Of a stretch of DNA of 39,768 bases, positions 1-39,768 are shown piece by piece. Numbering within the stretch: the first letter of the stretch is position 1; every line of letters starts with the position of its first letter. The stretch is from Paenibacillus ihuae. Its GTDB lineage: Bacteria; Bacillota; Bacilli; Paenibacillales; Paenibacillaceae. A program made the position numbers and the translations under genes. Where the stretch lies: assembly GCF_001368795.1 (NCBI RefSeq), contig NZ_LN831198.1, positions 3,486,783 to 3,526,550 of the forward strand, in the 5' to 3' direction. The notes beneath the pieces are model-generated. The model worked only from the letters and a program-made list of their open reading frames with translations. It did not search any database and was not told where the DNA came from.

Positions 1-962
1 CGCCGCAGTGCCTCTTCCGCGCCGTCCCCCTCCGGCGCAGAAGCCAGTGCCGCGTCCCATGCTTCGCGGACGCGCAGTACCCGGGCGACGGCGCTTCGCG
101 TCGCCCCCGGGAACGTCCATGCCCGCAGCAGCTCATCGGCCGAAGCGGCCGACTGCCCCAGGGCATGGAGCAGCAGCGCCCACCGCAGGCGGGCGCTCTG
201 CAGTTCCCCGATCCCGGGCAGGATGGCGGCGGCTGCCGCCAAGATGCTGCCGGTCCAGGGGAACGGGGCTTTGCCGCGCGACAGCAGGCCGCTGCGCGCG
301 AGCAAGCCGAGGCCGCGCCAGGGATGCGGCCCCTCGATGATGCGCTCCGTCTCACTGCGGACGCGCTCTACGGCAATATGCGCCAGCTTGTCCCGCTGGC
401 GCAGCAGCCCCCGCCAGGTGTTCTTGGCGACGGCAAAGTCCAGCACCGACGCGAAGCGGATGCAGCGCAGCATGCGCAGCGCGTCCTCGTCGAAGCGCTC
501 CTCCGCTGACCCTACGCAGCGGATCAACCGGGCGCTTAAATCACGCGCCCCCCCAAAAGGGTCCACCAGCACACCGTCAAGCCCGCAGCAGATGGCATTG
601 ATCGTGAAATCACGCCTCCGCAGATCCTCTTTAACATCGCTTACAAAAAAGACGTGCTCCGGACGGCGGTGATCGGCATAGCCGCTTTCCGTCCGGTACG
701 TCGTCACTTCAAAGCTGTATCCATCCTGCAATACCGTAACGGTTCCGTGCTCAAGCCCCGTGGGAATACAGCGAGTGAACAAGCCCATAACCTCCTCCGG
801 CAGCGCGGAGGTCGTCAGATCCATATCATGCACCGGCCGGCCCAGGAGCTCATCACGGATGCAGCCCCCGACATAATAGGCTTCACGGCCGATCTCAAGC
901 AGGCCTGCGATCACCTTGCCGGCTGCTTCCGCCATACCGGATGGTGCCATTGTCCATTCCAT
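1..962 (-). CDS. cca: CCA tRNA nucleotidyltransferase, 3' end missing
   Basis: This open frame runs off the left edge, so only the N-terminal 320 or so residues are present. The enzyme adds or repairs the CCA end of tRNAs using CTP and ATP, in the cytoplasm. The nucleotidyltransferase motif is visible near residues 31-48 (YYVGGCIRDELLG, then DMDLTTSA), followed by RRRDFTINAI and the AEERFDEDALRMLR region that precedes the RNA-binding part. The ATG at 962 has AAGGAG six bases upstream and lies ten bases after the bshA stop, so it is the last visible gene of the dapB-mgsA-bshB1-bshA operon, as in B. subtilis (papS). The distal part is markedly richer in GC than the rest of the window, but the reading frame is intact through a run of seven C near 545. 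Identification is firm; the C-terminus cannot be judged. Confidence 0.93.
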   Translation of the reverse strand, partial: MEWTMAPSGMAEAAGKVIAGLLEIGREAYYVGGCIRDELLGRPVHDMDLTTSALPEEVMGLFTRCIPTGLEHGTVTVLQDGYSFEVTTYRTESGYADHRRPEHVFFVSDVKEDLRRRDFTINAICCGLDGVLVDPFGGARDLSARLIRCVGSAEERFDEDALRMLRCIRFASVLDFAVAKNTWRGLLRQRDKLAHIAVERVRSETERIIEGPHPWRGLGLLARSGLLSRGKAPFPWTGSILAAAAAILPGIGELQSARLRWALLLHALGQSAASADELLRAWTFPGATRSAVARVLRVREAWDAALASAPEGDGAEEALR

Positions 963-972
963 GAAGCTCTCC

Positions 973-2130
973 TTACCCCCGGATGGTATCCATTCCGAGC
1001 ACCTTGCGCCCTAGCACACGGTAGTAAATATCCTCATACTGATTCGTGATGCTGTCTCGGCTGAAATCATTGCATGACCTCTCCAGACACGCCTTTCTGA
1101 ACTGTTCTGTCATCCCCTCATCCGACAGCAGCTTCACCGCATATTTCGCCATAGCCGTCGTGTCGCCGATCGGCGCCAGGAAGCCGGTTTTGCCGTGCTG
1201 AATCAGCTCCGGTATACCTCCGGTTTGCGAACCGATTGTCGGGACTCCGCAGGCCATCGCTTCGAGCGCAACCAGGCCGAAGCTCTCCTTCTCCGAAGGA
1301 AGCAGCAGCAGATCCGCCAGGGAGATTACCTGGGCAATCTCATCCTGCTTACCCAGGAAACGGACTTTATGCTCCAGGCCCATTTCATTAATTTTCGCCT
1401 GAATCTTCGGCAGTTCAGGACCCTCGCCTACAAGCAGCAGCTTCGCAGGGATCTCCTTGCTCACCTTGGCAAAAACATCAACGACATCACTCACCCGTTT
1501 GACCGGGCGGAAATTGCTGATATGCATCAGTATCTTCTCATCCGGATTGGCAAAATCGCCGCGGAGATCGGTTACGTCACGCGGGTAATACACACGCTTG
1601 TCGACAAAGTTATAGGTCAGATCAATATCACGGGTAATATCCAGCACGCGCCGGGTTTCCTTGATCAGATCCTGAGAGACAGCCGTAACCGCATCACTTT
1701 CATTGATGCCGAGGCGGATCAGGTCCTTAAGCGATTCATCCTGGCCGAGTACTGTAATATCTGTCCCGTGCAGGGTTGTGACTACCTTGATGTCATTGCC
1801 GAGCATCTGCTTGGCCAGGAACGCGCACACGGCATGAGGCACCGCATAATGAACATGGAACAAGTCGAGCCCCTGCATCTTGGCTACCTGCGCCATCTTG
1901 GTTGCAAGCGCCAGATCGTAAGGAGGGTAACGGAAGACATAGTAATCGTTAACCTCAACCTCATGGTAAAATATATTTTTCTGAAACGTTCCAAGCCGGA
2001 ACGGGATACTGTGTGTAATAAAATGGACCTCATGGCCCTTTTCAGCCAGAAGCTTCCCCAGTTCAGTTGCCACTACCCCCGAGCCGCCCAGAGACGGATA
2101 ACAGGTGATGCCTATTTTTAGCCGGTCCAT
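973..2130 (-). CDS. bshA: N-acetyl-alpha-D-glucosaminyl L-malate synthase BshA
   Basis: This GT4-family, GT-B-fold glycosyltransferase of 385 residues joins UDP-GlcNAc to L-malate, the first step of bacillithiol synthesis. Visible features are the glycine-rich N-terminal loop ([15 protein letters not shown], residues 11-25), [10 protein letters not shown] near 120-129, and the E-x7-E nucleotide-sugar motif ESFGLVALE with glutamates at 282 and 290. Length matches the family. It lies 100 bases after bshB1 and just before cca, the same order as ypjG-ypjH-papS in B. subtilis. The gap holds an isolated TATAAT (minus strand, 2184-2189) with no convincing -35, so a weak internal promoter is possible but unproven. 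Identification rests on motifs and on the adjacent deacetylase of the same pathway. Confidence 0.95.
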
Positions 2131-2230
2131 AGCTCCGTCCCCTTCGTTAACTTATCTCTTACTTCAAGTAATGATATGAGTTTATTATAGTTGCATCTCA
2201 GGAGGAAATAAAGTTTCTAATGGCCCCCGC

Positions 2231-2923
2231 TTATAAAAATAGATCAACGGCATGGGGAACCTTCGCTGCGAACCCTTCAGCAAAGGGAATCAGCCTCCGT
2301 TGTCCGAGCAGCATATCCCTTGAGCGGACACGTTCAATATAGCCCTCGTTGAGCGGTGTCGATACCACATCCTCACCCGGGGTCTTCTCGAATTGGGAAC
2401 GGTAGCAGGACAACGCCTGCTCCTTTAAACCATATTGCTGAGTCACATCTACTATAAGGTCGGTACGGCCCAGGTCATTAATAAAGTAAAAATAGAGCAG
2501 CGGTGCAGGTATGGCCGGCTTGTCCGGCATGTATTTGCGCAGCTTCGAATTGAATACCGCTTCCTCCACCAGCTTACTGCAGGCGATATGATCAGGATGA
2601 CGGTCTTCCCAATACGGGGCAAACACGATGGCCGGGGCAAATTTCCGAATTTCTGCAGTCACTGCAGCCAGATGCTCCTCTGACATGTACAGGCCGCGGT
2701 CAGGTAATCCAAGATTGGTACGTACGGATGCCCCCAGCACTTCAGCGGCCTGATGAGCCTCCTGCTTGCGGCGTTCCACGGTTCCGTTCGAGGACATTTC
2801 CGCTGCAGTCAAATCGCACAGGCCTACCTTCAGACCGGCAGCAGTATGCTTGGCAATGGTTCCCGCCATCCCGATCTCAGCATCATCTGCATGAGCCCCG
2901 AATACAAGAATGTCCAGTTTCAT
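2231..2923 (-). CDS. bshB1: Bacillithiol biosynthesis deacetylase BshB1
   Basis: This 230-residue LmbE/PIG-L family zinc hydrolase removes the acetyl group from GlcNAc-malate, the second bacillithiol step. The zinc-binding AHADD motif lies at residues 10-14 and the partner histidine is in RHPDH (His112). The ATG shares bases with the stop of mgsA (TAATG), which points to translational coupling. The product of BshA, encoded next, is its substrate, so two consecutive steps are encoded side by side. The order mgsA-bshB1-bshA matches B. subtilis. The third enzyme, BshC, is not in this window. BshB2 is the other possible family member, but context favours BshB1. Confidence 0.94.
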   Translation of the reverse strand: MKLDILVFGAHADDAEIGMAGTIAKHTAAGLKVGLCDLTAAEMSSNGTVERRKQEAHQAAEVLGASVRTNLGLPDRGLYMSEEHLAAVTAEIRKFAPAIVFAPYWEDRHPDHIACSKLVEEAVFNSKLRKYMPDKPAIPAPLLYFYFINDLGRTDLIVDVTQQYGLKEQALSCYRSQFEKTPGEDVVSTPLNEGYIERVRSRDMLLGQRRLIPFAEGFAAKVPHAVDLFL

Positions 2924-3345
2924 TATTCGTCCACACCCGGCTTGTATTTATGTACCAGCTCCCGCCATCCGAAATCGCCGCGGTCGATCGCCTTTACCAG
3001 AATTTCAGCTGTAGCGATGTTGGTCGCTACAGGAATACCGTATACATCGCACAAACGGAGCAGTGCTGTGATATCCGGCTCATGTGGCTGTGCCATTAGC
3101 GGATCACGCAGGAAAATAATCAGATCCAGCTCATCCTGTGCCACCAGCGAACCGATCTGCTGGTCTCCGCCGAGCGGTCCAGACATGAAACGGTGAATTT
3201 TAAGCTGGGTGACATCCATAATCCGCTGGCCCGTAGTTCCCGTTGAATACAATTCCAGCCCGGTAAAAACATTCTCATAAGCGGTAACGAAATTGACCAT
3301 CTCTTCTTTTTTCCGGTCATGTGCAATAAAGGCAATCTTCAACAT
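2923..3345 (-). CDS. mgsA: Methylglyoxal synthase
   Basis: This cytoplasmic enzyme converts dihydroxyacetone phosphate to methylglyoxal and phosphate, a bypass of lower glycolysis when sugar phosphates accumulate. At 140 residues it has the usual length. Visible family motifs are the N-terminal IAHDRKK, the phosphate-binding STGTTGQ, the [10 protein letters not shown] loop and LIIFLRDPL, which carries the catalytic aspartate. It sits 17 bases after dapB and overlaps the bshB1 start by one base, so it belongs to the same transcript. Methylglyoxal is detoxified through bacillithiol in Bacillus, which makes the pairing with bshA and bshB1 functionally sensible; that link is inference from family knowledge. 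Confidence 0.96.
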
Positions 3346-3362
3346 GATGAGTTCTCCCCTGT

Positions 3363-4166
3363 CTATTCAATAAAATGCTCAAAGCCATAGATCAAGCCTG
3401 TGTATTCCATCACTTTCTGGATACCCATTTTGACCCCTGGCATGTAACCTGCCCGCTCGTATGAATCATGGCGGATTTTTAGCGATTGTCCAAAACCGCC
3501 GAATACTACTTCCTCTTGGGCAAATACGCCGGGAAGACGGACACTGTGAATCCGGAAGCCGTTGTATAAACCGCCGCGCGCTCCCTCGATAATCTCTTCT
3601 TCCTGCGGATTACCCTGGCGGAGCTCCTGCCGGGCTTCAGAGATCATCTCAGCCGTTTTGATCGCCGTACCTGACGGGGCATCCAGCTTCTGATCACCAT
3701 GATACTCGATAATTTCCAGATGCGGGAAATACTTAGCCGCCTGGGCGGCAAATTTCATCAGCAGAATCGCACCAATCGAGAAGTTCGGGGCAATGAGCCC
3801 ACCGATTCCCTGCTCCTGACATTGCTTGTCCAGCTCGGCAATCTGCTCCGGGGTGAAACCGGTAGTCCCTATGACCGGACGCACCCCGTATTTAATTGCA
3901 AGCGAAGTGTTGGCATAAGCGGATTGCGGAATCGTAAAATCAACAAGCACATCTCCGCGGCTTCCTGCCAAGGCAGCTTCCAGATCCGATGTAACTGTTA
4001 TTCCGCACTCTTCTAGTCCTACCATGCGCCCTGCATCTGTGTCGCCTGCGGAACGGTCTACCGCCGCTGCAAGTTCCAGTTCTTCATCCTGCAGTACCAG
4101 CTTAACAACCTCTTTACCCATTCTGCCTCCTGCTCCGGAGACAATCACTCTGATCTTGTCGCTCAC
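3363..4166 (-). CDS. dapB: 4-hydroxy-tetrahydrodipicolinate reductase
   Basis: DapB reduces hydroxy-tetrahydrodipicolinate with NAD(P)H in the lysine/diaminopimelate pathway, which feeds peptidoglycan and, in spore formers, dipicolinate. The 267-residue protein has the Rossmann motif [13 protein letters not shown] at residues 9-21, the GTTGFT segment, and the substrate motif [15 protein letters not shown]. In most DapB proteins this motif begins with two histidines (E-x-H-H); here the second is glycine, while the first (catalytic) histidine and the lysine of KLDAPSGT are kept. It is followed 17 bases later by mgsA and preceded by a TPR-protein gene. Identification is firm. Confidence 0.96.
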
Positions 4167-4200
4167 CTTTATTTCCTCCTCGCTTTCACTGGTTCCATCA

Positions 4201-4722
4201 TTAGTGGATATATTTTTGCAATGATCTTTGCAGGTCTTTCATAAGCTGCCGAAGGCCGGAGTCATCCGGGTGGAGGGCAATAACCTCTTTCATCGCGGCA
4301 ATCGCCTGTACGTGCTCATTCATGCGGCTATGCGCAATCGCGAGCCAGACATAGGCATCGCCATATAGAGGATCAAGTGAAATCGCTTCTTTCAGGAGTG
4401 TGACCGGACGATAAGGATTAAGCGTCCCTCCTGCTTCATCCTCCAGCAGACGTTTAGCCTCCTGAACAAGCTTAAGGGCCTGCAGATGCTGGAGGTGCAA
4501 ATGGTATTCCGGCTTGCCGCTATCCAGCTTCACCGCTGCGAGCGCATGCTCCAGCGCCTTATCCATCATACCGCTGCGCGCATAGGTAATCGAACACCGG
4601 TATCTGACCTCTGCGTCGTCGGGGCTGGCCGATATCGCAGCTTCAAAAAATTGAATTGCCTCTTCAAAATCGCTGCGCAAAATAGACCGGTATGCCGCAT
4701 TGACATAATCGTTATGATTCAT
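4201..4722 (-). CDS. Tetratricopeptide-repeat protein, unknown role
   Basis: This 173-residue protein is rich in TPR-like helical pairs. One repeat is visible near residues 8-40 (YRSILRSDFEEAIQFFEAAI followed by SPDDAEVRYR). A second is near 42-75 (ARSGMMDKALEHALAAV) and a third near 120-150 (GDAYVWLAIAHSRMNEHVQAI then ALHPDD). TPRs mediate protein-protein contacts; no enzymatic domain is seen. There is no signal peptide or membrane segment, so it is probably cytoplasmic. It lies between the MazG-like gene and dapB, where B. subtilis has ypjD directly followed by dapB, so it is an extra gene in this operon. Nothing in the sequence identifies a partner. Confidence 0.85.
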   Translation of the reverse strand: MNHNDYVNAAYRSILRSDFEEAIQFFEAAISASPDDAEVRYRCSITYARSGMMDKALEHALAAVKLDSGKPEYHLHLQHLQALKLVQEAKRLLEDEAGGTLNPYRPVTLLKEAISLDPLYGDAYVWLAIAHSRMNEHVQAIAAMKEVIALHPDDSGLRQLMKDLQRSLQKYIH

Positions 4723-4781
4723 ATACTCACCATCCTGACGGCTAAATCCCGTTCGTTTGGTACAGCATATGTTATAGAGGC

Positions 4782-5111
4782 CTAATCGGTGTTTTTAAGT
4801 GTCCACCGTCCGGCATCACGGGTATTGAACTTGTGCATCACTTTATTATGGGCTTCCGTCAGGTCAATGCCCAGAGAATTGGCGAAGCATACGGTTATGA
4901 ACAGAATATCACCCAGTTCAAGCTCAATAGAATTGTCCGCCTCATCTGCCTTTTTAGGCTTTTCGCCGAATTGATGGTTCACTTCGCGGGCCAGCTCACC
5001 CACTTCTTCCGACATTCGGGCCAGCATAGACAACGGGCTGAAGTAACCTTCCTTAAACTGTGAGATATAAGCATCGACTTCGCGCTGTATCTCACCAAGA
5101 CTTTTATCCAT
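4782..5111 (-). CDS. MazG-family nucleotide pyrophosphohydrolase (YpjD-like)
   Basis: This 109-residue protein is a small all-alpha NTP pyrophosphohydrolase of the MazG superfamily, which hydrolyses (d)NTPs to monophosphates, often as a house-cleaning enzyme. The magnesium-binding residues are visible as EEVGELAREVNHQFGEKPKK near 35-54 and ELELGDILF near 64-72. It closely resembles B. subtilis YpjD, which also precedes dapB. It is the first gene of the operon that runs through TPR, dapB, mgsA, bshB1, bshA and cca. A plausible promoter lies at 5160-5188. The Shine-Dalgarno is unclear: a G-rich run sits about 14 bases upstream of the ATG. The exact substrate is not known. Confidence 0.92.
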   Translation of the reverse strand: MDKSLGEIQREVDAYISQFKEGYFSPLSMLARMSEEVGELAREVNHQFGEKPKKADEADNSIELELGDILFITVCFANSLGIDLTEAHNKVMHKFNTRDAGRWTLKNTD

Positions 5112-5159
5112 AATTTGTTGCTTCGCCCCCCTATAAATTCTTGCCTTCTGTTTGCCCCT

Positions 5160-5188
5160 ATGTTATCGTAAAGACGTTTTGAAGACAA
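5160..5188 (-). promoter_or_regulatory. Candidate sigma-A promoter of the mazG-dapB-bsh operon
   Basis: On the minus strand TTGTCT (5188-5183) and TAACAT (5165-5160) are separated by exactly 17 bases, each matching consensus at four of six positions. It lies 49 bases upstream of the first gene of the operon. Matches are moderate, so this is a suggestion. Confidence 0.4.
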
Positions 5189-5270
5189 ATCTTTTTTACA
5201 TTTGCAGCTGTACACCATAAGAAAAATGCTTGTATAAAACGCCCGTAAGAGGGCTTAGGCGAGGGATTAT

Positions 5271-6140
5271 ATGAAATCATTAAATGCAATGAATATCGGC
5301 AAAACAGTAGCGCCTATCATGCTGGGTGCGGCAATATATGCGTTCGGGCTCCTGTACTTTATCGTCCCCAATCAGCTGATGGAGGGAGGAGTAACCGGGA
5401 TTACCATCCTGCTGAATTATGCCTTTGATATTCCGATCTTCCTGACTACGCTGCTGCTGAACCTCCCGCTGTTCCTGCTGGGCTGGAAGGTACTTGGTTC
5501 TAATCAGATTGTCTATACCGGTGTCGGTATTGGGGCATTGTCTTTTTTCCTGTGGGTTTTTGAACGGATGATTGCCGCAGGCTGGCTGGTGCCCTTCAGC
5601 ACCGAGCACGATTTTATTCTTGCTTCATTATATGCCGGGGTGACGCTAGGCCTTGGACTTGGTATCGTCTTCCGGTACGGCGGGACCACTGGCGGTGTTG
5701 ACATCGTTGCCCGGATTCTCGGGCGCAAGTTCGGCTGGAGCATGGGCCAGATTATATTAGCTGTCGATGTTATCATTATCGGCGCATCACTGCTCTACAT
5801 ACCCCGTGAAAAAATCTTGTATACCCTTGTGGCTGTATTTATCGCTTCACGTGTGATTGATTTCATCCAAGAAGGCGCTTATGCCGCCAAGGCCTTCACG
5901 ATCATCAGCGACGATGCTCCACAAATCGCGGACCTGATCACTGCCGAAATGGAGCGCGGCGTGACGCTGATCCCGGCCATCGGCGCGTATTCGAAGCAGG
6001 CCAAGCATATGGTGTATTGCGTTGTCTCCCGCCAGGAAATCCGCCGGCTCAGCCAATTAGTGAAGTCAATAGATCCAACAGCATTTGTAATTATCAGCGA
6101 TGTTCACGATGTCATGGGCGAAGGCTTCCGGGAATCCTGA
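5271..6140 (+). CDS. YitT-family membrane protein (YpjC-like)
   Basis: This 289-residue integral membrane protein has five or so hydrophobic segments, roughly at residues 14-36, 43-70, 78-98, 107-130 and 150-190. A soluble C-terminal DUF2179 domain starts near residue 205 (AFTIISDDAPQIADLI). The glycine-rich motifs LMEGGVTGITILLNY and FRYGGTTGGVDIVARI are typical of the YitT family. Function is unknown; transport is often supposed but not shown. It is divergent from the MazG operon and convergent with ypjB, whereas the neighbours keep the B. subtilis ypj order. The ATG is preceded by GAGGG seven bases away. It is the only clear plus-strand protein gene in the window. Confidence 0.92.
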   Translation: MKSLNAMNIGKTVAPIMLGAAIYAFGLLYFIVPNQLMEGGVTGITILLNYAFDIPIFLTTLLLNLPLFLLGWKVLGSNQIVYTGVGIGALSFFLWVFERMIAAGWLVPFSTEHDFILASLYAGVTLGLGLGIVFRYGGTTGGVDIVARILGRKFGWSMGQIILAVDVIIIGASLLYIPREKILYTLVAVFIASRVIDFIQEGAYAAKAFTIISDDAPQIADLITAEMERGVTLIPAIGAYSKQAKHMVYCVVSRQEIRRLSQLVKSIDPTAFVIISDVHDVMGEGFRES

Positions 6141-6211
6141 TTACATAATGGTATATTACTGGCTGAATCTCCAGTGAACTATTAGGGGTTCGAATCCTAT
6201 TGCACAAGAAG

Positions 6212-6257
6212 AAGGCTCTCCTTTCCGTGTCACTAGACACGAAAAAGGAGAGCCTTT
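6212..6257. terminator. Terminator between convergent genes
   Basis: A long hairpin lies between the convergent YitT-family gene and ypjB: AAGGCTCTCC...GGAGAGCCTT outer stem, CGTGTC/GACACG inner stem, ACTA loop, with an A/T-rich internal loop. On the plus strand the outer arm runs into TTTTT, so it can end the YitT-family transcript. On the minus strand the downstream TTCTTCTT is a weaker tract but could serve ypjB. Confidence 0.9.
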
Positions 6258-6301
6258 TTGTTATACATATAATAGAGAGTTCATAATGTCCATCTTCACC
6301 G

Positions 6302-7195
6302 CTAGACCGGCTTCAAATCCTCCTGCTCTCCACGGTACTTGCGGTATCCGGCATAAGCCAGTGCGGATAGGATAAAAGCTCCGGCAAGCATGCCCCAGGC
6401 TCCATATTTCTGAGGCGACAGCGGGAGCGACAACACGGGCTCATCCCGTTCCTTACCGAACATCACCCTTACTGCATCCTGACCGTAAGAGATAATCTCA
6501 AGCAGCCGCGAACGCTCAGGGGGCTGGGCGGATGATGTCACTCCCGCTGCATAGGACAGCCAGGAATCAAAAGCATTTACGACCTCCGGGCGGCTGGAAA
6601 TGACAACCGCCGGCCGGATAGTGTCATATCTGCTCTGCAGCCGGGTAACGGCTGTCTTCCAGCCCTCCAGATCACCAGCCGCAGCGCTTTTCTCCAGATC
6701 GTTCAGATCCTCACGGAACAGCTTGTAATACTGCTGCCACATCGGCTGACGGGGATGATTCAGGCTGTTGGCAGCAAGCCGGACTCTGGCAGCCGCAGAT
6801 TCTATTTTCTCCGGAACAATCTGCGCAGCTGCAAAGGCAGCCTTAAGGTCCACAATGACCCCTGACAGTGCATTAACCCCTTCAACCGAAGTCTGACCCT
6901 CAAATGAGGAGGATACAAAGATCTTCGAGATCTCTTCACTCTCCTGCCTTGCCTTGGCGATATCGCCTTTGAGAACATAATTATATAAAGCTTCAGCCGC
7001 TTGTTCCAGGCGCTGTGCACCGCTTCCGCCGGTCTGCACCGGTGAACCGCTTCCGGCTACTGACGCATGCCCGGTCTTATTGCCGGCTTCTCCGGGGCCA
7101 TACACCCCGTAGGCCGATACTTTCCCGCCGTTCAACCCGGCAAGCAGCCAGCACAACATTAATCCTGTCAGCACAATATATCTCCTGCGCCGCAT
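6302..7195 (-). CDS. ypjB: Sporulation protein YpjB
   Basis: This 297-residue protein has a signal peptide or anchor at residues 5-28 (YIVLTGLMLCWLLAGLNGG, then SAYG), a helical extracytoplasmic region, and a C-terminal membrane segment near 264-282 (GMLAGAFILSALAYAGYRKY) followed by a short basic tail. This layout, together with its place next to the DUF1405 gene and the qcr genes, matches YpjB, annotated as a sporulation protein in Bacillus. Its biochemical role is unknown. A G-rich Shine-Dalgarno lies upstream of the ATG. It follows ypjA by 56 bases and is probably cotranscribed with it. Sequence similarity is judged from layout and context, so the name is moderately sure. Confidence 0.8.
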   Translation of the reverse strand: MRRRRYIVLTGLMLCWLLAGLNGGKVSAYGVYGPGEAGNKTGHASVAGSGSPVQTGGSGAQRLEQAAEALYNYVLKGDIAKARQESEEISKIFVSSSFEGQTSVEGVNALSGVIVDLKAAFAAAQIVPEKIESAAARVRLAANSLNHPRQPMWQQYYKLFREDLNDLEKSAAAGDLEGWKTAVTRLQSRYDTIRPAVVISSRPEVVNAFDSWLSYAAGVTSSAQPPERSRLLEIISYGQDAVRVMFGKERDEPVLSLPLSPQKYGAWGMLAGAFILSALAYAGYRKYRGEQEDLKPV

Positions 7196-7251
7196 GAGAC
7201 ATCCCCCCTACTCTAAATGTATGGGAGAAGGACAAGAGATAGAACAGCCTG

Positions 7252-7917
7252 TCAGCGTCTCATCCCAGCCCGCTGCAGGGGATGTGCCGCCCTGGCTTTT
7301 GACTCGAAAACCCAGGCCGCCGCCGTGCTCAATAAAGTCAGAAGGATTGTGAAGTTCTGTACTTTGAGGATATCATCATCAAGTTCCGAAGGCAGCCAAG
7401 GATAAATGCCAACTGAATAATCCACCATATCGTTCGCCAGTGTCCAGAGCACTGCCAGCGGAAGCATCCGCCGGAATGAGAAGAACCGTGCATAGATCAG
7501 TGCCTCAACCGCCATTCCAGTATGCGACACTACCAGCATCCAGTCCTGCCAGCTCACGGAATCCCCCTGATAGCCGCCGGCGAAAATCATACTGACCGCC
7601 CAAATTCCGTACTTCACAGAAGTGACAACGGCGAGCGCTTCGATGAGCTCCCGTACCAGTGTCCCTTTTAGCCCTTTCGGGGGATATAGCATTAGGAGCA
7701 GTGAAACCGTAAAGAACAGGCTTGCCGTCGGACTGTCCGGAACGAACGGGAGCAGCCATACCTGATAGTTCTCTGCTGTAAACGCTAATTGATTGCCATA
7801 CCATATGTATCCGTAAATCGTCCCAAGGAAATTCACAATAATTAGCAGCCATATGACTCCCCGGTGCTTGAACAGCTTGTCTATAGCCGGCATAAACGAT
7901 TTCACCCTCCACATCAT
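7252..7917 (-). CDS. ypjA: DUF1405 membrane protein (YpjA-like)
   Basis: This polytopic membrane protein of about 221 residues has six or so hydrophobic stretches. The first begins RGVIWLLIIVNFLGTIYGYI and is followed by WYGNQL, characteristic of the DUF1405/YpjA family. The frame is open further upstream to 7956, but that start would lie inside the terminator of the qcr operon (7941-7967). I therefore prefer the ATG at 7917, preceded at some distance by GGAGAAG. An ATG at 7893 (MPAIDKLF) preceded by GGAGG is an alternative. Function is unknown. It follows qcrC and precedes ypjB exactly as in B. subtilis. Confidence 0.85.
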   Translation of the reverse strand: MMWRVKSFMPAIDKLFKHRGVIWLLIIVNFLGTIYGYIWYGNQLAFTAENYQVWLLPFVPDSPTASLFFTVSLLLMLYPPKGLKGTLVRELIEALAVVTSVKYGIWAVSMIFAGGYQGDSVSWQDWMLVVSHTGMAVEALIYARFFSFRRMLPLAVLWTLANDMVDYSVGIYPWLPSELDDDILKVQNFTILLTLLSTAAAWVFESKARAAHPLQRAGMRR

Positions 7918-7940
7918 GACAGACTCTTCTCCATACAGAC

Positions 7941-7967
7941 AAAAACCTGACCGCATATACGATCAGG
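7941..7967 (-). terminator. Intrinsic terminator of the qcrABC operon
   Basis: On the minus strand an eight-base-pair stem CCTGATCG/CGGTCAGG (one G-T pair) with a TATATG loop is followed by TTTTTG. It starts 17 bases after the qcrC stop and separates qcrC from ypjA. Confidence 0.88.
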
Positions 7968-7983
7968 CTGCGCTAATATTATT

Positions 7984-8862
7984 TTACTGTTCGCTTTTTT
8001 GTTTGGCAAGCCAGCCGGCAAGCGAGTCAATATCCTGTTCGGTGAGCCCTGCCCCCATAGCTGTTTCAACCATCGGCGGCATCTGACCCTGGCCTTCTTT
8101 GATGATGGCAAGAATCGCTTCCTTGTCGTGGGTATCCCCGACACCGCGCAACGACGGTCCGCCTCCGCCCTTCAAATCTACAGCATGACAGGTGACGCAG
8201 GTAGCCTGCTTGAAGAGCGCCATTGCCGGATCATCCTTGTCCACGATCGCGATATCCTTGGCCTGCACGGCACTAGTCGTGGGCAGGCCCTTAGCCCTGT
8301 TCTCAGCCGCTTTCTCCTCACGCTGCACATCTTCGGGGATCTGGCCCGTTTCAGCCATCTCATGCTGATATTCGGTCCAGGCGGTATTGGTTAGATAGAT
8401 GATTGCTACAAGCGACAGGAACATCAGCGAGGAAGCGATCGGCCGCCGGTAGAACCGCCGTTCACGGCCCGTATCCAGGAACGGGGCAAGCAGCAGGGCG
8501 CCAAATGCCACCCCGGTTACCCCCAAGGTGCCAAGAACGATATAATCGCCCGAGGCATATGGCAGCTTCAGATATTGATACAGAAACAAAAAGTACCAGT
8601 CAGGGATCGGGATAACTGTAGCTCCGGCATCAGCAGGGAACCCCAGCGGTGCGGGCTCTGAAATTGTAAGTACAAGAATGCCAACCAGGACCACTACCCC
8701 AACCATCCACTCCTTCAAAAGGAAATTCGGAATGAAGGCCTCCGATTTACCGGGATACGCCGTATAGTCAGGCGGTGTAATAAACCCGTTGCCCTTCTTG
8801 ACACGGGAATCGCCGACAAATACGACCTTTTCTTCAGAGCCGTCCTTGCCCTTATGTGCCAT
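7984..8862 (-). CDS. qcrC: Menaquinol:cytochrome c reductase cytochrome b/c subunit
   Basis: QcrC is the fused subunit of the Bacillus-type bc complex: an N-terminal part equivalent to subunit IV of cytochrome b6f (three membrane helices, roughly residues 52-72, 110-130 and 145-160) joined to a C-terminal cytochrome c domain. The heme c motif is CVTCH at residues 222-226 and the probable methionine ligand lies in GQMPPM near 259-264. At 292 residues it is longer than the B. subtilis protein because of an extended N-terminus and linker. It is the last gene of qcrABC and is followed by an intrinsic terminator. The complex passes electrons from menaquinol to cytochrome c at the membrane. Confidence 0.95.
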   Translation of the reverse strand: MAHKGKDGSEEKVVFVGDSRVKKGNGFITPPDYTAYPGKSEAFIPNFLLKEWMVGVVVLVGILVLTISEPAPLGFPADAGATVIPIPDWYFLFLYQYLKLPYASGDYIVLGTLGVTGVAFGALLLAPFLDTGRERRFYRRPIASSLMFLSLVAIIYLTNTAWTEYQHEMAETGQIPEDVQREEKAAENRAKGLPTTSAVQAKDIAIVDKDDPAMALFKQATCVTCHAVDLKGGGGPSLRGVGDTHDKEAILAIIKEGQGQMPPMVETAMGAGLTEQDIDSLAGWLAKQKSEQ

Positions 8863-8891
8863 TCAAGAGTCCCTCCTTTTCGTCAATTGAT

Positions 8892-9563
8892 TTACAACGG
8901 ACCGGATATACCCTGTCTGCGGATCATAATAAAGTGTCCGACGAGCAGTATAAGCAGGACCGCCGGGAGGAAGAATACGTGAAGAGCGAAGAACCGGGTC
9001 AGCGTCTCGGCTCCGACAATCGTACCGCCCTGCATCAGTTCCTTAAGCACTGGTCCCATGACCGGAACGGAATTGGCGATCTCAAGCGTAACCTTTGTGG
9101 CGAAATAGGCTTTGTTGTCCCATGGCAGCAGATATCCGGTAAGTCCCAGACCCAGCATGACAAAAAAGATCAGCATGCCCACAACCCAGTTCATCTCGCG
9201 CGGGGCCTTATAGGAACCTGTAAAAAACACCCGCATCGTATGCAGGAACATCATCACTATAACCAGACTTGCACCCCAATGGTGCATGCCGCGTACAATT
9301 TGCCCAAAAGCTACCTTAGTTTGTAAATATTCCACACTGGCATAAGCATTTATAATGTCCGGTACATAATACATGGTCAAGAACATGCCCGATAAAATCT
9401 GAATCACCGTAATAAAAAAGGTAAGTCCGCCAAAGCAATACACGAACGCCGAGAAGTGATGCGCCGGATTGACGTGCTCGGGAACCTCGTGATCGGCAAC
9501 ATCTCTCCAGATCGGCGTGATATCCAGACGCTCATCAATCCAGTTGTAGACATTTTTAAACAT
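8892..9563 (-). CDS. qcrB: Menaquinol:cytochrome c reductase cytochrome b subunit
   Basis: This cytochrome b6-like subunit has four transmembrane helices and the bis-heme and quinone-binding parts. From the ATG at 9563 the protein is 223 residues. Cysteine 43 in AFVYCFGG then falls at the position known in B. subtilis QcrB to bind the extra heme covalently. AGGAGG lies ten bases upstream of this ATG; an in-frame GTG at 9572 is only one base from that site and is unlikely. Heme histidines are visible in VRGMHHWGAS and FFALHVFFLPA. It lies five bases after the qcrA stop and upstream of qcrC. Confidence 0.96.
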   Translation of the reverse strand: MFKNVYNWIDERLDITPIWRDVADHEVPEHVNPAHHFSAFVYCFGGLTFFITVIQILSGMFLTMYYVPDIINAYASVEYLQTKVAFGQIVRGMHHWGASLVIVMMFLHTMRVFFTGSYKAPREMNWVVGMLIFFVMLGLGLTGYLLPWDNKAYFATKVTLEIANSVPVMGPVLKELMQGGTIVGAETLTRFFALHVFFLPAVLLILLVGHFIMIRRQGISGPL

Positions 9564-9568
9564 CAGGA

Positions 9569-10123
9569 TCACGCCTCCTTCTTAGCTTCGGTATTGGGGA
9601 TGATATCGCCGAGATATACCCAGCCGCTGTCGATCTTGGTCTTGTACTGGTCCAGCGGCTTCGGAGCGACCGCAAGATTTTTCCCAAGCTTCGTATATCT
9701 GGCTCCATGGCAGGGGCAATGATATTCGTCAGGAAAAGCTTTGTCATTGTTCCAGCCGACCGTACAGCCCAGATGCTTGCAGATAGGTGAAAGCGCATAA
9801 ATTTCTCCGCTCTCATCTTTCCGGATCCATGCTGTCAGCGTAGCTGTACTGGCATACCACCCGTCCTGCTGTTTGAGCTCAAAGTTAAACTCCTGCGGCT
9901 CATTGGTTATTTTGGAGGCTTCCGCAACCTTGATGAAGTCTCCTTCACCCTTCTTATGTAATATCGGGTCTACAGCGAACCGCACCATAGGCAGGATGGC
10001 GCCGGCTCCCATAAATGCGGTTGCACCGCCAAGCGTGTAGGTCAGAAACTGTCTGCGTGACATCTCTTTTCGGCTGGGCGGTTCTTGCGGATTCAATTCA
10101 TGCTCTTCATTGTAGCTGCTCAT
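9569..10123 (-). CDS. qcrA: Rieske iron-sulfur subunit of menaquinol:cytochrome c reductase
   Basis: QcrA carries the Rieske 2Fe-2S cluster of the bc complex. The two cluster motifs are CKHLGC and CPCHG, with the expected pairs of Cys and His. The N-terminus holds SRRQFLTYTLGG followed by a hydrophobic stretch (residues about 28-52), a twin-arginine-like anchor signal typical for Rieske proteins. I chose the ATG at 10123 (184 residues) because AAGGGGG precedes it by about ten bases; the frame stays open to 10174 but without a ribosome binding site. A strong promoter lies at 10239-10267. Known regulators of qcr in Bacillus include AbrB and CcpA-linked control; no operator is assigned here. Confidence 0.96.
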   Translation of the reverse strand: MSSYNEEHELNPQEPPSRKEMSRRQFLTYTLGGATAFMGAGAILPMVRFAVDPILHKKGEGDFIKVAEASKITNEPQEFNFELKQQDGWYASTATLTAWIRKDESGEIYALSPICKHLGCTVGWNNDKAFPDEYHCPCHGARYTKLGKNLAVAPKPLDQYKTKIDSGWVYLGDIIPNTEAKKEA

Positions 10124-10238
10124 ACGGTGTGTAACCCCCTTTTCAAAATTGAGAAGGCACCTGCAGTGTTCCAAAGGAATTATCTGTTAATAATACGTTT
10201 ACAATGACATAAGTCACACGTCACATCAGTTCACCCTT

Positions 10239-10267
10239 ATCATAGCTTAGGGCCTATTACCCGTCAA
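10239..10267 (-). promoter_or_regulatory. Sigma-A promoter of qcrABC
   Basis: Minus-strand TTGACG (10267-10262) and TATGAT (10244-10239) are separated by 17 bases, with five of six matches each. The predicted transcript starts near 10232, about 110 bases before qcrA. A partial FNR/CRP-type dyad (TGTGAC...GTCATT, 10203-10218) lies just downstream of the start; its role is unproven. Confidence 0.75.
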
Positions 10268-10340
10268 GAATATTGTCTAAATTGTGACAGGCTGAGCAAA
10301 GGGTTTTCACTGAAATTGTTGAATTTCTGTCACATTTAAC

Positions 10341-10766
10341 TCATTTCCCGCTTTGCCACATCGCTTGAATTTTATCGCTTATTTCAGACTTAACCAATCC
10401 TCTCTGCGTGGACTCAAATCCGGACAGGGAAAGGACTAAATCGCTTTCATAAAGCTCGCCGGAAGATAGCTCCGCGGCTGCAGTTGCCACAATCACGAAC
10501 TGGAATTGATTGGATTTGACTTTCCTGCAGACATCATTCAGAGTGGCTACACTATGCTCCGTAGCATACTGTACAGCCGGGTAGGTAACTATACGTCCCT
10601 GAAACGGCTGCTCCACAAGATCCAGCAGATCACGGAGCTGCTCCAGTATCGCCGCCGCTTCGGACGGACTCTCTCCCCCATGCAGTCCGGTAAACGGAAG
10701 CAGGCAGGTATCATAGTACTTGTTGTTCTCTTCCCAGCTCTCTGCGGTAAAACTGCTGAACTTCAT
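10341..10766 (-). CDS. ypiF: DUF2487 protein (YpiF-like)
   Basis: This soluble protein of 141 residues has no signal peptide or membrane segment. The N-terminus (MKFSSFTAESWEENNKYYDT, then LLPFTGL) and its place immediately upstream of qcrA match the DUF2487 family, whose B. subtilis member YpiF also precedes qcrABC. Function is unknown. It is separated from the upstream IDEAL gene by a strong terminator (10830-10857) and from qcrA by 217 bases holding a separate promoter, so it may be transcribed alone. Confidence 0.85.
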   Translation of the reverse strand: MKFSSFTAESWEENNKYYDTCLLPFTGLHGGESPSEAAAILEQLRDLLDLVEQPFQGRIVTYPAVQYATEHSVATLNDVCRKVKSNQFQFVIVATAAAELSSGELYESDLVLSLSGFESTQRGLVKSEISDKIQAMWQSGK

Positions 10767-10829
10767 TTTGAATCATCCCCTCACATGAATTCCCTATTAT
10801 TAATAAGCACCTTCGCCCCCCGTGAAACG

Positions 10830-10857
10830 AAAAAAAGAAATGCGCTAAGCGCATTTC
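10830..10857 (-). terminator. Intrinsic terminator after the IDEAL-domain gene
   Basis: The minus strand has a perfect nine-base-pair stem GAAATGCGC/GCGCATTTC with a TTA loop followed by seven T. It begins two bases after the stop of the upstream gene. Confidence 0.93.
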
Positions 10858-10858
10858 G

Positions 10859-11038
10859 TTATGCCAAACTCTTCAGTTCTTCAGTCAGATACCGGAAAGC
10901 CGCTTTATCTCCGGCCGCCAGCGCTGTGTCGATCTCCCGGTACAAGATGTCGGTACGTCGCTTTCTAAGCGCTTCATCCCACACCATTTCTGCCGCAAGC
11001 CCTAGCATCACTTCATAGGTAGCCTTCATTTTGTCCAT
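10859..11038 (-). CDS. Small IDEAL-domain protein
   Basis: This 59-residue protein carries an IDEAL domain, a short helical module named after its conserved residues. The core here is LYREIDTALAAGDKAAFRYL near residues 30-49, then TEEL. It also occurs at the C-terminus of YpiB-type proteins and ComK in Bacillus; here it stands alone. The ATG at 11038 is chosen because GGAGG lies eight bases upstream; a GTG nine bases earlier overlaps that site. It follows the gamma-carbonic-anhydrase-like gene by 18 bases and ends in a terminator, so it is probably the last gene of that small operon. Function is unknown. Confidence 0.85.
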   Translation of the reverse strand: MDKMKATYEVMLGLAAEMVWDEALRKRRTDILYREIDTALAAGDKAAFRYLTEELKSLA

Positions 11039-11056
11039 TCGATACACCTCCGCTGT

Positions 11057-11563
11057 TTAGAAGATTCCATATTCCTTTGCTTTGTTAACATAACTTTCGC
11101 TGGTGCGCTTCATTCTTTGCAGGTCTTGTTCGGTCAATTCCCGGACCACTTTAGCAGGAGAACCCAGGGAAAGAGTGTAGGGCGGGATAATTTTGTTTTC
11201 GGTTACAATAGAACCGGCTCCTATTAAAGCATATTCACCAATCTCTGCTCCGTTCAAAACAATTGCTCCCATTCCGATTAATGTGCCATTGCCTATCCTG
11301 CAGCCATGGATTATCGCGGAATGTCCGACCGATATATCATCACCCAGCATAAGCGGCAATCCCTCGGCTACATGTCCTACAGTACCGTCCTGAATATTGC
11401 AGCGCTGCCCGATAATTACCGGAGCAAGATCTCCCCTCAGCACGGCATTAAACCAGATACTTGAATGCTGCCCCACCGTTACGTCACCTACCAGCTTTGC
11501 ACCTTCTGCCACGTAAACAGATTCGTCAATACGCGGTATGTACTTCCCATAAGCAATCCGCAT
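11057..11563 (-). CDS. Gamma-carbonic-anhydrase-like hexapeptide protein
   Basis: This 168-residue left-handed beta-helix protein belongs to the gamma carbonic anhydrase/YrdA/PaaY group. Hexapeptide repeats run through most of the protein. The likely metal-ligand histidines are in GTVGHVAEG and in VGHSAIIHGC. Further motifs are SIWFNAVLRGD near residues 35-45 and CNIQDGTVGH near 57-66. Proteins of this group bind zinc or iron; many show little carbonic anhydrase activity, so the reaction is uncertain. It has GGAGG just upstream of the ATG and follows an unknown gene by 11 bases. Confidence 0.9.
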   Translation of the reverse strand: MRIAYGKYIPRIDESVYVAEGAKLVGDVTVGQHSSIWFNAVLRGDLAPVIIGQRCNIQDGTVGHVAEGLPLMLGDDISVGHSAIIHGCRIGNGTLIGMGAIVLNGAEIGEYALIGAGSIVTENKIIPPYTLSLGSPAKVVRELTEQDLQRMKRTSESYVNKAKEYGIF

Positions 11564-11574
11564 TGTCCTCCCCC

Positions 11575-12666
11575 TTACTTAGGCAGCCGCCTCGGAGTAG
11601 CCGCTTCCATTCCCCATGGGGTCATCATGACTACCGGTCCCACCGGTGTCTCACCCAGCCGGATCATCCCCAAATGCAGCATCATCCGTAATATACGCTG
11701 TTCCAGGATTGAAGCGGCATCATCATAGTAGAACGGTTTAATGAGCCAGCCTATTCCTTCTACCAGAGAAGAAACGGTCACCCACTCACCGGCACTCTTA
11801 CTAATCCAGTATACGATTGACGGAAGATTGGGAACAGCACCTTTATAAAGTTTTAACCAAAAGAGGAATATCTGCATCAGTCTTTCCGATTTTCCTTCGG
11901 CCAGTAATGCCTCTCCTGCTAAAGTTACCTGTAAACGGTGGCCTTCTTCAGCGATAAAGCGGCGGTGCCTGGAATAATCACACAGTAGGGCTAATCTGGG
12001 CGGGTAATGCTCGCAGGCTCTGCCGTAACCAAATCTCCAGCCCCCTTTACCGAGCAACGGTTCCGGTATTTGAAGTGCATTCATCAGCCCCTGCTGATAC
12101 CGTTTATAGAGAGCCCCCTCCTGATTCAGCTCAGGGTTATTCTCCTTCACATAACGCAGGAACAGCAGCAGATCTTCTGCCAGTAAATCCCCTTCTCCGC
12201 GGTACATTGCCGGCTCAAAGCCGCCGGATACCTTTTCTTTGATGTATTCGCCCATCCGCTCACGGAAACGGTTCTTTAAATCCTCCGGAACCTGGAACAG
12301 ATACTTGCTTTGCTGTGAGGCTCCGCTGAACAGCCAGCCGCCGCTTTTGAACCGGCTGACCATCTCACGGTATCCCCCTGTTATGCCGGCAGGAGCATCG
12401 AAGGATGCCTGTCTCGCCGCAGCCAGCAAATCTTCAAGACTGAAATGGCTGCGTTCGTCAAACAGCAGTGTGTTCAGGAACCGTAATTCCTCCGGTGTGC
12501 AGCTCCGGATATGGGATTCCATGAAATCCCGGCTTCCAAGTGTGATGAGAATGCTCTGGATCAAATCATGTTTCGAATTCCGTTTGCAATCGCACTGATA
12601 GCGTCCCGCTATGGCGGTAAGCTGACCAATGTCTGCGTAAGTGAGCATATCCGCCAGATTCATCAT
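11575..12666 (-). CDS. Conserved-looking protein of unknown function
   Basis: I do not recognise this 363-residue protein. It is soluble in appearance, with no signal peptide or membrane helix, and mainly helical. Residues 1-100 hold a charged, helix-rich segment (MLTYADIGQLTAIAGRYQC onwards, with two cysteines in QCDCKR), then ESHIRSCTPEELRFLNTLLF. The C-terminal third (IVYWISKSAGEWVTVSSLVE, then GIGWLIKPFYYDD) could fold as a winged helix, ending with a beta-rich GETPVGPVVMMTPWG. This arrangement is vaguely reminiscent of helicase-associated N-terminal domains, but that is only an impression. It is followed after 11 bases by the gamma-carbonic-anhydrase-like gene and probably heads that operon. 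GAGG lies six bases before its ATG. Confidence 0.75.
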   Translation of the reverse strand: MMNLADMLTYADIGQLTAIAGRYQCDCKRNSKHDLIQSILITLGSRDFMESHIRSCTPEELRFLNTLLFDERSHFSLEDLLAAARQASFDAPAGITGGYREMVSRFKSGGWLFSGASQQSKYLFQVPEDLKNRFRERMGEYIKEKVSGGFEPAMYRGEGDLLAEDLLLFLRYVKENNPELNQEGALYKRYQQGLMNALQIPEPLLGKGGWRFGYGRACEHYPPRLALLCDYSRHRRFIAEEGHRLQVTLAGEALLAEGKSERLMQIFLFWLKLYKGAVPNLPSIVYWISKSAGEWVTVSSLVEGIGWLIKPFYYDDAASILEQRILRMMLHLGMIRLGETPVGPVVMMTPWGMEAATPRRLPK

Positions 12667-12728
12667 TCATCGCCTCACTGTTTTACTACCATTATGGGAA
12701 ATACAGCCCTTTTTATTCCTTATTTCTC

Positions 12729-12754
12729 AAAAAAAATAACCCGAAGATTCGGGT
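12729..12754 (-). terminator. Intrinsic terminator after the histidine phosphatase gene
   Basis: Minus-strand inverted repeat ACCCGAA/TTCGGGT with a tight loop is followed by TATTTTTTTT, directly after the stop codon. Confidence 0.9.
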
Positions 12755-13341
12755 CACCGCTGATTTTGCAAAATATGACGGGTGCAATTATACAGAAGCG
12801 GCTTCCACTCCTGCTCGTTCTTTTCGATAATGGTCAAGGACAAATTGCCGAGCCGCTCCGTATACTTGTCTTTATAGAGCGCAGTGTACAGCTGGGCCAG
12901 GAAACCTCCGTGAGAAATGACCAGCACATTGCTGCCTTGGTACCGGGTGGAGAGATCCTCCATAAAGGCAAGTCCGCGCAGCTGCAGCTGCTCGTCTTTT
13001 TCCTGCCCAAGCTCCAGCAGATTCCATTCCTTGCCCCATTTCGCTTCGCGCTCCAGGGCGGTCATTCCCTCAACCTGTCCATAAGCGCGTTCCCGTATAC
13101 GCTGATCAGGCTCGAGTAACGGAATAGCCAGCTTGGCAGCAATGATCTTCCCTGTTTCTTCTGCACGGGACAAACCGCTTGTAATACAGTAGTCCCAATG
13201 GTAGGGTTCATGCAACAGCCGCTCACCCAGCATATCAGCCTGCTTGCGTCCCTCGTCGTTAAGCGGAATGTCACTTTGTCCCTGTATTTTCCCTTCCGCG
13301 TTCCAATCCGTCAGTCCATGGCGTATTAAGCCGATCAGCAT
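12754..13341 (-). CDS. Histidine phosphatase family protein
   Basis: This 195-residue protein belongs to the phosphoglycerate-mutase-like histidine phosphatases. The catalytic motif is LIRHGLTDWN near residues 5-14, with the nucleophilic histidine in RHG. The arginine-containing GLSRAEETGKII follows near 56-67, the acid residue lies in RERAYGQVEG, and the second histidine is in VISHGGFL near 139-146. Substrate is unknown; relatives include alpha-ribazole phosphatase CobC and broad-range phosphatases such as PhoE. No cobalamin genes lie nearby, so a general phosphatase is more likely. It stands alone between two terminators, and a short G-rich site precedes the ATG. Confidence 0.92.
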   Translation of the reverse strand: MLIGLIRHGLTDWNAEGKIQGQSDIPLNDEGRKQADMLGERLLHEPYHWDYCITSGLSRAEETGKIIAAKLAIPLLEPDQRIRERAYGQVEGMTALEREAKWGKEWNLLELGQEKDEQLQLRGLAFMEDLSTRYQGSNVLVISHGGFLAQLYTALYKDKYTERLGNLSLTIIEKNEQEWKPLLYNCTRHILQNQR

Positions 13342-13460
13342 CGCATATCACCCTTTCCATCCAATATGTTTGCTTAATAATGTATCATGAATGAAAACAA
13401 ATGTCTTCTTTTTGAACTATAATGCTGTGTTTCGGATAAATTACAGGCTTAACGGCAACA

Positions 13461-13491
13461 AAAAAGTCCGCTTTACCTGAGTAAAGGGACT
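13461..13491 (-). terminator. Intrinsic terminator after the anti-sigma gene
   Basis: The minus strand has AGTCC-CTTTAC/GTAAAG-GGACT (one bulged base) around a TCAG loop, followed by TTTTTTG, just after the stop of the anti-sigma gene. Confidence 0.9.
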
Positions 13492-13494
13492 CCA

Positions 13495-14088
13495 TCATTG
13501 TCTGCGGTAACGGTTGAGCCGGGTCAGCAAAAAGATAGACAACGCCACGCCCAGCATGGACAGTACCATCCAATACTGCGGATGTGTCGGCCCCATGCTC
13601 ACAACAAGCGGCTCAATAATACCGCCCTGGGATTCTGACACAGGATAGGAAGATGACCACTCCAGCGTAAGACCGGCTACCCCTGTATCAATAATGCCGC
13701 TCTGTGCCGAACTCGTGTTATCCGGCGTTTTGAACATCGTAAAGTACAGGAAACTTGATAAAAACACTGCCAGAAAGCAGGCAATCCAAAGGCTCAGGCG
13801 TTTGCGGAAAACGGCAGTACTGCCTGCAGATTTCCCGTCCCCTGGCATCAGCCAAGGGCTTTCCAGATAAATACGCTCCATAACCTTGAGATTAATGGCT
13901 TCAGCCCGTTCGGCGCTGATCTCCACCCTTGTATCTTGCATAAGCTCGCTGCTCTCCTGCCATAAAGCCCATTCAGCAGTACAGTAAGAACAACCCGCGA
14001 TATGCCTCTCCAGCTCAATCCGCTTAGGGTCAGTGGGGGGAGCGTCCCACAAAAGCGGAATGGAATCTTGCGCTTCCCTACAGTTCAT
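13495..14088 (-). CDS. Membrane anti-sigma factor with zinc-finger (ZAS) motif
   Basis: This 197-residue protein is the likely partner of the ECF sigma factor encoded five bases upstream. The N-terminal cytoplasmic part has the zinc-binding H-x3-C-x2-C motif HIAGCSYC near residues 29-36, typical of ZAS-type anti-sigma factors of the RsiW kind. A membrane helix follows near residues 100-120 (LWIACFLAVFLSSFLYFTMF). A second hydrophobic helix lies close to the C-terminus (VLSMLGVALSIFLLTRL), so both ends may be cytoplasmic with an external loop of about 50 residues. It would hold the sigma factor inactive at the membrane until a signal acts. It ends in an intrinsic terminator. The signal is not identifiable. 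Confidence 0.88.
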   Translation of the reverse strand: MNCREAQDSIPLLWDAPPTDPKRIELERHIAGCSYCTAEWALWQESSELMQDTRVEISAERAEAINLKVMERIYLESPWLMPGDGKSAGSTAVFRKRLSLWIACFLAVFLSSFLYFTMFKTPDNTSSAQSGIIDTGVAGLTLEWSSSYPVSESQGGIIEPLVVSMGPTHPQYWMVLSMLGVALSIFLLTRLNRYRRQ

Positions 14089-14093
14089 TGGCC

Positions 14094-14681
14094 TTACACC
14101 CTCTCAGCCTGCTCTTCTGCTTCAGGCTCATAAAAATAGGATTCGAGTTGGAGCTTCACACTGCTCCTTGCACGGAACAACAATGATTTCACGGAGCTGA
14201 CACTCTGATCCAAAATGATGGCAATTTCCTGATAATCCATTTGATCGTATTCACGCAGAATCAGCGCCGAGCGCTGTTTCTCCGGAAGATTATTGATAGC
14301 TTCGCGGACCAGATTCATCCGTTCCTTACGCAGTGCAGCCTGTTCAGGAGCTACTTCAGCCGGTGCAACCGGCGTGTACCCGCTCTCTTCGAGAGAGACA
14401 TTGCCTGCACGGTTCTTGCGGAGCTCGCTGAGCACTGTGTTGCGGGCGATCGTGTACAGCCATGTCGAGAATGAAGCATCTACCTCGCGAAAGGAATGCA
14501 GGCTCCGGAATGCTTTGTAAAATGTCTCCGAGCAAAGATCTTCGGCAATCAGCTCCATATGGGAGTTCTTGAGCATATGATAGACAAAAGCCAGTATTTT
14601 ACGTTGGTATCTTCGCATCAGTTCCGAATATAGTTCTGTGTTTCCTTGCTTGATTAGCTGGATCAACTGGGAATCCGTCAT
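14094..14681 (-). CDS. ECF-type RNA polymerase sigma factor
   Basis: This 195-residue sigma-70 family protein has only regions 2 and 4. Region 2 is visible as AEDLCSETFYKAFRSLHSFR followed by FSTWLYTIARNTVLSELRK, at about residues 45-90. Region 4 is INNLPEKQRSALILREYDQM followed by DYQEIAIILDQSVSSVKSLL and FRARSSVK, at about 128-175, with the helix-turn-helix. The linker and acidic tail are short. It forms a two-gene unit with the downstream zinc-finger anti-sigma factor. Its closest well-known relatives are SigW/SigX/SigV-type factors for envelope stress, but the exact group cannot be told. A candidate autoregulatory promoter lies at 14737-14765. The Shine-Dalgarno (GGAGGG) is about 11 bases before the ATG. 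Confidence 0.93.
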   Translation of the reverse strand: MTDSQLIQLIKQGNTELYSELMRRYQRKILAFVYHMLKNSHMELIAEDLCSETFYKAFRSLHSFREVDASFSTWLYTIARNTVLSELRKNRAGNVSLEESGYTPVAPAEVAPEQAALRKERMNLVREAINNLPEKQRSALILREYDQMDYQEIAIILDQSVSSVKSLLFRARSSVKLQLESYFYEPEAEEQAERV

Positions 14682-14736
14682 GGTGAGTTCGGCCCTCCTC
14701 GCCCTAGCACGATTAATCCCGTCCGGTCCGTACCTA

Positions 14737-14765
14737 ATTATACCGGGCAGGTTTGAAAAAGTTGC
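14737..14765 (-). promoter_or_regulatory. Candidate promoter of the sigma/anti-sigma unit, ECF-like
   Basis: On the minus strand GCAACTTTTT begins at 14765 and CGGTATAAT ends at 14737. The AAC-to-CGG distance is 15 bases, close to the AAC...CG arrangement of ECF promoters, which would fit autoregulation. TATAAT (14742-14737) is also a perfect sigma-A -10, but no -35 stands 17 bases upstream. Confidence 0.45.
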
Positions 14766-15040
14766 GTTGAATCCTCAACAATTGCAATAAATTAGACAGT
14801 ACTTCCTATGTATATTCCGGGTCCTTTGAAAAAAGATATGCTGCACTTAAATACAGGCAGAAAATGCATCTTTACAGATTTCAGAGCCTCCGGCAATCTC
14901 GCGATGGAAATACCAGGAAGAAATCTATAAACATACTTAACCTAGTATAGCATACATTCTAACAGGATGACATTAATAGACTTATACCTGGACATGCCAA
15001 GTCGAAAAATGAAAGATCACATCATCAAGCGCCTGTGCAC

Positions 15041-15079
15041 AAAAAAACAGCAGAAACGCAGTTGATTCAGCGTTTCTGC
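15041..15079. terminator. Bidirectional-looking terminator after the amylase gene
   Basis: A perfect ten-base-pair stem GCAGAAACGC/GCGTTTCTGC encloses a ten-base loop. On the minus strand it is followed by TGTTTTTTTG and serves the amylase gene; on the plus strand by CGGCTTTTTT. Confidence 0.92.
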
Positions 15080-15113
15080 CGGCTTTTTTGAATGAGTCTA
15101 GCTTTGCACGGGC

Positions 15114-17926
15114 CTAATTATTGAAGTTGAATTCGACTGCCGGAGAGGCAGAGGAAACTGTATAGAAACGGTTACTCCCGCTTTCCCAGGCTACATTGTT
15201 GTTCGCATCCTTTTTGATCGCCTTGAACTGAATAGCCGTGCCTGCAGGCAGGTTGACTACAAGGTTCCAATCCGGATACTTCGGGTTCGTGGCCGGTCCG
15301 ACCGCTTTTGCCGTGTCCCAGCTGCCAGGTTCACTCGTATTGCCGACGAGATGAAAAATTTTGACCTTGAACCGTCGTTGCATTCTTGATTGTGAAGGTT
15401 ACGGCAACAATAGCGCTGACAGTCTCTTGAGCTGTGATCACGCCGTCTTTAATCCAGGAGTTCTGGGTGACCAGATAGCCTGGCTGCTGCGCTGCAGGAA
15501 TCTGCTGGCCATTGCTGTTGAAGATCACATAGGCCTTGTCCCACCCGCTAATCGTGTAGGAATACCATCCGTTGCCTTCATTTGTCATCACTGTGCCCGG
15601 CCATGCTCCTCCCGTCTTGGTTGGTGTAACCGTCTCATCGTAGTAATAGATATTCGGTGTGCCCCAGGCTGTTGGCTTGTAGTAATGAACCGTGATGCTT
15701 TTGGTCAATGTTTTGGTGAAGGTGTACGTCTTAGTTGTCGTCTTATTCGCATTTACAGCAGTGACGACAAGGGTATATGACGTTCCAGCAGCGTCGCCCG
15801 CCCCAAAGGTAATCTTCTGCCCGGAGACAAGCGCGGTTGCAGCGCTGCCGTTCAGTGTATAGCTTGCCGAATCGGCGTCTTTATAGGTGACCGTAACTTC
15901 CAGGCTTTCTCCGTTAAAGGCCCCTTCCGCCTGATCAATTGTAATCGTCGGGGCCGTTACATCCGGATTTTGGGCAGAAATGACTCCATCCTTGATCCAT
16001 TTCTCGCCTGTTACCGTGTAGCCCGCCTGCTGTGCAGCCGGAATCTGGCTACTGCCGGAGTTAAAGATTACCTTGGCTTGCTGCCAAGCCGCAATCGAAT
16101 ATGAATACCAGCCGTTCCCACTGTTAGTCATCACAATCCCAGGCCAGGCTGCACCCACTTTTGTCGGAGTCACAGTATCATCATAGTAATAGATATTCGG
16201 CGTGCCCCAGCTGGCAGGCTTGTAATAGTGCACAGTTATTGCCGCATTAGGATTTTCTTTTACGAACGTATACGTCTTAACCGTCTGGCCTGCCGTATTG
16301 GTTGCCGTTATTTTCAGCACAAAGGACGTGCCGAATGCTGCACCCGCGCCTAAGGTCACGGTATCGCCTGAACTTAAGGCAACCGAAGTCCCATTGTTCA
16401 CCGTATAAGCTGCGCTGTCTACGCCGTTCAAAGTCACTTTGACTGCCAGGGAATCAGTATAAAAAGAGCCTTCTACAGCATCAATTGCAACGGTTGGAAC
16501 AGGGTTGAGGCTTCATAGAGAACTGCAATCTTGCCTCCGCCCAAGTTGCCGGTATTTTGCCGCCCGTTACGGTGAACGTGCCGCCTGCGCTCGCTTTATT
16601 TACATAAGTGCCATTGGCCAGATTGGTGGTAGAATTGATGTAGGCATCGCCGCCGAGATTGATGATCGTCATCCCTTGAGTACCTCGTTCAACAAGCATA
16701 ATTTGATTGCCTTGTGTTCTTAAATATTCACCTTGCCCGGCCATCGCATTGTGAAACTTATTGACTGCAGCAATATCCGCATCCTGCCAGAGCGTGCTGC
16801 CGGCTTGGCCGAGTGTGCCGCTTCCCGCAGGTCTGTCAAAAAACAGAGAGGTGGTCTGCGCCCGGGATGCGATGATCGACCAGCCCATTTTTATCTGCCA
16901 GTCATTCATGGCTGTCGTTTCTTTGCTGTCGTTGGCAAAGGTGTCATGGGATTCGACCCAGGTTACCAGCTTGGAAGGGCTGACATTACTGGCATCGTAC
17001 GAGGTGGCGGAATTCACATTAATTGTGCTGCCAAAACCTACCGCACTTCTTACGTTATGCCCATATGTCGGGGCTGCGAGATTGAGGTAATTGGCGTAAT
17101 CCGCGAAACGGTCGGCACCACCCTGCAGCACTTCCCCGTAAATGTAAAGATTGCTTCTGTTATTCAGGGAACCCAGGACACGGGTCCAGAAGTTCGATCC
17201 TGCACCATTCACATCATCCGGAAGTTCAATATGCTTGGCGGCATCGAACCGAAAACCGTCGGCTCCGAGTGAGATGGCATCGTTCAGGAAATTGATGATG
17301 ATGTTCTGTAGCTCCTGATTGGAGGTATTCAGGTCAGGCAAACCAATGCCCCATTGCGTAACCTGCCAGCGGTCGTTCCAGTTATCTACACCTCTGGCCT
17401 CATGCCAGAAAGAGGAGTTATTGCGCAGCACCGGATCGACGCTCCCAGCAGGCTTGTACGTGTCACTGCCGCCGCCCGCGTTGCCTGTATGATTAGCGAC
17501 TACATCCACTATGATGCTGATGCCGTATTTATCCGCTTCGTCGCAAAGTGCTTTGAATTGTGCTCTCGTTCCAAGCTGTGTATTCCCTATTGTGAAGTAG
17601 GTCGGCTGGTACAGAATCCACCATTTGCTTCCTTCTGTTAACGCTTCTTTATTGGGCTGGATAGGAGAAGTCTGAATCGATTTGAAGCCGGCTGCCGCGA
17701 TCGCGGGCAGATTCTTGGTAATATTGTCAAATGACCAATTCCATGCATGAAAAATGACCCCGTCTGCCGTCTTTGCAGGCAGTCCGTATTCGGCTGCTGC
17801 AGTTGCTTGGACACCAGTGTCTGCAGCCACTGCATTTTGCTGGGGTAGCGCTGTAATCCCCAGCGTCTGCAGCAGTAAAGCGGTAAATAAGATAATACTC
17901 CACAATGATCTTGCCCTTCTCTTCAT
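15114..17926 (-). pseudogene. Secreted multidomain alpha-amylase (GH13, CBM26 x2, CBM20) with three frameshifts
   Basis: Signal peptide: residues 1-35 (MKRRARSLWSIILFTALLLQ onwards, cleavage after AVAA). The GH13 catalytic domain resembles B. subtilis AmyE: DVVANHTG near 142-149, nucleophile Asp228 in GFRFDAAKH, acid Glu265 in YIYGEV, and Asp328 in WVESHD. After the catalytic part come two copies of an Ig-like segment plus a CBM26 starch-binding module (each CBM26 starting ITVHYYKP), then a CBM20 module (LVGNTSEPGSWD). The protein would be about 937 residues but is split over three frames. Apparent single-base losses lie near 16530-16535 and at GGG 16502-16504, and one extra base lies in an A5 run (plus strand) at 15354-15358. 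Repairing them restores IAVLYEAST-P-VPTVAI and VQGQNFHLVGN. Either a pseudogene or local sequence error. If the catalytic domain alone is made, it would keep its active site. AGGAG lies eight bases before the ATG; a cre-like site lies upstream. Confidence 0.88.
15420..16510 (-). repeat. Tandem Ig-like + CBM26 units within the amylase gene
   Basis: Two similar units of 543 bp (181 codons) lie in tandem. The same motif (plus-strand TATTCGG...GTGCCCCAG) occurs at 15651 and at 16194. Each encodes an Ig-like segment (TVTLGAGA or KITFGAGDA) and a CBM26 with HYYKP, WGTPNIYYYD, WPG, NGWYSY and QIPAAQQ-GY. They arose by internal duplication and give two starch-binding sites. They lie in the same frame as each other. 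Confidence 0.85.
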
Positions 17927-18019
17927 TTCACACTCTCCTCGATAAATAATTATTTACAGCCCGTTGAATGGGTTATAAAACAAATTCAAGACATCTGGCT
18001 GTATTTTCACAGCTAGATA

Positions 18020-18033
18020 TGTATCCGCTTACA
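18020..18033 (-). promoter_or_regulatory. cre/amyO-like CcpA site before the amylase
   Basis: The minus strand reads TGTAAGCGGATACA, 13 of 14 matches to the cre consensus TGWNANCGNTNWCA. It closely resembles the known amyO operator of B. subtilis amyE (TGTAAGCGTTAACA). It lies about 95 bases upstream of the amylase ATG, a sensible place for catabolite repression. Confidence 0.75.
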
Positions 18034-18215
18034 ATATATTTTTTTAAAATCCCCTCGTTTCTGCTGCTTCTAAGATTAAACAACTATGCGATCTCCGGAT
18101 TGAAACAATTAAGTGTGGTTTTTTGGAGGGTATAAAGCTGCGGTGCACACAAGAGAGTTAGGAGAGCAGCATTACATATGCTGGATTTAAGGTGTATTTC
18201 CCCCAGCGGATCCAT

Positions 18216-18229
18216 TGCAAACGTTTGCA
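18216..18229. promoter_or_regulatory. LacI-family operator, copy 1
   Basis: TGCAAACGTTTGCA is a perfect 14-base palindrome with the central CG typical of LacI/GalR-family sites. It resembles operators of maltose regulators (MalR type) in Firmicutes. It lies about 290 bases upstream of the amylase. Confidence 0.75.
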
Positions 18230-18266
18230 CAAAAGACAATAGAATGGAATCACCAATTATGGTCAT

Positions 18267-18280
18267 TGCAAACGTTAGCA
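18267..18280. promoter_or_regulatory. LacI-family operator, copy 2
   Basis: TGCAAACGTTAGCA differs from copy 1 at one base and lies exactly 51 bp from it. Both copies are preceded by CAT. The spacing, close to five helical turns, would suit looping or cooperative binding. Confidence 0.7.
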
Positions 18281-18429
18281 AAGATGGCATGAACGATCCT
18301 GGCTCTATTATTAGCACTTAACCTGAACAATGTAAATAGTTGTAAAGTAGTATGCGTCCAGACGATCAGCCGGTGCAATTACGCAAATCTCCTCGCTAGG
18401 TGTTGCGGCACTAAGGCAAAAGAACTGAA

Positions 18430-18449
18430 TGAAACCTTAATAGGTTTCA
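18430..18449. promoter_or_regulatory. 20-base dyad upstream of the sRNA promoter
   Basis: TGAAACCT-TAAT-AGGTTTCA is an eight-base-pair perfect inverted repeat with no T tract on either side, so it is unlikely to be a terminator. Its centre is about 84 bases upstream of the predicted sRNA start, compatible with an activator or repressor site. The regulator is unknown. Confidence 0.4.
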
Positions 18450-18487
18450 CAAGCTACAGAGTTGGAAAAATAAGTTTTGAGAAACTG

Positions 18488-18516
18488 TTGACAAAATGTA
18501 AACGTATACATATAAT
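18488..18516 (+). promoter_or_regulatory. Perfect-consensus sigma-A promoter of the candidate sRNA
   Basis: TTGACA (18488-18493), a 17-base spacer and TATAAT (18511-18516) match consensus at every position. No plus-strand protein gene follows; a terminator lies about 90 bases downstream. Confidence 0.85.
18497..18510 (+). promoter_or_regulatory. cre-like site inside the sRNA promoter spacer
   Basis: TGTAAACGTATACA matches the cre consensus TGWNANCGNTNWCA at 13 of 14 positions on either strand. It fills the spacer right up to the -10 box, so CcpA bound here would block RNA polymerase. Confidence 0.6.
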
Positions 18517-18522
18517 AAAAGT

Positions 18523-18616
18523 ACAGTATGGTTTCTCTCCACTCCTATCCAAACACTGTACGATTCCAAGCGATTGTGAATTGTAGCCGCTTACTTTGTA
18601 AGCGGTTCTTTTTTTT
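18523..18616 (+). ncRNA. Candidate catabolite-controlled small RNA with C/U-rich loop
   Basis: A transcript of about 94 nt is defined by a perfect promoter and an intrinsic terminator, with no open frame preceded by a ribosome binding site. The 5' part forms a hairpin: arms GTACAGT (18521-18527) and ACTGTAC (18555-18561), a possible inner TGG/CCA pairing, and a loop rich in C and U containing CTCTCCACTCCT. Such a loop resembles the seed regions of Gram-positive sRNAs that pair with Shine-Dalgarno sequences. An ATG at 18528 would lie about five bases from the start and read through the terminator, so coding is unlikely. With its promoter overlapped by a cre-like site it recalls glucose-controlled sRNAs such as staphylococcal RsaI in design; homology is not claimed. 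Targets are unknown. Confidence 0.65.
18585..18616 (+). terminator. Intrinsic terminator of the candidate sRNA
   Basis: Stem AGCCGCTTAC/GTAAGCGGTT with a TTT loop is followed by C and eight T on the plus strand. On the minus strand no T tract follows, so it acts only for plus-strand transcription. Confidence 0.93.
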
Positions 18617-18640
18617 GGGTTTGATTAATTACCCGGCAGG

Positions 18641-19143
18641 TTATTGATATGGCTGTGCAATGATTACCCGCTGAACATCCAGTTCTTCTTTGATATCCGC
18701 AAAAACCTTCTCCAGAGATTCAAAGAACAGCAGCGTATTTTGGCCAATATAACTCAACACCAGCTCGGTACTCTTGGCAAATTCCTTGATATGCGGACTT
18801 TTAACATTTCTTAAGATTAAATCACATATCGTTATTAGGTTTAAGTAAGCTGAAAGGATACTGTTTTGCATATACAATTCATTCTGTTTTAATCTTACCC
18901 AGGCATAAGTTCCTGAGCTTACATACTCTATCGGCATTTCTACATGTTCAATTGAGGAATTATTATGAATAAAATATTTTAGTTGTTCTTCGATTTCATC
19001 GAACGATTGATTGATATTAGCCAGAACGCCCAATTGACCTGCCCCCGCTTCTTGGTTTGAAGGCCTTTCTGCAAGGCGCCCATTGTAATCCTGTGTTCTG
19101 CAACAAGTATATACTTTTTTCGGGAAGTCTGTTGTGTTCTCAT
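18641..19143 (-). CDS. Unknown protein, probably frameshifted near its N-terminus
   Basis: I do not recognise this protein. The main frame (about 120 residues before the stop at 18641) is helical and soluble (NQSFDEIEEQLKYFIHNN, then NLITICDLILRNVKSPHI and FFESLEKVFADIKEEL). Its frame stays open to 19195, but that 5' part lies inside the terminator of the upstream operon and reads like non-coding sequence. In another frame an ATG at 19143 has GGAG seven bases upstream and encodes MRTQQTSRKKYILVAEHRI. One more G in the G5 run (plus-strand C5, 19042-19046) would join it to the main frame as KKRGAGQLGVLANI. The intact protein would be about 167 residues. A TTG start in the main frame is an alternative. 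It stands alone between a terminator and the sRNA. Confidence 0.55.
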
Positions 19144-19162
19144 TTTGGTACTCCGCTATAAC

Positions 19163-19200
19163 AAAAACAGCGCGCACCGCAAAAGATCGGCACACGCTGT
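19163..19200 (-). terminator. Intrinsic terminator at the end of the aromatic supra-operon
   Basis: A 13-base-pair minus-strand stem (ACAGCGTGTGCCG with CGGTGCGCGCTGT, three G-T pairs) is followed by TTTTTG. It lies about 60 bases after the tyrA stop; a smaller GCCGG/CCGGC hairpin precedes it. Confidence 0.88.
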
Positions 19201-19261
19201 CCGCACAAATTTGTATATCTGGTCTATTACATGGTGTTGGAGGGCCGGTTGTGTCCGGCTC

Positions 19262-20357
19262 CTATACGTACACTGTGTAGTCGTTATGCTGCAGCAGAAT
19301 TTTTGCACGCTCCATATCGTTCTCCTGGCGGAAGGACAGCCGCATAATGCCTGGAACATCCTCACGGCTCTCAATGATCTGCACATTACTGAGGTTGATG
19401 CCCTGATCCCCCCAGCTCGGTTGCGATACGGCCGATGATCCCCGGATGATCGGGAACGTCAATATGAAGATCGAACAGCGGAGTAATCATCCCTTTGCGC
19501 CGTTCCGGCAATTGGCTGCGGAAACCGTTCGCTTCATGGAAGGCTTCCTCTATCCCGTCTCCGTCCGAATCCTCAAGCAATTGAATAAAAGATGATACCT
19601 CTTCATTCCAGTCCTTCAACAGACGCAGCATCACCGAGCGGTTATTCAGTAAAATATCGCGCCAGATGATCGGATCGCTGGATGCAATCCGGGTAATGTC
19701 ACGGAAACCGCCGGCAGCCAGGGTGCTGTACAGTGAATCCTCAGAATCATACGCGTGAATCTGATTCACAAGCGCAACTGCAATAATATGCGGCAAATGG
19801 CTGATCGCCCCGACAATTTCATCATGGCGCTCCGGATCAAGTCTGACAATCTGTGCTTTCGTATGTAGGAGCAATGTTTGAAGTGCCTGGTAAGCCTCCT
19901 CCGGTACTCCTGGCGGAGGGGTCAGCACATAATAGGCATTCTCGAACAGCAGAGATGAGGCGGCTTCTACCCCTGAGCGTTCCGAACCAGCCATTGGATG
20001 TCCGCCAATGAAATGGACACCGGGAATATCCAGCGAAACCGCACATGCTGCGATACTGGCTTTGGTGCTGCCGACATCTGTGATGATGCAGCCCGGCTTG
20101 AGCGGAAGCTTGCTTAACTGCTGCAGGTAATTCTCAAGCATACCCACTGGCACACACAGAAAGATGTAATCGGCATCCAGCGCTGCTTCCTCAACAGAAA
20201 GGGTAGCCTGATCGACTACGCCTCTGCTGACATATTTAATCGCGGATTCAGGGCGGTGGGCATGGCCGACGACGGTCAGGCCCGGCTTGCCTTTGAAGCA
20301 AAGGGCCAGTGAGCCTCCAATCAGACCGACACCGAAGATTGCTATTTTTGTCGTCAT
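19262..20357 (-). pseudogene. tyrA: Prephenate dehydrogenase with frameshift at the ACT domain
   Basis: TyrA oxidises prephenate to 4-hydroxyphenylpyruvate with NAD+, the branch to tyrosine. The N-terminal Rossmann motif is GVGLIGGSLALCFKG at residues 9-23; GGHPMAGSERSG and AISHLPHI are family motifs. The catalytic domain (about residues 1-290) is intact. Near residue 315, in the C-terminal ACT regulatory domain (HPGIIGRIATELG), the frame breaks at a run of six G (plus-strand C6, 19408-19413). With five G the reading continues LGDQGINLSNVQIIESREDV to a natural stop at 19262, about 364 residues in total. As read, translation ends after GSGHQPQ at 19386, losing most of the feedback-sensing domain. 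This may be real or a sequencing error. It follows hisC by 48 bases and ends the operon. Confidence 0.88.
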
Positions 20358-20405
20358 ATCTTTGTACTACCTGCCTTCTATGGTATCGTCTTGTACGTTT
20401 CCCTC

Positions 20406-21503
20406 TTACGCCCTTACTTCCTGCTCCTTGAGCGTCTGTTCCAGAGCAGCAATAAATGACTTATTCTGCTCGGCCGAGCCTACGGTAACGCGGATGCAAG
20501 TCGGGTATAACCGGTGTCCGGCTCTCACGATAATCCCGAGGCGCAGCAAGGCATCAAAGACTTCGGTAGCCGGCTTACGCACATCCACCATGATGAAATT
20601 ACCGTGCGCAGGGAAGGATTTGAGACCCAGACGCTTGAATTCTCCCTCGAGCTGTACAATGCCTTCACTGTTGAGGCGGCGGCACTCTTCCACATAAGCC
20701 TGATCGGCCAGAGCAGCCAGCGCACCCGCCTGGGCCAGACGGGAGGTATTGAACGGTTCCCGTACCTTGTTGATTAGGTTAATAATTTGCGGGCTGGCTA
20801 CCCCATAACCGATCCGAAGCGCAGCCAGACCATAAATTTTGGAGAAGGTCCGCAGCACAACCAGGTTCGGGTATTGACCCAGCAGCTTGATTCCATCCGA
20901 ATAGGACGGGTCAGTCACATATTCAAAATAAGCCTCATCCAGCACAACCAATACACTGGCAGGCACCGCATTCAGGAACTTCACCAGCGCCTCTTCCGGC
21001 ACAATCGTTCCGGTCGGGTTATTGGGATTGCAAATCCAGATGACCTTGGTCCGTTCGGTAACCCGGGCCAGCATACCGTCAAGATCATGCGTTCCGTCTA
21101 CAAGCGGCACCTCAATGGTAACGGCGCTTTCGATATCCGCATTGCTTTTATATACGGAAAAGGTCTGATCTGCCATAATCGTCTCATCCCCCGGGAGGAA
21201 AAAGGCCCGGGCAATCAGGGCGATAATCTCATCTGAGCCGCAGCCGAAAATGATATTGTCACTCTGCACACCAAGATGGTTGGCCAGCGCAGCCGTCAAA
21301 TCAGCAGCGGATCCATCAGGGTACAGAAACAGATTGTCCAGATCTGCGATGATTGCTGCCTTAGCACTTGGTGACGCTCCATAAGGATTCTCGTTAGAAG
21401 CCAGCTTAATAACCTCGTCTAAGCCAAGCTCTTTTTTTACCTCTTCTATTGGTTTTCCCGGCTTATAGACAGGGAGGTTAACAATATTCGGTTTCGGATT
21501 CAT
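20406..21503 (-). CDS. hisC: Histidinol-phosphate aminotransferase
   Basis: This PLP-dependent fold-type I aminotransferase has 365 residues. The cofactor lysine lies in TFSKIYGLAALRIGYG. Other family motifs are LASNENPYG near residues 35-43, ICNPNNPTGT and VLDEAYFEY. It converts imidazole acetol phosphate to histidinol phosphate. In B. subtilis the same gene, located between trpA and tyrA, also serves in tyrosine and phenylalanine synthesis as an aromatic transaminase, and the location here suggests the same double role. It has a GAGG site seven bases before its ATG and follows trpA by 55 bases. Confidence 0.96.
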   Translation of the reverse strand: MNPKPNIVNLPVYKPGKPIEEVKKELGLDEVIKLASNENPYGASPSAKAAIIADLDNLFLYPDGSAADLTAALANHLGVQSDNIIFGCGSDEIIALIARAFFLPGDETIMADQTFSVYKSNADIESAVTIEVPLVDGTHDLDGMLARVTERTKVIWICNPNNPTGTIVPEEALVKFLNAVPASVLVVLDEAYFEYVTDPSYSDGIKLLGQYPNLVVLRTFSKIYGLAALRIGYGVASPQIINLINKVREPFNTSRLAQAGALAALADQAYVEECRRLNSEGIVQLEGEFKRLGLKSFPAHGNFIMVDVRKPATEVFDALLRLGIIVRAGHRLYPTCIRVTVGSAEQNKSFIAALEQTLKEQEVRA

Positions 21504-21558
21504 CTGTGGTCCTCGCTCTCCAGTGATAATTACAGCTTATTTAAGGTCTGTCAGACCA

Positions 21559-22380
21559 TTATGGCTTTAATTGTGCCACAAATTCACGAATTTGCAACAG
21601 CCCTTCACTTCGTGTGGCTGGATTATCCAGCAGCGGAATAACATCCTCCACCTTACGGACTATAGCGCTGCCCACGACAACACCGTCGCAAATCTGAGCA
21701 AAGCGCGCGACCTGCTCACTGGTGGAAATCCCGAAGCCTACCGCTACCGGAAGGTCTGTCGCCCGGCGTACAGAAGCAATGAAATCATCGACACCGGTAT
21801 GAAAAGAAGATCTTTCTCCCGTTACACCCAGTGAAGAAACGCAATAAACAAAGCCGCTGGCTCCTGAAACAATCCGCTCAATCCGCTCGCTGGAGGTCGG
21901 TGCAACCAGCGGAATGAGGTTCACTCCAGCTTCACGGCTGCGCTTACGCATCTCCTCCGACTCTTCCACCGGCAGATCGGGGATAATCAGTCCGCTGATC
22001 TCATGAGTATCCAGCTCGGCAAAAAACGTATCCAATCCCATTTGCATTACCGGATTATAATAAGTGAACAGAATAAACGGCAGCTTACTGCCCGCCTGGC
22101 GGGCTTTGAGTGCAGTCTCCATACAGGTGCGCAGATGAATATTGCCGCGCAGCGCTCTGGACGAAGCCCGCTGGATAACAGGTCCGTCGGCCAGCGGATC
22201 GGAATAAGGAACCCCGAGCTCCAGAATATCTGCACCAGCCGCTTCCAATTCGGCAATAATATCGAGCGTAGTGTCCAGATCGGGATCCCCTACCGTAAGA
22301 AAAGGAATCAAAGCTGCTTTTCCTTCGGCTTTAAGCTTCCGGAAGGTCACATCCATCCGGTTCGTCGTTTCTGTTGTCAT
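21559..22380 (-). CDS. trpA: Tryptophan synthase alpha subunit
   Basis: TrpA cleaves indole-3-glycerol phosphate to indole and glyceraldehyde 3-phosphate. The catalytic pair is visible in ILELGVPYSDPLADGP (Glu and Asp), and the phosphate-binding loop in GFGIST and GVVVGSAIV. From the ATG at 22380 it has 273 residues. The start overlaps the trpB stop as TGATG, so the two subunits are translationally coupled; a GTG one codon earlier is an alternative. It is the last trp gene before hisC. Confidence 0.97.
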   Translation of the reverse strand: MTTETTNRMDVTFRKLKAEGKAALIPFLTVGDPDLDTTLDIIAELEAAGADILELGVPYSDPLADGPVIQRASSRALRGNIHLRTCMETALKARQAGSKLPFILFTYYNPVMQMGLDTFFAELDTHEISGLIIPDLPVEESEEMRKRSREAGVNLIPLVAPTSSERIERIVSGASGFVYCVSSLGVTGERSSFHTGVDDFIASVRRATDLPVAVGFGISTSEQVARFAQICDGVVVGSAIVRKVEDVIPLLDNPATRSEGLLQIREFVAQLKP

Positions 22381-23576
22381 CACTTATCCGCCCCTTCCGT
22401 ATAAGCCATGATCGATTCCACATCTTTGTCTCCGCGTCCCGAGAGGCAGATGACGACAACGTCATCCTTAGTAAGATCTGGAGCAATCTTCGCTACATGC
22501 GCTATGGCATGAGCCGATTCCAGCGCTGGAATGATTCCCTCGGTGACACACAGCAGCTTAAGCGCATCCAGAGCTTCTGCGTCGGTAATAGGAACATACT
22601 TGGCACGTTCAATATCTTTGAGATAGGAATGCTCCGGTCCGACTCCCGGATAGTCCAGACCGGCGGAAATGGAGTGAGCCTCTGTAACCTGACCGTATTC
22701 ATCCTGCAGCAGATAGCTTAAAGACCCTTGGAATACACCCTGGCTGCCCTTGCTCATTGTTGCTGCATGAAACAGGGTATCAATTCCCTTCCCGGCTGCT
22801 TCTACGCCGATCATGCCCACCTGCTCATCCTCCATAAAAGGATAGAACATGCCGATGGCATTGCTGCCGCCGCCGACTGCCGCCACCAGAAGATCCGGCA
22901 GACGGCCTTCGGCCTCCAGGATCTGGCGGCGGGTCTCATCACCAATAATCCGCTGGAAATTGCGGACCATCATCGGGTACGGGTGAGGACCAACTGCTGA
23001 ACCCAAGATATAAAAGGTATCTTCCACATTGCTGACCCAGTAGCGGAGTGCTTCGTTACCTGCATCCTTAAGGGTCCGGGAACCGGACGTCACCGGAATC
23101 ACCTCGGCGCCAAGCAGCTTCATGCGGAAGACGTTAAGCGCCTGGCGGCGTGTATCCTCTTCACCCATGAACACTTTGCATTCCATACCCAGCAGTGCTG
23201 CCACCGTTGCTGTAGCCACCCCGTGCTGGCCGGCGCCTGTCTCGGCGATAACCTTGGTTTTGCCCATTCTTTTAGCTAAGATCCCCTGCCCAATAGCGTT
23301 GTTGATCTTGTGTGCTCCGGTATGATTAAGGTCCTCACGCTTCAGATAAATCTTGGCCTCCCCAAGCTGCTTGCTGAGCCGCTCAGCATAATACAGCGGG
23401 GTTTCACGTCCGGAATACTGTTTCAGTAAATAATCTATTTCTTCCTGAAAAGCCGGTTCTGCCGAATATTTCGCATAGGCTTCCTCCAGCTCAATCAGTG
23501 CATTCATTAAGGTTTCAGGAACGAAGCGGCCTCCGAAAGAACCAAAACGTCCGTACTTGTCCGGTACTTGTATCAT
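22380..23576 (-). CDS. trpB: Tryptophan synthase beta subunit
   Basis: TrpB condenses indole with serine to tryptophan using PLP. The cofactor lysine is in [10 protein letters not shown] near residues 82-91, and the phosphate-binding [10 protein letters not shown] motif lies near 232-241. The conserved start [15 protein letters not shown] identifies the TrpB1 type. At 398 residues it has the usual length. Its ATG overlaps the trpF stop by four bases (ATGA) and its stop overlaps trpA. Confidence 0.98.
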
Positions 23577-24253
23577 GATTGCTTCACCCTTTCCACGAAA
23601 AAAGTCATTTTATTGAGATCCTTGATCCCGCCACTTTCCACGCCGCTGGAGACATCTACGCCATCAGGTCTGTAGACCTCCAGCAGTTCACTCACATTGT
23701 CCGGATGAAGCCCACCTGCTACAAATAAAGGCAGTCCATGCGCTTCCGCAGCAGCTTGAATGACCGGAATCTGCCCCCAGTCAAAGGTGCGCCCCGAGCC
23801 TCCGCTTCCCTGCGGATCATAAGTGTCAAGCAGCAATGCATCAACAGAGCCGGCGTAGCTTGCCACAGTGCCGGGCCCATCGGGATCGCCAGCCTGACCC
23901 TTGCCTGCCACGGAGATGGCCTTCCAGACCTTAACCTGCGGAAAAGTAAGCTTGACCTCCCGGCAGAACGCTGCGCTCTCCTGTCCATGCAGCTGGATCA
24001 CATCCAGCTGCACAGTCGTAAGCAACTCCTTCAGCTCTTCCAGGCCGGGGTTGACGAATACCCCTGCTGCACCTGGAGACTTCCCGGCCTCCCATGCCGA
24101 CAGCTCAGCAACGAGCTCCGCTGCCTGTACAGGTGTTACCCTGCGCCGGCTGGGTGCAAACACAAATCCAATATAATCAAGCGGTAATCGCTTCATAGAT
24201 TTTAGCACTTCAACGTCCTGAAGTCCACAGATTTTTACTAGTGTATCAGCCAT
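23573..24253 (-). CDS. trpF: Phosphoribosylanthranilate isomerase
   Basis: TrpF performs the Amadori rearrangement of phosphoribosylanthranilate. Key motifs are VKICGLQ near residues 6-12 (catalytic cysteine), [33 protein letters not shown], and the phosphate site [10 protein letters not shown]. The ATG at 24253 overlaps the trpC stop by eight bases and gives 226 residues, the usual length or slightly longer. The frame extends three codons upstream but the ATG fits the family start. It is separate from trpC, unlike the fused E. coli enzyme. Confidence 0.96.
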
Positions 24254-25076
24254 GAAAAGCACGGTCCTTTCCGGCGGATACTGGTCCGAGCAGTTTATTC
24301 ACCGCCTCTTCGACGTTCTGCTGCCTCATCAGATATTCTCCCACCAGTACACCTGTGGTACCGGTCTGGCGCAAATATTTGATATCATCCGGTCCGGCAA
24401 TCCCGCTCTCGCTGATGACCGGAACTCCATCCGGCACCAGTGCCGCCAGCTCTGCTGTCGTTTCCAGTCTCGTCTCAAACGTGCGCAGATTGCGGTTATT
24501 GATACCTAGCAGCACGTGGGGCTGCTCTATTTTCCCTGTGCCGGCTACAAGCTCCAGTTCGCTGCGGTCATGGACCTCGATCAGTACATCCAGGCCAAGT
24601 GAAGCAGATAAATCTGTAAAAGCAGCTAACTGCCCGGCAGTTAGAATAGCCGCGATCAGCAGGACAGCATCCGCCCCCAATATACGGGCCTCATAAATCT
24701 GACGCTCGTCGATAATGAAATCCTTGCGCAGTAAAGGAAGGTTTACCGCTGCCCTAACCTGCTGCAAATACAAACCGCTGCCTTGAAAATAGTCTTTATC
24801 CGTTAGCACCGACAAGCAGTCGGCTCCGCCTGCTTCATACCCCTGTGCAATGGACACCGGATCAAAGTCCGCACGGATCAGCCCTTTGGAAGGTGAAGCC
24901 TTCTTCACCTCTGCGATAAGTCCGATCTCCCGGTTCCTCCTGCTTACAAGCGCCTCCCGGAAACCCTTTGTAGCCGGAAGCCCGGCGATTGTCTCTTCTG
25001 CTTCCTTCAAGGAAAAGGTTTTGCTTAAAGCTTCGACCTCTTTGATTTTGGTAGCGACAATTTTATCAAGATACAT
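24246..25076 (-). CDS. trpC: Indole-3-glycerol phosphate synthase
   Basis: TrpC closes the indole ring by decarboxylating carboxyphenylamino-deoxyribulose phosphate. Motifs seen are IAEVKKASPSKG (catalytic lysine), LSVLTDKDYFQG, LLRKDFIIDE, LLGINNRNL and ISESGI. The ATG at 25076 lies within the end of trpD, with AAGGAG seven bases upstream, giving 276 residues; it overlaps trpD by 11 bases. Confidence 0.97.
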   Translation of the reverse strand: MYLDKIVATKIKEVEALSKTFSLKEAEETIAGLPATKGFREALVSRRNREIGLIAEVKKASPSKGLIRADFDPVSIAQGYEAGGADCLSVLTDKDYFQGSGLYLQQVRAAVNLPLLRKDFIIDERQIYEARILGADAVLLIAAILTAGQLAAFTDLSASLGLDVLIEVHDRSELELVAGTGKIEQPHVLLGINNRNLRTFETRLETTAELAALVPDGVPVISESGIAGPDDIKYLRQTGTTGVLVGEYLMRQQNVEEAVNKLLGPVSAGKDRAFHG

Positions 25077-26106
25077 AATCAAGCTCCTTCGTCATGGCTT
25101 TTAGCTGTTCCAGCTTAAGCAGCGCACTGCCGGAATCGATCATACGGCGCGCCTCCTGGACACCTGCACTCAAGCTGTCCGCCAATCCGGCAACATAGAT
25201 GCAGGCACCGGCATTAGCCAGTACGATATCACGGTATGGGGTTAAGGCTCCCTCCAGCACTGCAGTGATGATTGCAGCGTTCTCAGCAGCATCACCGCCC
25301 AGCACATCCTCCAGCGGATGCCGCTGCAGGCCCAGGGCCTCAGGGGTAATTTCATAGGTTTTGACAATGCCGTCTTTCAGTTCCGATACCTGGGTAGGTG
25401 CCGAAATGCTGATTTCGTCAAGGCCGTCCAGGCTGCTGACAATCATTGCCCGCTTGGAGCCCAGCTCCTTCAGCACATTGGCCACAATTTCTGTCTTATC
25501 GCGGTCGTAGATGCCCATAAGCTGGCGGTCGGCTCCAGCCGGGTTGGTTAGTGGCCCCAGCATGTTGAACACTGTCCGGAATCCCAGCTCGCGGCGCGGC
25601 GCGGCAGCATATTTCATGGACGGATGATAGATCTGGGCAAAGAGGAAGCAGATGCCGATATGATCCAGGCATTGCCGGGCCTGATCTGCGTTCAAATGAA
25701 TGTTGACGCCCAGAGCTTCCAGCACATCCGCACTGCCGGCTCTGCCGGAGGCGGAACGGTTGCCGTGCTTAGCCACGCGCACGGAAGCCGCTGAAGAAAT
25801 AATGGCCGAGGCGGTCGAAATATTGAATTTATGAATGCCTGAACCTCCGGTACCGCAGGTATCCAGCAGACGGGTGCGCTCTGTGAGCACCGGTGTCCCG
25901 AATCCGCGCATCGCTTCCGCGAAGCCGGTGATTTCCTCGACGGTCTCCCCTTTGATCCGCAGTGCGGTCAACAGCGCACCGATTTGCGCTGGGGACGCCA
26001 CTCCTTCCATAATGGTCCCCATAATCTCACGGGCCTGGGTCCGGCTAAGATCTTTGCCCTCGATCAGCCCGGCAATTCCTGATTGTATCATTTGACTTGC
26101 ATCCAT
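25066..26106 (-). CDS. trpD: Anthranilate phosphoribosyltransferase
   Basis: TrpD transfers the phosphoribosyl group of PRPP to anthranilate. The 346-residue protein shows the PRPP-binding motif DTCGTGGSG, the KHGNRSASGRAGSADVLEAL segment and RRELGFRTVFNMLGPLTNP. A GGAGG site precedes the ATG. It is separated from trpE by 128 bases, unusually wide for this tightly packed operon, and that gap holds a set of NAG triplets (26204-26231). Confidence 0.97.
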   Translation of the reverse strand: MDASQMIQSGIAGLIEGKDLSRTQAREIMGTIMEGVASPAQIGALLTALRIKGETVEEITGFAEAMRGFGTPVLTERTRLLDTCGTGGSGIHKFNISTASAIISSAASVRVAKHGNRSASGRAGSADVLEALGVNIHLNADQARQCLDHIGICFLFAQIYHPSMKYAAAPRRELGFRTVFNMLGPLTNPAGADRQLMGIYDRDKTEIVANVLKELGSKRAMIVSSLDGLDEISISAPTQVSELKDGIVKTYEITPEALGLQRHPLEDVLGGDAAENAAIITAVLEGALTPYRDIVLANAGACIYVAGLADSLSAGVQEARRMIDSGSALLKLEQLKAMTKELDYVS

Positions 26107-26203
26107 AGTCTTTTTCCTCCTAAAAGTTTTGTTAGGATAACTTCACTGAACTGCTTCGGACAAAACTCTCTCCGGAAGCATCAGCTGAGTTTTATGGAGC
26201 ATT

Positions 26204-26231
26204 CTCTGCTCAGCTCTTCTGTCCTGTTCTC
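26204..26231 (-). promoter_or_regulatory. Six NAG triplets at five-base period between trpE and trpD
   Basis: Starting four bases after the trpE stop codon, the mRNA would read GAG, CAG, CAG, GAG, GAG, GAG, each separated by exactly two bases. TRAP recognises (G/U)AG triplets with this spacing, so a secondary, weaker TRAP contact in the transcript is possible. Two triplets are CAG, which TRAP binds less well. The next GCTGAG (26215-26210) can also pair with CTCAGC downstream. Confidence 0.35.
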
Positions 26232-26234
26232 TGA

Positions 26235-27788
26235 TTAAGGCGTATATTCGTACATGTAATCCTGATTGATTACCTGTTTTTCTTTGATCTCTACCGGAAA
26301 CATGGCTTCCGCCATCCGGATGGCTTTGAGCATGCCCTTTGCTTTGTTAAGGGTCTCTTCATATTCCTTCTCCGGCACCGAGTCCCATACAATCCCTGCT
26401 CCAGCCTGCACATAGGCCCGGCCTTTACGGAAAATGATGGTGCGGATGGTGATACAGGAATCCATATTCCCGGAGAACCCGAGATACCCGATAGCTCCGG
26501 CGTAGGCGCCTCTGGCTTCACGCTCCAGCTCGGAAATGATCTCCATCGCCCGCAGCTTCGGTGCGCCTGAGACGGTACCGGCCGGCAGACAAGACAGGAA
26601 GGCATCGAAGAAATCCTTATTGTCGTCCAAGGTCCCCGACACATTTGAAACCATGTGCATGACATGTGAGTACTTCTCGATTTCCATAAAGGAGTCGCAT
26701 TTCACCGAGCCGAACTTGGAGACCCTGCCCAGATCGTTGCGGCCGAGGTCAACCAGCATCAGATGCTCCGCCCGCTCTTTTTCATCCTCCAGAAGTTCAG
26801 CCGCGAGGGCCCGGTCTTCTGCCTCATTCGCCCCCCGCGGTCTGGTTCCGGCGATCGGGCGGGTGGCCACGCGGCCACCGTCCACCTTCACCAGCGATTC
26901 CGGAGAGGTGCCGACGATGATCTCTTCATCCATTTTAAGATAATACATATACGGCGAAGGATTCAGCGTACGCAGCATCCGGTAGACATGCAGCGGAGAT
27001 ACTTCCGTCTCAATATGCAGGCGCTGCGACAGCACCACCTGAAAAATATCTCCGGCCCGGATATATTCCTTGGCCTGCTCCACATTGGAAATGTACTGTT
27101 CCTTAGTAAGGTTGGAATGAATCTCACCCAGCTCGATATCCTGGGGGATGCTGCGGCGGTTAACATTCTCCTTCGGCCCTTCCTTCTGTAGCTCCTCGGC
27201 GAAGTCCTCCAGCTCGCGGTTCAAAGCCTCATAGGCTGCGCGGATGTCGGAGTCTGTATCCCCGTCTTTGATGTGCAGATTGCCTACGAGCAGGATCTGC
27301 TGTTTCACATGATCGAAGACAATGATCCGGTCGCAGAACATGAAGCGTATATCATCCGTGCCGAGATCATCTACCGCATGCGGCGAGAGCTTCTCATAAT
27401 ATTGCAGCAGATCATATCCGAAGAATCCGATCGCACCGCCGGTAAACGGAGGCATCCCGTCCAGCTTTGGACTGCGGTAGGAGCGGAGCAGTGCTTTTAG
27501 CTCCTCGATCGGTTTGCCTGTCAGCCGCTTCTGCTCCCCGCCGACCTTCACGTGGATGACATTCTTTTTCCCGGATATCAGCAGAAACGGATCACTGCCG
27601 ATAAAAGAATACCGGGCCCATTGAATGCCGCCTTCTACGCTTTCCAGCAAAAACGCGTGGGATTCACCGGCAAACCGCTGAAACAGCCGGATCGGAGTCT
27701 CCATATCCGCAAGCAGCCGCTTCACTACCGGAATCAGGTTATATTCCCGCGACAGTGATACCACTTCTTCAACACTAGGATTAGTCAT
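26235..27788 (-). CDS. trpE: Anthranilate synthase component I
   Basis: TrpE converts chorismate to anthranilate with ammonia from the glutaminase subunit. At 517 residues it has family length. The tryptophan-binding LLES motif lies in the N-terminal half (AFLLESVEGG near residues 45-54). Chorismate-site motifs include VGTSPESLVKV, RPIAGTRPRGA, LPAGTVSGAPK and QAGAGIVWDS. The Shine-Dalgarno AAGGAGG is nine bases before the ATG. No trpG lies in the operon, as in B. subtilis, where the shared glutaminase sits with the folate genes. Expression is probably controlled by TRAP-dependent attenuation in the leader upstream. Confidence 0.97.
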   Translation of the reverse strand: MTNPSVEEVVSLSREYNLIPVVKRLLADMETPIRLFQRFAGESHAFLLESVEGGIQWARYSFIGSDPFLLISGKKNVIHVKVGGEQKRLTGKPIEELKALLRSYRSPKLDGMPPFTGGAIGFFGYDLLQYYEKLSPHAVDDLGTDDIRFMFCDRIIVFDHVKQQILLVGNLHIKDGDTDSDIRAAYEALNRELEDFAEELQKEGPKENVNRRSIPQDIELGEIHSNLTKEQYISNVEQAKEYIRAGDIFQVVLSQRLHIETEVSPLHVYRMLRTLNPSPYMYYLKMDEEIIVGTSPESLVKVDGGRVATRPIAGTRPRGANEAEDRALAAELLEDEKERAEHLMLVDLGRNDLGRVSKFGSVKCDSFMEIEKYSHVMHMVSNVSGTLDDNKDFFDAFLSCLPAGTVSGAPKLRAMEIISELEREARGAYAGAIGYLGFSGNMDSCITIRTIIFRKGRAYVQAGAGIVWDSVPEKEYEETLNKAKGMLKAIRMAEAMFPVEIKEKQVINQDYMYEYTP

Positions 27789-27835
27789 TTTGGGATACCT
27801 CCTTGGAATGTACGAGTATATTATCCGAAATACAG

Positions 27836-27858
27836 AAAAACCTCTACCGAAGTAGAGG
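27836..27858 (-). terminator. Leader terminator close to trpE
   Basis: The minus strand has a perfect seven-base-pair stem CCTCTAC/GTAGAGG with a TTCG tetraloop, followed by TTTTT. It lies 48 bases before the trpE ATG and can end transcripts that start at the trp promoter or come from aroH. It is a likely attenuator. Confidence 0.88.
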
Positions 27859-27972
27859 TTGTTGTAGGTAAGTACATGAAAAAGCGCTCAGGACCGGGAA
27901 TCATTCCAAACGATGCATAAACTGTCTGATTAAGGATATACGGGTAGCGTAAATAAACCGTTAATCCTATCC

Positions 27973-28008
27973 AAAAAGACATCTGCAATTCAATGGAATG
28001 CCTCAGAT
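27973..28008 (-). terminator. Possible attenuator hairpin adjoining the TRAP site
   Basis: Minus-strand ATCTG...CAGAT and inner ATTC/GAAT pairings form an imperfect hairpin followed by GTCTTTTTGG. Its 5' part (GCATTC) can instead pair with GAGTGC, which includes the last TRAP triplet, giving a candidate antiterminator. Stability is modest. Confidence 0.35.
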
Positions 28009-28021
28009 TTAACATCCTGCA

Positions 28022-28075
28022 CTCGTCTCAGCTATACTCAACTAGTCTAAACTCAACTCGGGCTTTACTCGGCTA
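28022..28075 (-). promoter_or_regulatory. TRAP-binding site in the trp leader (11 NAG triplets)
   Basis: In the minus-strand transcript eleven triplets follow one another over 54 bases: UAG, GAG, AAG, GAG, GAG, UAG, UAG, GAG, UAG, GAG, GAG. Nine spacers are two bases and one (after AAG) is three. This is the known pattern for the tryptophan-activated 11-subunit RNA-binding protein TRAP, whose gene mtrB is in the window. Ten triplets are the preferred GAG or UAG. The site begins almost at the predicted transcription start. Confidence 0.93.
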
Positions 28076-28080
28076 ATTAC

Positions 28081-28110
28081 ACTATACATGATGACGGTGT
28101 TCATTGACAA
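28081..28110 (-). promoter_or_regulatory. Sigma-A promoter of trpE
   Basis: Minus-strand TTGTCA (28110-28105) and TATAGT (28086-28081) are separated by 18 bases, with one mismatch each. The predicted start is near 28074, at the first TRAP triplet. It gives trp genes their own promoter inside the larger aro-trp unit. Confidence 0.75.
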
Positions 28111-28128
28111 CCCGGACCCGATAATAAA

Positions 28129-28500
28129 TTACTTGCTCTGTGAGAGATCCGGACGAAGCCTCTGCGCCTCATTCAAATAGACATGGCGGATATCCCGCTG
28201 AGACTTATCCGTGTTGACCTGTACCATCAGCCGGATGCACATCGGCAGACCGCCTTTGACCGGAATCTCAACGGAGCACATCAGAGGCACCAAATCCCAG
28301 CCTTCAATTTCACGGATGGCCCGAGCCGGGAACGTAGCATCCAGATCACCTGTCACCGTAATCCATACACTGCAGATATCTTCGGCAATAACATCATTGC
28401 GCTCGACAATTTCCCGCAGCAGCACAACGGTTTCGCGCAAAATCTCATTTTCCTCGTTTTTGGTTACGGTAGTTGCACCGCGTATCCCCCGGTTCACCAT
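28129..28500 (-). CDS. aroH: Chorismate mutase, AroH class
   Basis: This monofunctional chorismate mutase of 123 residues rearranges chorismate to prephenate for phenylalanine and tyrosine. It is of the trimeric AroH type: MVNRGIRGATTVTKNEENEI at the start holds the substrate-binding arginine; DICSVWITVTGDLDATFPAR and the MCSVEIPV and IRLMVQVNTD segments are characteristic. It overlaps the end of aroB by seven bases. The stop lies just upstream of the trp promoter, the same arrangement as in B. subtilis. Confidence 0.97.
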   Translation of the reverse strand: MVNRGIRGATTVTKNEENEILRETVVLLREIVERNDVIAEDICSVWITVTGDLDATFPARAIREIEGWDLVPLMCSVEIPVKGGLPMCIRLMVQVNTDKSQRDIRHVYLNEAQRLRPDLSQSK

Positions 28501-29597
28501 GGGCTTCCCTCCTTCTTAAGCTGTGCGATAACCTCACGCACATCACTCTGCTGCACATCATTTACGATGCTGACAGCACCGATAGAATCCGGCACGATAA
28601 AGGTCATCTTGCCTTCCTTGAATTTCTTGTCATGCATCATGGCATCCATCAGCTCATCCTCGCTGAACTCTGCAGGCAGACTCACCGGCAGCGATAACGC
28701 GGACAGCATAGAAACGGTGTCCTCATAAATTCCCTGATCGCGGCCCAGCTTGGCGGCCAAGAGTGCCGAACCGGCCATCCCGATGGCAATCGCCTCACCG
28801 TGCAGGAATACACCGTAACCGCCTACCGCTTCGATGGCATGTCCGATCGTATGTCCCAGGTTCAATATCGCCCGCTGGCCCTGTTCACGTTCATCATTGC
28901 CGACGACTACAGCCTTGATGGCGCATCCGCGCTCCAGGGCATAGCCCAGCGCCTCTGCATCCAGGGCGAGCAGGTCCTCTGCATGCTCACGGCACCAGTA
29001 CGCAAATTCACGGTCCAGAATCAGACCGTGCTTCACCACTTCAGCCAGGCCGGATGAGACTTGGCGCGGCGGCAGTGTGCTCAGGGTATCGAGATCATAC
29101 AGCACCATCAAGGGCTGGTAGAAGGCACCGACCATATTCTTCGCCAGCGGATGATTGACGGCTACTTTACCGCCTACACTGCTATCATGGGCAAGGATCG
29201 TAGTTGGGATCTGGACGAACCCTATCCCCCGCATGTAGGAGGCGGCAACGAAACCCGCCAGATCTCCTACTACACCGCCTCCAAGCGCCAGCACCGCTGA
29301 ACTGCGGTCCAGACCCGCTTGAATCGCAGTTGTAATCACTTCCTCGTATACAGCCAGTGATTTGGAGGCTTCACCGGCAGGAATAACATGATTTACGACC
29401 GAATAGCCTTGTTCTTGCAGTGAAGCTTCAACTACAGCCAGATAGCGCGGGGCTACTTCGCTGTCACTGACCACTAGCAGCGGACTGCGGAGCGGAATGC
29501 CGGCATCCCGGCAGCGTTCCCCGATCTTGCGCAGCAATCCGCTGCCGATATGAATGGGATAAGAGCGCTCGCCTAAATCTACAGTAATACTGCGCAT
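28494..29597 (-). CDS. aroB: 3-dehydroquinate synthase
   Basis: AroB makes 3-dehydroquinate from DAHP, the second shikimate step, using NAD+ and a divalent metal. The 367-residue protein shows the NAD-binding ALGGGVVGDLAGFVAASYMR, QIPTTILAHDSSVGGKVAVN, the metal-site glutamate in GLAEVVKHG, and the histidines of LNLGHTIGHAIE and FLHGEAIAIGM. It follows aroC with two bases between stop and start region and overlaps aroH. Confidence 0.97.
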   Translation of the reverse strand: MRSITVDLGERSYPIHIGSGLLRKIGERCRDAGIPLRSPLLVVSDSEVAPRYLAVVEASLQEQGYSVVNHVIPAGEASKSLAVYEEVITTAIQAGLDRSSAVLALGGGVVGDLAGFVAASYMRGIGFVQIPTTILAHDSSVGGKVAVNHPLAKNMVGAFYQPLMVLYDLDTLSTLPPRQVSSGLAEVVKHGLILDREFAYWCREHAEDLLALDAEALGYALERGCAIKAVVVGNDEREQGQRAILNLGHTIGHAIEAVGGYGVFLHGEAIAIGMAGSALLAAKLGRDQGIYEDTVSMLSALSLPVSLPAEFSEDELMDAMMHDKKFKEGKMTFIVPDSIGAVSIVNDVQQSDVREVIAQLKKEGSPW

Positions 29598-29599
29598 AA

Positions 29600-30769
29600 T
29601 CAGTAGCTCTCCAGCTGCGCCAGGTAATTATTGTAGTTCGCTCTAATCTCCTCAAGCGAATCGCCGCCGAACTTCTCCAGGAATGCTTTGGCAATCTCCC
29701 AGGCAACCACGTTCTCCAGTACTACACAAGCTGCCGGAACAGCGCAGGCATCCGAGCGTTCCACCTGTGCAGTGAAAGGCTCCTTGGTATCGATATCCAC
29801 ACTTTGCAGCGGTTTGTACAGGGTAGGGATCGGCTTCATGACACCGCGGACTACGACTGGCATTCCGTTCGTCATGCCGCCTTCAAAGCCGCCGAGCCTG
29901 TTGCTTGCCCGGTAATATCCCCGGGAGGCTTCATACATAATCTCGTCATGGACCTGTGAACCGCGGAGTATCCCGGCTTCGAAGCCGATACCGATCTCCA
30001 CACCTTTGAACGCATTGATAGACATGACGGCTCCGGCAATGGCTGCATCAAGCTTACGGTCGTACTGAACATAGCTTCCGAGTCCGACAGGCAATCCTTC
30101 AACGATGCATTCCACAATTCCGCCGATAGAGTCGCCTTCCTCCTTGATCTTGTCTATGTATGCCTCCATCTTTTGTTCCGTCTCTTTATCCACGACTCGT
30201 ACGGAGGATTCTTCCGTCCGGGCAATTAATTCGTCGATAGGCAAATTATTTGCAGGCGCTTCAATCTCACCGATCCGGATCACCTGTCCGGCAATCTTGA
30301 CGCCGAACTCTGCCAGCAGCTGGCGGGCAACAGCGCCTACCGCCACTCTTGCGGCTGTTTCACGTGCACTGGAGCGCTCCAGTACATTCCGCAGATCGGT
30401 ATGGTTATATTTCAATCCGCCGTTTAAGTCGGCATGTCCGGGACGCGGCCGGTTGACCCGCCGCTTCTCTTCATCACTGCCGGGGATCGGCTCAATATTC
30501 ATAATATTCTTCCAGTGCGTCCAGTCTTTGTTCTCTACTACCAAAGCTACCGGAGCACCTGTGGTATAGCCATGGCGCACCCCGCCGACGATCTGAGCGG
30601 TATCCTTCTCGATCTGCATCCGGCGTCCGCGGCCGTAGCCCTTCTGCCGGCGCAGCAGCTGAAAATTAAGCTCTTCGAAGTTAAGTGTCAAATTGCTGGG
30701 CAGTCCCTCAATAATTGCTGTAAGCTGGGGGCCGTGCGTTTCCCCCGCTGTTAAATAGCGTAAACTCAT
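29600..30769 (-). CDS. aroC: Chorismate synthase
   Basis: AroC eliminates phosphate from EPSP to give chorismate, needing reduced FMN. Motifs are [19 protein letters not shown] near residues 4-22, the [10 protein letters not shown] region, [12 protein letters not shown] with [20 protein letters not shown], and [14 protein letters not shown]. The ATG at 30769 gives 389 residues and has AAAGGGG about eight bases upstream; the frame extends six codons further without support. It is the first gene of the aromatic supra-operon and has its own strong promoter. Gene names follow the E. coli convention (B. subtilis aroF). Confidence 0.97.
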
Positions 30770-30830
30770 GCTGCGTTCCCCTTTCACACTTTTAAACTGT
30801 AAACCGCTAAAATATTAAAACTCTTGCCTC

Positions 30831-30859
30831 ATTATAGTATAGCCTTCCCGCTTTGACAA
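30831..30859 (-). promoter_or_regulatory. Sigma-A promoter of the aro-trp supra-operon
   Basis: Minus-strand TTGTCA (30859-30854) and perfect TATAAT (30836-30831) are 17 bases apart. The predicted start is near 30824, about 55 bases before aroC. Confidence 0.85.
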
Positions 30860-30903
30860 GAAAGGGATCATGAGCAAAAAGCAGATTTGTGCCCATATAA
30901 GAA

Positions 30904-30940
30904 CAGCGCCGCCTTACTCTTTCGAGCAAAGGCGGCGCTG
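30904..30940. terminator. Terminator after the small unknown gene
   Basis: A 12-base-pair perfect stem CAGCGCCGCCTT/AAGGCGGCGCTG with a 13-base loop. On the minus strand it is followed by TTCTTATAT, a short T-rich tract. It separates the cheR transcript from the aro promoter. Confidence 0.78.
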
Positions 30941-30967
30941 CTAAACGTCCCGGTTCAGAGCCCTGAA

Positions 30968-31129
30968 TCAGCTTCCGATCTTTCGCTGTGCAGGAGGAAC
31001 AGTCTGCTTGCTCTCCTCAAGCTTAAGCAGGCTTTGCAGCTGCAGCTCTTCGACACCAAGAATTTGCCCGCATTCACGGACGGTCAGAAACCCGCGTCTG
31101 TATGCGGCAATGACCTTACTTTTGTCCAT
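30968..31129 (-). CDS. Small protein of unknown function, HTH-like
   Basis: This 53-residue basic protein begins MDKSKVIAAYRRGFLTVREC. The stretch FLTVRECGQILGVEELQLQS could form a helix-turn-helix, but no known regulator family is recognised. The ATG at 31129 is chosen as the natural protein start; the Shine-Dalgarno is poor. A GTG at 31180 would add 17 residues without any better site. It lies between cheR and the aro promoter and ends before a strong hairpin. B. subtilis has no gene at this place that I know of. Confidence 0.55.
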   Translation of the reverse strand: MDKSKVIAAYRRGFLTVRECGQILGVEELQLQSLLKLEESKQTVPPAQRKIGS

Positions 31130-31201
31130 CTGGATTAACGACCTTTCGCATGGCGTAAAGTACCTGCTATTCAGTATCACTGAAAGATTGCGAAAGTATA
31201 C

Positions 31202-32005
31202 CTACTTTTTCCGGTAGAAGAATGTTTCCGTTGATTCAAATCCGTATTGTGCAGGAGTGAAAATCTGTTCCGTGCTGCCTACAAACAGATAACCGCCCGG
31301 ACGCAGACTCGCCGAGAACTTATGATAGAGCTTGTTCTTCGCTTCCTCTGTGAAATAGATCATTACATTGCGGCAGATGATCAGGTCAAACCCTTCATCG
31401 AATTTGTCGAGCAGCAGATTTTGCTTACGGAAATCAATATTCTTCTTCAGCGATTCACTAACCTTGAAAACAGGGCCCTCCGGTGTAAAGTAACGGTTGG
31501 CCACATCCTTTGGCACATCTTTCAAGGAGCGTTCCAGATAGAGTCCCTGCTTGGCCTTCGCCAGTGCCCCGTCATCAATATCGGTAGCCAGGATGCCGGT
31601 CTGTGACAGGATGTTTTTGTCAGCCAGGATCATAGCCAGCGTATATGGCTCTTCTCCGGTTGAGCAGGCAGCGCTCCACAATTTCATCCTGCGGCCTGAG
31701 CGCTGCAGTTCCGGCAGTATAACATCCCGCAGTACTTCCCAGCGGTTCGGGTTGCGCCAGAATTCAGAGACGTTGATCGTCATCCGGTCCAGAAACTCAT
31801 AGAATAAAGATTTATCCTTCATCATTGCAGCAAAAAATTCAGCAAAAGTATGATACCCGTTCTTTGTCCGGAGCGTCGTCAGACGGCGCTTCATCTGTGC
31901 TTCCTTGTATTGGGCCAGATCAATTCCGGTGCTCTGCTTAACATTATGAATAAACCCGGTGTAATCCGGGTCTGGTGCTGTTGAATTCTCTTCATGATCA
32001 GCCAT
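31202..32005 (-). CDS. cheR: Chemotaxis protein methyltransferase CheR
   Basis: CheR methylates glutamates of chemoreceptors using S-adenosylmethionine. The 267-residue protein has the N-terminal helical domain (residues about 15-75, with YKEAQMKRRLTTLRTKNGYH) and the SAM-binding domain with LWSAACSTGEEPYTLAMIL, FDLIICRNVMIYF and GGYLFVGSTE. The ATG at 32005 has AGGAGG 11 bases upstream; the frame stays open to 32083 but would overlap ndk. It follows ndk as in B. subtilis, away from the main chemotaxis cluster. Confidence 0.95.
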   Translation of the reverse strand: MADHEENSTAPDPDYTGFIHNVKQSTGIDLAQYKEAQMKRRLTTLRTKNGYHTFAEFFAAMMKDKSLFYEFLDRMTINVSEFWRNPNRWEVLRDVILPELQRSGRRMKLWSAACSTGEEPYTLAMILADKNILSQTGILATDIDDGALAKAKQGLYLERSLKDVPKDVANRYFTPEGPVFKVSESLKKNIDFRKQNLLLDKFDEGFDLIICRNVMIYFTEEAKNKLYHKFSASLRPGGYLFVGSTEQIFTPAQYGFESTETFFYRKK

Positions 32006-32030
32006 TATAATCCCTGCCTCCTGCCTGGAA

Positions 32031-32474
32031 TTACATCCAGACTGCGATGTCTTTGCTGTAGTCTGCCAGTTCTTCAGGAGCAAAGAAATTAGCTATTTCG
32101 CGCTCTGCACTTTCCGGCGAATCCGATCCGTGGATCAGGTTAAGCGGAGTATGGCTGGCAAAATCACCGCGGATCGTGCCCGGCAATGCTTCGCCAACTT
32201 TCGTTTTGCCGATCATCAGACGGGACAACGCGACTACATCATCGCCTTCCCATACCATAGCGAATACAGGACCGGAAGTGATAAAGCTGACCAGTCCAGG
32301 GAAAAAATCTTTGCCTTCATGTTCTGCGTAATGCTTTTTGGCTTGCTCTTCCGTAACGGTAATCAGCTTCGCGGCAATCAGCTTGAATCCCTTATCCTCC
32401 AGGCGGGCAACAATACGCCCGATCAATCCGCGCTGTACGCCATCGGGCTTGATCATCAGATACGTTTTTTCCAT
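32031..32474 (-). CDS. ndk: Nucleoside diphosphate kinase
   Basis: Ndk equilibrates nucleoside di- and triphosphates through a phosphohistidine. The 147-residue protein starts [20 protein letters not shown]; the catalytic histidine is in [16 protein letters not shown] near residue 116. The ATG at 32474 has GGAG nine bases upstream and fits the family start; an upstream in-frame ATG at 32489 would overlap that site. It lies between hepT and cheR as in B. subtilis. Confidence 0.97.
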
Positions 32475-32552
32475 AGAGTCACTCTCCATTTTCGCTTAGT
32501 CCAATAAATAACCGGTTTGAGACAAGTCCCAGCTTTTATATTATGGTTATAT

Positions 32553-32571
32553 TTTCTGATATTATCAGAAA
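32553..32571. promoter_or_regulatory. 19-base perfect dyad upstream of ndk
   Basis: TTTCTGATA-T-TATCAGAAA is a perfect inverted repeat about 80 bases upstream of the ndk ATG. No T tract follows directly, so it may be an operator or part of a promoter region (GATAAT lies in it on the minus strand). The regulator is unknown. Confidence 0.35.
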
Positions 32572-32614
32572 CCCTGCCATCTGTGAACGTTTAATATTTT
32601 GGGGAATAGGAGGC

Positions 32615-33583
32615 TTAGTAAGCACGTCCGGTCACAAAAAAAGCAATATCCCGCAGATTCCGTTTGGTCTTGTTAGTCGGAAGCTGGTCCAGCGCCGCCA
32701 GAGCTTTGTCGATGTAGCGTGAAGCCAGCGCTTCTGCACGGGTAATTCCGTCTCCGGACAGGATCAGATCAATGGCACGGCCAACACCGGCTTGCTCTGC
32801 GCGGATAGAGGCCAATTCTTCCAACAGCGGCGCACGCAGGCGCGTGTCCTCCAGACTGTAAATCACCGGCAGCGTAATATTGCCCTGCCTCATATCACTG
32901 CCCGGCGGTTTGCCGATTTGCTTCTCTGTTCCTGAGAGATCCAATAAATCATCGCGGATCTGAAATGCCATCCCGACATTATAACCGTAATTATAGAGCA
33001 GGCGGGCAGTGTGTGGTTCTGCGTCCGCTGCCAGCGCACCAAGCTCGCAGCTGATAGCGATAAGCAGCGCTGTTTTGCGGCGGATCCGCCGCAGATAATG
33101 GCGTACACTTTGCTCACTATTGAAGAAATCGCGGATCTGTTCCATTTCTCCGATGGACATCTCCACCATTGCTTTGGAAAGGATCTGATGAATCCGCGGA
33201 TTTTTGAGTTCCGAGGTGATGACAAGAGCCTTGGCATAGATATAATCACCCGTATACATGGCGATCTTATCACCCCATTTAGCCTTGACGGTAAGCTCTC
33301 CCCGCCGAAGCTCGGCATCGTCGATGACATCGTCGTGCACAAGTGAAGCGCTATGTATCAGCTCCAGCGGAATTGCGACTCGCTTCAGTTTCTCCAGATC
33401 ATATTGTCCGAATTTGCCGCCCATGAGCACAAATACCGGCCGCAGCCGTTTGCCGCCTGCCTTCAGCAGATGAAGGGAAGTCTCTGTCAGCAGCTCGTCA
33501 TCACCTTGAACACTGCGGTACAGCTCTTTTTCAATCTGATCCATATCCTTATTCAGCAATCCGAATATTTGCATTCGCTTCAT
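32615..33583 (-). CDS. hepT: Heptaprenyl diphosphate synthase component 2 (polyprenyl synthetase)
   Basis: HepT is the catalytic subunit of the two-part synthase that extends farnesyl diphosphate to heptaprenyl diphosphate, the menaquinone side chain. Both aspartate-rich motifs are present: LVHDDVIDDAELRRG and FQIRDDLLDLSG; KAGGKRLRPVFVLM and the basic GKPPGSDMRQGNITLPVIY also identify trans-prenyl synthases. The ATG at 33583 overlaps the mqnA stop as ATGA and gives 322 residues. Its partner HepS is encoded four genes upstream. Confidence 0.95.
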   Translation of the reverse strand: MKRMQIFGLLNKDMDQIEKELYRSVQGDDELLTETSLHLLKAGGKRLRPVFVLMGGKFGQYDLEKLKRVAIPLELIHSASLVHDDVIDDAELRRGELTVKAKWGDKIAMYTGDYIYAKALVITSELKNPRIHQILSKAMVEMSIGEMEQIRDFFNSEQSVRHYLRRIRRKTALLIAISCELGALAADAEPHTARLLYNYGYNVGMAFQIRDDLLDLSGTEKQIGKPPGSDMRQGNITLPVIYSLEDTRLRAPLLEELASIRAEQAGVGRAIDLILSGDGITRAEALASRYIDKALAALDQLPTNKTKRNLRDIAFFVTGRAY

Positions 33584-34440
33584 TCTTTCACCCGTGTCAG
33601 CAGATTGTAGCTCCAAAGCTCCATCTTCACTTCCTGCGGCAGCAGGCCCAATTCATAGGCATAGCGGAAATAGAGGTTCAGACCTTCCTGCTGCCTTTCC
33701 CCAAAGTCATAACATAAATTACTGAAGTACCCGTGCCAATATTCAGGTGTTCCTCCAACCGACGAGCAGGCCTCCCGGATAATCGGAGCAAGCTTATTTA
33801 CCCCGCGTACTTTACTCTCCACAAAAGCCTCGGCAATTTCGGCGATCGCCTCCGGCTTGTCTCTCGCTGCCTCACGGTTAACCGCCCAGACTGCAAAGGT
33901 CATGCTGTGTCCGGTCCACTCTTTCCAGACCTCGCCAAGATCCGTGACGAAGTATCCCTGATCCTGCCAGGTAGCTTTGATCGCATTGTCGCCAATCAGG
34001 AGACAGGCATCCGCCACTTCCATCATCCTATCCAGATCGGGTTCCGCCGTCACATATTCCGGTTTACAGCCGGCCGCCTTCTCCAGCAGAATCTTCAGCA
34101 GATTCACTGAAGTCGCTGAGGTGTTGGTCACCGCAATTTTCCCATTTCCAATCTGCGTAAATGGCACGCGGGAGAACAGCATGATGGATTTTACCGGGCC
34201 GTCCGCACTGACAGACAAATCCGGCAGCAGCAGCAGCCGGTCACTTAACGCTGCATAAGCAAAAGAAGATAATGCGCCTACATGAATCGTTCCCCGGGCC
34301 ATCCCCTGATTAAGAATGGCAGGCACTTCACTCACCATCTCTGCCGGATAGCTTAACGAAGAGGGGGAGAAATTGTGAAATACCGGCCATGAGTTGGTAT
34401 AGCTGATTTTACCGATAACGGTATGCTGAGGATTACTCAT
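33580..34440 (-). CDS. mqnA: Chorismate dehydratase MqnA (futalosine pathway)
   Basis: MqnA belongs to the MqnA/MqnD fold related to periplasmic-binding proteins and dehydrates chorismate to 3-enolpyruvyl-benzoate, opening the futalosine route to menaquinone. The 286-residue protein starts IGKISYTNSWPVFHNF and has GTIHVGALSSFAYA, ITVTNTSATSVNLL-like KIAVTNTSATSVNLLKILL, ADACLLIGDNAI and DLGEVWKEWTG, all typical of MqnA. The ATG at 34440 overlaps the ubiX stop by eight bases. Its substrate chorismate is produced by the aroC gene nearby. MqnD is the main alternative, but the DLGEVWKEWTG segment is typical of MqnA. Confidence 0.92.
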   Translation of the reverse strand: MSNPQHTVIGKISYTNSWPVFHNFSPSSLSYPAEMVSEVPAILNQGMARGTIHVGALSSFAYAALSDRLLLLPDLSVSADGPVKSIMLFSRVPFTQIGNGKIAVTNTSATSVNLLKILLEKAAGCKPEYVTAEPDLDRMMEVADACLLIGDNAIKATWQDQGYFVTDLGEVWKEWTGHSMTFAVWAVNREAARDKPEAIAEIAEAFVESKVRGVNKLAPIIREACSSVGGTPEYWHGYFSNLCYDFGERQQEGLNLYFRYAYELGLLPQEVKMELWSYNLLTRVKE

Positions 34441-35044
34441 TCGTCTCCCCCCATCTGCGGAATAAATGGTGCTCAATGTTAAAGCTGTCCAGCACTTTTC
34501 CAACCATGAAGTTAACCAAATCATCCATGCTGGTCGGCCCAAAATAAAAGGCTGGCATGGCCGGAATCAGCTTGACTCCTAGCCGCGAAAGCTTCAGCAT
34601 ATTTTCCAGATGAATGGCATGAAGCGGTGTCTCACGGGGTACAAGCACCAGGGGCCTGCCTTCCTTCAGCATCACATCAGCAGCCCGCGTCATCAGGTTG
34701 TCCGAGCTTCCATGCGCTACAGCAGACAGCGTTCCCATCGAGCAAGGCATAATAATCATTCCTTCTGTACGGAAGGAGCCGCTGGCAATTGATGCCCCTA
34801 TATCCGCGATAGGGTGATAAAGCAGAGAACCGGGATAGCCTTTGAACTGTTCGTTCAAAAAGCCTTCCCGGTCTGTGGCGGCAAAACCCAGTTCTTCTTT
34901 GAACACCCGCCAGCCTGCATTGCTGACCACAAGATGGACCGTATACCCCAGTGCAAGCAGGGTTTCCGTCAGACGGACGCCGTAAATTCCGCCGCTCGCC
35001 CCGGTGATTCCTACGATGAAGTGTTTCGGTTTCAGCTCTGTCAT
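34433..35044 (-). CDS. ubiX: UbiX-family flavin prenyltransferase
   Basis: UbiX attaches dimethylallyl to FMN, producing the prenylated flavin cofactor of UbiD-type decarboxylases. The 203-residue protein has GITGASGGIYGVRLTETLLA near residues 12-31, SNAGWRVFKEE, SIASGSFRTEGMIIMPCSMG, and VLVPRETPLHAIHLENMLKL. Placed between the UbiA-like and mqnA genes, it probably supplies the cofactor for the decarboxylation step of the futalosine pathway; the UbiD-like enzyme itself is not in the window. Its ATG overlaps the stop of the preceding gene (TGATG). Confidence 0.94.
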   Translation of the reverse strand: MTELKPKHFIVGITGASGGIYGVRLTETLLALGYTVHLVVSNAGWRVFKEELGFAATDREGFLNEQFKGYPGSLLYHPIADIGASIASGSFRTEGMIIMPCSMGTLSAVAHGSSDNLMTRAADVMLKEGRPLVLVPRETPLHAIHLENMLKLSRLGVKLIPAMPAFYFGPTSMDDLVNFMVGKVLDSFNIEHHLFRRWGETNE

Positions 35045-35916
35045 CAGTAAAACTGCACCACCAAGTCAATCAGAGTAAAGGAAAACACGACGATGCTCAG
35101 CACACCGTTCATTGTAAAGAACGCGGTCTGCAAACGGCTTAAATCGCTTGGAGACACAATATGATGTTCGTAAAATAGGATAATATAAGCAATCAGCATT
35201 CCCGCCACATACCACCAGCTTAAATCAGTGATAAAGAGCAGTGAAACAAATCCGATGCCCGTTAGAATATGGAATACCTTGGCAATATCCAGTGCACGGG
35301 CCACTCCAAAGCGCACCGGGATGGAATACAAGCCTTCTTTTACATCAAAATCAACATCCTGGCAGGAATAGATAATATCAAAACCGGCGGTCCAGAACAC
35401 AATCGTGAAGTAAAAAATCATGGCGGTCCAGTCTACATTGCCCGTAACCGCAACCCAGCCCCCCAGAGGAGCGAGCGCAATGGTTAGTCCGAGGATCAGA
35501 TGGCAGGCCCAGGTAAAACGCTTAGTGAAGGAATAGAACACCAGCAGAAAAACAGCAATGGGCAGAAGCTGAGCAGATAGCGGATTCAGCTTAAAGGCAG
35601 CCCAGAATAATAAAAAGAACGAAATTGCGATGAACACTGATACTTCTCCAACCTTCAAAAGCCCAGCGGGAATTGCCCTTCCGGCTGTCCGGGGATTCTT
35701 CGCATCACTAATCCGGTCTATCAGCCGGTTCAGCCCCATAGCCGCACTTCGTGCACCGAACATAGCGATAATGATCCAGCCAATCTGAGACCAGGATGGC
35801 AGCTGGCCGAACATTACAACGGATCCTAGCAGCGCCCCCATAAAGGCGAACGGTAAAGCAAATACAGTGTGCTCAAACTTAATCATTTGCAGAAAAACGC
35901 CGACTTTTTTAAACAT
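35044..35916 (-). CDS. mqnP: UbiA-family prenyltransferase, probable MqnP
   Basis: This membrane prenyltransferase of 290 residues has eight or nine hydrophobic helices. The two aspartate motifs are NRLIDRISDAKNPRTAGRAI and IIYSCQDVDFDVKEG, which bind the prenyl diphosphate. It is similar to 4-hydroxybenzoate polyprenyltransferases; in organisms using futalosine this role (MqnP) attaches the polyprenyl chain to dihydroxynaphthoate precursors. Next to ubiX and mqnA this is the likely function. The ATG at 35916 has AAGGAG seven bases upstream and overlaps the menG stop by eight bases. MenA is less likely because it is a different branch of the family. Confidence 0.88.
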   Translation of the reverse strand: MFKKVGVFLQMIKFEHTVFALPFAFMGALLGSVVMFGQLPSWSQIGWIIIAMFGARSAAMGLNRLIDRISDAKNPRTAGRAIPAGLLKVGEVSVFIAISFFLLFWAAFKLNPLSAQLLPIAVFLLVFYSFTKRFTWACHLILGLTIALAPLGGWVAVTGNVDWTAMIFYFTIVFWTAGFDIIYSCQDVDFDVKEGLYSIPVRFGVARALDIAKVFHILTGIGFVSLLFITDLSWWYVAGMLIAYIILFYEHHIVSPSDLSRLQTAFFTMNGVLSIVVFSFTLIDLVVQFY

Positions 35917-36661
35917 TACAATTCTCCTTGAACCCAATATGTAATGCAGCGATGCCTCCGGTCAAGGGGAAGGATTCCACTTTCTGCAACCCGGTTTCAC
36001 GAAAAATCACCGAAAGCTGCTCTCTGTCCGGGAAGAGGGCCAGTGATTCCGGCAGCCATTTATATTGCTCGTATCTTTTGGCAAACAGCTTGCCGAGAAG
36101 CGGAAGCATCCGCTCAAAATAAAAATAATAAACGCCCTTGAACGGCTGCTTCATCGGTTTAGAAAGCTCCAGACAGACAACCATTCCTCCCGGTTTCACC
36201 ACACGCTTCATTTCATTCAACACTTGAACGAGATCAGGCACGTTGCGAAGCCCGAAGCCTATTGTTGCATAGTCAAAGGAGTTGTCACCAAACGGAAGTT
36301 CCATGGCATTGCCCTGGATGAGCGAGATACGGTCCTGAAGGCCTTGCGCTTCCACCTTGCGCCGGCCTACTTCAAGCATCCCTGCACTGAAATCCAGTCC
36401 CATCACGGAACCGGTCTGGCTCGCCTCTGCGAGTGCGATGCTCCAGTCACAGGTGCCGCAGCAGAGGTCTACAGCAGAATCGCCCCGCTTCATCGCCATC
36501 TTGCGCATGGTGAATTTACGCCAGGCTTTATGGCGGCGGAAGCTCAAAATATCATTCATCAGGTCATATTTACCGGCGATGCTCTCAAATACAGAATGAA
36601 CAAATTGCTCCTTCGGCTTAACACCTTTATCGCCCAAAGAAGAAGTTTTCTCTATCGTCAT
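35909..36661 (-). CDS. menG: Demethylmenaquinone methyltransferase
   Basis: MenG (UbiE family) performs the final SAM-dependent methylation of menaquinone. The 250-residue protein shows VHSVFESIAGKYDLMNDILS and FRRHKAWR near the start, the SAM loop VDLCCGTCDWSIALAEAS, and FDYATIGFGLRNVPDLVQVL with VKPGGMVVCLELSKP, all strong UbiE/MenG motifs. It starts three bases after hepS and overlaps mqnP. Order hepS-menG matches B. subtilis. Confidence 0.96.
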   Translation of the reverse strand: MTIEKTSSLGDKGVKPKEQFVHSVFESIAGKYDLMNDILSFRRHKAWRKFTMRKMAMKRGDSAVDLCCGTCDWSIALAEASQTGSVMGLDFSAGMLEVGRRKVEAQGLQDRISLIQGNAMELPFGDNSFDYATIGFGLRNVPDLVQVLNEMKRVVKPGGMVVCLELSKPMKQPFKGVYYFYFERMLPLLGKLFAKRYEQYKWLPESLALFPDREQLSVIFRETGLQKVESFPLTGGIAALHIGFKENCNV

Positions 36662-36664
36662 ACT

Positions 36665-37534
36665 CTACCCCTCCAAGGCTGCTTGTCCAGAAATTTTCAT
36701 CTGCAGGAGGAAGCGGTCCAGCAGGGTGCTGAGCTCACTGATCAGATGCTCGTCCTTTATACCCTGCAGCAGTCCTTGGATGGACTGAAGCGATTCGTGA
36801 AGCTTATCGGTCAGCAGGGTGTCACATTTGTATTTCATTTTTAGTTTCTTCCAGTCCTTAAGGTCCATGCTCCGGCCGCGGAGCAGTTCAACCTCATCCT
36901 CTGATGCGCTCTCCAGCATTTTCCAGTAACAATACCCTTCACGGGCATTGCCGGGATCACTTCCGCGCCGCAGTTCGTAGCATACCGTTTCACAATGGCT
37001 GAACTCGGCCAGCAGCTTCTCCCAAAGTTCGGTGAGCGCCCCTTCAATCATCGGTGTAAAAGAAAGGAACAGCCGCATATTGAGCTGAACCGAATGCCGC
37101 AAATATTGTTCCGCGGAGAGCAGCATCTCCTTCATTTTGCCGTATAAACGGGCCTTCATCACGTTAATGTCAGCGATCGCCGAACTTATACTGCCCACCA
37201 TTTCAATCTGTCCGCGCTTCGCAAGCAAGTGATAGAACCAGCCGCTGAAATAATCGCCGGCCAGCACTTTCAGCTGCCGCGAACGCATAAGGTCGCCACC
37301 GGGATCATCCTGAGTACGGTCGATGATCTCATGCGTATCGAGAGCAAGCTGCACAAGGCCTGTAACAAGCGTGTAGAGCTCCCTGTTACGGTCTTCAGCT
37401 TCCGTGCCGTAACTAAGGAAAATATATAACAAATGACTACGCCCATCCGAAAACGGCGGCAATTCCGTATGCCGCTGAATCATGTCGTAGTCTGTGTAGG
37501 GCTTTACTAATTGCGGTATGCGGTACGGTTTCAT
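36665..37534 (-). CDS. hepS: Heptaprenyl diphosphate synthase component 1
   Basis: HepS is the small, non-catalytic subunit of heptaprenyl diphosphate synthase; it is needed for chain-length control with HepT. The diagnostic stretch is LDTHEIIDRTQDD followed by QLKVLAGDYFSGWFYHLLAK, matching HepS_1 family proteins. I prefer the ATG at 37534 (289 residues), with GGAGG five bases upstream and a PYRIPQLVKPYTDYD start. A GTG at 37618 would give 317 residues but has no good site. Downstream genes overlap or follow within a few bases, so hepS heads the six-gene menaquinone operon. Confidence 0.9.
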   Translation of the reverse strand: MKPYRIPQLVKPYTDYDMIQRHTELPPFSDGRSHLLYIFLSYGTEAEDRNRELYTLVTGLVQLALDTHEIIDRTQDDPGGDLMRSRQLKVLAGDYFSGWFYHLLAKRGQIEMVGSISSAIADINVMKARLYGKMKEMLLSAEQYLRHSVQLNMRLFLSFTPMIEGALTELWEKLLAEFSHCETVCYELRRGSDPGNAREGYCYWKMLESASEDEVELLRGRSMDLKDWKKLKMKYKCDTLLTDKLHESLQSIQGLLQGIKDEHLISELSTLLDRFLLQMKISGQAALEG

Positions 37535-37648
37535 TTCAGCCTCCGGAGCCATTGACGTTATTACAATATCTTTGTTCACAATCTTGTCTATTATATCACA
37601 TGTTTTTTTGTCACGCACGATGGGACGTCCTAGTTTCTTTTACCCATA

Positions 37649-38185
37649 TCAGGGATAAATGAACTGCTTCCGCCACAGCTCGCTTTCACTAATACGGAAG
37701 CCTTTCTTAAGGCGGTCAGGCAACGGCCCATTGCCGGCCGACTGTAGCTCCTGCTGCAGCTGAAGCGACCATTCCTTCCGGCGGATATCACCAGCGAGCA
37801 AGAGGCGCCGGCTATCCAGCCATTTATCCTCCGCTACGATACGCAGCAGGAGCTGGTCTACATTCTCCGTATCTTCGAAGGCAAAAGAAATCGCCAGTGC
37901 CATGTTCTGATATAACTCCTGAGGCTCATGGTCGTTGCCAGTTACCTTTAGATCCAGCGACAGGATCTGATTCTTCCAGCCGACACTGTCAATGTCCAGG
38001 CTGAGGGGCAGCTTGCTTATCACATCTACGAGATTATCATTTGCAAGCGTGGTACTGCCCCCGCCGAGGGTCTCCACCGCGCGCGACTGCTGCAGAGCTG
38101 GTTCGAGGGACGCCAGACGCGGCAAGATTACAGCAGAAGCAGCGGCCAGCAGTATTGCAGTTCCGATCAGCCAGCCCCGGTTCAT
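37649..38185 (-). CDS. Unknown membrane-anchored protein
   Basis: This protein of 178 residues has one N-terminal hydrophobic helix (LIGTAILLAAASAVILPRL at about residues 5-23) after a short basic start, so it is anchored or secreted with no lipobox cysteine. The rest is polar, with alternating beta and helical segments (LSLDIDSVGWKNQILSLDLK and ALAISFAFEDTENVDQLLLR). I do not recognise the family. It lies between mtrB and hepS, where B. subtilis has no gene that I know of. A run of G precedes the ATG by six bases. Confidence 0.75.
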   Translation of the reverse strand: MNRGWLIGTAILLAAASAVILPRLASLEPALQQSRAVETLGGGSTTLANDNLVDVISKLPLSLDIDSVGWKNQILSLDLKVTGNDHEPQELYQNMALAISFAFEDTENVDQLLLRIVAEDKWLDSRRLLLAGDIRRKEWSLQLQQELQSAGNGPLPDRLKKGFRISESELWRKQFIYP

Positions 38186-38269
38186 AGCCTGCCCCCCTTA
38201 TCCATAGTTTCCGCCAAGCCGTGACATTATACGATCGTACAGACTTGCGTATATCTAGTTATATTTAAT

Positions 38270-38291
38270 AAAAAAGCAGGCTATGCCTGCT
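38270..38291 (-). terminator. Intrinsic terminator of mtrB
   Basis: Minus-strand AGCAGGC-ATA-GCCTGCT followed by TTTTTA, a few bases after the mtrB stop. Confidence 0.93.
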
Positions 38292-38293
38292 TT

Positions 38294-38542
38294 TCAGCTT
38301 TCACTTTCCAGTTTTCCGTGTTTGCTCCATATTTCCGCCTTGCCGCGGATTTTCATAGCTGAGGTATGATCGGTGAATTGAGCGATCATCACCTCTCCTT
38401 TGTCCAGCTTCTCCGTGTGGTGAAAACGCGTATCCAGCCCGCGGGAGAGTCCGATTACCTGAACGCCGTTCTCCTTAGCCTTTACCACGATGTATTCGCT
38501 GCCGGCCGGAGCAGGGCTAACGCCATTATTCTTCTCGGTCAT
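38294..38542 (-). CDS. mtrB: Trp RNA-binding attenuation protein (TRAP)
   Basis: TRAP forms an 11-subunit ring that, when loaded with tryptophan, wraps (G/U)AG-repeat RNA and represses tryptophan genes. The 82-residue protein has the conserved stretches [19 protein letters not shown], then [15 protein letters not shown] and [19 protein letters not shown], which include the lysines and arginine known to contact RNA and the threonines of the tryptophan pocket. AAGGAGG lies seven bases before the ATG. B. subtilis has folE (mtrA) just before mtrB; here hbs precedes it and folE is absent. The probable target site is at 28022-28075 in this window. Confidence 0.97.
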
Positions 38543-38580
38543 GTCTAATCCTCCTTAACGTATTAGTCCTTCAACAACAA

Positions 38581-38602
38581 ATGCCGCCTTGGAGGGCGGC
38601 AT
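38581..38602 (-). terminator. Terminator of hbs
   Basis: An eight-base-pair stem ATGCCGCC/GGCGGCAT with a CTCCAA loop (minus strand) is followed by TTGTTGTTG, a weak T tract. It lies 45 bases after the hbs stop and before mtrB. Confidence 0.75.
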
Positions 38603-38647
38603 CGTTAATACTCGGAAAGAGACTATAGGATTGATATGTAGAAATCT

Positions 38648-38920
38648 CTATTTGATTCCGTCTTTAAGCGCTTTACCTGGTTTGAAAGCAGGTACTTTGC
38701 TTGAAGGAATTTCGATTTCTTCACCAGTTTGCGGGTTACGGCCTTTACGTGCGGAACGTTCGCGCACTTCAAAGTTTCCGAATCCAACCAGTTGTACTTT
38801 ATCGCCGCTTTGCAGAGCTCCTGTGATCGCTTCGAAAACGGCATCTACCGCTTTAGTAGCATCTTTCTTGGGAAGTTCAGTTGCTTCTGTAACTACGTTG
38901 ATCAAATCTGATTTATTCAT
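38648..38920 (-). CDS. hbs: DNA-binding protein HU
   Basis: HU is the abundant histone-like dimer that bends and compacts DNA. The 90-residue protein has the family length, the N-terminal [20 protein letters not shown] helices, [20 protein letters not shown] with the DNA-binding arm, and [16 protein letters not shown] at the end. A strong GGGAGGTGAG site precedes the ATG. It lies between spoIVA and mtrB as in B. subtilis. Confidence 0.97.
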
Positions 38921-39102
38921 GTCTTCTCACCTCCCTGGGCAAATTTCCGGTATCATACACTGTTTCCGTTTCAACGCAAAATATACGTGATAATCCCGTT
39001 TATTACTAGATACTGGCGCCCTTCTACCTAGAAGCGCAACAAACTTATAGTAATACAGCCCACCCATAATTTCAAGGCGTTACTCAAAAAAGGAGCAGAA
39101 AG

Positions 39103-39137
39103 TATCATTTGAGCAGAGAATATCCGCTGAAATGATA
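39103..39137. repeat. Imperfect inverted repeat upstream of hbs
   Basis: Arms TATCATTTGAGC and GCTGAAATGATA pair except for one G-G mismatch, with an 11-base loop. No terminator T tract follows closely. It could be an operator or a transcript structure. Confidence 0.4.
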
Positions 39138-39169
39138 GACTAATACTGTTAGATTATTCAATTTAAGTA

Positions 39170-39198
39170 CAAAAAAGAGAGCGGATTATCCTCCGCTC
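39170..39198 (-). terminator. Intrinsic terminator of spoIVA
   Basis: Minus-strand stem GAGCGGA/TCCGCTC with a GGATAA loop followed by TCTTTTTT, about 40 bases after the stop. Confidence 0.92.
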
Positions 39199-39234
39199 CC
39201 TTTTCTGATAATTGGTTCATCAGGTATTGTTGAT

Positions 39235-39768
39235 TTATAAAATAATGGCGATAAGTCCGCCTGAGCCCTCATTAATGATTCGTCCAAGCGTTTCCTGCAG
39301 CTTATAGCGGGCATTGTCCGGCATCATGGCGATTTTACCCTGTATGCCTTCACGCACGATGGAATGAAGCGAGCGGCCGAAAATATCTGACTCCCAAATT
39401 TTAATCGGGTCGTTCTCAAAGTCCTGCATCAGATAGCGCACCAGCTCTTCACTCTGCTTCTCAGTGCCGATGATCGGGGAAAATTCCGATTCCACATCAA
39501 CCCGGATCATATGAATGGATGGGGCTGTCGCCTTCAGGCGGACTCCAAAGCGTGATCCTTGGCGGATCAATTCCGGTTCATCTAGCGCCATTTCAGCCAG
39601 CGACGGTGCAGCAATACCGTAGCCCGTTGTTTTGACCATTTCCAGCGCTTCTGAGAATCGGTCGTATTCACGCTTGGCATGTGCGAAGTCCTGCATCAGC
39701 TGCAGCAGGTGATCTTTGCCGCGGATTTCAACACCGACCACCTCCATGAGCACCTGATCGTACAGCTC
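39235..39768 (-). CDS. spoIVA: Stage IV sporulation protein A, C-terminal part
   Basis: Only the last 177 residues are in the window; the 5' part lies beyond the right edge and the frame is open to it. SpoIVA is the ATPase that polymerises on the forespore surface to form the coat basement layer. The visible part holds the C-terminal domain: QVLMEVVGVEIRGKDHLLQL and MQDFAHAKREYDRFSEAL, then GYGIAAPSLAEMALDEPELI and the highly conserved end ARYKLQETLGRIINEGSGG followed by LIAIIL. The N-terminal ATP-binding domain cannot be seen. It shows that the organism forms endospores. Confidence 0.95.
   Translation of the reverse strand, partial: ELYDQVLMEVVGVEIRGKDHLLQLMQDFAHAKREYDRFSEALEMVKTTGYGIAAPSLAEMALDEPELIRQGSRFGVRLKATAPSIHMIRVDVESEFSPIIGTEKQSEELVRYLMQDFENDPIKIWESDIFGRSLHSIVREGIQGKIAMMPDNARYKLQETLGRIINEGSGGLIAIIL

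Follow-up and report, generated by a model that had tools for sequence, protein, structure and literature searches.

A predicted TRAP-controlled attenuator with a long-range antiterminator in the trpE leader of Paenibacillus

The trp operon of Paenibacillus ihuae is preceded by a leader in which a run of NAG triplets, placed at the predicted transcript start, is complementary to the RNA next to a distant terminator. We propose, with a probability of roughly three in four, that TRAP controls this leader as a transcription attenuator whose antiterminator is long-range, which would make it a variant of the Bacillus subtilis system. TRAP attenuation is a known kind of control; the long-range geometry is new, and it recurs throughout the genus and in those other members of the family that were sampled. 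The work started from a 39,768-nt stretch of P. ihuae DNA (here called the window) and extended to a genus sample of 61 genomes, the window's own included. Features of the window are collected in Table 1.

Table 1. Features of the window that bear on control of the trp operon
Feature	Position	Strand	Basis or remark
TRAP site, eleven NAG triplets	28022..28075	-	Triplet scan; run present in 61/61 genus leaders
Twelfth triplet, CAG	28017..28019	-	In register, 2 nt past the eleventh; also inside the long-range helix
-35 hexamer TTGTCA, predicted sigma-A promoter	28105..28110	-	Promoter pattern, 57/61 genus leaders
-10 hexamer TATAGT	28081..28086	-	Transcript start predicted at 28075/28074
Proposed antiterminator, 5' strand (triplets 4-12 and GAT)	28014..28059	-	RNAduplex; own-versus-swapped test and decoys
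Proposed antiterminator, 3' strand (pre-terminator segment and terminator 5' arm), CCTCTACT	27851..27895	-	RNAduplex; swap test
Attenuator/terminator hairpin, AACCTCTAC-TTCG-GTAGAGGTT then TTTCTGTATT	27839..27860	-	Hairpin scan; 61/61 genus leaders alike
trpE, first gene of the controlled operon	26235..27788	-	TIGR00564, E 3e-176, above cut-off
trpD	25066..26106	-	TIGR01245
trpC, trpF, trpB, trpA	21559..25082	-	Pfam IGPS, PRAI, PALP, Trp_syntA
aroH	28129..28500	-	Upstream neighbour of the leader
mtrB, TRAP protein, 82 aa	38294..38542	-	PF02081, E 9.7e-40; Lys15, Glu71, Ser72

Results

A conserved run of NAG triplets at the predicted start of the trpE transcript

The initial annotation had described exactly eleven NAG triplets, ten GAG or TAG and one AAG, in the trpE leader. 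For the segment that it named the count is exact: from 28075 to 28022 the triplets are TAG, GAG, AAG, GAG, GAG, TAG, TAG, GAG, TAG, GAG and GAG, with spacers of 2, 2, 3, 2, 2, 2, 2, 2, 2 and 2 nt, which is the pattern of about eleven NAG triplets with 2- to 3-nt spacers that marks a TRAP site. The run does not end there, however, as the following CAG, which the annotation missed, brings it to twelve consecutive triplets. First-order Markov simulations of the window (400, both strands) gave no run longer than 9, a length reached once. A stricter pattern of five (G/T)AG triplets with 2-nt spacers matched the genome at four overlapping positions here and at one other place, and the same pattern reversed gave no match in the genome.

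Matches to both TrpE and TRAP were found in all 61 genus genomes, and every genus leader carries a run, of 6 to 15 triplets. The longest strict run has at least 12 triplets in 33 leaders, 10 or 11 in 17 and 6 to 8 in 11; some of the short runs are longer ones interrupted by an odd spacer. Conservation of the run together with the TRAP gene supports the annotated TRAP target in the trpE leader, and we regard TRAP binding at this site, predicted from its sequence, as near certain; the binding would be expected to depend on tryptophan. The 80 named loci nearest in TrpE carry Paenibacillus titles with the exception of one "Bacillus sp.," the nearest being P. auburnensis at 99% identity.

The predicted promoter, with an 18-nt spacer between its hexamers, lies between aroH and trpE, and the first triplet starts 5 nt past the -10 box. 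The pattern TTGNNN, 16 to 19 nt, TATA[GT]T, 5 to 6 nt, NAG gave the genus count in Table 1; the gap from TATA[GT]T to the first triplet is exactly 5 nt in 53 of the 61 leaders and 6 nt in 2, with other arrangements in the remaining 6. The position of the site at the predicted transcript start, as first annotated, is thus kept in most of the genus, and a transcript start at the customary distance would fall on the T or A of the first triplet. Four leaders (L057, L060, L058 and L061, from genomes G042, G047, G019 and G013) have 47 to 125 nt between a -10-like hexamer and the first triplet. Directly before the site, the same four leaders carry a short inverted repeat (AGAT.GAGATCT..., by eye) that recalls the 5' stem-loop of B. 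subtilis.

A second stretch of NAG triplets, at 26231-26204 between trpE and trpD, was rejected as a TRAP site because it is part of a dispersed repeat that a minority of relatives share. This repeat (GAGC.GAGCAGAGAATGCTCC..., then AAAACT...AGTTTT) occupies the trpE-trpD gap at 26234-26107, is sometimes present in several copies, and mimics a short TRAP site. No TRAP site was seen at trpG in this genome.

The terminator lies far from the site throughout the genus

The terminator, AACCTCTACTTCGGTAGAGGTT with a U-rich tail, begins 161 nt from the eleventh triplet and 156 nt from the twelfth. Its 5' arm is CCTCTAC in 60 of the 61 genus leaders and CCTCTGT in the remaining one; across the family's genera the arm changes, by eye, from CUCUAC to CUCUGC or CUCCUGC. 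Counting from where the longest strict run stops, the terminator is 134 to 444 nt away (median, 164), and none of the 61 leaders has it within about 20 nt of the site, the spacing of the B. subtilis type. The initial annotation had remarked that the site is far from the terminator and that the geometry is unlike that of B. subtilis; both points hold and are conserved in the genus. The hairpin of the window is GC-poor, has an interrupted U tract and a folding energy of -12.3 kcal/mol, compared with -12.6 kcal/mol for the B. subtilis attenuator (PMC3913778). It is therefore no stronger than its B. subtilis counterpart, and we make no claim of a strong terminator.

The arrangement extends to the rest of the family, where TrpE and TRAP matches were present in all 59 sampled genomes (19 genera). 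From 54 genomes of other genera we took 40 leaders. All 40 have full or broken runs (strict runs of at least 7 triplets in 25, and of 4 to 6 in 15), and 39 have a terminator 77 to 405 nt farther on; the scan found none in the leader of G081. Outside the family, 40 TRAP-positive genomes were picked, 39 of which had a TrpE match, and 34 leaders were read. Thirteen of these lack a run of 6 triplets, and 5 more lack a terminator by a scan with a laxer stem threshold; among the 21 with a run of at least 6, the terminator found in 16 lies 4 to 223 nt away (median, about 32). At the level of the class, 210 of the 299 genomes sampled had TRAP.

The site and the segment before the terminator appear to have co-evolved

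Over most of its length the TRAP site can pair with the approximately 40 nt before the terminator and with the terminator 5' arm, a feature that went unnoticed in the initial annotation and that supplies a mechanism for the odd geometry. In the window's leader, the core of the helix is formed by TGTACTT (27876-27870) and GAGTATA (28039-28033), GAGUGCAGGAU pairs with GUCCU and GCGCUU blocks, and one GAG triplet pairs with CUC of the terminator 5' arm. By eye, the 40-nt segment is conserved within clades. One leader (L045, from G009) has about 440 nt between the TRAP site and the terminator, some 250 nt more than its near relatives G029 and G055, and both ends of its long-range helix are still able to pair, so that it amounts to a natural spacer-length experiment.

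Plain shuffles control poorly for such pairing, given a GA-rich site and a pyrimidine-rich partner; against shuffled partners the duplexes were mildly better (mean z, -1.5, in the 56 of 61 leaders whose terminators the search pattern caught, 5 being missed). We replaced these weak scores with a swap test, in which each site was duplexed with its own partner and with the partners of other species. The test combined the genus set with an overlapping set of 80 named leaders; 12 of these lacked a terminator fitting the CCTCT-type pattern and did not enter the pairing tests. Removal of identical site/partner pairs left 93 distinct ones, which were then thinned to 30 leaders at <0.82 similarity. In these 30 nonredundant leaders, own duplexes averaged -29.9 kcal/mol, versus -26.1 kcal/mol for swapped ones, a difference reached in 0 of 20,000 permutations, and again in 0 of 20,000 when the terminator arm was left out. 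Decoy partners gave no significant result, with the observed value reached in 17,037 (mid-leader), 1,837 (trpE codons) and 3,418 (post-terminator) of 20,000 permutations. In 39 leaders from 18 other genera, a version of the test run without decoys or a redundancy filter had 28 of 20,000 permutations reaching the observed sum.

Covariation is visible in individual motifs among the 93 distinct pairs, in motif classes picked after inspection of the alignment and in related leaders that are not independent events. Where the partner has CAGCTT, GAGCTG is present in the site in 16 of 16 pairs, as against 11 of 54 where the partner has ATACTT. The latter partner goes with GAGTAT in the site in 49 of 54 pairs; since 12 of the 16 sites with a CAGCTT partner contain GAGTAT as well, it is the weak, nondiagnostic half of the association. 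When about 24 windows were compared as partners of the site, the pre-terminator one paired best in 39 of the 61 genus leaders, and some other window did so in the remaining 22. The swap test and its decoys indicate that the complementarity between the site and the pre-terminator segment has co-evolved and that the complementarity of the decoys has not.

Predicted folding points to a kinetic choice

We compared predicted folds of free leaders with folds in which the triplets were masked to mimic bound TRAP. When the transcript ends at the terminator loop, with the 3' arm still to be made, the 5' arm is predicted to pair with the site at a mean probability of 0.79 (at least 0.5 in 60 of 61 leaders), and masking lowers this value to 0.12. 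The net gain from forming the terminator has a median of 6.4 kcal/mol in free leaders versus 12.6 kcal/mol in masked ones and is smaller when the leader is free in 60 of 61 cases; in the window's own leader masking shifts it only from 8.9 to 10.4 kcal/mol. Antitermination could not be read off the equilibrium folding of complete leaders, as the terminator wins in most of those that are free: its mean probability is 0.89, with values under 0.2 in just 3 of 61 leaders and a value of 1.00 in the window's leader. Because the terminator forms at equilibrium in most free leaders, the choice between the two structures must be kinetic, and the model needs a race.

A model of this kind would run as follows. 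Transcription would start on the first triplet. With tryptophan scarce, TRAP would be inactive, and as the polymerase nears the terminator, the purine-rich triplets would pair with the 40 pyrimidine-rich nt that directly precede it and also with the loop-side part of its 5' arm (CUC or CUCUAC against GAG or GUAGAG). This pairing would delay nucleation of the hairpin, and the polymerase would read through into trpEDCFBA; the antiterminator would have to form first and hold until the polymerase clears the U tract. With tryptophan plentiful, Trp-TRAP would wrap the triplets as they emerge, leaving the 5' arm free to form the terminator downstream. We consider it probable that the leader contains a functional antiterminator, with about the same confidence as in the attenuator as a whole.

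Other readings of the leader

The long-range complementarity might be incidental, with TRAP acting on the polymerase as in ordinary attenuation of the B. subtilis type. B. subtilis TRAP causes termination in vivo in spite of mutation or deletion of the attenuator, and the hairpin there is likewise GC-poor, with an interrupted U tract and an energy in the same class as the one described above (PMC3913778). In Paenibacillus, however, TRAP would sit 134 to 444 nt before the terminator, not roughly 16, and the outcome of the own-versus-swapped test, in which the complementarity stood apart from the decoys, argues against incidental pairing; we therefore find this reading unlikely. Still less likely is control of trpE translation by a refolding of the leader that hides the ribosome site, a route known for trpE in B. 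subtilis (PMC11255114; PMC12288461). Masking the triplets changed the predicted accessibility of the trpE Shine-Dalgarno sequence little, its mean unpaired probability going from 0.34 to 0.28 over the 61 leaders, with a drop of more than 0.2 in 10, a rise of more than 0.2 in none and no change in the window's leader. We set aside control of ribosome access on these grounds.

A leader peptide or a T-box, with TRAP in a secondary role, seems very improbable. An ATG does follow the last triplet, opening a 64-codon open reading frame (28015-27821) that runs through the terminator, but an ATG lies within 8 nt of the end of the run in just 17 of 61 genus leaders, and the frame has no Pfam or NCBIfam match at E 0.001. 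A search of the window for T-boxes and other Rfam elements gave 0 matches at the gathering threshold. The long-range attenuator thus remains our preferred reading, and the two sections that follow concern the protein that would operate it and a further candidate target.

TRAP and the size of its ring

The mtrB gene is the single TRAP match in the genome (13 contigs) and lies on the same strand as the leader, 10.2 kb upstream of the site, in agreement with the initial annotation's estimate of about 10 kb. An open reading frame at 18084-18317, considered as a candidate for mtrB, had no Pfam or NCBIfam match. The RNA-contact residues F32, E36, K37, D39, K56 and R58 (list taken from PMC3184956) are kept in the window's TRAP and in all 61 genus TRAPs. 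Residue 25 is Ser in the window's protein and Thr in the other 60. Anti-TRAP (rtpA, PF15777), which B. subtilis has, gave no match at E 0.001 in the 61 genus genomes, with a positive B. subtilis control.

Residue 15 is Lys in 50 genus TRAPs and Leu or Val in 11, and at position 72 every one of the 61 has Ser or Ala and none has Thr. The TRAP of B. halodurans, a 12-subunit ring, has Lys15, Asp71 and Thr72, and the authors of that study considered a 12-mer likely for Paenibacillus sp. as well (PMC3184956). The P. ihuae system resembles it in Lys15 and in having more than 11 triplets in the leader, and differs in carrying Glu-Ser instead of Asp-Thr at positions 71 and 72 and 12 triplets instead of 19 (PMC3184956). 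A strict run of at least 12 triplets is present in 33 of the 50 genomes with a Lys15 TRAP and in none of the 11 with Leu or Val at this position, an association that is suggestive and, as the two groups are clades, confounded by descent. A simple match of 11 or 12 triplets to ring size was rejected on the same ground; in addition, 17 Lys15 genomes have fewer triplets, and the twelfth triplet also takes part in the helix. The annotated correspondence of eleven triplets to an 11-fold ring is weakened accordingly, with a run of twelve, run lengths that vary in the genus and Lys15 in the protein. Strict runs of 15 (L034 and L142; G016 / Paenibacillus sp. NFR01), 13 (L031, G003) and 17 triplets (L247, G105) exceed both 11- and 12-subunit rings.

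A second TRAP-like site

The other genomic match to the five-triplet pattern lies outside the window, in a run that ends at the ATG of a 230-aa open reading frame (L124:1501-1542; G000:C1:1828234-1828275). The encoded protein has a weak methyltransferase match just below the Pfam cut-off, and the structure predicted for it (mean pLDDT, 86.6) is similar to SAM methyltransferases, at TM-scores of about 0.4 to 0.5. This methyltransferase-like gene was found in 43 of the 61 genus genomes, and 22 of the 30 loci inspected have 6 or more triplets in a strict run around its start codon, compared with 0.25% of shuffles (at least 5 triplets in 25 of 30). In B. subtilis, TRAP bound at the translation start keeps ribosomes off trpG, trpP and ycbK (PMC11255114). 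Judged by its triplets, the methyltransferase-like gene is a possible new TRAP target outside tryptophan synthesis. In 16 of the 30 loci an open reading frame resembling a LysR regulator (by eye) lies upstream of the gene, ending 28 to 47 nt before it in the six loci shown (L250-L255); in the window's genome the upstream frame is instead transposase-like (by eye), in a partly masked stretch.

Discussion

The remoteness of the ring from the terminator makes a direct action of TRAP on the polymerase unlikely and would give TRAP a longer time window. In B. subtilis, that time is given by polymerase pausing (PMC12288461). A broader version of the model, which we hold to be about an even bet, is that TRAP in the Paenibacillus family works purely as a remote RNA switch: by catching the first 60 nt as the polymerase releases them, it would settle termination 134 to 444 nt later by way of an antiterminator that is long-range and kinetic. 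The long spacer would take the place of the polymerase pausing seen in B. subtilis, there would be no direct action on the polymerase, and the regulon would include the methyltransferase-like gene. We found no description of a Paenibacillus trp leader in the literature searched (including PMC3766115 and PMC10681722; most subscription journals lay outside the search), and trpE did not come up in a term search of the main text of a P. riograndensis transcriptome study (PMC5670726). The layout bears on how ring size relates to triplet number and on the timing of long-range antiterminators.

The likeness to B. subtilis lies in the TRAP ring, and in 11 G/UAG triplets with 2- to 3-nt spacers in the trpE leader; it would extend to mutually exclusive antiterminator and terminator structures, with triplets in the antiterminator. 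The gene order, mtrB-aro-trp, is that of B. subtilis too. The geometry, by contrast, differs. In B. subtilis, the first three triplets fall within +32 to +52 and the last near +91, the antiterminator extends from +60 to +111, and the terminator, at +108 to +133, comes roughly 16 nt past the last triplet (PMC4027176). A leader of about 30 nt thus precedes the first triplet there, whereas in most of the Paenibacillus leaders none is predicted; the site stands at the predicted +1, the terminator is about 160 nt off, and the proposed antiterminator is a long-range one that takes in most of the site.

Long-distance refolding has a parallel within B. subtilis itself, where, in a system attributed to Du and Babitzke (1998), TRAP-mediated long-distance RNA refolding reportedly controls trpE translation. 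The two would share a TRAP-dependent rearrangement of distant leader RNA and differ in their output, which is access to the ribosome site in that system and would be the terminator in Paenibacillus, where the ribosome site is predicted to change little.

The B. subtilis attenuator is a weak intrinsic terminator, TRAP can drive termination without it, and arguments have been made for an RNA-refolding route as well as for direct action of TRAP on the polymerase (PMC3913778). With roughly 16 nt between the ring and the terminator in B. subtilis, the two routes cannot be told apart by distance there. In Paenibacillus the site is 134 to 444 nt away, a spacing kept across the genus, sampled relatives in the family share the layout, and the RNA route can therefore be tested on its own.
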